IMG/VR virus record: IMGVR_UViG_3300005581_000025
Coordinates: 1 to 46,462 of that record
Reading direction: 5' to 3' (one strand)
Length of the DNA stretch: 46,462 bases
DNA from: a virus
This document shows positions 1 to 46,462 of the stretch, one piece after another (the stretch's first letter is position 1; each line of letters begins with the position of its first letter). Made by a program: the position numbers and the translations under genes. The notes beneath the pieces were generated by a model, which was not told where the DNA came from, made no database searches, and saw only the letters and a program-made list of their open reading frames with translations.

Positions 1-216
1 ATGCCCTATGAAAACGGATTGTTCAAAATAAATCCGGAGTTATTGGCATTTGTAGCAACGTGGCCCGAGGATGTATTATACATAGAAGATATCTATTTGA
101 ACCCAATTAAACTAGATAAACAATCTTTTTTAACAAAGGCTCGACAGCACTACCAAAGTGTAATGAATGAATGGCATCAACAACATGAAGAGCTCAAGCG
201 AATTAGAAAAATCTAA
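1..216 (+). CDS. hypothetical protein, possibly 5'-truncated
   Basis: A 71-codon reading frame opens with ATG on the first base of the window, so the true start may lie upstream. The product is acidic in the middle and ends in a charged helix-like stretch (EELKRIRKI). I do not recognise the family. Its 3' end overlaps the start of the next gene by about 50 bases in another frame, the packing seen throughout this strand. Confidence 0.5.
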   Translation: MPYENGLFKINPELLAFVATWPEDVLYIEDIYLNPIKLDKQSFLTKARQHYQSVMNEWHQQHEELKRIRKI

Positions 217-1006
217 AGGTGTACTGGTATTTGCTTTTAATAGTCAAAAAGTTAAGTACACCGAAATTGCAGATCAAACCAGCAGATTGGTCAATCGTAT
301 ATTGGGACTTCCTGTGACTATTGTTACTGACGTAGATGCTGAATTAAAATTTGATTATGATCAAATAATTCGTGTTGACAGTAAAACTGGCAACGTTAGA
401 TTTTCTAAGGATCAACAAGTATACGAATGGAAAAATTTTGACAGATATCGAGCATTCGACTTCAGCCCCTATGATGAAACTATTCTAATAGACACAGATT
501 ATTTGATGCTCGACAATAGTTTGATAAAGTTACTCGATCAACCTTTTGATTATAGATTAATGTATAACATGCAGACTCCTCAAGCACTTAATATAGATGA
601 AATGGGACCTGCGAGTTTGCCAATGGTTTGGGCTACTGTAGTACTATTTCGAAAAACCGCAAGAGCTAAAATGTTTTTCGATTTAGTGGGTCGCATACAA
701 CGAAATTACGGATATTACAGAAGTTTGTTTGCTGTCAGAGAAACAAATTACAGAAACGATTTTGCGTTTAGTATGGCCAATATCATTCTAAATGGTCATG
801 CCCTGACTCCTGAACAAAGTATACCGTGGCCAATGCTGACTATAGAAGACACTATCGAGTCAATTGATCTTAAAAATAAATTTTTAACGGTCAAGTATAA
901 TAGTCGAGCAGATGTGATCAGCAGACAAAATTTACATATCATGGATAAAAACTATCTATTGTCGGATCAATTCAAAAATTTTGTAGAAAGAATCTGCAAT
1001 GACTAA
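167..1006 (+). CDS. glycosyltransferase-like protein (GT-A type, DxD)
   Basis: About 279 residues. The stretch ETILIDTDYLML (near residues 105-116) looks like the DxD metal/nucleotide-sugar site of GT-A enzymes such as GT8, and is preceded by a hydrophobic N-terminal strand (GVLVFAFNS). The likely role is transfer of a sugar from a nucleotide-sugar donor, acceptor unknown. The next gene is a diverged paralogue with the same order of elements (N-terminal strand, xxLFSPYDETI-like segment, acidic motif). An in-frame ATG at 185 is an equally possible start; neither start has a clear ribosome binding site. It overlaps the next gene by 8 bases. Family is inferred from motifs only. Confidence 0.65.
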   Translation: MNGINNMKSSSELEKSKGVLVFAFNSQKVKYTEIADQTSRLVNRILGLPVTIVTDVDAELKFDYDQIIRVDSKTGNVRFSKDQQVYEWKNFDRYRAFDFSPYDETILIDTDYLMLDNSLIKLLDQPFDYRLMYNMQTPQALNIDEMGPASLPMVWATVVLFRKTARAKMFFDLVGRIQRNYGYYRSLFAVRETNYRNDFAFSMANIILNGHALTPEQSIPWPMLTIEDTIESIDLKNKFLTVKYNSRADVISRQNLHIMDKNYLLSDQFKNFVERICND

Positions 1007-1847
1007 AGGGTTTGTAACATTTGCACAAAATACAGATAAGGTAGATTATCTTAGACTTGCGTACTGTCAAGCAATGAATGTAAAAAGCCTGCATCCAACT
1101 GCCAAGTATGCAGTAATCTGCGATAAAAATACCATTGATCAAATCACAGATAAACATAAAAAAGTATTCGATCATATAATTGAAATTCCCTATGACGAAA
1201 ATAACAAAGATAGTACATGGAAACTATCTAATGAATATCAAGTTTTTTCACTGAGTCCGTTTAAAGAAACTATTAAACTAGAAAGCGATTTGTTATTCAC
1301 CAGAAATATCGATCATTGGTGGAATGCATTCAGACTGCGAGACGTCGTATTAAGCACAGGTTGTAGAACTTATCGACAAGAATTATCTACATCGAGACTT
1401 TATAGAAAATTTTTTGATGACAACGAGTTACCAGACATTTACAATGGTTTGATGTATTTTAGGTATAGCAAAGTGGCCAGTGACTTCTTTTTAACAGCTC
1501 AACGAATTTTAAGAAATTGGGACTATTTTAGAGACAATGTTTTAAAAAATTGTCGAGAAGACACGCCTAGCACTGACGTACTATATGCTTTAACAGCAAA
1601 AACTATAGGCGTCGAACTGTGTACCATACCTACCATGGATTTCATTAATTTTGTGCATTTAAAACCCGGCATCAACGGATGGGGTAATACAGATCAATCT
1701 TGGCAAGACATAGTGCTGCATTATAGAGATAATCATATGATTAATATTCATAATCTAAATCAATATAGTCCAGTGCATTACTATGATAAATCTTATGTAA
1801 CAGAGGAATTAATAAATGAATATGAACGAACCTACTATAACAGTTAA
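999..1847 (+). CDS. glycosyltransferase-like protein, paralogue of preceding gene
   Basis: 282 residues, starting with MTKGFVTFAQNT, matching the VLVFAFNS strand of the gene before it. The segment LSPFKETIKLESDLLF lines up with FSPYDETILIDTDYLML, but the DTD is replaced by ESD, so the metal site is altered. YNGLMYFRYS (near residue 150) resembles the NGG/NSG-type segment after the acceptor loop in GT8-like enzymes. The ATG lies 8 bases inside the previous gene. Either a related nucleotide-sugar transferase with a variant metal motif or a non-catalytic relative. Confidence 0.6.
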   Translation: MTKGFVTFAQNTDKVDYLRLAYCQAMNVKSLHPTAKYAVICDKNTIDQITDKHKKVFDHIIEIPYDENNKDSTWKLSNEYQVFSLSPFKETIKLESDLLFTRNIDHWWNAFRLRDVVLSTGCRTYRQELSTSRLYRKFFDDNELPDIYNGLMYFRYSKVASDFFLTAQRILRNWDYFRDNVLKNCREDTPSTDVLYALTAKTIGVELCTIPTMDFINFVHLKPGINGWGNTDQSWQDIVLHYRDNHMINIHNLNQYSPVHYYDKSYVTEELINEYERTYYNS

Positions 1848-2241
1848 TGAAGATACCACGCTGGAAGAAATAATTAGACAATTAGACGAGTTGGGTTTAA
1901 TAGATAAACCTGCGCCAATTGAATACGAATATCGGATATATTATGACGAGTCTGGCAATATCACAGCCACATCTCCCACTGTAAAAGATGCAGAGATGTA
2001 TGGATTTACCGGCAATTATATCATAGTAGATGAGGATACTTATAAAAGTGTAGTTGCAGAATTACACAAGTACATTGTCCGTAATAATAAAACTACAATT
2101 AGAAAAGACAATGCCGCGCAAACGCCGCAACTTGAAAAAAGTCAAACAGGGTTTAAAACAGTGGCAAATAATCCCGGTCTAATATTAGAAGACAATGAAA
2201 CTTATAAAGATGTAGAACACTATGACTACAAAAATCGTTGA
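1816..2241 (+). CDS. hypothetical acidic protein
   Basis: 141 residues, unknown function. The N-terminal 35 residues form a charged helix-like stretch (TLEEIIRQLDELGLID), followed by a short beta-rich part (YEYRIYYDESGNI) and a low-complexity polar tail. The start at 1816 is supported by GAGG nine bases upstream, inside the end of the preceding gene. It sits between glycosyltransferase-like genes and overlaps both neighbours. Confidence 0.6.
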   Translation: MNMNEPTITVNEDTTLEEIIRQLDELGLIDKPAPIEYEYRIYYDESGNITATSPTVKDAEMYGFTGNYIIVDEDTYKSVVAELHKYIVRNNKTTIRKDNAAQTPQLEKSQTGFKTVANNPGLILEDNETYKDVEHYDYKNR

Positions 2242-3148
2242 TATTGCTGACCTCGACTGCATATTCTTGACCTACGACGAGCCAAGAAAAGAAGAGTTTT
2301 GGATTAAGATTCAAAATTTAATTCCATGGGCTAAACGGGTTGATGGAATAAAAGGCAGCGATGCTGCACATAAAGCAGCAGCCGCGACCAGTGACACTGA
2401 AAGATTTGTGTTAATCGATGGTGACAATATACCAGACGCTGAATTTTTTAATCTTCAACTTAAGTTGGACGACAGTAATCATGACTGTGTGTTTAGATGG
2501 AAAGCTCGTAATCACATTAACGGACTGATGTACGGTAATGGCGGAATAAGTTGTTGGACCAAAGAATTCGTTAATAATATGCGAACACACGAAGCCACAG
2601 ACGGCAGAGACGAAACTCTAATAGAATTTTGTTTTGATCCCAAGTATATTCCCATGCACGACTGCTATAGTACTACATTTCCTAATGCAACTCCTTTTCA
2701 AGCTTGGCGTGCAGGATTCCGAGAGGGTGTTAAAATGTGTCTGGATAGAGGAAAGAAACCCAGCTTGCAAGAGTTTGAACAAAAAGTTCATGCACGAAAT
2801 TATGATCATTTATGCATTTGGCAAAGTGTTGGGCAAGATGTAGAAAATGGACGATGGGCTATATACGGTGCTCGACTAGGAACTTATATGACCATGCTTA
2901 GAGAATGGGACTACAAACAAGTACAAGACTTTGATCATCTTGCATATCTTTGGAATACCTTTAGTAAAGACGAAGAATCTGCTTGTGAAAATATAGGACA
3001 AACTTTACGTTCACGACTAGGTTTGCCAATAGTAGACATGAATGCAGATCAGAGTGCATTTTTTAAACATCATTATAAAGCAGTGCATCGTAACATGGGA
3101 ACAACAATGACAGAATTAGATGTCATTAGACGAGTTGAGGGGTGGTGA
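2222..3148 (+). CDS. glycosyltransferase-like protein with DGDN motif
   Basis: 308 residues. RFVLIDGDNIPD (near residues 60-71) looks like a GT-A acidic metal motif following a helix rich in alanine. The segments HINGLMYGNGGISCW and FQAWRAGFREGVKM recur, diverged, in the C-terminal third of the 554-residue protein at 16823-18487 (VNGLVYGHQAMIAY and TTWRTAFREVIKL), so the two share a domain. The ATG lies 20 bases inside the previous gene. Likely a sugar transferase of a phage-specific family; donor and acceptor unknown. Confidence 0.6.
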   Translation: MTTKIVDIADLDCIFLTYDEPRKEEFWIKIQNLIPWAKRVDGIKGSDAAHKAAAATSDTERFVLIDGDNIPDAEFFNLQLKLDDSNHDCVFRWKARNHINGLMYGNGGISCWTKEFVNNMRTHEATDGRDETLIEFCFDPKYIPMHDCYSTTFPNATPFQAWRAGFREGVKMCLDRGKKPSLQEFEQKVHARNYDHLCIWQSVGQDVENGRWAIYGARLGTYMTMLREWDYKQVQDFDHLAYLWNTFSKDEESACENIGQTLRSRLGLPIVDMNADQSAFFKHHYKAVHRNMGTTMTELDVIRRVEGW

Positions 3149-3711
3149 TGAGTTTATATGTCGACGGATGCAGTTATTTTTATGGACAATATTTAGATAG
3201 AAAATATTCGATGGGGTCATTGTTATCTGCAACAACAGATAAGGCTGAACCAGGAAAAAGTAATATTTCAATTATTGAAGATTTGTATAAAAATATTGAT
3301 GATCATGACATTTTTATAATTGGATTTACGTTTTCTGGTAGATATACATTTGAACATTTGGGTAAAAGATTTTATGCATTTCCTAATAGAATGATTCCAA
3401 ATTTTGGTGATTACACTGGTGCAGATTCCGACGAAGACTCGGCTAAAAAATTAATAGATTTATATTACTATTTCTCAGACTTAAAAACATTAGACCTAAG
3501 ATCAGACATATATGTAGATAGTGCTATAAATTTATTAGAAAGAAATAATAAAAAATTTGTTATTATAAGTTGGGAAAACCGTAATATAAAAAGCAAAAAA
3601 ATTTTTTACCCTAGAAAATTTTTAAAAAGAGATATGCTACTCAAGTCAGATAATCATTTAAACGAAAACGGTATGATTTATCTATCAAATAAAATTAAGG
3701 AAATGTTGTGA
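3148..3711 (+). CDS. SGNH/GDSL hydrolase-like protein
   Basis: 187 residues from the ATG that overlaps the previous stop as TGATG, with GAGGGG seven bases upstream; an in-frame GTG at 3142 would add two residues. VDGCSYFYG at the N-terminus sits where SGNH enzymes have GDS, with Cys in place of the second motif residue and Ser kept. SDNHLNENGMIYLSNKI at the C-terminus fits block V (DxxH region). Such proteins are esterases or acetyltransferase partners for glycans in other systems. Three more SGNH-like genes occur in this window (13909, 22070, 35186). Assignment rests on two short motifs. Confidence 0.5.
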   Translation: MSLYVDGCSYFYGQYLDRKYSMGSLLSATTDKAEPGKSNISIIEDLYKNIDDHDIFIIGFTFSGRYTFEHLGKRFYAFPNRMIPNFGDYTGADSDEDSAKKLIDLYYYFSDLKTLDLRSDIYVDSAINLLERNNKKFVIISWENRNIKSKKIFYPRKFLKRDMLLKSDNHLNENGMIYLSNKIKEML

Positions 3712-5099
3712 AAAGTGTATTTTTAAATTCCGCAGAAGATGCTAAAGAAAAACTTGGACCTTCTTTATGTTTGGCTAAGTGGAAACAAGTTAGCTTACAT
3801 TTGCCTACAGGCCTTAATAACAGTTGCTATCATCCACCTTTACACAAAATCAACTCGACACCATTAAAAGATAATCCCAGTGCGTTGCATAATACACCTT
3901 ATAAAAAAGAGCAGCGTAAGATTATGCTGCGTAATGAACGCCCGCAAGAATGTAGCTACTGTTGGACTCAAGAAGATTTAGGCAACTTAAGCGATCGACA
4001 TTATCGCAGCGGTGAGCCGTGGGCAGCAAAAGATTTTGAAACAATAATTAATTCTTCTGGGGAGGAAGACGTTCTTCCTTCTTATGTGGAAGTTAATTTT
4101 AACAATGCTTGCAACTTAGCTTGTAGTTATTGTAGCCCTCAGTACTCTAGTACGTGGGCCAGTGACATAGATCGTAACGGTGCCTTTCCTACTAATCCAC
4201 CGCACAATGACCCCAGTCATTTCACCGGTGAAAGAAAAGTTATCCCTGCAAGAGAAGATAATCCCTATGTTGATGCTTTCTGGTCTTGGTGGCCCACGCT
4301 ATATCCAGAATTGGAACATTTTCGAATGACTGGCGGAGAACCACTCATGGATAAGAATACATATCGAGTATTTGATTATGTATTGGAAAATCCTAGTCCC
4401 AAATTGCATTTGAATGTTACCAGTAATTTTAGTGTAGAGCCTAAGCTGTTTGAGAAATATCTAGATTACGTTAAACGATTATGCGATAATGATCAAATTA
4501 AAATAGAACATTTTATGCAGTATGTCAGTTTGGATGCACTATTCCATAAAGCTGAGTATATCAGACACGGACTTGACTTTACAATGCTATGGGAAAATGT
4601 AAATAGATTTTTAAATGAAGTTCCTAATCGTAGTAGTTTAACATTTATTATTACGATGAATAATCTCAGTGTCACTAGTTTTAGACAATTGATGACATCG
4701 GTGCTCGGACTTCGAGAAATTTACAGTAAAACATATCAACGTGTATGGTTTGATACTCCTATCCTTAGAAAACCCGAATGGCAAAGTTTACAATTATTGC
4801 CAGAAAGTTATGCAGATGAGTTAGAACTGGCTTGGAGTTTTATGTTAAAGAAAATAGAAACTCCTGAGCATCCTTTTAAAGGTTTTAAAGATTATGAGCT
4901 ACACCGATTACAAAGAGTGATAGATTGGATGAAGGAAGGTAGCAAATTAGATCCATCTTATGTTAAACTACAAAAGTCTAATTTTTACAAATTTTTTAAC
5001 GAACACGATCGAAGAAGAAATACTAATTTCCAGCTGACATTTCCAGAAATGTCAGAGTTTTGGAAAGATTGCCAATATCATGCAAAAAATCAAAATTAA
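3708..5099 (+). CDS. twitch-domain radical SAM protein 1
   Basis: 463 residues. CNLACSYC (C135, C139, C142) is the CX3CX2C cluster motif of radical SAM enzymes and GGEP (209-212) the SAM-contact motif. Before the barrel lie extra cysteines C40, C82 and C85, in a layout matching the N-terminal twitch/SPASM-like auxiliary cluster of the N_Twi_rSAM family. The C-terminus has DRRRNTNFxxTFPE, a motif shared with the second paralogue. The GTG start overlaps the previous stop as GTGA with AAGGA upstream. First of five such genes up to 11265. The reaction is unknown; SAM-dependent radical modification of a peptide or sugar is the general expectation. Confidence 0.85.
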   Translation: MKSVFLNSAEDAKEKLGPSLCLAKWKQVSLHLPTGLNNSCYHPPLHKINSTPLKDNPSALHNTPYKKEQRKIMLRNERPQECSYCWTQEDLGNLSDRHYRSGEPWAAKDFETIINSSGEEDVLPSYVEVNFNNACNLACSYCSPQYSSTWASDIDRNGAFPTNPPHNDPSHFTGERKVIPAREDNPYVDAFWSWWPTLYPELEHFRMTGGEPLMDKNTYRVFDYVLENPSPKLHLNVTSNFSVEPKLFEKYLDYVKRLCDNDQIKIEHFMQYVSLDALFHKAEYIRHGLDFTMLWENVNRFLNEVPNRSSLTFIITMNNLSVTSFRQLMTSVLGLREIYSKTYQRVWFDTPILRKPEWQSLQLLPESYADELELAWSFMLKKIETPEHPFKGFKDYELHRLQRVIDWMKEGSKLDPSYVKLQKSNFYKFFNEHDRRRNTNFQLTFPEMSEFWKDCQYHAKNQN

Positions 5100-6117
5100 T
5101 TCACTACAGGGAGAAGATTTAAATTTCTTTAATTGGTACCCTGATAATTTTGATATCACCGAATATACATCATATTATGATTTATTATCATCGGCCGGAG
5201 TGATTCTTTTAACTAAAAATATTCTAAAAAAATACGGCATGCCTGATCGTAACAAAACTTTTATATTAAGTATGTTACAAGAAGGAACTAACACAGTAGT
5301 AGATACTTTGCACGGCTATAATTGGTCAAACCAAGCAACATGGCCATTTATACTATCTTCAGGAGATTTGCCCGATGATATAGATCATTTCAATGCGGAT
5401 ATTTTTAAATTTATATTGGGGAATACCACCGATATGTTGCATGAACGTGACTCGAGAATATGTGAAAACATTTTCGAAAGAAGGAATAAGCCTTTTTTAT
5501 TTAATTTTCTTAATGGTATTAACAGGCCACATAGATCTTCACTTATCGAAAAATTGAATACAAAAGGACTATTGGAAAACAGTTTATGGTCGGCTCTATA
5601 TGACAACAAATTTTTGCCCGACGATTACTGCTTTCAAGTCAACAAAGATACAGTGGTCAACGGAAAATATATGTTTGATGATTGGCCTGACGGACAACTT
5701 TTTTCAAATTTGTTTGAAGACAGTTATTTTAGTTTGGTTACAGAAACTAATTTTTATCTACCTTATAGTTTTAGGACAGAAAAAATTTACAAACCTATTA
5801 AGGTAGGACATCCTTTTATTGCAGTTGCAAATCGTGGATTCTACAAAGATTTGCATAATCTTGGATTTAAAACTTTTAATCATTTAATTGATGAATCGTT
5901 TGACTTAATAGACGACAACAACGAGAGACTAAATCGAATAGCAGACGTAGTTGAAGATTTATGCAAATCTAATTTAGAAGATTTTTTATCCGCAGCCGAA
6001 CAAAATTGTCGACACAATAGGGAATTATTGATGTCGACTAAAGTCCCCAACGAAGACTTTGACCTAGTAAATAAATTTTTAATGAAATTCGAACAACATG
6101 CCAAGAACAAACAATGA
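5080..6117 (+). CDS. glycosyltransferase-like protein (GT-B / GT10- or exostosin-like C-terminus)
   Basis: 345 residues. The C-terminal half holds FSLVTETNFY then FRTEKIYKPIKVGHPFI, close in form to the donor-binding segment of fucosyltransferase (GT10) and exostosin-like GT-B enzymes, where a conserved TEK(I/L)xxP precedes a Gly-His/Ile-Pro turn. The N-terminal half has no motif I can name. The ATG lies 20 bases inside the first radical SAM gene and the end overlaps the second by 20 bases, so it is translated with them. I infer sugar transfer as part of the same pathway; the exact family is uncertain. Confidence 0.55.
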   Translation: MQKIKINSLQGEDLNFFNWYPDNFDITEYTSYYDLLSSAGVILLTKNILKKYGMPDRNKTFILSMLQEGTNTVVDTLHGYNWSNQATWPFILSSGDLPDDIDHFNADIFKFILGNTTDMLHERDSRICENIFERRNKPFLFNFLNGINRPHRSSLIEKLNTKGLLENSLWSALYDNKFLPDDYCFQVNKDTVVNGKYMFDDWPDGQLFSNLFEDSYFSLVTETNFYLPYSFRTEKIYKPIKVGHPFIAVANRGFYKDLHNLGFKTFNHLIDESFDLIDDNNERLNRIADVVEDLCKSNLEDFLSAAEQNCRHNRELLMSTKVPNEDFDLVNKFLMKFEQHAKNKQ

Positions 6118-7447
6118 AACAGATCTAGAATATAAACGTAGAGTTATTGATATTAAATCAAATAGTTTCTGCGGAGCCAAATGGTATAACGCTACTATCT
6201 GGTTAGGCAGTGGTATGACTACAAGTTGTCATCACCCCTTGCCGCACAAAGTAGAAATTGACGATGTCCAACGAAATCCCAAAGCACTGCATAACACACA
6301 GAAAAAGAAAATGGAACGAGAACAGATGCAGAAAGGGGAAAGACCTTCGGGCTGTGAATACTGTTGGAAGATTGAAGACATGGGCAGAGATGCAGTCAGT
6401 GACCGAGTGTACAAAACAGTTATCTATGACGACAAGGATTTAAACTATGCGTATGCAACCCCGGCGAGTACTGACATTGACTTGCAAACTCTTGAAATCG
6501 CTTTTGATCGCACTTGCCAGTTTGCTTGTAGTTACTGCAATCCTGCGTTCAGCAGTACCTGGGTAAATGATATTAAACGTAATGGGCCTTATACTAATCT
6601 GGTCAGTGACGGTAGGAATCATTTTACCCATACGCACGACAGCAGTCAATTATATAAATTTGGCGAAATCAACCCTTATGCAGAAGCATTCCATAAATGG
6701 TGGGAAAGTGATTTACATAGAACATTAAAAGAGTTACGTATTACCGGTGGTGAACCGTTAATGAGTGCGGAAACTTGGAAACTAATCGATTGGTTTAAAA
6801 CTAATAAGGGAAGAAGTAACACTAGATTGGCAATTAACAGCAATCTGGGATTTCAAGTTGATGTAGATCGTCTTATTGAAAGCGTAGATGGGCTAGAAAT
6901 AGACTTATATACCAGTAATGAAAGTGTTTATGATCAGGCTGAGTATATACGAGATGGCCTCAATTACAATCTGTGGTTAGAAAATCTGATTAAACTTGCA
7001 GAAAGTAAAAAATTTCGAGGCCTTCATGTAATGTGTACTATCAACGCATTATGCTTAGATTCTTTGCCTGATTTCTTAGATACCTTAGTGGATCTTAAAA
7101 AAACTTACGGAAAAGATTACCCTAATTTTACTTTAAACATTCTGCGATTTCCCAGCTTTCAAAGTCCACTGGTACTGCCCGATTCTATTAGAGAAAAATA
7201 TAGAGAGCAATTAATTAATTTTATTGTTCGACACAAAGGATATAACTATCTACACGAGCATGAAATAAATCATTTACAAAGACTAATAGATTATTTAGAT
7301 ATTGTAAAAACTCCGCACAGCGATGCCTTTGACTTGCCTTCCCTGAGAAATGATTTCAAACAATTTTATTCTCAGTACGATCAACGTAGAAATAAAAACT
7401 TTACAAAAACATTCCCAACTTTAACAGAGTGGTATAACACATTATGA
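6098..7447 (+). CDS. twitch-domain radical SAM protein 2
   Basis: 449 residues, closest in this window to paralogue 1. Radical SAM motif CQFACSYC (C140, C144, C147), GGEP near residue 224, N-terminal extra cysteines C44, C86 and C89 in the same SCxHP ... CxYCW layout as paralogue 1. YDQAEYIRDGLNYNLW in the barrel matches HKAEYIRHGLDFTMLW of paralogue 1, so the substrate-facing loop is also conserved. The C-terminus repeats DQRRNKNFxxTFP. It overlaps the next gene by ATGA. Substrate unknown. Confidence 0.85.
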   Translation: MPRTNNETDLEYKRRVIDIKSNSFCGAKWYNATIWLGSGMTTSCHHPLPHKVEIDDVQRNPKALHNTQKKKMEREQMQKGERPSGCEYCWKIEDMGRDAVSDRVYKTVIYDDKDLNYAYATPASTDIDLQTLEIAFDRTCQFACSYCNPAFSSTWVNDIKRNGPYTNLVSDGRNHFTHTHDSSQLYKFGEINPYAEAFHKWWESDLHRTLKELRITGGEPLMSAETWKLIDWFKTNKGRSNTRLAINSNLGFQVDVDRLIESVDGLEIDLYTSNESVYDQAEYIRDGLNYNLWLENLIKLAESKKFRGLHVMCTINALCLDSLPDFLDTLVDLKKTYGKDYPNFTLNILRFPSFQSPLVLPDSIREKYREQLINFIVRHKGYNYLHEHEINHLQRLIDYLDIVKTPHSDAFDLPSLRNDFKQFYSQYDQRRNKNFTKTFPTLTEWYNTL

Positions 7448-8775
7448 GCGAAGATAAAAAAACAGATAGATTTTATAAACGCGGTTACGATTACAACAGT
7501 CGAAAACCGTTGTTCATTGATCCCGACACTCTGACAGAAACGCAACTAGACAGACTAACTAACAGTAAATCTTTTTGTATGTTGCCCTGGGTGCATCAAC
7601 ATGCGTATCCGGATGGCCGCGTATATCCTTGTTGCTTTGCAGAATATTTCCATCCTGTGGGTAATCTAAAAAAGAATACAATGGAAGAGGTCTGGAACCA
7701 AGAAGGCTATAAAGAAATTCGAAGACTGATGCTGGAAGATAAACCAGTCAAACAATGTACTAAATGCTATGAACAGGAAGCCAATGGTTTCTTTAGTATG
7801 AGATATGATGCTAATCGCAGCTACGGACATAATGTAGCAGAAGTTGATAAGACACTGCCCGATGGGACAAATCCAGAATTTAAAATTAGATATTGGGACG
7901 TTAGGTTTAGCAATCTTTGCAATTTTAGATGTAGAACATGCGGGCCAGTTTTTAGCAGTAACTGGTACAACGATCACGTTAAACTTTATAATCGTGTGCC
8001 GGATGTAAACAATGTTCCGTTGAACAGAATTGAATATGCTGCCGGCGATGAAGATAGTATGATTCGTCAAATGGAAGAACATATCCCATACTTAGAACAA
8101 GTTTATTTTGCAGGTGGCGAACCTTTAATAATGAAGGAACACTATTACCTATTAGAAAAATTAATCGAAGCAGGCCGAACCGACGTATGTATCCAATACA
8201 ATACAAATTTTAGTGAGCTGGCTTTTAAAGACAAACATGTGTTTGAATATTGGAAACACTTCAGAACTGTGGGAGTCGGCGCCAGTTTAGATGCTAGTGG
8301 TGCTCGTGCAGAGCTGATGCGAAAAGGCACAGAATGGAAACAAACTGTGGCTAACAGAGAAAAAATGTTAGCTGAAGTTCCGCATGTGGATTTTTATATA
8401 GCTGCAACTATTAGTAATATGAATGTACTGCATGTACTTGATTTTCATAAAGAATGGGTTGACTTAGGTTTTATTAAAGCCAAAGATTTTAATGTAAACG
8501 TCTGTCAGAGTCCAGACTGGTATAGGATTGATACACTGCCGACTCATTTCAAAGAGTCTGTGGTAAAGCCTGCATATGAAAAACATTTAGAATGGTTGGA
8601 ACCACAGGACACACTGAAACGTGCAACCACAGGATTTCGCAGTGCAATTAATTTACTAATGGCTGACGATAAATCGCATCTGTGGTCTAAATTTAAACAA
8701 GAGATCCAACAATTAGACAATCTTAGAAATGAAAATTTCTGGGAGACTTTTCCAGAATTGGCTAGCTTAAAATGA
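7444..8775 (+). CDS. twitch-domain radical SAM protein 3
   Basis: 443 residues. The N-terminal region reads CMLPW ... YPCC ... GNLKKNTMEEVWN ... CTKC (C45, C63, C64, C105, C108), a textbook SPASM/twitch auxiliary cluster but placed before the barrel instead of after it. The radical cluster is CNFRCRTC (C159, C163, C166) and the SAM motif is AGGEP. The C-terminus LRNENFxxTFPEL repeats the family tail. ATGA overlaps bind it to both neighbours. As in other twitch enzymes an auxiliary 4Fe-4S cluster is expected; substrate unknown. Confidence 0.88.
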   Translation: MSEDKKTDRFYKRGYDYNSRKPLFIDPDTLTETQLDRLTNSKSFCMLPWVHQHAYPDGRVYPCCFAEYFHPVGNLKKNTMEEVWNQEGYKEIRRLMLEDKPVKQCTKCYEQEANGFFSMRYDANRSYGHNVAEVDKTLPDGTNPEFKIRYWDVRFSNLCNFRCRTCGPVFSSNWYNDHVKLYNRVPDVNNVPLNRIEYAAGDEDSMIRQMEEHIPYLEQVYFAGGEPLIMKEHYYLLEKLIEAGRTDVCIQYNTNFSELAFKDKHVFEYWKHFRTVGVGASLDASGARAELMRKGTEWKQTVANREKMLAEVPHVDFYIAATISNMNVLHVLDFHKEWVDLGFIKAKDFNVNVCQSPDWYRIDTLPTHFKESVVKPAYEKHLEWLEPQDTLKRATTGFRSAINLLMADDKSHLWSKFKQEIQQLDNLRNENFWETFPELASLK

Positions 8776-9980
8776 ACAACTTACCAGATACAATTTGTAT
8801 GCTACCTTGGATTAGTATAGAAGCTAGCCCAATGGGCACAGCAAGACCTTGTTGTCTTGCAAGAGAAGACATAACAGGTATTGATCTAAGAGTAAACACA
8901 TTAGAACAAGCATATAAAAGTGAGTATATGCAAAATCTAAGACAGCAATTTCGTCGAGGGGAAAAACCCGATTCTTGTAAGTTGTGTTGGGATGAAGAAT
9001 CTGTTGGCCGCGATAGTAAACGAATTAACAGTCGCGTTCGTCTTAAAGAACTTTATACTTTAGTGGACTGGGAAAACGACACACCAGATCAGCTTTGGTT
9101 TTTGGATTTAAAACTTGGTAATATATGCAATTTAAAATGTCGAATATGCGGTAGTTGGTCCAGCAGCAAGTGGGCCGCTGAAGAACTCGATTACATGCCT
9201 GCAGGGTTTAATAAAAAAGAACACATTGCTTATAAGTGGCTTAAACAAGGCAAGTGGCCGCAGGAAAGTCCTGACTTTTGGACTAATTTAAAGACTTTGC
9301 TACCACAAATCAAATACTTCGAATTTACTGGAGGCGAGCCTTGGTTAATCGAGGAACACTGGGATTTGCTAAAATATGCCGTGAGTACAGGTGACAGTAA
9401 ACATATCGACATTCACTATAATACTAATGCCACAGTTAATAGCCTGGGTGTAGAAAAGTCTGTATTATGGAATGATTTTGGCCGTGTTGACATTGCTTTT
9501 AGTGTCGACAATGTGGGTAAACGTTTTGAATACGAACGATTTGGTGCAGACTGGGATGAGGCAAATGAAATAATCGATGGCATACACTTTGCTAAAAATG
9601 TAGATACTCCTAATATTACTACTCAGCTTTGTTTTACTATTAACATACAGAACGTTTATTACTTAGACGAACTACTAGAATGGGCAGACACAAAAGAATT
9701 CGGCAGCATCTATTTTAATATGTTACACAGTCCGGATCATATGAGCATTCAACGTATGACTCCTGCTGCACAAGAATTAGTATTAAGTAAATTAAAAACT
9801 ACGTTTTGGAAATCTACCAAATATCAAAAAGAAATCGATAATGTGATTAAATTCATTGAATTGGGCACAGGCAGTGACGGTAAGGAATTTCTTAAAAAAA
9901 TGAAACAAACAGATGCGTATCGTAAGCAAAACTTTATGGATACACATTCTGAAATAGCCAAGGCTATGGGATATGAATAA
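8772..9980 (+). CDS. twitch-domain radical SAM protein 4
   Basis: 402 residues. N-terminal twitch cysteines C9, C27, C28, C69 and C72 (CMLPW, RPCC, CKLCW), radical cluster CNLKCRIC (C119, C123, C126) and TGGEPW near residue 195. The N-terminus begins directly with the CMLPW cluster segment, without the 40-residue leader of paralogue 3. The tail RKQNFMDTHSE is a weaker version of the family C-terminus. ATGA overlap upstream, 8-base overlap downstream. Substrate unknown. Confidence 0.88.
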   Translation: MNNLPDTICMLPWISIEASPMGTARPCCLAREDITGIDLRVNTLEQAYKSEYMQNLRQQFRRGEKPDSCKLCWDEESVGRDSKRINSRVRLKELYTLVDWENDTPDQLWFLDLKLGNICNLKCRICGSWSSSKWAAEELDYMPAGFNKKEHIAYKWLKQGKWPQESPDFWTNLKTLLPQIKYFEFTGGEPWLIEEHWDLLKYAVSTGDSKHIDIHYNTNATVNSLGVEKSVLWNDFGRVDIAFSVDNVGKRFEYERFGADWDEANEIIDGIHFAKNVDTPNITTQLCFTINIQNVYYLDELLEWADTKEFGSIYFNMLHSPDHMSIQRMTPAAQELVLSKLKTTFWKSTKYQKEIDNVIKFIELGTGSDGKEFLKKMKQTDAYRKQNFMDTHSEIAKAMGYE

Positions 9981-11265
9981 ACCTGACACTTTGTGCATGG
10001 CTCCATGGACTCATACATATTTAAGTCCACAAACTGAACGTAGAATGTGCTGTGCCAGTCGAGAACCCGCACAAAATTTTAAACAATATATCGATACCAC
10101 TAATGGGACAGGAAAATATATACCGATCACATTAGACAAGCACTGGAATGGCGAGCATATGAAGTCTGTTCGTCGTCGCATGATGGCAGGAGAAACTTTG
10201 CCCGAGTGTGAAGTATGCAACGATAAGTTATTAAACACATCTGTTTACCGTAGCTATTTTAATCAATTGTTTGGTCATAAGTACAATGAGGCGATGGAAA
10301 AGACACAGCTCGACGGCTCAACAGATATGAAGCCTGTGAGTTGGGATTACAGATTTAGTAATCTATGTAATTTTAAATGTCGCATGTGCGGAGACATGTT
10401 AAGCAGTGCTTGGGAAAGCGAGCAACGTCAACACAACATGATTAATTGGCATGATCCAAAAAATAACTGGATGCAGCCTGAAGTTAAAAAACAAATTGAA
10501 CAATTTCAAGACACACAAATTGAGGCAGAGTTCAGTCAAGCCGTCGAAGAACACCGCGTAGAGGAAGTATATTGGGTAGGCGGTGAACCTCTCATGTATG
10601 AACAACATTGGCGCTACATGCAGAGAATTATAGAATTAGGAGACGGTCCGAATGTTTATGCTAGATACAATACAAACTTATCAAGAATTAATTATAAAGG
10701 CGTCAATCTTTACAATGATATTCTCAGTAGGATTCGTGATTGGCAGATTTGTGCAAGCATCGACGGCACAGGCAAAATTGGTGAATACATTAGAACAGGC
10801 CTTGACTACAATGAGTGGCTTACAAACTTCCGTGAGGGAGTTAAAATTGCTAGTCACAGACGTCAAATGCGAATTGACTTTACGCTCACTTTGCCCGGCA
10901 TGTTCGAAGTTGCTAATATCCAGCGACTTGCAGAAGAAGAAAAAGTCGATATTCTCGCGAAAGTAATTTTTAGTTTTAGCCCGGACATAGTTATGTCACC
11001 TTTAGCACTGCCCCGAGAGATTTTAGATCCCTGGGTAGATGAACTCATACCCGTAGTAGGCGGCGCCTTAAAGGATATCCTTGTCCAGCTAAAAACCAGA
11101 CCTACATTTCAAGAACAGTGGCCAGATCAATATCAATCGGCCATTACAAAAGGTAAGCTTCGCATTCTACAATTAGAAAATATTAGGCAGGATAAGTTTA
11201 CAATGCGAGACATTTTGTCTAATAGACCACAAGTATTAAAATGGTGGGATAGTATCGATGAATAA
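9973..11265 (+). CDS. twitch-domain radical SAM protein 5
   Basis: 430 residues. Twitch cysteines C8, C26, C27, C79 and C82; radical cluster CNFKCRMC (C132, C136, C139); VGGEPL near residue 203. GEYIRTGLDYNEWL matches the AEYIRxGLxYxxW segment of paralogues 1 and 2. The family tail motif is largely lost (NIRQDKFTMRDILS), so this member may differ in partner or substrate. It overlaps the next gene by 8 bases and closes the radical SAM block. Confidence 0.87.
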   Translation: MNKPDTLCMAPWTHTYLSPQTERRMCCASREPAQNFKQYIDTTNGTGKYIPITLDKHWNGEHMKSVRRRMMAGETLPECEVCNDKLLNTSVYRSYFNQLFGHKYNEAMEKTQLDGSTDMKPVSWDYRFSNLCNFKCRMCGDMLSSAWESEQRQHNMINWHDPKNNWMQPEVKKQIEQFQDTQIEAEFSQAVEEHRVEEVYWVGGEPLMYEQHWRYMQRIIELGDGPNVYARYNTNLSRINYKGVNLYNDILSRIRDWQICASIDGTGKIGEYIRTGLDYNEWLTNFREGVKIASHRRQMRIDFTLTLPGMFEVANIQRLAEEEKVDILAKVIFSFSPDIVMSPLALPREILDPWVDELIPVVGGALKDILVQLKTRPTFQEQWPDQYQSAITKGKLRILQLENIRQDKFTMRDILSNRPQVLKWWDSIDE

Positions 11266-12325
11266 AGTTAAAATTGTTTATAGAAACCCATTGGAAAAAC
11301 ATCAAACTATTGATTATACCATAGAAGTATTCGACAATGAATTATCAAATAGTTGGTTCTCTGCTCTGCAGAATCTTTTACGAGAACAAAAATATTTAGA
11401 AAAAAACTTTTGCTTCTTAGGTTTTCCCGACAGTCCACGAGATTTGGACTACATTTGTAGAGAACTGCTTTGGGCTAAAAATGAAATAAATGATTTTTTT
11501 CGGGGAGAGTATAAAATTGAAGAAAATTATTCTCCACTAGACTTACGGCCTGACAGTATAAATCCAAATCAGGAGTTGATGAACAAATTACACAATCACT
11601 TTGAGGTGTTGCAAGGCACAGTGTGGGGATTAAGTGATTGGTATAAACGTGCAGACTATACAACAAAATTTGCCATAAGACAACTAAACAATCTGTGCCA
11701 TGAAGCCGAAAGTTTAATGTTAAGTCAAAAAAAGAAAATAGAAGCACCACAATGGATTAGGCCCAGTCAAATCACTACATTTTTAAACAGTCCCAGATTT
11801 CAGTTTCCCACAAACCTGAAAAGAACATTTGACAAATCTTGCTATGATAGAAAATTTGGATATGTTTACTTGCACTGGACACAGATAGGAAAAACACTGT
11901 TTGAAGTTTTTATCGACGAACAAGGCCGAAATATAGATCAATCAGTTTGTGAAGCTATTACTCATTTACGTTATTACAGCGGAGAATTTGACATAGAGTG
12001 GTCAAGGGACGTTACTTATGCAGGTGATTATCCTTGGCATAAAAATAGAATGGATCAATTCGCTGAATGGTTAACAAAAAATGGATTTGATCATAGTAAT
12101 CCAGAGTATAATTTTGGATATCATGAAGTGGGTAAAATAATAAACTTACAAGATCCTGAGTACGAATGGTCTGCTATTAGTAAGCATCTGGACATATATA
12201 AAATTGAAGCAGGTGATGTGTCAGCTGAATTTAACTATTCCTGGGCCGATAAAGATTATTACGATCAACAGATTTCGAGATTAAAACCAGGTTACGATTA
12301 CAGCAGTAGTTTACTCAATAAATAA
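11258..12325 (+). CDS. hypothetical protein following the radical SAM block
   Basis: 355 residues, no motif I can name. It is rich in aromatic residues, has no signal peptide or membrane segment, and contains several tryptophan-bearing stretches (WGLSDWYKRADY, YLHWTQIGK). Its 8-base overlap with radical SAM gene 5 suggests co-translation, so it may be a partner or substrate-binding protein of that pathway; this is inference from position only. Confidence 0.6.
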   Translation: MNKVKIVYRNPLEKHQTIDYTIEVFDNELSNSWFSALQNLLREQKYLEKNFCFLGFPDSPRDLDYICRELLWAKNEINDFFRGEYKIEENYSPLDLRPDSINPNQELMNKLHNHFEVLQGTVWGLSDWYKRADYTTKFAIRQLNNLCHEAESLMLSQKKKIEAPQWIRPSQITTFLNSPRFQFPTNLKRTFDKSCYDRKFGYVYLHWTQIGKTLFEVFIDEQGRNIDQSVCEAITHLRYYSGEFDIEWSRDVTYAGDYPWHKNRMDQFAEWLTKNGFDHSNPEYNFGYHEVGKIINLQDPEYEWSAISKHLDIYKIEAGDVSAEFNYSWADKDYYDQQISRLKPGYDYSSSLLNK

Positions 12326-12329
12326 AAAT

Positions 12330-12431
12330 ATGAAATGGCTTAAAAATTTATATTATCGAATAGTTCTGGAAATTCGATATCGAAAAAAACTTAAAGAACT
12401 AAGAAAAAAAGATCCGTTCATTTACAAATGA
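12330..12431 (+). CDS. small basic protein, 33 residues
   Basis: A 33-codon frame starts four bases after the preceding stop and ends in an ATGA overlap with the carbamoyltransferase start. The product begins MKWLKNLYYRIVLEI and ends KKLKELRKKDPFIYK: an amphipathic, strongly basic helix. Short basic peptides ending in KKRDPFIY-like sequence are familiar to me from marine phages, which supports it being real. It lacks an obvious ribosome binding site. Function unknown. Confidence 0.6.
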   Translation: MKWLKNLYYRIVLEIRYRKKLKELRKKDPFIYK

Positions 12432-13912
12432 ATATACTAGGTATATCTGCAGGATTTCATGACGCTGCTATATCAGTTATTGATTATCACGGTGATATAA
12501 TTTTTGCCGGGCACAGCGAACGCTATTCTAAAATAAAAAACGATCCAAATTTAAATTTGGGGTTACTCAGAGAAATTACGCATCTAAATATTCAACAAGT
12601 TGCGTACTATGAAATACCATGGTTAAAGCAGTCAAGGCAACTGTATAGCGGGCAAGGTATCGAATGGCGAAAATTAACAACTAAACAAATTTTAGTGAAT
12701 CAAATTGGAAAAGAATTTTCACAATATCCTAATTCTAATATAAGTTCTTTTAGTCATCACAAATGTCATGCTGCCGCGGGATTTCAAACCAGTTCATTTG
12801 ATCGCGCTACAGTGGTTGTAATTGATGCTATCGGCGAATGGGATACTATTAGTATATGGGCAGCAGAATATGTCAACGGTGTTGCAAAGTATACTAAACT
12901 TTGGAATCAAAAATATCCGCATAGTATCGGATTATTTTATAGCGCAATGACAGAACGTGTGGGTCTACAGCCCAACGAAGAAGAATATATCATGATGGGC
13001 ATGGCAGCATATGGTGCGCCTGCGTTCACTGATTTATTCAAATCTAAATTTTTATCCAATGAATGGGAAATTAAATTTAAAGAAAATCTTCACGCTGGTA
13101 TAGAACAAAAGTACTTGTCTTATGTTGGGGATATGGATGTCGCAGCCAGCGCACAAGACTTAACAGAAGATTTGGTATTAAGTGTAATGCGCCGTGCCAA
13201 AGATTTTAATTGGAGCAACAATTTAGTCTATATGGGCGGAGTTGCTCTTAACTGTAGTATTAATCGTAGATTAGGGGAATACTTTGAAAATATTTGGATT
13301 ATGCCTAACCCTGGCGATGCTGGAAGCAGTCTTGGTGCTGCCGCTTTGGCTTATGGGGGTAGAATTAACTGGACTAATGCTTATCTCGGCCACGATATAC
13401 CTGGGCCTTATCCTGTCAATGACATTCTTGATCAACTGCTTAGTCGGCAAATTGTGGGAGTGGCATCCGGACGTGCCGAATTTGGCCCTCGTGCCTTGGG
13501 TAACCGTTCGCTCTTGGCGGATCCAAGAGGAAATGAAATCAAGGATCGAGTAAATGAAATTAAACGTAGACAAAAATTCAGACCCTTTGCGCCGGTTATT
13601 TTGGAGGAACTTGCTAATAATTATTTCGATATCCCTGGCAATTGGAATAACAGTAGGTATATGCAAGTCGTCGGTCAGTGCAGGAATCCTGACTTATTTC
13701 CTGCTATTGTGCATCATGACGGAACTAGTCGTATTCAGACTGTGCCAAAGGACGGATCAGGAATCAGAGAACTACTAGAGAAATGGTTTATTGTCACAGG
13801 TTGCCCTATGCTATTAAATACTAGTCTAAATATTAAAGGCGAACCTATGGTCAATGACCGTAAGGATGCTGACAGATTCGAAAAATTATATAAAATCAAA
13901 GTTTTTTCGTGA
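12428..13912 (+). CDS. carbamoyltransferase, NodU/CmcH family
   Basis: 494 residues. The N-terminal ASKHA-type domain opens with GISAGFHDAA and carries the histidine motif SHHKCHAA (H110, H111, H114), the site of carbamoyl-adenylate formation. Further motifs are GGVALNCSINR (270-280) and ASGRAEFGPRALGNRS (347-361), diagnostic of this family, followed by NTSLNIKGEP. The enzyme uses carbamoyl phosphate and ATP to carbamoylate a hydroxyl on a sugar or natural product. It is shorter than some NodU proteins but all motifs are present. ATGA overlap before, GTGA overlap after. In this gene train it likely decorates the same product as the glycosyltransferases. Confidence 0.92.
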   Translation: MNILGISAGFHDAAISVIDYHGDIIFAGHSERYSKIKNDPNLNLGLLREITHLNIQQVAYYEIPWLKQSRQLYSGQGIEWRKLTTKQILVNQIGKEFSQYPNSNISSFSHHKCHAAAGFQTSSFDRATVVVIDAIGEWDTISIWAAEYVNGVAKYTKLWNQKYPHSIGLFYSAMTERVGLQPNEEEYIMMGMAAYGAPAFTDLFKSKFLSNEWEIKFKENLHAGIEQKYLSYVGDMDVAASAQDLTEDLVLSVMRRAKDFNWSNNLVYMGGVALNCSINRRLGEYFENIWIMPNPGDAGSSLGAAALAYGGRINWTNAYLGHDIPGPYPVNDILDQLLSRQIVGVASGRAEFGPRALGNRSLLADPRGNEIKDRVNEIKRRQKFRPFAPVILEELANNYFDIPGNWNNSRYMQVVGQCRNPDLFPAIVHHDGTSRIQTVPKDGSGIRELLEKWFIVTGCPMLLNTSLNIKGEPMVNDRKDADRFEKLYKIKVFS

Positions 13913-14577
13913 CAAAATATATTATTATTGTGGGTGACAGTTTTACCACAGATGCCAATGGGTGGCCCGGACATTTAGCTGATTTATTAAAATTGAAATT
14001 AGTATGTTACGGAGAAAGTGGGCAACATTGGTGGAGTATATGCAATTTTCTTAAAAAATTAGACCAGCAAATAATCGACAACACTGAAGTTATTGTATTT
14101 TCGCATACATATGCTGAAAGAATTCCTAGCATTGATACAAAAATATCTAAAATTGATCCCTACGATACTAGTAAAAAAGATGAAATGTCGTTGGCAGTAC
14201 AATTGTATTACAAATATATATTAGATTTGGATTTTATGAAATGGGCTCAAGAAAAATGGTTTGATGATATAACAGAAAAATGGCAACACATTAAGCTAGT
14301 TAACTTGCATTGTTTTCCATTAAGTTTAAATTTATCTAAATTGCCTGGGGGTGTAAATGTGAAACCTAGTTTGGCGTCGATTAGCTTGAATGAAATTAAT
14401 GCCGACACCGGCGGCGGTTTGGTAAACGATAATAGACCAAATCACTTCAATGATGTTAACAATAAAGAATTAGCCAGACAGCTGTCTAAAATGATAATTA
14501 ATTATAAGCAGTCAGTACAAGAGTTTGATCTGACAAAATTTGATTTAAAAACAAGAAAGTGGGATAATTGGAAATGA
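13909..14577 (+). CDS. SGNH/GDSL hydrolase-like protein
   Basis: 222 residues from a GTG that overlaps the carbamoyltransferase stop. IIIVGDSFTTD at the N-terminus is a good GDS block I. Near residues 176-188 NRPNHFNDVNNKELARQL resembles block V, with Asn where the catalytic Asp usually stands. GESGQHWWS (38-46) fits the glycine block. It could be an esterase or acyl carrier of a glycan pathway. The missing Asp makes catalytic activity uncertain. Confidence 0.6.
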   Translation: MTKYIIIVGDSFTTDANGWPGHLADLLKLKLVCYGESGQHWWSICNFLKKLDQQIIDNTEVIVFSHTYAERIPSIDTKISKIDPYDTSKKDEMSLAVQLYYKYILDLDFMKWAQEKWFDDITEKWQHIKLVNLHCFPLSLNLSKLPGGVNVKPSLASISLNEINADTGGGLVNDNRPNHFNDVNNKELARQLSKMIINYKQSVQEFDLTKFDLKTRKWDNWK

Positions 14578-15365
14578 CACAACGAATTTTGATTATGGGC
14601 CTGCCAGGCGCAGGAAAAACCTTCTTAGCAACAGAATTAAAAAAATTATTGGAAGACAATGGCAAAACAGTTACTTGGTTTAACGCAGACGAAGTAAGAA
14701 AACAATTTGACGATTGGGATTTCAGCGAAGCTGGCAGAATTCGTCAGAGTAAACGTATGTTTGATTTGTCGATGTCATGCAACACAGATTATGCACTGTG
14801 TGATTTCGTTGCACCATTAGTAGAAATGCGTAACAATTTTAAAGCAGATTGGACAGTATGGGTGGATACTATACGCGAAGGTCGTTACGCTGATACTAAT
14901 AAAATGTTTGTGGAGCCTGAAGTTTATGATTTTCGGGTCACAGAACAAAATGCAAAAAAATGGGCAGATTTTATTGCTGAACATATTATTGATGATCGTC
15001 GTCGGCCTGTATTTGATTGGAAAAAAGAAACTGTGCAAATGCTAGGACGTTGGCAACCATGGCATGATGGACATCGTGCATTATTTGAACGCCTACTTGC
15101 TCGCACAGGGCAAGTCATTATTCAAGTACGTGACGTGCAAGGATGGCAAGGCAGTAATCCTTTCGAAGTGGAAAAAGTTAAAACTTTTATTAAGCGTGAT
15201 TTGGATCCATTGTATCAAGGCCAATATGAAATACAAGTCGTTCCTAACATTGTTCACATTGGGTGGGGTCGTGGAGTAGGATATTCTGCTGGTGAAGAAA
15301 CATTTGATGAATCTATCACTGATATTAGTGCTACCAAAATTAGAAAAGAACTAGGACTAAAGTGA
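14574..15365 (+). CDS. APS-kinase-like / nucleotidyltransferase fusion
   Basis: 263 residues from the ATG overlapping the previous stop as ATGA. Residues 1-150 resemble adenylylsulfate kinase: Walker A GLPGAGKT (9-16), NADEVRKQF (38-46), FSEAGRIRQSKRM (50-62) and DFVAPLVEMR (77-86), matching the CysC order. Residues 155-263 form a cytidylyl/adenylyltransferase-type domain with GRWQPWHDGH (158-167; HxGH type) and ISATKIR (251-257). The second domain looks more like archaeal-type NMNAT than ATP sulfurylase and is far shorter than the latter. A plausible role is supply of PAPS or another activated donor; the sulfotransferase-like gene lies two genes downstream. Domain identity is solid, substrates are inferred. 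Confidence 0.82.
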   Translation: MTQRILIMGLPGAGKTFLATELKKLLEDNGKTVTWFNADEVRKQFDDWDFSEAGRIRQSKRMFDLSMSCNTDYALCDFVAPLVEMRNNFKADWTVWVDTIREGRYADTNKMFVEPEVYDFRVTEQNAKKWADFIAEHIIDDRRRPVFDWKKETVQMLGRWQPWHDGHRALFERLLARTGQVIIQVRDVQGWQGSNPFEVEKVKTFIKRDLDPLYQGQYEIQVVPNIVHIGWGRGVGYSAGEETFDESITDISATKIRKELGLK

Positions 15366-15586
15366 ACAAGTATCATGTCAGATTTAATACTAAACACAAC
15401 GGCAGTGAATTAGTCTGGCGTGTATTCGAAAACGGAGTAGAACATTTAGCTAAAGATGTTCGACTTATCGGAGAAACTTTTACAGAATGTACTAACGAGC
15501 ACGGCGAAACTAAATGGAACATAGCTTGCCGCGGCAGAATAGTTTGGATAGACAACGTTGCAGTTATAGTAACTGACAAAGATTGA
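15362..15586 (+). CDS. small conserved-looking hypothetical protein
   Basis: 74 residues from a GTG overlapping the previous stop (GTGA). The product is a compact beta-rich sequence with pairs of aromatic/charged strands (LVWRVFENG, ETKWNIACRGRIVW). No known domain recognised. Its stop lies inside the -35 element of the next gene's promoter. Confidence 0.6.
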   Translation: MNKYHVRFNTKHNGSELVWRVFENGVEHLAKDVRLIGETFTECTNEHGETKWNIACRGRIVWIDNVAVIVTDKD

Positions 15587-15611
15587 CTTATATCATTTAT
15601 ACATTTATAAT
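15583..15611 (+). promoter_or_regulatory. sigma70-like promoter for sulfotransferase-like gene
   Basis: TTGACT (15583-15588), a 17-base spacer and TATAAT (15606-15611). The ATGs at 15614 and 15620 lie only 3 and 9 bases beyond the -10 box, so the transcript should start at or near the start codon: a leaderless or almost leaderless mRNA. Confidence 0.75.
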
Positions 15612-15619
15612 TCATGTCA

Positions 15620-16315
15620 ATGAATCTGTTACCCTATTTTTCAGAAGTTGAAGAATTCAATAAATTTGAAAGAAGACCCGGGTCTACGGCAGCAGTGTAT
15701 ACTTGCGAGGTGTTGACTTGTATTGCAACTTTAAAATGCGGCTCCAGTTTTTTAACGGCTACTTTTAATCAAAATTGTCGTTGGAGGCAAATACCGTTTT
15801 CAGAAATTAATTGGGATAATAGTCATGTTTTTACTTTGATGACGGATCCTTTAACTAGACGGTATAAAGCAATAGCAGAATGGTTATTTCAAAAGAAGCT
15901 AGTATCTGAATATTATAAAAATGTTGAATTGCAAAATTTTGTACTGAGTACTCCTATCTTAGACATACATTCGTATGGGTATGTTTATAATTATTACGAA
16001 GATTTTTGTAATCGAATTGATTGGATTCCCATGGAGCCTGTAAAAAATCATGATGGTATTAAATGGGCAATTTCGAAACTTTTAGAAAAATATAAAATTT
16101 ATATATCTCATTATTGGGCATCTGACAAAGAGTCAAATATTTCATCTAAGGTAAAAAAGAAACTCGAAGCAGATATAAAAGAAAAGTTTGAATCTTCTCC
16201 CAATGAAAAAATAATGGAATATTTGTCACCTGACATTGATTTATATAATAGAGTTTCTAATAGATTTAATCCCAATAGTGATAATTGGGATGATATTTCT
16301 TGGTTAAGAAAATGA
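15620..16315 (+). CDS. sulfotransferase-like protein
   Basis: 231 residues from the ATG at 15620; the ATG at 15614 would add two, but the promoter position favours 15620 as a leaderless start. TLKCGSSFL (about residues 37-45) resembles the 5'-phosphosulfate binding loop of sulfotransferases (KxGSSxL) and TDPLTRRYKAIAEWL (about 75-89) the 3'-phosphate segment (RDPxxR). The C-terminal 70 residues are charged and helix-like. With an APS-kinase-like gene immediately upstream this suggests transfer of sulfate from PAPS to a glycan or peptide. I am fairly sure of the family, not of the acceptor. Confidence 0.65.
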   Translation: MNLLPYFSEVEEFNKFERRPGSTAAVYTCEVLTCIATLKCGSSFLTATFNQNCRWRQIPFSEINWDNSHVFTLMTDPLTRRYKAIAEWLFQKKLVSEYYKNVELQNFVLSTPILDIHSYGYVYNYYEDFCNRIDWIPMEPVKNHDGIKWAISKLLEKYKIYISHYWASDKESNISSKVKKKLEADIKEKFESSPNEKIMEYLSPDIDLYNRVSNRFNPNSDNWDDISWLRK

Positions 16316-16830
16316 AACAAAAATTAATAAAATCATATATGAAAACAGCACAGACATTTGCTGAATGTAGTACTGCACGACGATTGCATGTTGGTGCTAT
16401 TGTGGTCAAGGAAGATCGCATTATCAGTATTGGTTACAACGGTATGCCCAGTGGTTGGGACAACAACTGCGAAGATGTAGAATGGTGCAGTGCTGGCGGG
16501 TGGCTTGATCCTGATGAGATTGAAAAAAGTTGGCCGTATGAAGGAACATATACAGATGCCAACGGCAACGAAATGCAGGGTCGCTACAGATTAAAAACCA
16601 AACCCGAAGTGCTTCATGCAGAAACAAACGCTATCAGTAAATTAGCTAGGAGCGGTGAAAGCGGTGAAGGAGCTACTATGTTTATAACTCATGGTCCCTG
16701 TTTGGACTGTTCTAAATTAATTTATCAAAGCGGAATAAAAAAGGTATACTTTGGTCAAGCTTATCGAGACAGATCCGGAATTGAATTTTTAGAAAAATGT
16801 AAAATTGAGGTTGAACAGATAAATGTTTGA
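16312..16830 (+). CDS. cd: dCMP deaminase
   Basis: 172 residues from the ATG that overlaps the previous stop. Zinc site HAE (102-104) with PCLDC (C130, C133) is the cytidine/deoxycytidylate deaminase signature, and the STARRLHVGAIVV N-terminus is typical of dCMP deaminase. An insert of about 35 residues (WCSAGGWLDPDEIEKSW) precedes the HAE motif, as in T4-type enzymes. It turns dCMP into dUMP, the substrate of the thymidylate synthase encoded at 22705-23610 on the other strand. It is an outlier in a train of glycan-type genes. Confidence 0.92.
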   Translation: MKQKLIKSYMKTAQTFAECSTARRLHVGAIVVKEDRIISIGYNGMPSGWDNNCEDVEWCSAGGWLDPDEIEKSWPYEGTYTDANGNEMQGRYRLKTKPEVLHAETNAISKLARSGESGEGATMFITHGPCLDCSKLIYQSGIKKVYFGQAYRDRSGIEFLEKCKIEVEQINV

Positions 16831-18487
16831 TATTTTTTACGCAGGCCCGAAGCCAAATTTATTTACATTTGAGCGACCCGCAGCCTCTCTTGCAGAGGCT
16901 GATGCATTATGTCGGACTGAATATTTTTGGTACATCAATGGACTAAATGATTATAGCAATTTTGATTTTTGGTGGCGCCCTCCGGTATACGAAGCAGATC
17001 ATACACATGTTTGGCCTAGCCAATGGCAAGACAACAGCGGCACAATGCTGGTGCCTAAAGGTACTACTGAACATAAATGGCATTGGCGTAAAGGCGAAGG
17101 TCAAGTTGACCGCAATCAGTCAGCTGACATTTTCTACATGGATTTTATGAATCCAGACAGTCAAGCACAACTTGCTGCTCTTAAAGAAAAATATCCTTCG
17201 ATTAAATCTACTCGTTACGTTTCAGATCATTTAAACGTGCTTAAGCGTATAGTGAATTTAGCTACCACAGAATATATTTGGGTTATTAGCAGTGTCTGTG
17301 ATTATCAAGAATTTGATTTCACTTGGCACCCTGCTCAATGGCATGAGGAAATGATTCATTGTTTTCCCAGTGGTAATCAAAAACGTGGGGATACTTTTTA
17401 TATTCATGTTGACTCATTCAAACGACAAATGGTCGATTTGGAGTTATTAGATTGGTTTAATGTTATTAACTATTGCCAAGATCAAAAGGTCTATAGACAC
17501 GCCTGTCCTAAAGTTTATTACAATCACGACAATCTAGTAGACGAAGTTTGTAGATACGATTTCAAATTTCCTTATGCAGCATTTTCGAATCGTCCCAGTA
17601 TTTTACTTAACAGTGAAATTTGCCTATGGACTGAAAAAGACAGGACTGTGGAAAGTTTTACAGACAGCAACAGTATTTGTGTAGTACCCCGAGATATTAA
17701 GACACATTTACGCACACAAATCTATGATTATCCTTACATAAACGTTGAAAAAAGGGGCGAATCTATACACACAGAAGACTGTTTAGACATTGTCTATATC
17801 AGTAACGGCGAGCCAGAAGCAGAACATTGGTATAATCATTTGTGTGAAGTTTTGAACAGAGAAGATTTAGGGTTCCCTGGACTCAAATTTAACAATACTA
17901 TCAAACGTGCTCAAAATGTAAACGGGCGGATGGCTGCATATAAAGCCGCGGCCGAACGCAGTGAAACCCCATGGTTCTTTGCTGTGTTTGCCAAATTAGA
18001 AGTTGATTCAAATTTTGATTGGTCTTGGCAACCTGATTACTTTCAAGAACCCAAACACTACATTTTTCATGCCTGTAATCCTGTAAACGGATTAGTCTAC
18101 GGCCACCAGGCTATGATTGCTTATAACAAACGTTTGGTACTGGAAACAATAGAAAGTGGATTAGATTTTACGTTAAGTAAGGCCCACGAAGTTGTGCCGA
18201 TTATAAGTGGCACTGCACATTATGATCAAGACTCTTGGACCACATGGCGTACGGCATTTCGCGAAGTTATTAAGTTAAAACATTTTAGTATTGAACAGCC
18301 CAGTGTTGAAACTGATTTTAGACTTAAAAAATGGTTAACAGTGGGTAATGGTAATTTTGGAGAGTACAGTATTCGAGGTGCAAACGATGCCATAGAATAC
18401 TATAACTCAGTTAATGGCAACTACGATAAGCTAATGTTATCTTATGAGTGGGCTTGGCTCAGACAGTATTATGACGCTAAATACTGA
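16823..18487 (+). CDS. triple-repeat glycosyltransferase-like protein
   Basis: 554 residues. A module with a TEYxWxI strand followed by FDxxWxP recurs three times: YFWYING + FDFWWRP (35-53), YIWVISS + FDFTWHP (151-170) and WFFAVFA + FDWSWQP (384-404). The third copy continues into NGLVYG (422-427) and WTTWRTAFREVIKL (472-485), both shared with the protein at 2222-3148. Each module starts with a DIFY/DIVY strand, so this looks like repeated Rossmann-like GT-A halves, of which only some may be active. The ATG lies 8 bases inside the dCMP deaminase gene. Confidence 0.65.
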   Translation: MFDIFYAGPKPNLFTFERPAASLAEADALCRTEYFWYINGLNDYSNFDFWWRPPVYEADHTHVWPSQWQDNSGTMLVPKGTTEHKWHWRKGEGQVDRNQSADIFYMDFMNPDSQAQLAALKEKYPSIKSTRYVSDHLNVLKRIVNLATTEYIWVISSVCDYQEFDFTWHPAQWHEEMIHCFPSGNQKRGDTFYIHVDSFKRQMVDLELLDWFNVINYCQDQKVYRHACPKVYYNHDNLVDEVCRYDFKFPYAAFSNRPSILLNSEICLWTEKDRTVESFTDSNSICVVPRDIKTHLRTQIYDYPYINVEKRGESIHTEDCLDIVYISNGEPEAEHWYNHLCEVLNREDLGFPGLKFNNTIKRAQNVNGRMAAYKAAAERSETPWFFAVFAKLEVDSNFDWSWQPDYFQEPKHYIFHACNPVNGLVYGHQAMIAYNKRLVLETIESGLDFTLSKAHEVVPIISGTAHYDQDSWTTWRTAFREVIKLKHFSIEQPSVETDFRLKKWLTVGNGNFGEYSIRGANDAIEYYNSVNGNYDKLMLSYEWAWLRQYYDAKY

Positions 18488-19744
18488 ATGCGTATTGATG
18501 AAGTTATCAAATTATCTAACACAGACCACATCCGTGCAAAAGAGTGGATAGAAAAAGTTTATTCTAAATATCCACAGGTATGGCAAAATAACCATGTCAT
18601 GACATGGGGAGAAGGTGATGATCAACAATTTGCAATGTTTGAATTAGTACCTAGCTTGTCCAAACGTGATGCTGTAGACGTTAAGTGGTTTCAGGCATAT
18701 CCATTGCGACAAGGTGTAGGTTCCCGTGCAATGGCAGAACTTCAGAGTTTGGCCAAAGAAGATGGCATTGTGTTAACATTGTACCCCTGGGATAAAGGAC
18801 AAGTAAGCCAAGCCAAGCTAACTAAGTTTTATAAAGGCCATGGATTTAAACCTACTACAAAAGGTTCTAAGAATATGTTCTGGGAACCAGAAAAATTAAA
18901 TGAAAGTCTGAGCCGTATAGTATATCATTATACTAATATTCATTCAGCTTTAAAAATTTTAAGTTCTGGGCAGTTTGAATTAAGCAGTGTGTTGGGTAGT
19001 ATCGAACAAAGTTACGCACCTAAAGATCACCTTTATTTTTTAAGCACTACACGCACAAGACAAGGCGGGTATCATGACTATATTGGTAATCAGGCTGTGT
19101 TGTTTGTATTAGATGGTAACTGGTTTAACAATCATTATATTTCTCGTCCAGTGGACTACTGGGAAAATCGTAATCCATCTTTGGCACATCACCGAAAACA
19201 CGAAGCTGAAGATCGAGTGTTCAGTCGAGAACCTACTATACCCATTGATGGAGTTGTTGCTGTACACATTTATATTGATCCCAAATCTGATCCTGAAGTT
19301 CGTGCCAGAGCCAGACAAGCACTAATAGCAGCTAAACGCAGGGGTATCGATACATATTTTTATACCGACCCTAAAGCATGGCGGAATTTTGATCAAAGAA
19401 ATCCAGGCAACGTCAGTTTGCTAACAGGTCCAGAACATACAAGTTATCGCAGTTATCCAGAACGAGAATACTTGCTTCCATGGATAGAATTAATTAGTGC
19501 CAAAAATAAAAGTCAGTTAAGTAAAAAAGCCGACGATCTGCGATACAGTTTAAATTATACTTACGATAAAGAAAATGCTGCTCAAGGATTGAATACAGAT
19601 TTAAGCAATGCTAGAAAACCCAGTGCCGGCGCTGACAGAGCCAATGCGGTTAAGATCATCGATTACATGCGTCGAAACAATGTCTCTACTGTAAAAAAAT
19701 TAGTTCAGCTATTAGCTGATAAATGGAAATCTGAAAATGTATGA
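18488..19744 (+). CDS. GNAT acetyltransferase fused to YHYT (ART-like) domain
   Basis: 418 residues, starting on the base after the previous stop. Residues 1-135 look like a GNAT N-acetyltransferase: RQGVGSRAM (74-82) fits the acetyl-CoA pyrophosphate loop and KFYKGHGFKP (113-122) the family C-terminus. Residues 145-260 hold YHYT (146-149), YFLSTTR (183-189), LFVLDG and HEAEDRVFSREP (238-249), a pattern like ADP-ribosyltransferase-fold domains of the DarT/YHYT kind, with E241 a possible catalytic Glu. The C-terminal 100 residues are charged. Last gene of the plus train. Could be a host-modifying effector; activity is not demonstrated by sequence. Confidence 0.6.
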   Translation: MRIDEVIKLSNTDHIRAKEWIEKVYSKYPQVWQNNHVMTWGEGDDQQFAMFELVPSLSKRDAVDVKWFQAYPLRQGVGSRAMAELQSLAKEDGIVLTLYPWDKGQVSQAKLTKFYKGHGFKPTTKGSKNMFWEPEKLNESLSRIVYHYTNIHSALKILSSGQFELSSVLGSIEQSYAPKDHLYFLSTTRTRQGGYHDYIGNQAVLFVLDGNWFNNHYISRPVDYWENRNPSLAHHRKHEAEDRVFSREPTIPIDGVVAVHIYIDPKSDPEVRARARQALIAAKRRGIDTYFYTDPKAWRNFDQRNPGNVSLLTGPEHTSYRSYPEREYLLPWIELISAKNKSQLSKKADDLRYSLNYTYDKENAAQGLNTDLSNARKPSAGADRANAVKIIDYMRRNNVSTVKKLVQLLADKWKSENV

Positions 19745-19765
19745 GCAGTGCATTTAAAGAAGATC

Positions 19766-19784
19766 AAATTTAAGAATTAAATTT
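19766..19784. terminator. AT-only hairpin at convergent gene ends
   Basis: AAATTTAA (19766-19773), GAA loop, TTAAATTT (19777-19784): a perfect 8-bp inverted repeat made only of A/T, lying between the converging ends of the two gene trains. No GC stem is present. It could act as a weak bidirectional terminator; being AT-only, chance is possible. Confidence 0.3.
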
Positions 19785-20879
19785 TGTTATAGATTCTACA
19801 ATAGATTCAACTTCAGAATCTGTCAATTCGGGGTAGATGGGCAAACTTAAACACTCTTGGCAAAACGCACTGGCTTCTCTATATAATTCGGCAGCATAAT
19901 TAATATACGGATAACCTACCGGATGCTCGTACAACGGCGATTCGTAGTGTATTTTAGTTTCTATTCCTTTAATTGCTAAATGATGTTTTAATCCATTTCG
20001 ATCATTTAGTTTAATTACATATTTGTGCCAAGCATGAACTGTACCTTCTGTGGTCTTGGGTGTGTCGACATAATTAGCTAATTCGGCGTTATAGTATTCT
20101 GCAATTTGTCGTCGACGAGATTGCCAAGCATTAAAATATTCGAGTTTAACTAACATTTGAGCGCAATCTGATTCGCTCATTTTACTGTTGGTGCCTGGAA
20201 TCTCATGTCCACTGGTTTTGCCATTATCCCTAAGATTCATTAACGTATTGGCAAAGTTCACGTCATCGGTTAGTACCATACCGCCTGATCCGTAGTTGTT
20301 TAAATTCTTAGTCGGGTCAAAGCTTAGTACACTGATATCACCCATTGCACCACTGGGAACACCTTTGTAACTGGCACCAAAACTTTGTGCAGCATCTTCA
20401 ATAATCTTTAAATCGTTGTTGAAGAAATCGGTGGTCATTTTAAACCGATCCCAGTCCACGGTGTTGCCAAAGATATTCACATACATAACACCTTGTACAC
20501 CTGCGCCTTTAAGGGCGTAGTCTACGCTTTCTAAATTTATTAATGCTTGATCATCTGTGTCACACAATACTGGTTCATTGCCGTTCAGCAATACACTGTT
20601 GATAGTGGATACAAAGCTAATAGTGGGGATGAGAATTTTTGTATTCTCTAAAAATAAAACTTGTTGAGCAAATATTAAACCTTGACTGCAACTGTTAACT
20701 GCCACAGCATATCTGCGATGACATTTTTTTGCAATTTGCTTTTCGAACTCTTTAGTATAATGTCCGTCTAATACCTGTCCTGTACTGTAGACTTTGTCTA
20801 CAGCATCTAATATTTCTTTTCGTAAATTGGCGTATTGCCTTTTTACTCCAAAAAATGGAATTATATTTTGCTCTGCCAA
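19770..20879 (-). CDS. DegT/DnrJ/EryC1-type PLP aminotransferase
   Basis: 369 residues, the usual family length. IIEDAAQSFGA (D162) and SFDPTKNLNNYGSGG (K191 as the Schiff-base lysine) are the two diagnostic blocks. Such enzymes aminate keto-sugars bound to nucleotides, e.g. in making amino-deoxy sugars. It overlaps the upstream epimerase gene by 19 bases, a natural pair for nucleotide-sugar synthesis. Last gene of the minus-strand train. Confidence 0.9.
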   Translation of the reverse strand: MAEQNIIPFFGVKRQYANLRKEILDAVDKVYSTGQVLDGHYTKEFEKQIAKKCHRRYAVAVNSCSQGLIFAQQVLFLENTKILIPTISFVSTINSVLLNGNEPVLCDTDDQALINLESVDYALKGAGVQGVMYVNIFGNTVDWDRFKMTTDFFNNDLKIIEDAAQSFGASYKGVPSGAMGDISVLSFDPTKNLNNYGSGGMVLTDDVNFANTLMNLRDNGKTSGHEIPGTNSKMSESDCAQMLVKLEYFNAWQSRRRQIAEYYNAELANYVDTPKTTEGTVHAWHKYVIKLNDRNGLKHHLAIKGIETKIHYESPLYEHPVGYPYINYAAELYREASAFCQECLSLPIYPELTDSEVESIVESITKFNS

Positions 20880-21829
20880 AACGGGTCACCTTTAAACCAG
20901 TCGTAGTATCGTTGAAATCCTTCTTCAACATCTACTCGAGGATCAAATCCAAAGTCCTTACGTGCAGCGTCGATGTTTAATGCTCCACGACTTGGAAAGT
21001 CTGCATCTTTGTTGCGTACTTCGATGCTTCCTTTTCCTGCGATTTTAACTGCAAGTTGAGCAGCATCTAGTAGGCTATAACTGTGACTTTTTGTAATGTT
21101 ATATGTTTTATTATTTGCGTTACTGCTGAGTGCAGCCTGTGTAATACCACGTGCGGCATCTTCTACATACGTAAAATCAAGAGTCTCTCCTGCACCATTG
21201 ACCTTGAGAGTTTGCCCTCGCATTGCACTGAGCATAAATTTAGATACTACTCGATCCTCAACATCCAGTTCTCCGTAAACAGCACTGGGGCGTATGATGG
21301 TATAATCAAAACATCCACGCCTGTGATAATCTTTAACAAGATGTTCTCCCATAAGCTTCATAATTCCGTATTGTCCTTGCGGATTGCAAACAGTATCTTC
21401 TCGTACATCATCAGTGAAATCGCCGTAGACCATGCTGCTACTAATATAAACAAATTTAGGAATTCGACTAATTTTTGTTAATTCTAACAATTTTACTAAT
21501 GCAGTACTCATTACTTCGCTGCCCCAGATTGGATTTTGATTAACTACTTTCTGTCTAGGAAAACTTGCTAAATGAATAACAGCATCACAGGTATGACCAA
21601 ACGTTTTAAAAATTGTTTCTACTCTGGAATGATCTCTGAGATCCAAGTAATGCACAGCACTATGAATTCTATTTTTACGAGCATTGATCAAATAAGACAA
21701 TTCATCTTTGGGCACAAACCCATAATCGGTGGCACTGTCTATAATAAAACATTCGTGGCCCAGCTGTTCTAATTGTCTTACAACATTGTGCCCTATAAAA
21801 CCAGCTCCGCCAGTAATTAAAAATCTCAT
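20861..21829 (-). CDS. NAD-dependent nucleotide-sugar epimerase/dehydratase
   Basis: 322 residues of the extended SDR family. GGAGFIG (7-13) binds NAD; YISSSMVYG (128-136) and YGIMK (Y154, K158) form the catalytic Ser/Tyr/Lys set. UDP-sugar or dTDP-sugar epimerase/dehydratase by family. Partner of the downstream DegT aminotransferase. Overlaps the upstream small gene by ATGA. Confidence 0.9.
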   Translation of the reverse strand: MRFLITGGAGFIGHNVVRQLEQLGHECFIIDSATDYGFVPKDELSYLINARKNRIHSAVHYLDLRDHSRVETIFKTFGHTCDAVIHLASFPRQKVVNQNPIWGSEVMSTALVKLLELTKISRIPKFVYISSSMVYGDFTDDVREDTVCNPQGQYGIMKLMGEHLVKDYHRRGCFDYTIIRPSAVYGELDVEDRVVSKFMLSAMRGQTLKVNGAGETLDFTYVEDAARGITQAALSSNANNKTYNITKSHSYSLLDAAQLAVKIAGKGSIEVRNKDADFPSRGALNIDAARKDFGFDPRVDVEEGFQRYYDWFKGDPFWQSKI

Positions 21830-22068
21830 TTAATTCCCCATTTCAATGTAAAATATGTTAGATCTTTTTCTTGCAAGTCTGCTATAATGGTTACTTTATT
21901 TTGAAAAGTATTAGAGTCCCACCCTGAATGCCATGTTGGGGTGTCTATAGCATTAGCCATGATCCATTGGCCTTGTTCACTCTTTTCCCAATTGTACAAA
22001 GGTTCAGCGACGTAGATTTCAAAATCATCTACGTCGCTCATAGTAAACTCGTGTACTTTTACTTTCAT
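21826..22068 (-). CDS. small protein with C-terminal FTLKW motif
   Basis: 80 residues. It ends in LTYFTLKWGIK; two other small proteins here (26863-27153 and 28500-28793) end in LFALKWL and LFTLKWL. The middle is aromatic and acidic. Function unknown. Lies between SGNH-like and epimerase genes with an ATGA overlap downstream. Confidence 0.65.
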   Translation of the reverse strand: MKVKVHEFTMSDVDDFEIYVAEPLYNWEKSEQGQWIMANAIDTPTWHSGWDSNTFQNKVTIIADLQEKDLTYFTLKWGIK

Positions 22069-22069
22069 G

Positions 22070-22708
22070 TTATCGACTATTAAAAAATTTTAACAATTCA
22101 GATGCATACCATTTATGATGCAATATTCCTGGATGATTATTGTCTGAGCCTTTATCTAAGAACGTGTAATTGTGTATATCATATAACACTATTGCAAAAT
22201 CTAAATTAGAAACATATTCGTATATTTTTATATCATGATAAGGTATGTTGCAGGGCATTATTGCAAGTATAAATTTTGCAGAAATCTTATTTAAAAAATT
22301 ATGTACTTGTTCTATACTAGTAATCGATTCGTAAATCATATGATTACTAATTAATATGTTTTCTTTAAAATAATGTTTTACGTCATTGGTGCGATTAAAA
22401 CTATGTCGATTAATATGATGAAATTTGTCGGTGTCATCTAAAAATGGAAATCTGGCAGAACCAGTTAATCCCCAGATAACAATATCATCTTTTTTAATGT
22501 CGGACCTTAGTATTTGATCTGCTGCCCACCCAACTGAAGAACCAGGCTCGGTTAAAAAACTAACAGGGCTATTCAACTCATTCGCTATTAGTTGACCATA
22601 TCTTTCGTCTGGTGTTACACCTGTCCCGTGACTAAAACTGCAACCTACAATCCACAATTGTGGTGAATCTGTTTGACGTTCACTTTTTAATTTTAAAAAA
22701 GATTTCAT
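22070..22708 (-). CDS. SGNH/GDSL hydrolase-like protein
   Basis: 212 residues. WIVGCSFSHGTGVTPDERY (19-37) is block I with GCS in place of GDS; EPGSSVGWAADQI (54-66) is the glycine block, with N replaced by S; DNNHPGILHHKWYASEL (189-205) is block V with a DxxH-like Asp/His pair. The Ser-Asp/His elements look complete, unlike in the copy at 13909. Likely esterase-type. Coupled to thyA by ATGA. Confidence 0.65.
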   Translation of the reverse strand: MKSFLKLKSERQTDSPQLWIVGCSFSHGTGVTPDERYGQLIANELNSPVSFLTEPGSSVGWAADQILRSDIKKDDIVIWGLTGSARFPFLDDTDKFHHINRHSFNRTNDVKHYFKENILISNHMIYESITSIEQVHNFLNKISAKFILAIMPCNIPYHDIKIYEYVSNLDFAIVLYDIHNYTFLDKGSDNNHPGILHHKWYASELLKFFNSR

Positions 22709-23610
22709 ACAGCCATGTCTGCTTTGATAGCACCATGACTTTGATAGTTGTCTAACTGAATATCAGCCATGGTAAATTTAGTGATATCTGTAACGTCTGG
22801 ATGTAACCACAATTGTGGTGCAGGCAATGGTTCGCGTGATAATTGCTCTTTCACTTGATCTATATGATTTAAGTAGATATGTGCATCACCTAATACATGA
22901 ACAAACTCTCCGACATCTAAATTGCACACTTGCGCGATCATATGGGTTAACAAGCTATAGCTGGCAATGTTAAAAGGAACGCCTAAAAACATATCACAGC
23001 TTCGTTGATACATTTGGCAACTTAGTCGTCCATCTGCAACATAAAATTGAGCAAAGCAGTGGCACGGTGGCAGGGCCATGTCTTGTAATTCACCTGGATT
23101 CCATGCAGTCAGTATATGTCTTCGTCCGTGAGGGTCTGCTTTTATTCCCTTAATTAATTCTAAGAGTTGATCTACTTCAACATTAATTATATCGTTATTG
23201 GCATCATTTAATCGTTGTTCACTGGTACGCCAATGACGCCACTGTACTCCATACACACGACCTAAGTCGCCTTCGAATTGAGGACCGCGCGGTGGAAATT
23301 TTTTATATCGGTTAGTCCAATAAGGTGCAGTGGCATTGTCGGCCCAGATAGTTTTCTTTTCAGATTCTCTACTACCATGTAGTATCTCTCGTAGACGCAG
23401 TTCATCCCCTGAGCCTTCGATAAACCACAGTAGTTCTGATACTACGCTCTTCCAAGCTAATTTTTTAGTAGTTACAGCAGGAAATCCATCTTGCAGGTTA
23501 TAGCGTTGTTGCATACCAAACACGCTGATAGTACCGGTGCCAGTTCTGTCTGTTTTTTTAACCCCGTGATCTAATACATATTTTAGTGCATTTAAATATT
23601 GTTGTTCCAT
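22705..23610 (-). CDS. thyA: thymidylate synthase ThyA
   Basis: 301 residues. DRTGTGTISVFG near the N-terminus, WNPxELxxMALPPCHCFAQF with active-site C183, and RSCDMFLGVPFNIASYSLL are all classic. It methylates dUMP to dTMP using methylene-tetrahydrofolate. It sits next to DHFR, which recycles the dihydrofolate made, and is fed by the dCMP deaminase on the other strand. The ATG lies at the predicted +1 of its promoter, so it should be translated from a leaderless mRNA. About 35 residues longer than the E. coli enzyme through an insert around residues 75-110. Confidence 0.97.
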   Translation of the reverse strand: MEQQYLNALKYVLDHGVKKTDRTGTGTISVFGMQQRYNLQDGFPAVTTKKLAWKSVVSELLWFIEGSGDELRLREILHGSRESEKKTIWADNATAPYWTNRYKKFPPRGPQFEGDLGRVYGVQWRHWRTSEQRLNDANNDIINVEVDQLLELIKGIKADPHGRRHILTAWNPGELQDMALPPCHCFAQFYVADGRLSCQMYQRSCDMFLGVPFNIASYSLLTHMIAQVCNLDVGEFVHVLGDAHIYLNHIDQVKEQLSREPLPAPQLWLHPDVTDITKFTMADIQLDNYQSHGAIKADMAV

Positions 23611-23616
23611 AACGTA

Positions 23617-23645
23617 AGTATAATTTTATCGACGGAATATGTCAA
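23617..23645 (-). promoter_or_regulatory. sigma70-like promoter for thyA (leaderless)
   Basis: On the minus strand TTGACA (23645-23640), 17-base spacer, TATACT (23622-23617). The thyA ATG begins at 23610, seven bases beyond the -10 box, exactly where transcription should start. The -35 lies within the 3' end of the DHFR gene. Confidence 0.8.
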
Positions 23646-24129
23646 TATTTTTATAAGTCATCCAAGAACATTTTTTATCTAAACTTGTTGCAGCACTGGT
23701 AACTCTGAAGAAAGTTAAATATTTTCTAAGATCAATTTGAACATCGGTTTTATATTGACCCTTAAAATGTGTTATGTGTACTTGATCTACCAGATCTTTT
23801 GTTTCCATTAAAATTCCAGGTCCACCAATTATCCATACATCTTTTTTAGGATAGTTATCTTGAATCTGTTTAATTTTTTCTGATATGTTTCCACGAATAG
23901 TAGACACACCATACCCAAAAATTGATCTGTTGGTGACTATATAATTTGTCCGGCCTGGTAATGGTTTAGGCATTTTAGGGTCGTCCCAAGTACGCCGACC
24001 CATAATGATAATATGGCCGTCAGTTTGTTCTTTAAAATATTGTAGATCTTCAGAATGGTGAGGCCAGGGTAAACTACCGTTTAGCCCCATACCTCCCCAA
24101 TGATCTACTGCAAATATTGCTTTGATCAT
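23626..24129 (-). CDS. folA: dihydrofolate reductase
   Basis: 167 residues, normal for the family. N-terminal IFAVDHWGGMGLNGSLPW, GRRTWDD and WIIGGPGI are the folate/NADPH-binding segments. It reduces dihydrofolate from the ThyA reaction. Its ATG overlaps the stop of the preceding gene (ATGA). In T4-like phages this enzyme (frd) is also known as a virion component, which I cannot judge here. Confidence 0.95.
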   Translation of the reverse strand: MIKAIFAVDHWGGMGLNGSLPWPHHSEDLQYFKEQTDGHIIIMGRRTWDDPKMPKPLPGRTNYIVTNRSIFGYGVSTIRGNISEKIKQIQDNYPKKDVWIIGGPGILMETKDLVDQVHITHFKGQYKTDVQIDLRKYLTFFRVTSAATSLDKKCSWMTYKNIDIFRR

Positions 24130-24464
24130 AATTTAGAAAGCAGTTTATCTGTTTCAGGTTGCACAGTTTTTTCTACTAGATCAATATCTACGAAAAAGTC
24201 TACGTTGTCTATATACATGTCTAGATCTTCAAGTCTTGAAGTAACATGTTCTTCGATGTCGTCGGGATCTGCTCCTTCAGCTAATAATTTTTTAATATCA
24301 ACTGTTACCACAGTGCCGTCTTTAAGATGAACGTTTAATTTTTCTAGAATATGTACAGGTACTTCTCTTTTTTCAACTTCTTTAAGAATATTTTTCCAAA
24401 TAGCTTTCGAGTTTAAATTAAGCTTCTTTGGCTTTGGCTGTTTTTTTGGATTTTGTTGTGCCAT
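24126..24464 (-). CDS. hypothetical protein, basic N-terminus and acidic C-terminus
   Basis: 112 residues from the ATG at 24464; an in-frame ATG at 24482 would add six. The N-terminus is a Lys/Pro/Gln-rich tail (PKKQPKPKK), the remainder is acidic and helix-like (EHVTSRLEDLDMYIDNVDFF). Unknown function. It starts inside the previous gene, about 47 bases before that gene's stop. Confidence 0.65.
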   Translation of the reverse strand: MAQQNPKKQPKPKKLNLNSKAIWKNILKEVEKREVPVHILEKLNVHLKDGTVVTVDIKKLLAEGADPDDIEEHVTSRLEDLDMYIDNVDFFVDIDLVEKTVQPETDKLLSKL

Positions 24465-25107
24465 TTTTAACTGCTGAACCATTTAATTGTAACGCTTCTT
24501 CTTGTAATCTTGCAGCCTCGGCTAGCAATGCTTTTGCTTCGTTCTGCATACGTTGTGCTTGGGCAAGTCTGGATTTAGATAAGTCTTCGTCAGACAGTAC
24601 ATCTTTAATATTTAAATTTTCAGTTACTTGTGCTGGCGTGCTTCGGCTTTCTCTTGGGGCTCTCACTTCTCCTGGTTCGCGTCCATCAATAAGTCTACGA
24701 CGTTTACCGGTCATTCCAGCCGCAGAATCTAAATCTGCTAGCTCTTTCAATGCTTCGTCACCTTGTGCAAGCTTGTCCAATATGCCATTTAATTCATCTA
24801 GACGAACAGTGCTTTTAGCATTAGGGGTAACAATAACTTGATTAGTTGGCACTTTTTTAATCATGCTTTCTTTGTGTAAAGTCTCTAATGCATTGCCGCC
24901 ATCTTGCATAGTGTACCTGAATAGATAGTCGCTGAACTCTTTAGCTTGTTGTCCCGACTCACTTTCCAGTGCTGCCATAATGTCGTCATGGATGTGTCTG
25001 GGCAGGGTGTCTGGGTAGATAACAAGACACATATGGTTCTCGTTAGGTACAGTTCTGAATAAAATAACACATTTTTTATTATTGTGTTTACCTACGTGTT
25101 TAATCAT
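24418..25107 (-). CDS. hypothetical protein with C-terminal coiled coil
   Basis: 229 residues. Residues 1-90 are a compact globular part (CVILFRTVPNENHMCLVIYP, then DYLFRYTMQDGGNALETL). Residues 165-210 are an alanine/glutamine/leucine heptad region (AQRMQNEAKALLAEAARL) expected to be a coiled coil, ending in a basic alanine-lysine tail. The N-terminal half resembles a protein I associate with T4-like marine phages. A scaffolding or regulatory role would be a guess. Confidence 0.75.
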   Translation of the reverse strand: MIKHVGKHNNKKCVILFRTVPNENHMCLVIYPDTLPRHIHDDIMAALESESGQQAKEFSDYLFRYTMQDGGNALETLHKESMIKKVPTNQVIVTPNAKSTVRLDELNGILDKLAQGDEALKELADLDSAAGMTGKRRRLIDGREPGEVRAPRESRSTPAQVTENLNIKDVLSDEDLSKSRLAQAQRMQNEAKALLAEAARLQEEALQLNGSAVKNGTTKSKKTAKAKEA

Positions 25108-25117
25108 AATTATTTCC

Positions 25118-25336
25118 TTAAGCAGATGGGGGTGCAGTTTGATCGGACTGCGGTGGAGTAATGACGTTTAACTCTACCAGGAACTGATAGAGTTTTTGAT
25201 ATGCAGTGCCGATTTCTACAAATTCTTCGGGCCTGAATGCGCCCCGGCTACTTGCTAATTGAATGCTACTTAATGCAGTTAACAGTTCTTTGGAAGGAAC
25301 TACTACTTGTTTTGTGTCTTGATTATCTGTCGACAT
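25118..25336 (-). CDS. small hypothetical protein
   Basis: 72 residues, mostly one or two helices (KELLTALSSIQLASSRGA, EIGTAYQKLYQFLVEL) with a proline/glutamine-rich tail. Unknown function. Its ribosome binding site GGAG lies five bases before the ATG inside a potential hairpin (see 25341-25381). Confidence 0.65.
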   Translation of the reverse strand: MSTDNQDTKQVVVPSKELLTALSSIQLASSRGAFRPEEFVEIGTAYQKLYQFLVELNVITPPQSDQTAPPSA

Positions 25337-25340
25337 ATAT

Positions 25341-25381
25341 GCTCCGAAATATATAGATATTTAATCATATATTAAGGAGGC
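25341..25381 (-). promoter_or_regulatory. possible SD-sequestering hairpin
   Basis: In the 55-base gap before the 72-residue gene, the minus-strand RNA reads GCCTCCTTAAT (25381-25371), an AU-rich loop, then ATATTTCGGAGC (25352-25341) and the ATG at 25336. CCTCC pairs with the GGAG ribosome binding site, extended by A/T pairs. CCTCCTTA is also identical to the usual 3' end of 16S rRNA. It could close the start site, or act as a weak terminator for the gene before. Confidence 0.4.
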
Positions 25382-25391
25382 TAAATTTTTT

Positions 25392-25673
25392 TTAATAGCA
25401 GTTAATTTGATCCAAGATCAAACTAAAATAGCTAGCTTCGCCATGTATTTCAAATCCTGCAGATTTGCCCAAAGAAATAGTATTATCTTCATTTTGAAGA
25501 TATGAATCACCGAACCAAAATCTTCCCTCTAAATTCTCTGAAATCCAATCAGTAATTTTTTTGTCATTGACATAAAGATTAAAATGCACTTGTTCAAAGT
25601 GAGGAGGACAATGTTCTACTCTTCGGAGTCCGAAGACGTTAAGGGGATTGATTTCACCGTACTTCAGCATCAT
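25392..25673 (-). CDS. hypothetical protein
   Basis: 93 residues from the ATG at 25673; an in-frame GTG at 25691 would add six. Beta-rich, with EHCPPHFEQVHFNLYV near the start and RFWFGDSY in the middle. No recognised domain. Overlaps the upstream gene's end by about 20 bases. Confidence 0.6.
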   Translation of the reverse strand: MMLKYGEINPLNVFGLRRVEHCPPHFEQVHFNLYVNDKKITDWISENLEGRFWFGDSYLQNEDNTISLGKSAGFEIHGEASYFSLILDQINCY

Positions 25674-26121
25674 GCTCTTTACAAAGTTCACAGATCATAA
25701 TGAACTGATTATATGCTTCTCGCACACTTGCGTGTTTCATTAATTTATCTGCTTCTTCTTGCAATGCTTGGATTCCTGCTTCAGCAATGTCTCGGGCACT
25801 GCTAATGTTTAAAGTAGCCAACTCATCACCAAATTCTTTAGCTAATTTTTTCCAGGCCTTTAATTGGCCTGGAGTCAATGGTGTGCGTTGCGGCCGCATC
25901 TCACTGGCTTTACGAACAGCTTGACTCATTGCATCTTCGGCAACACGACCAGCGGCAATCAAAGCCGCATAGTTAGGATCAATGTTATAACGGCGACTAC
26001 TACCGCCGGGATAGCTCATAACAAGATGGGTACCTTTAGTGAAGCTGTCTAAAAAATCGTTATCGTATTCAGCCACAGGAACATACTTACGCCCAATTTT
26101 TTCGTAGTAGATCTTTTTCAT
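25654..26121 (-). CDS. hypothetical helical protein
   Basis: 155 residues. N-terminal IYYEKIGRKYVPVAEYDN, then a YNIDPNYAALIAAGR segment and two long predicted helices rich in alanine and charged residues. Unknown function; ATGA overlap with the gene before. Looks like a typical conserved phage protein. Confidence 0.7.
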   Translation of the reverse strand: MKKIYYEKIGRKYVPVAEYDNDFLDSFTKGTHLVMSYPGGSSRRYNIDPNYAALIAAGRVAEDAMSQAVRKASEMRPQRTPLTPGQLKAWKKLAKEFGDELATLNISSARDIAEAGIQALQEEADKLMKHASVREAYNQFIMICELCKEHDAEVR

Positions 26122-26378
26122 TCCATTTGTTTGACAAGATGATTAATTGCTTCAATGGTGCGAAGATTGATGGTAAGATCTTCTGGATGTAGCCAATAAC
26201 CGTTTGGATTTGAATCAGACTGGGGATTCTTCTTCCATTCTTTAAGTTCTTTCTTAAGAAAGGATCGCCACTCTTTAAGATTTAATAACGTGATACGGTC
26301 AGCAGTAACACCGTCTAAACTAATTGGACCAATTTTTTTCATAATCCATTCATTTTCATTGGTAATTTTCGAAGTCAT
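26118..26378 (-). CDS. hypothetical protein
   Basis: 86 residues. DRITLLNLKEWRSFLKKELKEWKK is a basic helix; GYWLHPEDLTINLRTIEAINHLVKQ forms the C-terminal part. An internal ATG at 26342 is an alternative start. Unknown function. It overlaps the upstream gene by 23 bases. Confidence 0.65.
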   Translation of the reverse strand: MTSKITNENEWIMKKIGPISLDGVTADRITLLNLKEWRSFLKKELKEWKKNPQSDSNPNGYWLHPEDLTINLRTIEAINHLVKQME

Positions 26379-26541
26379 CGTCGTCTCGATTAAATTTATT
26401 ACGCGATTTATTTTTATGTTTCTTATTTACAATACTCTTGTCGGATTTTTTATAAAAATCTTCTTGCTTATTTCGATGATTTTTTTTATAAAAAGCATCT
26501 TCGTCAAGTGCGTCCCTAAGGTCAATTCTCATTCTTTTCAT
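26356..26541 (-). CDS. small, highly charged protein
   Basis: About 61 residues if the ATG at 26541 is used (26550 and 26532 also possible). MRIDLRDALDEDAFYKKN is followed by a lysine/arginine/asparagine-rich, probably disordered stretch and an acidic end (DDDDFENYQ). Function unknown. Overlaps both neighbours. Confidence 0.55.
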   Translation of the reverse strand: MKRMRIDLRDALDEDAFYKKNHRNKQEDFYKKSDKSIVNKKHKNKSRNKFNRDDDDFENYQ

Positions 26542-26818
26542 TTGGAACAATTCCGTTACTGTGCTTATCAGTAATCTTGTCTGTGTCTTGATAAAATCTT
26601 TTTTCTTGTATTGTTAATTTATCTTTATGTATTTTTCGAGGATTGCCGCAAAGATAACATTCTGAGTTACCACAATCCATAGCATGTTTTTTATGCAATC
26701 GGTGTGGCTCTGTAACTGGAGCACCATGCTCTTTAGCAATCCTAGTCTGTTTTTTTACAGCATTGTCATCTTCAAACCTACGTTTACTGTTCTTAAGCTT
26801 GTCTTGTTCGTGACTCAT
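26522..26818 (-). CDS. small protein with Cys-pair motif (possible zinc binding)
   Basis: 98 residues. KHAMDCGNSECYLCGNPRKIHKD has four residues of the form C-x4-C-x2-C plus a following NPRK, a pattern I know from many small phage/bacterial proteins of unknown role, and an upstream HRLHKKH that could add histidine ligands. Start supported by AAGG before the ATG. Likely a nucleic-acid-associated zinc protein, by inference. Confidence 0.7.
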   Translation of the reverse strand: MSHEQDKLKNSKRRFEDDNAVKKQTRIAKEHGAPVTEPHRLHKKHAMDCGNSECYLCGNPRKIHKDKLTIQEKRFYQDTDKITDKHSNGIVPNEKNEN

Positions 26819-26862
26819 ATATACCTTCGATACACTAACAATATTTAAGTCTTAGTAAGATG

Positions 26863-27153
26863 TTATAACCATTTTAACGCAAATAGCGTAGCATCCTTTT
26901 TATCTTCAAAAATAAAACGTACACCAAAATTTTCAAATTCGCCGCCGCAGTGATGATATGCCCAATCTACAATATCGTTAACTTTATATCGACTATCAAA
27001 TGGCGGAAGATCTACCATAGCCCATCCGCAACTAGACAGACATTCTACTAGACAATCAAAATCAATTTCTTTTGATACATCATTTGCCATGGTATCCAAA
27101 ATATCATTGACAATATCTTTGTCAATGGTGGTAATATTTTTATGCATGAGCAT
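26863..27153 (-). CDS. small protein with C-terminal FALKW motif
   Basis: 96 residues from the ATG at 27153, chosen because AAGAGG lies nine bases before it. A longer in-frame extension would run over 100 bases deeper into the VWA gene and is unlikely. It ends in KDATLFALKWL, the tail shared with 21826-22068 and 28500-28793; the preceding GGEFENFGVRFIFED suggests a beta-sheet. Unknown function. Overlaps the VWA gene by 14 bases. Confidence 0.7.
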   Translation of the reverse strand: MLMHKNITTIDKDIVNDILDTMANDVSKEIDFDCLVECLSSCGWAMVDLPPFDSRYKVNDIVDWAYHHCGGEFENFGVRFIFEDKKDATLFALKWL

Positions 27154-28438
27154 GTTTTTTTGCCTCTTCATAGTGCGCCCAAACACCAAACTCGGGTTCT
27201 GCATCAGGGTTACCTTTGATAACCCAAACAGTGTCGCAATAGTCTTCGACTGCTTTTGGGTTCCATCCAAAGAAACAGAAGTCAGTGAACATAATCAGTT
27301 TCTTAGGTTCAATGTTGTTTTCTTTCAACCATTCCCATACGCAATGAGGATCAGTACCGCCACCACCACCGGGCTCATAGCTAGCGATATCCGCCATGTT
27401 GTCGCTAGTATATTCTTCGGGGTTATAAACTTCTGTATCCCATGTAATAACACGAATCTTATACTCGTCGTAGGACTCCATGATACCTTTAACTTCGCTC
27501 AAGAAGTCTTTAAGATCTTTTTCGCTGATAGAACCTGAAGTGTCAATAGCAACACATACATCAATTTGATTACCGGGCTTCATACCTGGCATAACTGCAT
27601 CCATGTGCCAGCCGCGACGGTTAGGGCGCATCCAGCTAAAGTCATCTTTGATGGTAGATTGAATTTGCTGTTGAAGCAGTTCTCGCCAGTTTACTACAGG
27701 CTTAGTCAAATCTTTGATTAGTCGTTTAACACCTGCAGGCAAATTACCTGCGCCTACTGCCTGAGCAGCCTGCAACAGTGCTTCACGAATTTCGTCTTTG
27801 ATCTGACGTTTTTCTTCATCGCTCAAACGAGGGCGGCCTTTGCCTTTGCCATCTTGATCACCATCTTGATCACTATCTTCACTGGAACCTTCTCCGTCCA
27901 TGTGTTCGTCCAACACTTGCTGAAGCAGGTCACTGATGTCAATTTTTTCTGCTTTGTCGTAGAGGTCGTCATAGACTTCCTCAGCACTCCACCCTTTGTA
28001 CTTTGGGTCGTACAAACAAGGAGTAATCTTGTCGCCAATTTTTTGTTCAATAAGGTCACTGTTCACGCAGAAGTCTGCGGCACAGTTAAACAGACGACGG
28101 TCACGGAAGTCGCCTGTGCGACCGATATGGTCGTATACATTATGCAAGACTTCGTGGCCAAACAAGAACTCAACTTCTTTGGGTTTGAGTTTGTTTACAA
28201 ATTCGGTGTTGTAATAAAAACTACGACCGTCTGTGGCCGCAGTGCCCAGCCAGCTATCGGCATTAACCAATTTAAGACGAGTAGCAAGGTTGCCAAAAAA
28301 TGGCGCACGAAGAAGAAGACCAATACGTGCAGTGACCAGTTTTTCACGCACTGTGGCATCCAATCGGGGATCTGTATTCTCCGTCAGACGCCCTGCAAGT
28401 TTATGTTCTGTTTTCTTTTCGCTTGATGTAGTAGCCAT
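27140..28438 (-). CDS. VWA-domain protein with HExxH-type putative metallopeptidase domain
   Basis: 432 residues. The N-terminal domain carries FLFGHEVLHNVYDH (H95, H99), a zinc-peptidase-like HExxH, as in the DUF2201 family. An acidic Asp/Gly/Ser linker (182-200) leads to a C-terminal von Willebrand A domain with MIDAS DTSGS (299-303) and a Thr in GGGGGTDP. Proteins of this build work with MoxR AAA+ ATPases, whose gene lies upstream at 28845-29954. The pair probably assembles, loads or remodels a protein or metal complex. Own consensus promoter and AAGGAG ribosome binding site. Confidence 0.88.
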   Translation of the reverse strand: MATTSSEKKTEHKLAGRLTENTDPRLDATVREKLVTARIGLLLRAPFFGNLATRLKLVNADSWLGTAATDGRSFYYNTEFVNKLKPKEVEFLFGHEVLHNVYDHIGRTGDFRDRRLFNCAADFCVNSDLIEQKIGDKITPCLYDPKYKGWSAEEVYDDLYDKAEKIDISDLLQQVLDEHMDGEGSSEDSDQDGDQDGKGKGRPRLSDEEKRQIKDEIREALLQAAQAVGAGNLPAGVKRLIKDLTKPVVNWRELLQQQIQSTIKDDFSWMRPNRRGWHMDAVMPGMKPGNQIDVCVAIDTSGSISEKDLKDFLSEVKGIMESYDEYKIRVITWDTEVYNPEEYTSDNMADIASYEPGGGGGTDPHCVWEWLKENNIEPKKLIMFTDFCFFGWNPKAVEDYCDTVWVIKGNPDAEPEFGVWAHYEEAKKHAHA

Positions 28439-28462
28439 TTAGTACTCCTTGTTTATTCGTAT

Positions 28463-28491
28463 ATTATATTTGAAATTGGATTTATTGTCAA
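28463..28491 (-). promoter_or_regulatory. consensus sigma70 promoter for VWA gene
   Basis: Perfect TTGACA (28491-28486), 17-base spacer and TATAAT (28468-28463) on the minus strand, with an AAGGAG ribosome binding site and the ATG at 28438 downstream. It gives a short, normal 5' leader of about 18 bases. Confidence 0.88.
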
Positions 28492-28499
28492 AAACAATT

Positions 28500-28793
28500 T
28501 TATAACCATTTTAAAGTAAACAGTTCTAATTCTTTAGACCCTATTAGGTAAATGTAACACTCACTATAATCACCATTATAGTGCCACGCCCAGGGATTAT
28601 TTCTAACTTTATTATAATGGGGGTTTAGATAAATTTCGCGTTCACAGCTAGGTCCCCAAGTATCCCAGCACCACTCTCTGACAGTTAAAAAGTCGATAAA
28701 TCTATCTGCGGTTAATCCTAAGACTATAGCTCGATGAGTAAAGAGAAGGTTACCTTTATGTCTGCGGTCTAATTTTTCAAGTTTGAGTTTCAT
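28500..28793 (-). CDS. small protein with C-terminal FTLKW motif
   Basis: 97 residues. Aromatic-rich (WCWDTWGPSC, WAWHYNGDYSECYIYL) and ending in ELFTLKWL like two other proteins here. No ribosome binding site is visible before the ATG, and no promoter; it may depend on read-through from the MoxR gene 52 bases upstream. Unknown function. Confidence 0.65.
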   Translation of the reverse strand: MKLKLEKLDRRHKGNLLFTHRAIVLGLTADRFIDFLTVREWCWDTWGPSCEREIYLNPHYNKVRNNPWAWHYNGDYSECYIYLIGSKELELFTLKWL

Positions 28794-28844
28794 AATAAAT
28801 CGGGGACTTACAGGCCAAAGGAGTTGGAAACCTTGCCCCTAAAC

Positions 28845-29954
28845 TTACTTCTGGCTAGCTGCCACGATGTACTTACCAAAACGCTTATGGAACTCGTCGA
28901 AGTGCTTGAGCTTGCCAGGCACGAACGGCAGGTTGTAAGTAGTCAGTGCAACACGGGCACCCATAACAGTCAGTTCAGTGGTAAAATTATCCATCATGAA
29001 CTTAAAGAAATGGTCGCTCATATTGTGCCATTCTGCGCTGGGCTTGCCGCCATCCTTTTTTGCGGAGTCTTGCAATTCGTAGCACATAGCAATAGTCAGC
29101 GAGTACATAGCACTAATTTCTTTGACCTTGAGCTCAGTTACTTTACCTGCCAAAATGTCAGCAGGTTTAGGCAGTTGGCCTGCAACTTTGCGGTGTGCCA
29201 TAAACTTAACTGCAACACCCTCGCCTACAGCACCTGCGACCAAATCAGTGAGGTCAGAATCTGACGTATCCTCATCTTCAAGAATTTCACTGACGAATGT
29301 CCAGCTACGCGGTGTAGCAAACGAACGCGAACTAGAACGCGGATCGAAGTCGTAGAGATCTTGTTTAGCAAAACCAACGTAACCAACCACGTCCTTGTGA
29401 ATTTTGTTATTCACAGCCCAAGTCTCCCAGCTGGCATGGTCGACTCGCATTTCAAAGTGCAAGAAACGATTTGCCAATGGGGCAGGCATACGATAGGTAA
29501 CACCTTTGTCGCTTTCGCGATTGCCTGCGGCCACCATAACAACATTGTCGGGCAGAACATACTTACCGATTCGGCGATTGAGAATCAGCTGATAGGCAGC
29601 GGCCTGAATGCTAGGTGCGGCACTGTTCATCTCATCCATGAACAGAACAACATAGGGATACTGACTAGCAAACTCTTCGTCGGGCAAATCGATAGGCGGT
29701 GCCCAATCCATTTTGCCCAGCTCTTTGTTAAAGTAAGGGATGCCACGCAGGTCAGTGGGTTCCATTTGTGCAAGACGCAGGTCGATGTACGCACCGCCCA
29801 AGTCTTGAGAAATGCCTTCGATTACTTCAGACTTGCCAATGCCCGGGGGGCCCCAAAGAAAAGCTGGACGCTTTTTCTTGAAACATTTAAGAATAGCACG
29901 ACGAGCACCATCGCTGGTAACAGTGCGGCTTTCAGTTACAGTCTCTTTACCCAT
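28845..29954 (-). CDS. MoxR-type AAA+ ATPase
   Basis: 369 residues. Walker A GPPGIGKS (35-42), Walker B VVLFMDEMN (102-110), sensor-like AAGNRESD and the arginine-bearing ANRFLHFEM segment place it in the MoxR/RavA clade. Acts with the VWA protein encoded downstream at 27140-28438, as MoxR/VWA pairs do as chaperones for protein or metal-cofactor assembly. Starts after AAAGGAG. It has its own promoter, so the two partners are separately transcribed though adjacent. Confidence 0.9.
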   Translation of the reverse strand: MGKETVTESRTVTSDGARRAILKCFKKKRPAFLWGPPGIGKSEVIEGISQDLGGAYIDLRLAQMEPTDLRGIPYFNKELGKMDWAPPIDLPDEEFASQYPYVVLFMDEMNSAAPSIQAAAYQLILNRRIGKYVLPDNVVMVAAGNRESDKGVTYRMPAPLANRFLHFEMRVDHASWETWAVNNKIHKDVVGYVGFAKQDLYDFDPRSSSRSFATPRSWTFVSEILEDEDTSDSDLTDLVAGAVGEGVAVKFMAHRKVAGQLPKPADILAGKVTELKVKEISAMYSLTIAMCYELQDSAKKDGGKPSAEWHNMSDHFFKFMMDNFTTELTVMGARVALTTYNLPFVPGKLKHFDEFHKRFGKYIVAASQK

Positions 29955-29982
29955 TTAAAAACTCCTTTGTGTGTAAAATTAT

Positions 29983-30011
29983 ATTATACCTAAAAACTGA
30001 ATTATTGTCTG
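29983..30011 (-). promoter_or_regulatory. sigma70-like promoter for MoxR gene
   Basis: CAGACA (30011-30006; weak -35), 17-base spacer, TATAAT (29988-29983) on the minus strand, followed by AAAGGAG and the ATG at 29954. The -10 is perfect; the -35 matches the consensus in four of six positions. Confidence 0.65.
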
Positions 30012-30014
30012 TTG

Positions 30015-30365
30015 TTATTTTACAAAAGCATAAGGTTGATCCCACCGACCAATGTTGACGTCGATGTAGTGACTACAATGAAAGTAATCAGTCTGGGCAT
30101 CGGACTCGTCGAAATAGTCAGGACCATACATAGCTGGAATTACCTCAGACAGGAACTCTTTGGCGCGGCCAGTGAAGTGCTCGTGATACCAATACGGATT
30201 AACTTGGATATAATCGCCACCAAAGTCGATGTCACCTTGCTTAACAGTCAGCACCAGCGAGCTATGACTACGAACAGAAAGAGTGGCTTTGACACCGTAC
30301 TTTTTGCAAATGGCTTTGATAGTAGGCGCCAGTTTTGCTTTATGCTCTTGACTCATGTATGCCAT
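30015..30365 (-). CDS. LPD29-like small protein
   Basis: 116 residues. AICKKYGVKATLSVRSHSSLVLTV followed by a GDYIQVNPYW segment, then YFDESDAQTDYFHCSHYIDVNIGRWDQPY, matches my memory of the large polyvalent protein-associated domain 29 (LPD29) found alone in phages and in larger phage/mobile-element proteins. Function unknown. Own promoter (30396-30424) and GGAG six bases before the ATG. Confidence 0.78.
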   Translation of the reverse strand: MAYMSQEHKAKLAPTIKAICKKYGVKATLSVRSHSSLVLTVKQGDIDFGGDYIQVNPYWYHEHFTGRAKEFLSEVIPAMYGPDYFDESDAQTDYFHCSHYIDVNIGRWDQPYAFVK

Positions 30366-30395
30366 GTTGAACTCCGTTTTGTTTACAATACCAAT

Positions 30396-30424
30396 ATTAT
30401 AGCAAAATTCCGAATTTTGGACAA
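30396..30424 (-). promoter_or_regulatory. promoter with palindromic spacer (copy 1)
   Basis: TTGTCC (30424-30419), 17-base spacer, TATAAT (30401-30396). The spacer is a perfect palindrome, AAAATTC-G-GAATTTT, then GC, giving an extended -10 (TGC-TATAAT). Together with copies at 30633-30661 and 30994-31022 it forms a repeated promoter set; the dyad is a possible operator. Confidence 0.85.
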
Positions 30425-30428
30425 CCGT

Positions 30429-30602
30429 TTAGACTGGGCTAAACATTTTGGCACTTTTTTCTACAATGACACGGTATGCATCGATGGTTTTTTGGGGCTG
30501 AGCAAGAGGATTCTTTTGGATGAATTTCATTGTTTCCAAGAAACCCATACCCAGGAATTTTGACTCTTTTTCGATGTGTTTGATTGCTGTTGCGATTTGC
30601 AT
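30429..30602 (-). CDS. small helical protein, 57 residues
   Basis: 57 codons between two of the repeated promoters. It starts MQIATAIKHIEKESKFLG and continues with LETMKFIQKNPLAQPQKTI, a single long helix-turn-helix-like arrangement, soluble and mildly basic. AAGGG lies seven bases before the ATG, with promoter copy 2 just upstream. Too short for standard ORF cut-offs, but promoter, ribosome site and exact fit between neighbours support it. Confidence 0.75.
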   Translation of the reverse strand: MQIATAIKHIEKESKFLGMGFLETMKFIQKNPLAQPQKTIDAYRVIVEKSAKMFSPV

Positions 30603-30632
30603 TTAGTGCCCTTTGTTACTTACTATACCATT

Positions 30633-30661
30633 ATTATAGCAAAAATGGGATTTTTGGACAA
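30633..30661 (-). promoter_or_regulatory. promoter with palindromic spacer (copy 2)
   Basis: TTGTCC (30661-30656), 17-base spacer, TATAAT (30638-30633). The spacer AAAAAT-CCC-ATTTTT is a 6-3-6 dyad followed by GC (extended -10). Drives the 57-residue gene. Differs from the other copies in its later leader. Confidence 0.85.
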
Positions 30662-30678
30662 CCAAAAATCTGTTGTTT

Positions 30679-30963
30679 TTACACAACTTCCAGCATGTTA
30701 GCGGGTACTTTCCACAGCCCTTGATTACTACGAACTGTTACAAATTTAATGGCAATTTTGTCAACCGTTCCTGTAATAGTCATACCACGTTTAGTGCTAG
30801 TGAATTTCACAGAATCGCCCAACTTAATAGAACGGATTTTATCTTTGCGAAGTTGCCCACGAGCAAATTGAACAGCATTCAGGATGCTGGTGAGTTCTGC
30901 GTCGGTGAAATCGCCAAACATAATTGCTTGATTAACTTGTTGGATTTGGGTCAGTTGATTCAA
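30679..30963 (-). CDS. small protein, possible KOW/SH3-like nucleic-acid-binding fold
   Basis: 94 residues from a TTG start. The leader before this TTG is nearly the same as that before the ATG of the gene at 30015-30365, with GGAG at the same six-base distance, so TTG at 30963 is the start; a longer frame would run through the promoter. IRSIKLGDSVKFTSTKRGMTITGTVDKIAIKFVTV looks like a small beta-barrel (KOW/SH3-like) preceded by an N-terminal helix. Function unknown. Confidence 0.72.
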   Translation of the reverse strand: MNQLTQIQQVNQAIMFGDFTDAELTSILNAVQFARGQLRKDKIRSIKLGDSVKFTSTKRGMTITGTVDKIAIKFVTVRSNQGLWKVPANMLEVV

Positions 30964-30993
30964 TTTGAACTCCGTTTTGTTTACTATTCCAAT

Positions 30994-31022
30994 AGTATAG
31001 CAAAATTGGGAATTTCGAGCAA
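30994..31022 (-). promoter_or_regulatory. promoter with palindromic spacer (copy 3)
   Basis: TTGCTC (31022-31017), 17-base spacer, TATACT (30999-30994). The spacer contains AAATT-CCC-AATTT and ends in GC before the -10. The leader from the -10 to the start is almost identical to copy 1 (AACAAAACGGAGTTCAA), a clear duplication. Confidence 0.82.
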
Positions 31023-31062
31023 CCAAAATATTGTTGTATTTTTACAACAAATGCACTAGTAA

Positions 31063-31431
31063 TTAAGTATTACTTTCTAGATTACTTAGATATTTTTTAA
31101 GGTCGCCGTCCATGAGACTTAGCATGGCAGCTTCTTGTTCATCAAATACAACTATCCTATGAGCACCTATTAGGTAATACATGCCTTGAAATAGACGTTC
31201 TAATTGTAATAGATGTTTATTAGCCAGCGGTTTATCAAATTCAAATTTATAAGATTTTAATTTTAAGTCTTGAACAAGAAACTTATAACCAGCCAGACTA
31301 AGCCTCAGACTGTTGTTATCTTTGGGATTGTTCCAAATTTGATATACTAGCTTGCTGGAATGAACCCCAGACATATCCGAAAAAATTTTTGTAAGCTGAG
31401 TTTGATTAAAACGCTTTGAACCGACAATCAC
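31063..31431 (-). CDS. conserved-looking phage hypothetical protein
   Basis: 122 residues from a GTG start. Opens MIVGSKRFNQTQLTKIFSDM and continues LVYQIWNNP, LRLSLAGYKFLV; the middle has a cationic helix and the end an acidic one. I associate this pattern with T4-like marine phages, but the function is unknown. It begins 10 bases after the previous gene ends. Confidence 0.7.
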   Translation of the reverse strand: MIVGSKRFNQTQLTKIFSDMSGVHSSKLVYQIWNNPKDNNSLRLSLAGYKFLVQDLKLKSYKFEFDKPLANKHLLQLERLFQGMYYLIGAHRIVVFDEQEAAMLSLMDGDLKKYLSNLESNT

Positions 31432-31440
31432 TTGGATTCA

Positions 31441-31728
31441 TTAAGGAAAAATTCTATCGCCGCTTTTTAAAAGAACAACTGTAAACAAATCAGTTTTAAA
31501 TAAACTGTTTAATTTTTTAGCAAGATTGATGGCATGACCCGGATTGCTAAAACTTGTCTTTTTATATTTTGGTCCAGGATAGCTGACCAGCATATTACTA
31601 CTTTTAAGATTGATTGGGTTATTGTCGTAAAAAACCGCCCAAATGCCCTCACTGCTCAGAATCTGATCAGATTTGTAATTGATTTTATTTACGTGCTCAA
31701 CCAGCACATTTGGTTTAGGTCTACTCAT
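31441..31728 (-). CDS. hypothetical protein
   Basis: 95 residues. N-terminal KPNVLVEHVNKINYKSDQIL, then a hydrophobic strand (IWAVFYDNNPINL) and SYPGPKYKKTSFSNPGHAI. Basic overall. No recognised domain. A TATAAT (31748-31743) lies upstream without a -35 partner. Confidence 0.65.
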   Translation of the reverse strand: MSRPKPNVLVEHVNKINYKSDQILSSEGIWAVFYDNNPINLKSSNMLVSYPGPKYKKTSFSNPGHAINLAKKLNSLFKTDLFTVVLLKSGDRIFP

Positions 31729-31765
31729 AGTTAATTGACTCTATTATATTTAGTCTAAGTATACT

Positions 31766-31781
31766 GGGTTTATTTAAACCC
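31766..31781. terminator. short hairpin at a gene end
   Basis: GGGTTTA (31766-31772), TT loop, TAAACCC (31775-31781). It spans the stop codon of the gene at 31770-32003. There is no U-tract on the minus strand, so a classic intrinsic terminator is not shown; it may protect an mRNA 3' end. Confidence 0.3.
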
Positions 31782-32003
31782 CCCGCCGTCAACGGAGATG
31801 CTAATGACACTGTCATTGGCATTATTTCGAATTTCTAATTTTTTACTTAGTTCAGCACAGTGGTTAAGTAAATCGAAAATATCAGCATGTAAACTGCGAG
31901 CTTCGTTGGCACTTAATGTAAGTTGTTTTCCGCCCGTTTGGTTCATAACTTTGACTTTATCATTGTAATTCTTTAAATGAAGACTTAGGTTTAACTCGTT
32001 CAT
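31770..32003 (-). CDS. small hypothetical protein
   Basis: 77 residues. LSANEARSLHADIFDLLNHCAELSKKL is one long helix, with an N-terminal strand pair and a glycine-rich end (SVDGGGFK). ATGA overlap with the preceding gene. Unknown function. Confidence 0.65.
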   Translation of the reverse strand: MNELNLSLHLKNYNDKVKVMNQTGGKQLTLSANEARSLHADIFDLLNHCAELSKKLEIRNNANDSVISISVDGGGFK

Positions 32004-32470
32004 TTTGCAGCCTTTTGCGCTTCGTTCATTTCTTCTTTAGTCTTAAACGGACCTTGGAATAGGTATCTGTTTAGAGTAATAAATTTTGGGCAATAACTCT
32101 TAACCCACCCATTGTTGAATTTGATAATGTAATATCCTGCACAATAAAAACTTTTGCTTTTACTGGTTTTAGTATATACTGGAAATTGATGTTTAACATC
32201 CCACAGTATATTCCATGGTTTATTGGTCACAGGATAACCATATACATTATGGTGTTCTTGAAGTACTTTTTCTTTTTTTACACCTTGATCAAATACTAAG
32301 TTATAAGCTTTACTGAGTAATTTAATAGTAGAAAATTTTTCTCTTTTGTTTTCTTGTACGTAAACAAATCCACCGTCGTCGATGGCTTGGATAGTAGCCA
32401 CCTTAGATCCTCGTTGTTCTACGATCCAATATTTGTTTTTTAAAATAGGTTTGGCAATTAGTTCATTCAT
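32000..32470 (-). CDS. conserved-looking phage hypothetical protein
   Basis: 156 residues from the ATG at 32470, chosen because it overlaps the previous stop as ATGA; a longer frame to 32503 would run into the membrane protein gene. Aromatic and basic, beta-rich (YWIVEQRGSKVATIQAIDDGG, YYIIKFNNGWVKSYCPKF). Pattern known to me from T4-like phages; function unknown. Confidence 0.7.
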   Translation of the reverse strand: MNELIAKPILKNKYWIVEQRGSKVATIQAIDDGGFVYVQENKREKFSTIKLLSKAYNLVFDQGVKKEKVLQEHHNVYGYPVTNKPWNILWDVKHQFPVYTKTSKSKSFYCAGYYIIKFNNGWVKSYCPKFITLNRYLFQGPFKTKEEMNEAQKAAK

Positions 32471-32835
32471 AATACTGTAAGTCCTGCAAATGCGATGTAG
32501 CACAATTGATGTGCCATTTGATCTAGTCCGAGATGATTCCAGAACTGGGGTGTGGTAATGTCTTTATTACCGTAATTCATTTTAGCCCAATCGATGTGAT
32601 AATGTAAAATAAAATCTAATACGCCAATAAAAAGTGCAAATTCAATGTTAGCCCATCCAGTCACAGTCCAAAGACAAGCAAAAGTACCAACACCATGTTT
32701 AAGACTGTGCTTAACACCTAACCAGTCGAGGTAAATGCCTTTGTGTTTTACTTCTTCATCGTTTTGATTTACAAAATCGATGTACCAATGTTTAATTTGA
32801 AACAAAACAAGTATAAAAAGAAGAGTGCTAATCAT
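32467..32835 (-). CDS. DUF3307-like membrane protein
   Basis: 122 residues with a hydrophobic N-terminus (STLLFILVLFQIKHW) and further hydrophobic stretches; FALFIGVLDFILHYHIDWAK and FWNHLGLDQMAHQLCYIAF hold the His/Asp pairs seen in DUF3307 proteins. Probably an inner-membrane protein of the infected host. ATGA overlaps on both sides. Confidence 0.75.
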   Translation of the reverse strand: MISTLLFILVLFQIKHWYIDFVNQNDEEVKHKGIYLDWLGVKHSLKHGVGTFACLWTVTGWANIEFALFIGVLDFILHYHIDWAKMNYGNKDITTPQFWNHLGLDQMAHQLCYIAFAGLTVL

Positions 32836-32990
32836 TTTTTATTTCTTTGTTGAAATCTGTATTCCCGCCGCAGCCACCATTTGTACTGATTAAAGTATTC
32901 CTCTAGTGAAAGAGTCTTGTTACCCCAATAGAACCGTTCTTCTTTATTTTCGAAATAAAGATTAGTCAGCCAATTTCGAAATGAGATCAT
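32832..32990 (-). CDS. small protein, 52 residues
   Basis: 52 codons linked to both neighbours by ATGA overlaps (32990/32987 and 32835/32832). Aromatic and basic (NWLTNLYFENKEERFYWG, YKWWLRREYRFQQRNKK). I recall similar short tryptophan-rich proteins in marine phages. Function unknown. Confidence 0.72.
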   Translation of the reverse strand: MISFRNWLTNLYFENKEERFYWGNKTLSLEEYFNQYKWWLRREYRFQQRNKK

Positions 32991-33373
32991 TGGGTCTCCG
33001 GTACAAGCAAATTATCATAGTAAGTAGCTGCCACATCTTTAAGATATTCCATTATAGTTTTTTCATCTACTTCAGTAAAAAATACATCATCGAAGGCCCT
33101 TAGAGGATCGATGTCTCGAACCTTTGATTCGTTGTGATGAGATTCTTTAAACTCGGGATTCCACCAAATAAAACATTGATCGTAGCCTGGCACAAAAATT
33201 TGAATGTCATAGACATCATAGGTCTTGCAGTCAAATACTACAGTGCAAAATTCCTGTCCATCAACGTCGGCAAATTCCATGAACCTTGCATTGTAACCCC
33301 AGCAGTTCCAGCAATATTCGCTGCCGCCACTGACTCGTCCTTCTGCGGCAACTATTACATCAATAAGTTTCAT
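32987..33373 (-). CDS. conserved-looking phage hypothetical protein
   Basis: 128 residues. MKLIDVIVAAEGRVSGGSEY is a recurrent opening for T4-like phage proteins I have seen. CWNCWG, a WWNPEF segment and an acidic C-terminus follow. No signal peptide or membrane segment. Function unknown. ATGA overlap downstream with the 52-residue gene. Confidence 0.72.
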   Translation of the reverse strand: MKLIDVIVAAEGRVSGGSEYCWNCWGYNARFMEFADVDGQEFCTVVFDCKTYDVYDIQIFVPGYDQCFIWWNPEFKESHHNESKVRDIDPLRAFDDVFFTEVDEKTIMEYLKDVAATYYDNLLVPETQ

Positions 33374-33606
33374 ACAGATACATCCTTTAATAAGTCAAAA
33401 GTTAATTCGTGATCATAAACATTTGCTACAGGTTTAATCCAACCGTTATTAATACATTCACTGATAATCATCTTGTATTCTTTTGGACAACCTTGGCTGA
33501 TCTCAAATCCTGCTCGTGGGGTAATCAACAATCCATCTGTTAAATTAAAGTTAGGATCTTTTGATCGTAGTGTGCGAAATCGGCTCTGACGAATTTTAAA
33601 TGACAT
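33370..33606 (-). CDS. small hypothetical protein
   Basis: 78 residues from the ATG at 33606. MSFKIRQSRFRTLRSKDP is basic, the rest is mixed (LLITPRAGFEISQGCPKEY). A longer frame to 33660 would run well into the preceding gene. ATGA overlap downstream. Unknown function. Confidence 0.65.
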   Translation of the reverse strand: MSFKIRQSRFRTLRSKDPNFNLTDGLLITPRAGFEISQGCPKEYKMIISECINNGWIKPVANVYDHELTFDLLKDVSV

Positions 33607-33832
33607 TGTGATCAAATCTTTCTTTAATTGATTTGATAGAGTTTTGAACAGTAGCGTCAATCAGACCTTTGTCAAAAGTAGTGTACGCATGCCTGGTATC
33701 TGTATTGCGAACAGCATCGATACATTCTTCAACAATTTGCCGAGCAAACGACAACTGCATTTCTGGATTGACACCGGGGTAATGACTACCCCCTGCCTCT
33801 AATTGAAATTTCTTTAATAGTTCTTTGTTCAT
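33596..33832 (-). CDS. conserved-looking phage hypothetical protein
   Basis: 78 residues: FQLEAGGSHYPGVNPEMQLSF then a helical ECIDAVRNTDTRHAYTTFD stretch. The AGGSHYP motif recurs in T4-like phage proteins I know. Function unknown. Confidence 0.7.
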   Translation of the reverse strand: MNKELLKKFQLEAGGSHYPGVNPEMQLSFARQIVEECIDAVRNTDTRHAYTTFDKGLIDATVQNSIKSIKERFDHNVI

Positions 33833-33835
33833 ACT

Positions 33836-33961
33836 TTATCTGCTCCTAATCCTACGCCATACAACTTCAAACGTATCTGGTTTCAACATAACTTCCCACC
33901 CTTGAGGAATGCGCTCAGGGAAGAGGCTTGTCTTACCGTTACTGTGTTTGTATAACTTCAT
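33836..33961 (-). CDS. small protein, 41 residues
   Basis: 41 codons starting on TAATG overlapping the previous stop and ending three bases before the next gene. KLYKHSNGKTSLFPERIPQG then W/K/R-rich (VVWRRIRSR). Fits tightly between neighbours; function unknown. Confidence 0.6.
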   Translation of the reverse strand: MKLYKHSNGKTSLFPERIPQGWEVMLKPDTFEVVWRRIRSR

Positions 33962-34197
33962 TATTCAACTCCGAAATGATTTTTTATATAATCTTCTGCA
34001 ATAACAGGAGTGTGTCCCCATTCAGTTTCAAGTGACACATAAACATTGGGAAATAATCCAGCACATTCGATTACAATCAGTTTGGCAAACTTTTCTTTGT
34101 CAAAAAATTCTCGTGTGTGAGTAACTCCTGTGTCCGGATTAACAATCTCAATAACATCAGTGGCTTGCTCGGCAAGTTTTTGAATTCGTATATTCAT
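33961..34197 (-). CDS. small conserved-looking hypothetical protein
   Basis: 78 residues. NIRIQKLAEQATDVIEIVNP is a helix; EFFDKEKFAKLIVIECAG and VYVSLETEWGH follow. Function unknown. ATGA overlap with the exonuclease gene and one-base overlap (TAATG) with the 41-residue gene. Confidence 0.65.
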   Translation of the reverse strand: MNIRIQKLAEQATDVIEIVNPDTGVTHTREFFDKEKFAKLIVIECAGLFPNVYVSLETEWGHTPVIAEDYIKNHFGVE

Positions 34198-35165
34198 CCT
34201 GGGTAACTCGCTGACAGTACTGCACTAATAGTAGAGGAATTATCGCTCAACTTAATAAGATCATACTTACCACAAAATTTTAAGAATTGAGCACCAACCA
34301 TCGGTCGATTAAGTGTTATACTTCCTTGTTCAATAGTTTCTGCAATCTTAACTTTAATGTTGTCGGGTTGTGCCGTTAGATCGACCAGTACACGATTTCT
34401 ATTATAATCGTCTAATACCTTGTGCTCTTGTTTATTATGGTCAATCCATTTAGTTAACATTAGGTTATTCCAAGCGAATCCTTTGTTTTTCAAATCGCTG
34501 AAAGCTTCTTGTAATTTAGTTTTACGAACTCCGGGATAGGCACTAAACACATTGTCTGTGGGATCTCCTCGCATACATTTTTCGAACAAGATCCATTCGG
34601 GGTCAGGAATAACTTTAGGTAGTTTAGTTTTCTTATCAATAACAGGCTTACCCTTCTTGTCAAGAATTCCCTCTAGCGTATGTAATTCATCTGCTATCCC
34701 ATTGTATTGATTGACATTGTCAGCCAGCAACTGATGAAAATCAGTGTCACTGCTTACAATGGTGTGGTGATCCTGAGGGTGTGCTTGGATCCATCCTGCC
34801 ACCAAGTCATCTGCTTCCAACTCTTTGTGCTGGAGAACAGTACAATTGGTGCGTTCGGATAAGAAAGTTTTAAGGTCGTCAAAAGCTTCCCAAAACAGTC
34901 GATCTTCTTCTGCTTCTTTTTCTGTGAGCGCGGCTCGGGCAACTGCACGGTTCTTCTTGTAGGGTTCATAAAAATCCTTGCGCCAGCTACGACCTTCAAG
35001 GCAGAACACTACATGGTCTGCTTTTTGATCTCGCCATGCTTTGTTTACACTGGCAAGAGTTACGTGAATAGCAAAACCTAGTTTATCCCATGTGTCGCTT
35101 TGACGATGGGCACTGTGTCTTGCACGAAAGAATGTATTGGCTGTGTCAACAATAAGATATCGCAT
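34194..35165 (-). CDS. rnh: 5'-3' exonuclease, FEN/T4 RNase H type
   Basis: 323 residues. D7 in YLIVDTAN, the LEGRSWRKDFYEPYKKNR arch-type segment, ELEADD (E117, D119, D120), SSDTD (D140, D142) and MRGDPTDN (D201, D204) make up the metal-binding acidic set of the PIN/FEN superfamily; the FxGY-like YPGVRKTKL helix-hairpin-helix follows. Phage relatives remove RNA primers during replication. Symbol by analogy with T4 rnh. A promoter places the start three bases beyond +1, so the mRNA is probably leaderless and no ribosome binding site is visible. Confidence 0.9.
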   Translation of the reverse strand: MRYLIVDTANTFFRARHSAHRQSDTWDKLGFAIHVTLASVNKAWRDQKADHVVFCLEGRSWRKDFYEPYKKNRAVARAALTEKEAEEDRLFWEAFDDLKTFLSERTNCTVLQHKELEADDLVAGWIQAHPQDHHTIVSSDTDFHQLLADNVNQYNGIADELHTLEGILDKKGKPVIDKKTKLPKVIPDPEWILFEKCMRGDPTDNVFSAYPGVRKTKLQEAFSDLKNKGFAWNNLMLTKWIDHNKQEHKVLDDYNRNRVLVDLTAQPDNIKVKIAETIEQGSITLNRPMVGAQFLKFCGKYDLIKLSDNSSTISAVLSASYPG

Positions 35166-35174
35166 AGTGCAGTA

Positions 35175-35203
35175 ATAATAGCAGTTTATTTGATATTTGT
35201 CAA
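35175..35203 (-). promoter_or_regulatory. sigma70-like promoter for exonuclease gene (near-leaderless)
   Basis: TTGACA (35203-35198), 17-base spacer ending TGC (extended -10), TATTAT (35180-35175). The ATG begins at 35165, only ten bases beyond the -10 box. It lies at the 3' end of the preceding SGNH-like gene. Confidence 0.75.
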
Positions 35204-35908
35204 CTTTTCTAAAAATAATTTCGCTATTAATTTATGAGTTTCAGGACCAAAATGCATACCATCCCGTGCATAATCTAAAATTTTATGTGACGTTAGGCAT
35301 TTTTTGACTCCACAGTCAATATTCTCGTATACTGGACCAACCATGGATTCAATGCGATTGTGTAATAATTCTACAATTAATTTATTTTTATGAAAACGTT
35401 GCAATGAAATATTATGGTCCATGTTCCATGTATGCTCCAATTTACAACTTTCTGGAATGACGAAAGCTGGACCACTATCCTTAAAAGTTTCAAATCTTCT
35501 TAAATTAGGCCAGAGAATGAATACAGTATTGATTTGAAATAAACCAGTAATATTAGTTAAAATTCTAGCAACGGTGTCAGATGCCCCGGCCCCTAGTCCT
35601 AAATTGAGCATAGGATAAGGTCTTGCCTTTTCTACCAGACTGGGCCATATCCACTCGACGGGGTTACCTATTCCCATGGTATGACTACAACCTAATGCTA
35701 TGTCGATTTCTTTTCCTTTTAAAGAGTCAAAATCGTAAGTTCTAAATCCCTCGCGGCTATACTTATATGTTATATCTATGTTCTGCCATTTAGAAGATTC
35801 TGGATTTTGTTTAAATTTATCAATGGTATCAGTTCCAGCCCATTCTATTAGAGTTTTTTTAGGATTCCAACTATATGGCACAGTTTTTGTTTGCCAGTGA
35901 TTGAGCAT
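35186..35908 (-). CDS. SGNH/GDSL hydrolase-like protein
   Basis: 240 residues. DIALGCSHTMGIGN (69-82) is block I with GCS, NLGLGAGASD (97-106) the glycine block, and RDGMHFGPETHKLIAKLF (near 213-230) a DxxH block V. Most similar in layout to 22070-22708. Possibly an esterase; substrate unknown. The promoter of the next gene lies in its 3' end. Confidence 0.65.
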   Translation of the reverse strand: MLNHWQTKTVPYSWNPKKTLIEWAGTDTIDKFKQNPESSKWQNIDITYKYSREGFRTYDFDSLKGKEIDIALGCSHTMGIGNPVEWIWPSLVEKARPYPMLNLGLGAGASDTVARILTNITGLFQINTVFILWPNLRRFETFKDSGPAFVIPESCKLEHTWNMDHNISLQRFHKNKLIVELLHNRIESMVGPVYENIDCGVKKCLTSHKILDYARDGMHFGPETHKLIAKLFLEKLTNIK

Positions 35909-35909
35909 T

Positions 35910-36332
35910 TTAACTTACCTCACTACGGCCGCCACCTAAATCTTTTCGTTGAACTCCGGTTACGGGCCTGGGATTATTGGCTTCATACTGTTCAAATGTT
36001 TCCATAACAACATTACGACAAACATCCTGAAACCATTGATCCACGATCTGAGAATCGTCTTTGCCTTTATAACCAGACCGAACTAGTTTGGCCACAAAAA
36101 AATCATTCCAATCTAGTTCAAATGCACCATTACCGATATTGTCAGGATCCAATTCCACGCTGGTAATATTAACCCATGGTTCGCCTTTTTCTGTGGCAAT
36201 TTGTTTAGGTGTTTTCTTAGGTTGTGTAGTTTTTTTAACCCGAGGTGCTTTAGGTGCTGATTCAGTTACAGGCAACGTTGTTTCTTCTTTAACAGGCTGT
36301 TCTTTATTAAACAGTTTATCGAATATTCCCAT
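35910..36332 (-). CDS. hypothetical protein with disordered N-terminal linker
   Basis: 140 residues. MGIFDKLFNKEQPV opening, then a 40-residue Pro/Lys/Thr linker, then a compact part (ELDWNDFFVAKLVRSGYKG) and a C-terminal arginine/proline-rich tail. I recall this build in T4-like marine phages. Function unknown. Confidence 0.7.
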   Translation of the reverse strand: MGIFDKLFNKEQPVKEETTLPVTESAPKAPRVKKTTQPKKTPKQIATEKGEPWVNITSVELDPDNIGNGAFELDWNDFFVAKLVRSGYKGKDDSQIVDQWFQDVCRNVVMETFEQYEANNPRPVTGVQRKDLGGGRSEVS

Positions 36333-36335
36333 ATC

Positions 36336-36566
36336 TTACCCTTTTAACATCTTAATAATGGCCTCGTGACGATGATACCAACGATCTTCGACCACAGGGT
36401 CGCCTGGGCCCCCGATTATGCGGCGGCCACGCATAGCTACACCCCATACCCACTGACCAGTTGTGTAACAACGACGAGGTATGAAACTATACTTATATTC
36501 AAATACTGCTCGATCGTCGAACGGGTCGTATGCTTGGGTCATCTCGTCGCTGGTCGCTGTTCCCAT
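36336..36566 (-). CDS. small conserved-looking phage hypothetical protein
   Basis: 76 residues from the ATG overlapping the previous stop (TGATG) with GGGGA upstream; an in-frame alternative start at 36581 would overlap the previous gene further. Aromatic and basic core (FEYKYSFIPRRCYTTGQWVWG, RWYHRHEAI). Function unknown. Confidence 0.68.
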   Translation of the reverse strand: MGTATSDEMTQAYDPFDDRAVFEYKYSFIPRRCYTTGQWVWGVAMRGRRIIGGPGDPVVEDRWYHRHEAIIKMLKG

Positions 36567-36766
36567 CACTCTAATCCCCACTTAATTTTTAACCAAATGC
36601 GTTCATGAATGTAGTAATCGATACTGAGTAAGATATGTAGTGCGGTGGCAAAGCCAGTGGCATTAGCAATATTACCGGTAAACATATAAGTCCATAGAAT
36701 AGTAAATGACCATGCAGTTAGTCGATAACTAATCATTCTGGCTATTGTTCTTTTTTTCGTTTCCAT
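36566..36766 (-). CDS. DUF2061-like small membrane protein
   Basis: 66 residues. KRTIARMISYRLTAWSFTILWTYMFTGN ... YYIHERIWLKIKWGLE is the DUF2061 layout: one to two membrane helices, a threonine-glycine turn and the HERxW end. GTG at 36769 is an alternative start with AGGAG upstream. An inner-membrane protein of unknown role. Confidence 0.8.
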   Translation of the reverse strand: METKKRTIARMISYRLTAWSFTILWTYMFTGNIANATGFATALHILLSIDYYIHERIWLKIKWGLE

Positions 36767-36786
36767 CACAATGAATCTCCTTTAAA

Positions 36787-37674
36787 TTATTTCCCCCACC
36801 CATTGCCCCAAAGGTCAACGTGTAGTCTTGGACTGTAATAGTAGCCTTTACTAACTGCAAAATCGGCCACACGAACTCGATTTTTTTCGTAGGGAGTAAC
36901 AACACCCCCTTGCGGCATTACGTAGACAGCACCAGTAAATCCGCCTGCTCTGAATTCTTTTACTGCTCGATCCACTTCAGCAAAGTGCTCTTCAGTTTCG
37001 ACAACAAATTTAAGATATGTATGACCAATTTCTTGATAGCTGGCAACGATCTCAGGACGGATAGCATCTTCCCAACGTTCTCCACTGGCACTTAATTTAG
37101 CACTGACACTAAAGGTAAGATTGTTATAAGTTCTGCGATCACCTTTAGAATTTAATTTAGAGTTTAATGTCCAATTAAGTAAATGGTGTCTAAATGCAGG
37201 CTGTAGTTCCTGTGTGCCATTTGTTTCAAAAGTTAAATTTTGCAGATCGGCCATGGCAGGATTACTCAACAATTCTTCATAGGCACGTTGCCAACCTAAT
37301 AAAGGTTCCCCGCCAGTAATAACAAGATGCACGTCATTGCCGTTGTCTTGAACCCATTTATTATTGGGTGTAAGTTTCAACATACGATCCACTAAGTCAT
37401 TTGTGGCAATGGTGGGACTTAGATCTTTAAATGCTGGATGCCAGCTGGCATAACTGTCACAACCAGTATTTACCAACGGCAAACTGTTGAAGTCTTTGTA
37501 CAAATGAACGTTTTTTGCAACATCGTCTGCTTCTGTGCTATTAACACCAGGAGCGCATCCAAATCCTGCACATGTAAAGTTACATCCAAATGTTCGCAAG
37601 AATACACTGGGCACTCCTACGAATCTGCCCTCGCCTTGTGCTGAATAAAAAATTTCACTGACTTTGAGTTTCAT
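36787..37674 (-). CDS. queE: 7-carboxy-7-deazaguanine synthase QueE (radical SAM)
   Basis: 295 residues. FYSAQGEGRFVGVPSVFLRTFGCN is the classic QueE start; GGEP (121-124) and an FETNGTQ segment follow. The cluster cysteines C31 and C35 are clear. The usual third Cys in WCDTxYAW corresponds to C72 in GCDSYASW, after an insertion of about 35 residues; C40 is a less likely alternative. It converts 6-carboxy-tetrahydropterin to CDG in preQ0 synthesis, after FolE and QueD, both in this window. Longer than bacterial QueE (about 220 residues). Confidence 0.9.
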   Translation of the reverse strand: MKLKVSEIFYSAQGEGRFVGVPSVFLRTFGCNFTCAGFGCAPGVNSTEADDVAKNVHLYKDFNSLPLVNTGCDSYASWHPAFKDLSPTIATNDLVDRMLKLTPNNKWVQDNGNDVHLVITGGEPLLGWQRAYEELLSNPAMADLQNLTFETNGTQELQPAFRHHLLNWTLNSKLNSKGDRRTYNNLTFSVSAKLSASGERWEDAIRPEIVASYQEIGHTYLKFVVETEEHFAEVDRAVKEFRAGGFTGAVYVMPQGGVVTPYEKNRVRVADFAVSKGYYYSPRLHVDLWGNGWGK

Positions 37675-37951
37675 ATATATTAGACCATTTTTTAAGTTTT
37701 TCTTTTTTGGCCAATTTGGCCAATTCTAAGTTTTCCCAACTAATGATCTGTTGTTCTAGTAGAATATCCACCATGGCTAACACATCACCAATTTCCATTT
37801 CTAACATTGCAGAATGTTTATAACCAGTTTTATAATGAACACTATCGATACCAAATCTTCGTATTTTACTAACTTCTACAATGACTTCTGCACATTCTTC
37901 TTGAAGAATACCCAATACTTCTTCATGACTTCCGGGATTTAATTTAAACAT
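37655..37951 (-). CDS. MazG-like nucleotide pyrophosphohydrolase
   Basis: 98 residues. EECAEVIVEVSK (near 18-29) supplies the first glutamate pair and MEIGDVLAMVDIL (near 51-63) the ExxD helix of the all-alpha NTP pyrophosphatase fold. The phage protein is a single-domain form. It may hydrolyse NTPs or (p)ppGpp-linked substrates; specificity unknown. Ends 20 bases inside the QueE gene start. Confidence 0.8.
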   Translation of the reverse strand: MFKLNPGSHEEVLGILQEECAEVIVEVSKIRRFGIDSVHYKTGYKHSAMLEMEIGDVLAMVDILLEQQIISWENLELAKLAKKEKLKKWSNIYETQSQ

Positions 37952-37952
37952 A

Positions 37953-38117
37953 CTAGTTCCAATGTCGAATTACACCTGCTATAATAAAGCAGTTAGTTAT
38001 GATGTATGATAACACAATTAAAGTACGAATGCAAGCAATACGGTCTGATTCAGAATCCGTACTGCCTGACTTTTCTCCCAGCGCCTTGGCCCATATACGC
38101 CAAATCTTTTTTATCAT
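37953..38117 (-). CDS. small membrane protein, 54 residues
   Basis: 54 codons; ATGA overlap with the preceding gene and a one-base gap to the MazG gene. KKIWRIWAKALGEKSG is a basic start, LIVLSYIITNCFIIAGVI a membrane helix, ending RHWN. This pattern (IWRIWAKALG ... IIAGVIRHW) is one I associate with T4-like phages. Role unknown. Confidence 0.75.
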   Translation of the reverse strand: MIKKIWRIWAKALGEKSGSTDSESDRIACIRTLIVLSYIITNCFIIAGVIRHWN

Positions 38118-38332
38118 TTCTTACTTGGTTTAGGCGGCATGTCAGGGAATGCTCCCCATGGTTGTGTTAGTTCCTTTGATACATCGCCAGGCCCGCCGTT
38201 ATCTATCCAATGTTTACTAATTACAATTTTCGGATTGTTGTCTACAATTACGTAGCGACATAAAAACTCACTGTAATCGTAGGTGCCATCAGGCACCCAC
38301 TTAAACATTTTGAAATCTGATTCAGAGCTCAT
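38114..38332 (-). CDS. small hypothetical protein
   Basis: 72 residues: MFKWVPDGTYDYSEFLCRY, then an ISKHWIDNGGPGDVSKE segment, with a proline/lysine-rich C-terminus. ATGA overlap upstream with the 29-residue gene and downstream with the 54-residue one. Function unknown. Confidence 0.65.
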   Translation of the reverse strand: MSSESDFKMFKWVPDGTYDYSEFLCRYVIVDNNPKIVISKHWIDNGGPGDVSKELTQPWGAFPDMPPKPSKK

Positions 38333-38418
38333 GCAAACAAGTCTTTTTTATATTTAAGGGAGTATGTTTTGTTATCTTTAATAACGTCACCACCGATATC
38401 GTTGATAGTGTATTTCAT
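38329..38418 (-). CDS. very small protein, 29 residues
   Basis: 29 codons, ATGA overlap downstream and a 2-base gap from the preceding methyltransferase gene. MKYTINDIGGDVIKDNKTYS ends in a basic KYKKDLFA. Tight fit in the operon is the only evidence for translation. Confidence 0.45.
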   Translation of the reverse strand: MKYTINDIGGDVIKDNKTYSLKYKKDLFA

Positions 38419-38420
38419 AT

Positions 38421-39080
38421 TTAAAACTCTAATACTAAGTGTGACCGATCTCTATGTATAACTTTTTTTGATTTGGAACTCATATCATCATATAAGTTAT
38501 CGTCGATTACTCTACAATGAATTTTTTCTGCGTCAGGCCACCCGCTTCCAATCGGTAAAGGATGCATACAGAATCCATTTGTTATACAAAATAATCCGCT
38601 GAAATTTCTACAAATATTTTCCCATGTTGATGTAAAATCTATTTCTGTAATATGTTCAATTGATTCGCACATGACAATAGTGTCAAACTTTGTGAAATTT
38701 ATAGCGATATCTTTTATATTACTTTCTATGGCAACAGGAACATTAATCGAATCGCCGAAGTAGTGTTTTGCGGTTTTATTAAACCAATTTTGAACACCTT
38801 GTGCAACATCTATTGCAGTGACATTTACACCCATTTTAGACAATGCACACGCTAACTCACCTCTGCCTGGGCCGATTTCTAATACATTTAATGGGGTTCT
38901 TGTTTTATTATTTAAAACAAATGATATTTGCTCATCGATATTACTATACTCAGCTGAATTGTTAGGTATAATGCCAAATGCATAACATAAAGAATAAAAT
39001 TGATCTTCATGCCTTAGAATTTTAGCAGTCCAATTTTCTAAATCGGAATAAAAAAATCCTTCTTTATATGCAAAAGTCAT
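38421..39080 (-). CDS. class I SAM-dependent methyltransferase
   Basis: 219 residues from the ATG overlapping the QueD stop (ATGA); the upstream in-frame codons would extend into queD. LNVLEIGPGRGELA (about 64-77) is motif I, VTAIDVAQG motif II (acidic), and FDTIVMCESIEHI (about 131-143) motif IV. The substrate is unknown; being coupled to queD it could act on a pterin/deazaguanine or on a sugar. Confidence 0.82.
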   Translation of the reverse strand: MTFAYKEGFFYSDLENWTAKILRHEDQFYSLCYAFGIIPNNSAEYSNIDEQISFVLNNKTRTPLNVLEIGPGRGELACALSKMGVNVTAIDVAQGVQNWFNKTAKHYFGDSINVPVAIESNIKDIAINFTKFDTIVMCESIEHITEIDFTSTWENICRNFSGLFCITNGFCMHPLPIGSGWPDAEKIHCRVIDDNLYDDMSSKSKKVIHRDRSHLVLEF

Positions 39081-39631
39081 GCAAATAAGTCCTCGTTCCA
39101 TTCGCGATGTCCTTCGCGGAATGCCATATTGGATTGAGTTTCACGAACTTCTACGCGGTAACACCATAGACGCTTGGCTTCACCTTCGCCCCACATCTCG
39201 GGAATATACACGCCGTTGACGTATTTGTAAAGCATGTCGCTTAGACCTTCGCAACCTAGCTTAGGCAGTACAACAATTTTTGCCATATTCTTTTCTTGTA
39301 GCATCTTGAATGTTTCCATTTCTGGATCATCGGCTGCCACAATCAAGGTATGGTCAAATTGATCTTCTAAAATCTTTTTAAGTTCTTTAAGTCCACCGTA
39401 GTCAGCAGCCCAGTTACGAACGTCTAAGTCGTTGGTACCGAAGTAGAACTTCATTGAAAAACTGTACCCGTGGATTAAGTTACAGTGGCTGTCTGCTCGC
39501 CACTGGCGATAGGCACAGGGAAAAGCATCATGATACTCTTTAGTGCTGGTATATTTGTAACTGACTGGGCCTATGTAAGGCAGGTTGTTTTCTAAGTGTC
39601 TGATTAAATCAGCTGTTGAGGATTTTGCCAT
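39077..39631 (-). CDS. queD: 6-carboxytetrahydropterin synthase QueD-like
   Basis: 184 residues. RADSHCNLIHGYSF (near residues 45-58) keeps the catalytic Cys and one zinc His but has HGY for the usual HGH, and FPCAYRQW replaces the AAH of the first zinc ligand by AY. DYGGLKELKKILEDQFDHTL and the C-terminal VEVRET are typical. A subfamily with HGYS is known to me from alphaproteobacteria. Makes the pterin substrate of QueE from dihydroneopterin triphosphate, product of FolE. Starts after AAAGGAG. Confidence 0.82.
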   Translation of the reverse strand: MAKSSTADLIRHLENNLPYIGPVSYKYTSTKEYHDAFPCAYRQWRADSHCNLIHGYSFSMKFYFGTNDLDVRNWAADYGGLKELKKILEDQFDHTLIVAADDPEMETFKMLQEKNMAKIVVLPKLGCEGLSDMLYKYVNGVYIPEMWGEGEAKRLWCYRVEVRETQSNMAFREGHREWNEDLFA

Positions 39632-39662
39632 CTCTAGTCTCCTTTATTTAAGTAGCAAGTTT

Positions 39663-39715
39663 GATGACATGCAGAATTTTTAGAGAGGGATGAATGCCAT
39701 GGAAGTCCTCTTGAG
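39663..39715 (-). promoter_or_regulatory. candidate preQ1-I-like riboswitch upstream of queD
   Basis: The 91-bp gap before queD (39632-39722) holds, in minus-strand RNA, AGAGG (39711-39707), an 18-base loop, CATCCCTCT (last five bases 39688-39684 pairing with AGAGG) and then the A-rich tail CTAAAAATT (39683-39675). This is close to the class I preQ1 aptamer: AGAGG stem, CCCTCT and A-rich tail. CATG in the loop (39701-39698) could pair with CATG in the tail (39671-39668) as a pseudoknot. The loop is longer than in B. subtilis. The downstream gene in the preQ pathway fits. No search was possible. Confidence 0.45.
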
Positions 39716-39722
39716 ATAATAT

Positions 39723-40256
39723 TTATGCCCAGTCGAATACTTTTTCAAATAATTGCTTGGAGACATAAGTTCTATTTCTTTTATTGGATTCATCATTGAT
39801 GTTGCCAATCGGTTTTTTACCTGTTAATTTAATATGTTCTTCTATGCGTTCACTTTCCATGTCTTCGACTTCTTTAAAAGGAGTGTACGATTTAAAATTA
39901 TAATTTGTAACGTCCCATACAATAAGTGACAATTTTCTGTGATCTAAATCAATACCATACTCGAGTTTGAAGTCTCGCTCGATAACTAGCCAATCTGCTC
40001 CACTGGAGCCGTCTATTCTCAAATATCCCCAACTAAATGCATGAGCCAATTGACGATATACACGTTCTCCCCAGGTTCTCGAAATGCTTTTAGCAGCACT
40101 CATTCCAGTCTTAACTTTGATAGCGTTATCGAATACAAACTCATAGACATATTTGTCAATTTTATAATGTTTAAAAATTTTACATAAATCAGACGGCTCG
40201 CTTAATTTGCCGCAATCGATAACGTATTTAGGAAAGCTATTCCAATCGTATTTCAT
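39723..40256 (-). CDS. hypothetical protein, weakly GIY-YIG-like
   Basis: 177 residues. YVYEFVFDNAIKVKTGMSAAKSISRTWGERVYRQ (35-68) recalls a GIY-YIG fold: a short Y-x-Y strand, a Lys-Thr-Gly turn and an arginine helix; SWGYLRIDGSSGADWLVIERDF follows with a possible catalytic Glu. Real GIY and YIG tripeptides are absent. I know similar conserved proteins in T4-like phages, not their activity. A nuclease role is low-confidence. Confidence 0.6.
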   Translation of the reverse strand: MKYDWNSFPKYVIDCGKLSEPSDLCKIFKHYKIDKYVYEFVFDNAIKVKTGMSAAKSISRTWGERVYRQLAHAFSWGYLRIDGSSGADWLVIERDFKLEYGIDLDHRKLSLIVWDVTNYNFKSYTPFKEVEDMESERIEEHIKLTGKKPIGNINDESNKRNRTYVSKQLFEKVFDWA

Positions 40257-40257
40257 A

Positions 40258-40779
40258 TTACATCCACCAATTTTCGTAAGGAAAAACTATACGTTCTTTT
40301 TTACTCTTGGAGATTTCTTCTCCGCAGAAGTCTACAGTAACTTTTGATTTACTACTGATATTGTCGTATACAACAGCAAACTTAACATTGTTATTCCAAA
40401 TGTCTTCCCAGGCTGGATCGTTGGGCAAGCATCCAGAACGCCAGTCTTCCATTAAATTGTTAATTGTGTTACCAGTGTTATTAATGTCGTTGACAACCAG
40501 AATATTTTTACGTGTGGCTGGATCAGTTGTAACTTCTCCAGTGGGCCGAGGCATAGTAGATGATGATACATACCCAAATGCGTCTTCAGCCATCCATAGA
40601 TTACTTTCTTCCTTGCTCAAAGTATTCACTGGAATATTAAAATAATTACCGATCATTACGGCTGGAATAAGTCCGCCTTGTACCATGCCCACAATGTAGT
40701 CTGGCCGCCAATTGCTGACAGCGATATCCCTGCAAATTTTTGCAATAAGGCCGTGATATTCTTTGTTAGTAATATTCAT
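40258..40779 (-). CDS. phosphoribosyltransferase, purine-salvage (HPRT/Gpt-like)
   Basis: 173 residues. The PRPP loop ILVVNDINNTGNTI (93-106) and hood region IVGMVQGGLIPAVMIG (29-44) define a type I PRTase of the xanthine/hypoxanthine-guanine group. The downstream hydrophobic strand (VKFAVVYDN) and C-terminal IVFPYENWWM match Gpt-like enzymes. It could salvage a purine base, or perhaps a 7-deazapurine; the latter is guesswork from its neighbours. Confidence 0.82.
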   Translation of the reverse strand: MNITNKEYHGLIAKICRDIAVSNWRPDYIVGMVQGGLIPAVMIGNYFNIPVNTLSKEESNLWMAEDAFGYVSSSTMPRPTGEVTTDPATRKNILVVNDINNTGNTINNLMEDWRSGCLPNDPAWEDIWNNNVKFAVVYDNISSKSKVTVDFCGEEISKSKKERIVFPYENWWM

Positions 40780-41104
40780 TTTCTTTTCTCTCCATGTGTT
40801 CTTTAAGATTGTGATTGGTTATGTTATCTAAAAATTTTATAATAAACATAGATGCAATACTAGCATCTTCTCCATTAAAATGCAACCTAGTACCGCCCTC
40901 GCCGTTTTGGTGATAGTGGCACCATTTACCGCGACCGTATGCTACATATACATTAGAATGTTCGCGGCCTCGATGATTCCAATATGTATCTATTTTCTGG
41001 CGACCACCTATGTGTTCGTACCAATCTATAATAGATTTAGTTAATTCATTGACGTCTATCCATATAGGATAAACTACAGTACAGCCTGGTGGTAGTGTTA
41101 TCAT
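40766..41104 (-). CDS. hypothetical protein
   Basis: 112 residues. WYEHIGGRQKIDTYWNHRGREHS, then a KWCHYHQNGEGGTRLHFNG segment, are aromatic/His-rich. The C-terminus is charged. No domain recognised. Overlaps the upstream cupin gene by ATGA and the downstream phosphoribosyltransferase gene by 14 bases. Confidence 0.65.
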   Translation of the reverse strand: MITLPPGCTVVYPIWIDVNELTKSIIDWYEHIGGRQKIDTYWNHRGREHSNVYVAYGRGKWCHYHQNGEGGTRLHFNGEDASIASMFIIKFLDNITNHNLKEHMERKENEYY

Positions 41105-41550
41105 TTAGCTCTGCTGGCTAAATATTGTTCCCACTGTACCCATTGACCTTTGCTCATAAAGCCCCAATCTTTTTGTTGTGGACCTGGGCAAAACAAAGTC
41201 CAGCAAGTTACAGCTGGGTCAAGTTCGATTCGATGATAACTAGACGCTTTGCAAAATCTAAAGTGTCCCGGTCCTCGCCATACAGAAATTTCTCCAAATT
41301 TCTCGCCTTTTGAATTAAACTGAGGAACCCATTCCCAATACCCGCCACGAAGAATCAAGGTAAAATAGGGCCAAGGATGGTCGTGCAAGTCATCGGGATC
41401 TGATTTTAGAAATTTATGTAAAAATACATTGAAGGGAAAACGCTTTCTGTCTTTGAGGAACAAATAATAACGTTCTAGATACGGTTCATCGTTTACACGA
41501 TCCATTACGATACGCTTTCTTCCAAAACGTTCGAGTAATTTAAGTAGCAT
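41101..41550 (-). CDS. cupin-like protein
   Basis: 149 residues. LHDHPWPYFTLILRGGYWEW (near 55-74) is a cupin motif 1 pattern (HxH...GxxxE), with SYHRIELDPAVTCWTLF supplying the second His. Such cupins act as dioxygenases, epimerases or sugar-binding proteins. Starts a transcription unit with its own promoter and an AAGGAT ribosome binding site. Function unknown. Confidence 0.75.
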   Translation of the reverse strand: MLLKLLERFGRKRIVMDRVNDEPYLERYYLFLKDRKRFPFNVFLHKFLKSDPDDLHDHPWPYFTLILRGGYWEWVPQFNSKGEKFGEISVWRGPGHFRFCKASSYHRIELDPAVTCWTLFCPGPQQKDWGFMSKGQWVQWEQYLASRAK

Positions 41551-41581
41551 GTTCTATCCTTAGATAAAGTATTACGGTACT

Positions 41582-41610
41582 ATTTTACAGAATACTTTAA
41601 TTATTGTCAA
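41582..41610 (-). promoter_or_regulatory. sigma70-like promoter for cupin-QueD operon
   Basis: TTGACA (41610-41605), 17-base spacer, TAAAAT (41587-41582) on the minus strand. A leader of about 25 bases with AAGGAT precedes the ATG at 41550. The -35 overlaps the stop of the upstream gene. Confidence 0.75.
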
Positions 41611-41891
41611 TTACGTAGCAGACTCATGCTGACGATTTCGGACACTCTATGCGCTACATCTTCATCATCGTGAATAACATGCACAGTATTTTCGGAAGTA
41701 TCTTTTTTTCTATTGTAATTTCGAACAGACACAATAATTCCTCCCCTTGCAGGAGTAACCGAAAATCTCAGTGTATTGTCTTCGTTGTAGTCATCACTAC
41801 TGGTTACCGACAGTCTATTAGAAGGTACTAATTCTGCTTCATCCCCAGGGTATAAAAAATTCTTAAATTTTTGTCTTAGCCAGTTAGTCAT
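41607..41891 (-). CDS. small hypothetical protein
   Basis: 94 residues. MTNWLRQKFKNFLYPGDEAEL, then a beta-rich core (RFSVTPARGGIIVSVRNYN) and an acidic helical C-terminus. Basic N-terminus. Function unknown. Confidence 0.65.
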   Translation of the reverse strand: MTNWLRQKFKNFLYPGDEAELVPSNRLSVTSSDDYNEDNTLRFSVTPARGGIIVSVRNYNRKKDTSENTVHVIHDDEDVAHRVSEIVSMSLLRN

Positions 41892-41893
41892 TA

Positions 41894-42103
41894 TTAACTA
41901 TCCCTATCCATTTCACCGGCCTCTTTGACCAATGCCAACATTTCGTCTAGTGTATTACACAAAATTTTGGCATTAACATAGTCACCTTTTTTATTTCGGC
42001 CACCAACTTCTACCATAAAGCCATTGTCGTACATATTAACTGTAAATGATTCATTTACTTTTGTTAATTTATCACTGAGTTTGTTTACTGCTTTTGCTAC
42101 CAT
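41894..42103 (-). CDS. small hypothetical protein
   Basis: 69 residues: a helical lysine-rich start (KAVNKLSDKLTKV), a beta hairpin (YDNGFMVEVGGRNKKGDY) and a final helix. I recall this pattern in T4-like marine phages. Starts after AAGGAAAC in the 19-base gap behind folE. Function unknown. Confidence 0.65.
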   Translation of the reverse strand: MVAKAVNKLSDKLTKVNESFTVNMYDNGFMVEVGGRNKKGDYVNAKILCNTLDEMLALVKEAGEMDRDS

Positions 42104-42122
42104 TTTGTTTCCTTACTGTTAA

Positions 42123-42872
42123 TTAACGCGGAGCGAACTCTTGTTGCAATTTAATATTGTCGAAAAATTCTTTCTTTGCACCTGGATCTTCTTTGAAAGA
42201 ACCTTTTAATACTGTGGTCTGTGTCAGACTGCTATGTGCCATAATGCCGCGGTTCTCACAACACCCGTGAGTTGCTTGAATGTAAACGCCTAGATTTTTT
42301 GCACCTGTGGCTTTTTCGATTTCCCGAGCAATGTCATTACAAAGTTCCTCCTGGAGTGTACCTCGTCTTGCACACCACTGTGCGATGCGGGTGTACTTGC
42401 TGAGACCGATGAGCTTTTCGGCAGCAATAATACCAATATAAGCAACTCCACTAACGGGCTGGTGATGATGGCTACACATACTGCGAAGCTCACTGCGAAC
42501 AACCAGCATGCCTTCGTAACGATCCGCCGAGTCATTTGGAAATGCTGTTGCGTCTGGTGCTTGTTCATATCGTCCTGCCATTATTTCGTTAAAGTACATT
42601 TTGGCCAGTCTACGTGCTGTGCCTTTACTGTTTGGATCTGTTTCGCGGTCAATCAGCAAACGATCAAGTACTAGTTCGAACGCCTCTGCGGCTTCGTCAA
42701 TTAGTTGTTCTTTGTTATGATCGTCGACATATTCACTAATGTTGTCGCCTGCCCAAAATCTTTTGCCGTCACGTCTCATCTTGGCGCGAAGATAGTTGCC
42801 GAGATATTTTTCTTCCTGATATCCACCGTCACCGTACATAGCGTCCAATCCTGTTTCTTTTTTATTTGTCAT
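42123..42872 (-). CDS. folE: GTP cyclohydrolase I FolE
   Basis: 249 residues. SMCSHHHQPVSG (zinc C133 and His), IGLSKYTRIAQWCARR and THGCCENRGIM (C204/C205) form the zinc and GTP-binding sites. It makes dihydroneopterin triphosphate, the first step to both folate and preQ0. With QueD and QueE it gives three steps of the 7-deazaguanine route in this window. A 115-residue N-terminal part resembles the usual helical arm. Confidence 0.95.
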   Translation of the reverse strand: MTNKKETGLDAMYGDGGYQEEKYLGNYLRAKMRRDGKRFWAGDNISEYVDDHNKEQLIDEAAEAFELVLDRLLIDRETDPNSKGTARRLAKMYFNEIMAGRYEQAPDATAFPNDSADRYEGMLVVRSELRSMCSHHHQPVSGVAYIGIIAAEKLIGLSKYTRIAQWCARRGTLQEELCNDIAREIEKATGAKNLGVYIQATHGCCENRGIMAHSSLTQTTVLKGSFKEDPGAKKEFFDNIKLQQEFAPR

Positions 42873-42873
42873 A

Positions 42874-43485
42874 TTAATCCGTAATAGTAAATTGCCTTAG
42901 ATCTGCATATTCTACATATTTAGGCATAGGTTTGTCAACTCTTATACCTTTCATTAATGCCAAGCCCCATTCTGCTTCTTCGGGGGTTGGTTTGTAATGA
43001 TATCCAATTTTAAATTCTTTTTGATTAGTCCAAGGTCTAGTATTTAGGTCCCGACCATCGTAACGCATTAAAATAATGGAATCATATGCATCTTTATCAT
43101 CTAATAGAATCGCACCTCCCCTGCCGATATGCAATGGTTTGTCATGTCCAAAACTTAAACATTGCATCATTCCAGGACGATACATGTTTTCTTCTAGACG
43201 CCTGGCACTGTCCCAGATTCTAGTATTAATAAAAGGATATTCCCCGATCCATCTCTGCCAACTGTGATCTGAGTAATTGTATTTGATATTCAATTTATGC
43301 ATTAGCATTGGGATACTGATGTAAGTGTACGGAGTAAAATTGACTTCTTTTACTTTGTCATATCGTAAACAAAGTTCAATAGCGTGGGTGCAACAATCAG
43401 TCATTATTGCATATGGGGCACCAGTAAAATCTGCTAGTTCTTGTTCGAATTGATGAATTCTGTCAAATGCGTTTAAGGAGTTCAT
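42874..43485 (-). CDS. short DegT-like PLP protein lacking C-terminal domain
   Basis: 203 residues from the ATG at 43485 (an in-frame GTG at 43491 is possible). FEQELADFTGAPYAI, RIWDSARRL (D92) and SFGHDKPLHIGRGGAILLDD (K116) are recognisable DegT blocks, yet the protein is little more than half the usual 370 residues. It lacks the C-terminal small domain of the 369-residue DegT at 19770-20879. It could be an active minimal transaminase, a sensor or a binding protein. Next to a glycosyltransferase gene. Confidence 0.72.
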   Translation of the reverse strand: MNSLNAFDRIHQFEQELADFTGAPYAIMTDCCTHAIELCLRYDKVKEVNFTPYTYISIPMLMHKLNIKYNYSDHSWQRWIGEYPFINTRIWDSARRLEENMYRPGMMQCLSFGHDKPLHIGRGGAILLDDKDAYDSIILMRYDGRDLNTRPWTNQKEFKIGYHYKPTPEEAEWGLALMKGIRVDKPMPKYVEYADLRQFTITD

Positions 43486-44557
43486 ATGCACTAAAAAAAT
43501 TATCTGTTAAATGCTTTGACAATGCTTTTAATTGTGGTAATCGGGTTTCGTAATGATCCATGTGTTGCATGATAGCAAAACATAAGTTGTCTCGATATGC
43601 ATTGTATTGATTCCAATCCTCAGTCCAATACGATGGATATTTAAAAATGTCAGGATACATTTCTTTATAACTTAGCCTGTCGGGTACCATAGGAATAGCA
43701 TCAACTAATGCGCCTTCATAGCAACCTATACCCAGTGTTTCTTGGAGACTACAACTAAACACAATCTTAGCACGGCCTAACAACTTGTGATATTCATGTT
43801 TGCTTAATTGCTGATCCTGGCAGACCACAAACTCATATTGAGGTAATTGTTTAGCCAAGTCACGAAAGATTTCAACTTGCTTCTCGGGCGCAATTCGGTG
43901 CGGGAACAAAATAAGATCACGCTTGGGATTAGTATTATAGTTTTCTAGAACGTCAACCATATACTCCATAGGCCAACCTGTGCGTACAATCTTGCCGCCG
44001 TCGTAGCGTTCAGCCCAATCTTCTTCATACCAAGGATTCTCCGACGGGTAGCCATCTTCGAGAAGTTCATCAAAGAATAACTTTACATGAAACTCTGTGG
44101 CAAAGTAGTTGTGATCAAACGCATGATAGAAACTCTTTTCAGCATGTCTGACCCATCTCTTTTTTCCAACAAGACGTCCTAGGAAGTCTTGTGGGTCATA
44201 ACTGCCAGCATGCCAAAGTCCGTGTGTAGTTACTGGAATGTTCAGTAACTCGCTCATATACTTTAAGTTGATAATGCCAGGATGCCAAGCATCTGTAAAG
44301 ATAAAATGATCACCAGCAATAACTTTACCTTGGGTGAAGAGTCTACCCATTTGCTCAACTTGGCTAGCCTTGTAGATGTTGGTGCCGCCAAAATTAAGAA
44401 AGGCACCAGGAGTAGTAGCGTCTGGGATATCAGTAGGACCTGAAATAACGTGAACATCATGACCTGCTTTCTTTAGTAAACTAGGTACATGCGATTTCCA
44501 TTGGGCAGTGTACCTAGTTTCAACTGACTCCAAATCCACAATAAAGATTTTAGCCAT
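43463..44557 (-). CDS. GT4-type glycosyltransferase
   Basis: 364 residues. A GT-B fold by its Rossmann-like halves: N-terminal IFIVDLESVETRY and HVISGPTD, then DLILFPHRIAPEKQVEIF, VCQDQQ and IVFSCSLQETLGIGCYEGALVDAIPMVP, the donor-site ExxGIxxxEG segment with GIPMVP-like loop of GT4. It transfers a sugar from a nucleotide donor. Overlaps the following mini-DegT gene by 23 bases. Confidence 0.82.
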   Translation of the reverse strand: MAKIFIVDLESVETRYTAQWKSHVPSLLKKAGHDVHVISGPTDIPDATTPGAFLNFGGTNIYKASQVEQMGRLFTQGKVIAGDHFIFTDAWHPGIINLKYMSELLNIPVTTHGLWHAGSYDPQDFLGRLVGKKRWVRHAEKSFYHAFDHNYFATEFHVKLFFDELLEDGYPSENPWYEEDWAERYDGGKIVRTGWPMEYMVDVLENYNTNPKRDLILFPHRIAPEKQVEIFRDLAKQLPQYEFVVCQDQQLSKHEYHKLLGRAKIVFSCSLQETLGIGCYEGALVDAIPMVPDRLSYKEMYPDIFKYPSYWTEDWNQYNAYRDNLCFAIMQHMDHYETRLPQLKALSKHLTDNFFSAYELLKRI

Positions 44558-44559
44558 TA

Positions 44560-44772
44560 TTAGAAATTATTTTGTTGTTTATCAAATTGTTTATTTCGCC
44601 AGTTGCGATATTTTTCAAATTTACGATATTGCTCGGATTTATACAAATCTCGTTCGTCGAATTTAAGCATGTTAAACCGACAAAAGTTTTTATATCCTTC
44701 TAAGTCGTCGAAAATTCTATCAACTTCAGGTTTAATACGTAGATATTTTTCGATGTATTTAGGCTGTGCCAT
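44560..44772 (-). CDS. small basic hypothetical protein
   Basis: 70 residues, charged and aromatic, helix-like (IEKYLRIKPEVDRIFDDLEG, KFEKYRNWRNKQFDKQQ). AAGGA before the ATG. Pattern known from T4-like phages; function unknown. Confidence 0.65.
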   Translation of the reverse strand: MAQPKYIEKYLRIKPEVDRIFDDLEGYKNFCRFNMLKFDERDLYKSEQYRKFEKYRNWRNKQFDKQQNNF

Positions 44773-44783
44773 TACAATTTTCC

Positions 44784-45227
44784 TTAAATTTTAATACGTT
44801 GAATGGGTTGGTGAGTTTCGTATTTGATAAGAGCTCCGTTTTCACCGTCTTCGGAGACTTCGATCCAGACTGCTCGTCCTGGATGCTTTGCAGTAATTTG
44901 AATATAAAGATCATCAGACATCATTTCACATGATTTATAATCAAGCTTAAGAGTTCCGTCTTTGTAAAGATTTTCTAACCATCGTTTAAATTGAATGAAT
45001 TCTATGTCCCGATCATTGTGTAAGACATCAATCCAAACTTTAAAATGAAATATATGTCGATGTGGAGAGCCTAAGAAGCTTACATCATATTCGTCTCCGG
45101 TTGCTAGCATGGGGTCGGTTGCTGCTGCCGGATAACAATGGATTCCTTCTTTACGAAACGTTACCCAAATTTTTCTTTCTGCACGACTCATAATAGAATT
45201 TGCTTGTTCACGGGTTTCTTGATTCAT
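44784..45227 (-). CDS. conserved-looking phage hypothetical protein
   Basis: 147 residues. N-terminal helix (ANSIMSRAERKIWVTFRKEG), then beta-rich with GIHCYPAAATDP, a HRHIFHFKVWIDVLHND segment and an acidic WLENLYKDG. Start supported by GAGGAATAAA. I associate it with T4-like phages. Function unknown. Confidence 0.7.
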   Translation of the reverse strand: MNQETREQANSIMSRAERKIWVTFRKEGIHCYPAAATDPMLATGDEYDVSFLGSPHRHIFHFKVWIDVLHNDRDIEFIQFKRWLENLYKDGTLKLDYKSCEMMSDDLYIQITAKHPGRAVWIEVSEDGENGALIKYETHQPIQRIKI

Positions 45228-45231
45228 TATT

Positions 45232-45762
45232 TTATTCCTCAGATTCTTTGGGAAAAACAGGCGTATCGCCTATGTAGTCTTTCCAGTCAGTATATACTTG
45301 GCGTGTTAGTAACTCATTGAGTGGGTGGCACCATACTCCGGTATTAGTGTCACCCCACGTGTTATCGTCAATTTTAACTGTGGCATGATAATTATATAAC
45401 TTAATGTAAGGAATCTTAACACTGATCATGGGAATGAAAGTTTTGTATTCACACCAGGATTCTTCGTGAATCTCTTTACAATATTGTACGTCGAAGTCTA
45501 GTGTAACAAAATAATCTTTAATTAGCAAGGGTTTAATCATTTCATTCCACGATGCCCAATCATATGGATTGGCGGGATGAAAACTTTGACTAGTACCAAA
45601 ATAAATGTGTTGAATATTGTGTTCTTCCGCCAATTTGATAATTTCGTCTACAGGTTTAATGCCTACTACAAACAAGGTCTTTTCGCCTTTCATAATAGTA
45701 TTTTCAACCTCTGTGCCAACAAAATAATCTACTTGTTGGCGATTTTGCGTATTAATTCCCAT
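45232..45762 (-). CDS. conserved-looking phage hypothetical protein
   Basis: 176 residues from the ATG at 45762, chosen for the GGA six bases before it and the small (11-base) overlap with the dehydrogenase gene; the frame is open further upstream but that part shadows the dehydrogenase. VDYFVGTEVENTIMKGEKTLFVVGI followed by IYFGTSQSFHPANPYDW and TLDFDVQYCKE. I know similar sequences from T4-like phages, function unknown. Confidence 0.7.
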   Translation of the reverse strand: MGINTQNRQQVDYFVGTEVENTIMKGEKTLFVVGIKPVDEIIKLAEEHNIQHIYFGTSQSFHPANPYDWASWNEMIKPLLIKDYFVTLDFDVQYCKEIHEESWCEYKTFIPMISVKIPYIKLYNYHATVKIDDNTWGDTNTGVWCHPLNELLTRQVYTDWKDYIGDTPVFPKESEE

Positions 45763-46462
45763 TTTTATTCCAATAAATGTAGCCCCTGCTGTAACCCAGT
45801 GGCCTAAGGTGTCCGTCATTAAATGCCTGCTGCCATGCAGTATCTCTATAATAGCTTTTTGTCCAAAACATGTCAACATTGATATCACCGTTTGTGATCC
45901 AATATTCAGCATCCTGCATTGCCTTGTAGAACTTATCGGTTCTTGGACTAGGAAATACAATAGAGCAAGCTTTCCAAAGTAAATTGGAAAAATTTGTCCG
46001 GATCTCTTTTTGTACACCCATTACTACTAAAGATTCATTGTTTAAAATATCTTCTGTGAATACATCCGGGTGACTACTTAAATCAATGATTACATCAAAC
46101 TTTCCGTGATACACATTGGACAGTTTATCTCCCCATAGATTCTTATTACTGTTACCGATAACAGTGATTTCAAAATCTAAATGATTTAGTAAAACAGTAT
46201 GGTAAGCAACCCAAGCGAGAAAGCCACTACCGAGAATCAGTAATCTCTTGCCCGGACCACTTCGTTCTGCAATTTCTCTTAAAGGTTGAGTTACTACATT
46301 AATTCCACAAGCCACTGGTTCTAAAATATATTTTGGATGTGCTTCGGGTACTTTAACATATTCTTTGGATCGTACATTATAAGTGTCGGCATACGCCGGC
46401 TCACCTCTTGTTGCAACATAATCTCCTGGCACGACGTCTTGAACATTTTTACCTATTTTAAC
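45752..46462 (-). CDS. medium-chain dehydrogenase/reductase, 5'-partial
   Basis: The frame is open through the window edge; the visible C-terminal part is about 236 residues. NVQDVVPGDYVATRG is the GroES-like entry strand, EPVACGINVVTQPL matches the usual cofactor-domain linker, and LLILGSGFLAWVAYHTVL is the NAD(P) GxGxxA-type loop. Belongs to the zinc-type MDR family; the zinc-ligand region lies outside the window or is not recognisable. Probably oxidises or reduces a sugar or alcohol; substrate unknown. Confidence 0.72.
   Translation of the reverse strand, partial: VKIGKNVQDVVPGDYVATRGEPAYADTYNVRSKEYVKVPEAHPKYILEPVACGINVVTQPLREIAERSGPGKRLLILGSGFLAWVAYHTVLLNHLDFEITVIGNSNKNLWGDKLSNVYHGKFDVIIDLSSHPDVFTEDILNNESLVVMGVQKEIRTNFSNLLWKACSIVFPSPRTDKFYKAMQDAEYWITNGDINVDMFWTKSYYRDTAWQQAFNDGHLRPLGYSRGYIYWNKNGN

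Follow-up and report, generated by a model that had tools for sequence, protein, structure and literature searches.

The 5' leader of the queD message in a virus record of IMG/VR (IMGVR_UViG_3300005581_000025, positions 1 to 46,462; this whole stretch of 46,462 nt is called the window) is, as judged by sequence comparison, an H-type pseudoknot built of two helices, P1 and P2. It belongs to a family of phage RNAs that is real and conserved and is apparently undescribed in the sources searched. We read this family as a new set of translational ON riboswitches that are preQ1-I-like and respond to a guanine-like metabolite from the pathway served by queD, with a probability of roughly 0.57. That the element is a riboswitch is quite probable, and that its output is ON is probable to a slightly lesser degree. 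The structure, the linkage to queD and the complementarity of the 3' strand of P2 (P2b) to both its 5' strand (P2a) and the ribosome-binding site (RBS) emerge from the comparison of related loci; the binding of a small molecule, its identity and the ON direction are given as the most likely interpretation.

The element lies on the minus strand, which is the coding strand of all genes near it, in a 91-nt gap (39632-39722) between an upstream ORF of unknown function (39723-40256) and the queD-like gene that it would regulate (39077-39631; Pfam PF01242 (PTPS), 1.2e-14; phrog_2389, 1.8e-35; a CxxxHGY variant). As RNA, the gap reads AAGAGGACUUCCAUGGCAUUCAUCCCUCUCUAAAAAUUCUGCAUGUCAUCAAACUUGCUACUUAAAUAAAGGAGACUAGAG-AUG. 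A sequence-only reading had called it the only sizeable gap in the operon, which is slightly off, as 38333-38420 also spans 88 nt; its AGAGG...CCCUCU with an A-rich tail is found where it was placed, but on the minus strand. A box resembling a T4-type late promoter, CATAAATA (39720-39727, minus; compare TATAAATA), is situated 8 nt before P1; the stop codon of the ORF upstream overlaps with it.

The whole candidate pseudoknot occupies 39663-39711 on the minus strand, as do all the parts described here, and scores 58.6 bits (E = 1.2e-18) with R1, a covariance model that includes P1 and leaves out P2; this score is not independent, because the window sequence is one of the 53 training sequences of R1. 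P1 is formed by AGAGG (39707-39711) and its 3' strand P1b, CCUCU (39684-39688), as indicated by covariation and a base-by-base check. Loop L1, ACUU (39703-39706), begins with an N-C-U invariant among the relatives and is followed by P2a, AUGGCAU (39694-39700), which covaries with P2b, AUGUCAU (39664-39670; also base-checked). In the window, P2 comprises seven pairs including one G-U, then a U.C mismatch, and then a continuation in which CA (39691-39692) pairs with the covarying UG (39672-39673). A UC dinucleotide (39689-39690) precedes P1b, with C39689 as the likely specificity base, and the A-rich loop L3, CUAAAAAUUC (39674-39683), follows P1b. Overlapping P2b, the anti-start segment UGUCAUC (39663-39669) is complementary to GAUGGCA (39626-39632), which holds the start codon and codon 2 of queD; the Shine–Dalgarno (SD) sequence is AAAGGAG (39639-39645, base-checked). 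The CATG/CATG pseudoknot put forward by the sequence-only reading was rejected as a pairing, its place being taken by AUGGCAU/AUGUCAU and CA/UG, and only the presence of a pseudoknot stood.

Taken alone, the window leader has an MFE z-score of +0.85 in a folding procedure whose scope leaves pseudoknots outside, and the geometry of P1 and P2 is matched by 51 of 5000 shuffles. Since the window by itself is barely above chance, the proof of structure is comparative. A protein-guided QueD search provided 80 IMG/VR loci, and the element is present upstream of queD in 78 of them and in the window by a strict pattern that demanded a paired P1, so that P1 pairing is partly built into this count. Among 53 distinct relatives (alignment A1), 88.4% of the pair cells hold standard pairs, against at most 48.5% with the partners slid, and the covariation score reaches 0.340 against 0.121 ± 0.012 after shuffling. 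Two further searches, with QueDs about 36-39% identical to that of the window, added 160 loci for a total of 240. R1 matched 80 of 100 of the further loci at E < 0.001, and by eye the element is missing in a few of the 160 (L238, L247 with its twin, and L378); in all, the element occurs at nearly every one of the 240 related queD loci of phages. A second set, made up of 57 distinct R1-matched rows and aligned without P2, is 89.1% paired with a covariation of 0.372 against 0.125, and neither the R1 matching nor this test set any requirement on P2. The AGAGG/CCUCU pairing, for which covariation had been proposed as a check, is kept with compensatory changes, three of five P1 pairs covarying in the 53-sequence set and four of five in the 57-row set. 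New forms of P1 (AGUCG/CGACU and AUCGG/CCGAU) and of P2 (GGUG/CACC, GAUG/CAUC and AUGACAU/AUGUCAU) occur among the further loci. In the CA/UG continuation, the A of UCA covaries with the U of YUCUGC, with 159 A-U, 8 G-C and no mismatch.

The unpaired bases are conserved as well. Across 187 distinct elements, kept by a finder that demanded a paired P1 and a C before P1b, the first position of L1 is A, C or U, the second is always C and the third always U, and the dinucleotide before P1b is UC in 152, CC in 23 and AC in 12; a further 16 candidates outside the 187 look like chance matches elsewhere. The C before P1b is also invariant in A1, where L3 has three invariant A columns. In addition, an RNA-pattern scan made without reference to QueD matched at least 120 viral stretches. 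When the matches listed are pooled with the earlier loci, the next ORF encodes QueD in 201 of 206 instances, which overlap as loci and do not represent 206 genomes; at least one of the others (L148) has a single intervening gene and then QueD. All 20 records scanned whole, including those of 200-380 kb, contain one strong copy. A second, degenerate copy of 36 bits is located at 1932-1977 of L016, with the good copy about 1 kb downstream. The sole match in a bacterial genome is a phage-like contig of 5.8 kb (L093), in which the end of the upstream ORF resembles that of other phage loci. In the case of cultured phages, blastn with two versions of the element returned chance matches only, and R1 found no match in 11 queD loci.

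Downstream of the aptamer, P2b appears to be shared between two structures. With P1 formed and P2 open, the pairing of P2b with the RBS has a computed probability of 0.997 in a leader identical to that of the window (L004); in 152 of 154 leaders, the probability that P2b pairs with the initiation region exceeds 0.5. The target differs among three subgroups: in subgroup A, the end of P2b and a UAUG pair with the CAUAGG of the SD; in subgroup B, which includes the window, P2b pairs with the start codon; in subgroup C, P2b and a CAUUG.. pair with ..CAAUGG. The start-codon hairpin exists in compensated variants: CAUUGUU/AACAAUG, CAUCUU/AAGAUG, CAUUAUU/AAUAAUG and CCCAUAA/UUAUGGG, all four in subgroup C, and GUCAUC/GAUGAC. 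In subgroups A and B, the anti-RBS pairing varies too little within each group to reveal covariation. P2a (AUGGCAU) mimics the start region (GAUGGCA), and in most leaders the SD comes long after P2b. Competition for P2b is predicted between P2 and the hairpin at the RBS: in subgroup B, the two share nearly all of P2b and are mutually exclusive; in subgroup C, the overlap amounts to the 3' half of P2b or more; in subgroup A, P2 and the SD hairpin have just two or three P2b bases in common. Removal of P2b raises the computed accessibility of the SD from 0.30 to 0.74 in A and that of the AUG from 0.00 to 0.45 in C and from 0.07 to 0.32 in B, and the mean unpairedness over the whole initiation region of A is unchanged. 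In C, accessibility likewise rose with a control block placed elsewhere, and the accessibility figures are therefore supportive, not decisive.

In the mechanism that we propose, the preQ1-I-like pseudoknot of the leader would bind a guanine-like molecule of the FolE-QueD-QueE pathway through the C before P1b, the candidates being a deazaguanine or a pterin such as the QueD substrate dihydroneopterin triphosphate. In the bound state, P2 would hold P2b; in the ligand-free state, P2b and the next bases would pair with the start codon (window) or the SD (other phages) and block translation. As P2b is the anti-RBS strand, formation of the pseudoknot should free the RBS, making the element an ON switch provided that its ligand stabilises the pseudoknot in the way known from class I aptamers. 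Neither biosynthetic genes nor preQ1 switches usually have an ON output, which counts against this part of the reading.

GTP, dihydroneopterin triphosphate, CPH4, CDG, preQ0 and preQ1 share a 2-amino-4-oxo-pyrimidine face. Among 16 large records, folE and queE each accompany queD in 15 and QueC is weakly present in 5; QueC is near queD in 1 of 371 loci, and a Pfam search including TGT/DpdA found no TGT in the related records. A phosphoribosyltransferase and a MazG pyrophosphohydrolase (window 40258-40779 and 37655-37951, minus) are interspersed among folE, queD and queE. This setting, with QueC rare and TGT not found, might be a hint that modified DNA is made by a nucleotide-level route. A substrate suits an ON output better than an end product does, which makes dihydroneopterin triphosphate an attractive, inferred ligand; preQ1 or preQ0 is possible. 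More specifically, and only tentatively, this may be a separate, phage-only riboswitch class whose ligand is an intermediate different from preQ1, such as 7-carboxy-7-deazaguanine or dihydroneopterin triphosphate, and which switches queD on by drawing the anti-start strand into the pseudoknot, the phage then taking pterin from folate only when it is ample. Elsewhere in the window (3708-11265, plus), a run of radical-SAM-domain proteins (phrog_14086/1802) is followed by a Nol-like carbamoyltransferase.

The strongest competitor, although unlikely, is a divergent preQ1 riboswitch that belongs strictly to class I (type I) and would bind preQ1 and repress queD as ordinary feedback. The consensus of RF00522, aGuGG-UUCGuAAaCc-UC-CCaCu-AUAAAAAA-CUAAGg, and that of the element in A1, AGCGG-NCUU..-UC-CCGCU-AUAcAAAYU-CUGC, have the same order of parts, a likeness in order that the sequence-only reading had recognised. 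Both have an H-type pseudoknot, a P1 of about 5 bp with GG/CC on top, UC before P1b, an A-rich L3 of 8-10 nt, a C-U leading into P2b, and a queuosine-pathway gene next, here the queD-like PTPS gene directly downstream. Type I is marked by UC before P1b, with a UU opposite and a C in the 3' tail, whereas types II and III carry AC before P1b, and the C before P1b reads the guanine-like face of the ligand in class I aptamers (PMC11625349). However, L1 is N-C-U-U in the element and UUCG in RF00522, the UU of types I and III right after the 5' strand of P1 being absent, and L3 is one or two bases longer than in type I. P2 is long and interrupted, unlike that of type I, and P2b does not contain the SD but is complementary to it or to the start codon. 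The pseudoknot should thus free the RBS, whereas in the known preQ1 switches the bound ligand shuts the gene off, either because the SD is buried or because a terminator is favoured (PMC11625349, Table 1). In contrast to type I, the element is predicted to be ON and is found only in phages.

The covariance models point the same way. Contrary to what a class I assignment would lead one to expect, RF00522, RF01054 and RF02680 (preQ1-I, -II and -III) have no match in the window, and no RF00522 match in 17 related records attains the gathering score of 39 bits, the best at an element being about 11 bits. Sub-threshold RF00522 matches (10-11 bits, model positions 6-34) lie in register on the element in L317 and, judging by coordinates, in G010 and G014 as well; a 14.5-bit match to a preQ1-II/preQ1-III model is outside the aptamer and due to chance. 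No credible family was returned by Rfam cmscan, whether of the window and 20 loci at gathering thresholds or of short stretches with E allowed up to 10, and an R1 search of RF00522 loci found none. Compared with types II and III of class I, the fold class is the same, but the element has mostly UC (AC in 12 of 187) and an SD outside P2. preQ1-II and preQ1-III serve genes of the same pathway but are HL-out pseudoknots (PMC11625349). The phage-borne manA and wcaG motifs and the glutamine riboswitches (PMC2864571, PMC9004378) provide a precedent for phage-carried riboswitch-like leaders, with unrelated structure and genes. In the literature searched, no phage preQ1 or queD riboswitch was found, and the Seurat paper (PMC4342423) mentions preQ1 riboswitches only in its reference list. 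The class I idea of the sequence-only reading accordingly survives in architecture and not in membership; by comparison, the element is preQ1-I-like and no demonstrated member of class I.

Less probable still is a translational operator, in which the pseudoknot would be bound by the QueD-like or another phage protein, much like the pseudoknot to which T4 gp32 binds in the leader of its own message. The phage setting, the single copy per genome and the constant downstream gene fit such an operator, but the element is kept before QueDs only 27-40% identical to that of the window and before QueDs of both the HGY type and, in L061, the canonical HGH type, and its conserved unpaired bases resemble the preQ1-I pocket. 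With regard to the proteins themselves, the QueD-like protein of the window reads CxxxHGY and YRQW in place of the CxxxHGH and HRV of canonical QueD, with tyrosines at the positions of two presumed zinc-ligand histidines. HGY occurs in 198 of 201 element-linked proteins and in 11 proteins of cultured phages; the QueD of phage 9g is of the HGH type and works in E. coli (PMC6884629). In L061 (2487-3489), the canonical HGH QueD comes after the element, and a QueD-like gene of the HGY type follows it directly; with both in a row, the two types are not simply alternatives.

There is a small chance that the leader is a ligand-free RNA device, such as a thermometer or a start-codon hairpin opened by the ribosome, with the pseudoknot only as a folding intermediate. 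Such a device would account for the start-codon and SD hairpins of nearly all leaders, but not for the invariant loop bases and the UC kept across hundreds of sequences. In some loci, -10-like boxes cluster and end 7-8 nt before P1, and the TAAATA hexamer of the window box mostly lies 5-11 nt before P1 across loci. Because these promoter-like boxes adjoin P1, the aptamer is probably where the transcript begins. That the element acts as DNA (promoter or operator) or is due to mere chance, to which these boxes and a TATAAT-like stretch in the hairpin loop of one subgroup might point, is highly improbable in view of the compensatory base-pair changes in three helices. A promoter-only reading of that loop was likewise rejected, as the loop varies and TATAAT is lost in L020, L036 and L040.

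The family represents a well-supported structured RNA across hundreds of viral contigs that is unrecognised by Rfam 15; with it, the smallest riboswitch fold known would gain a phage branch. Should the ON logic and a ligand other than preQ1 prove true, one pseudoknot scaffold would have been re-used for another ligand with the opposite output, and phages would regulate their own base-modification or pterin pathway by a metabolite.
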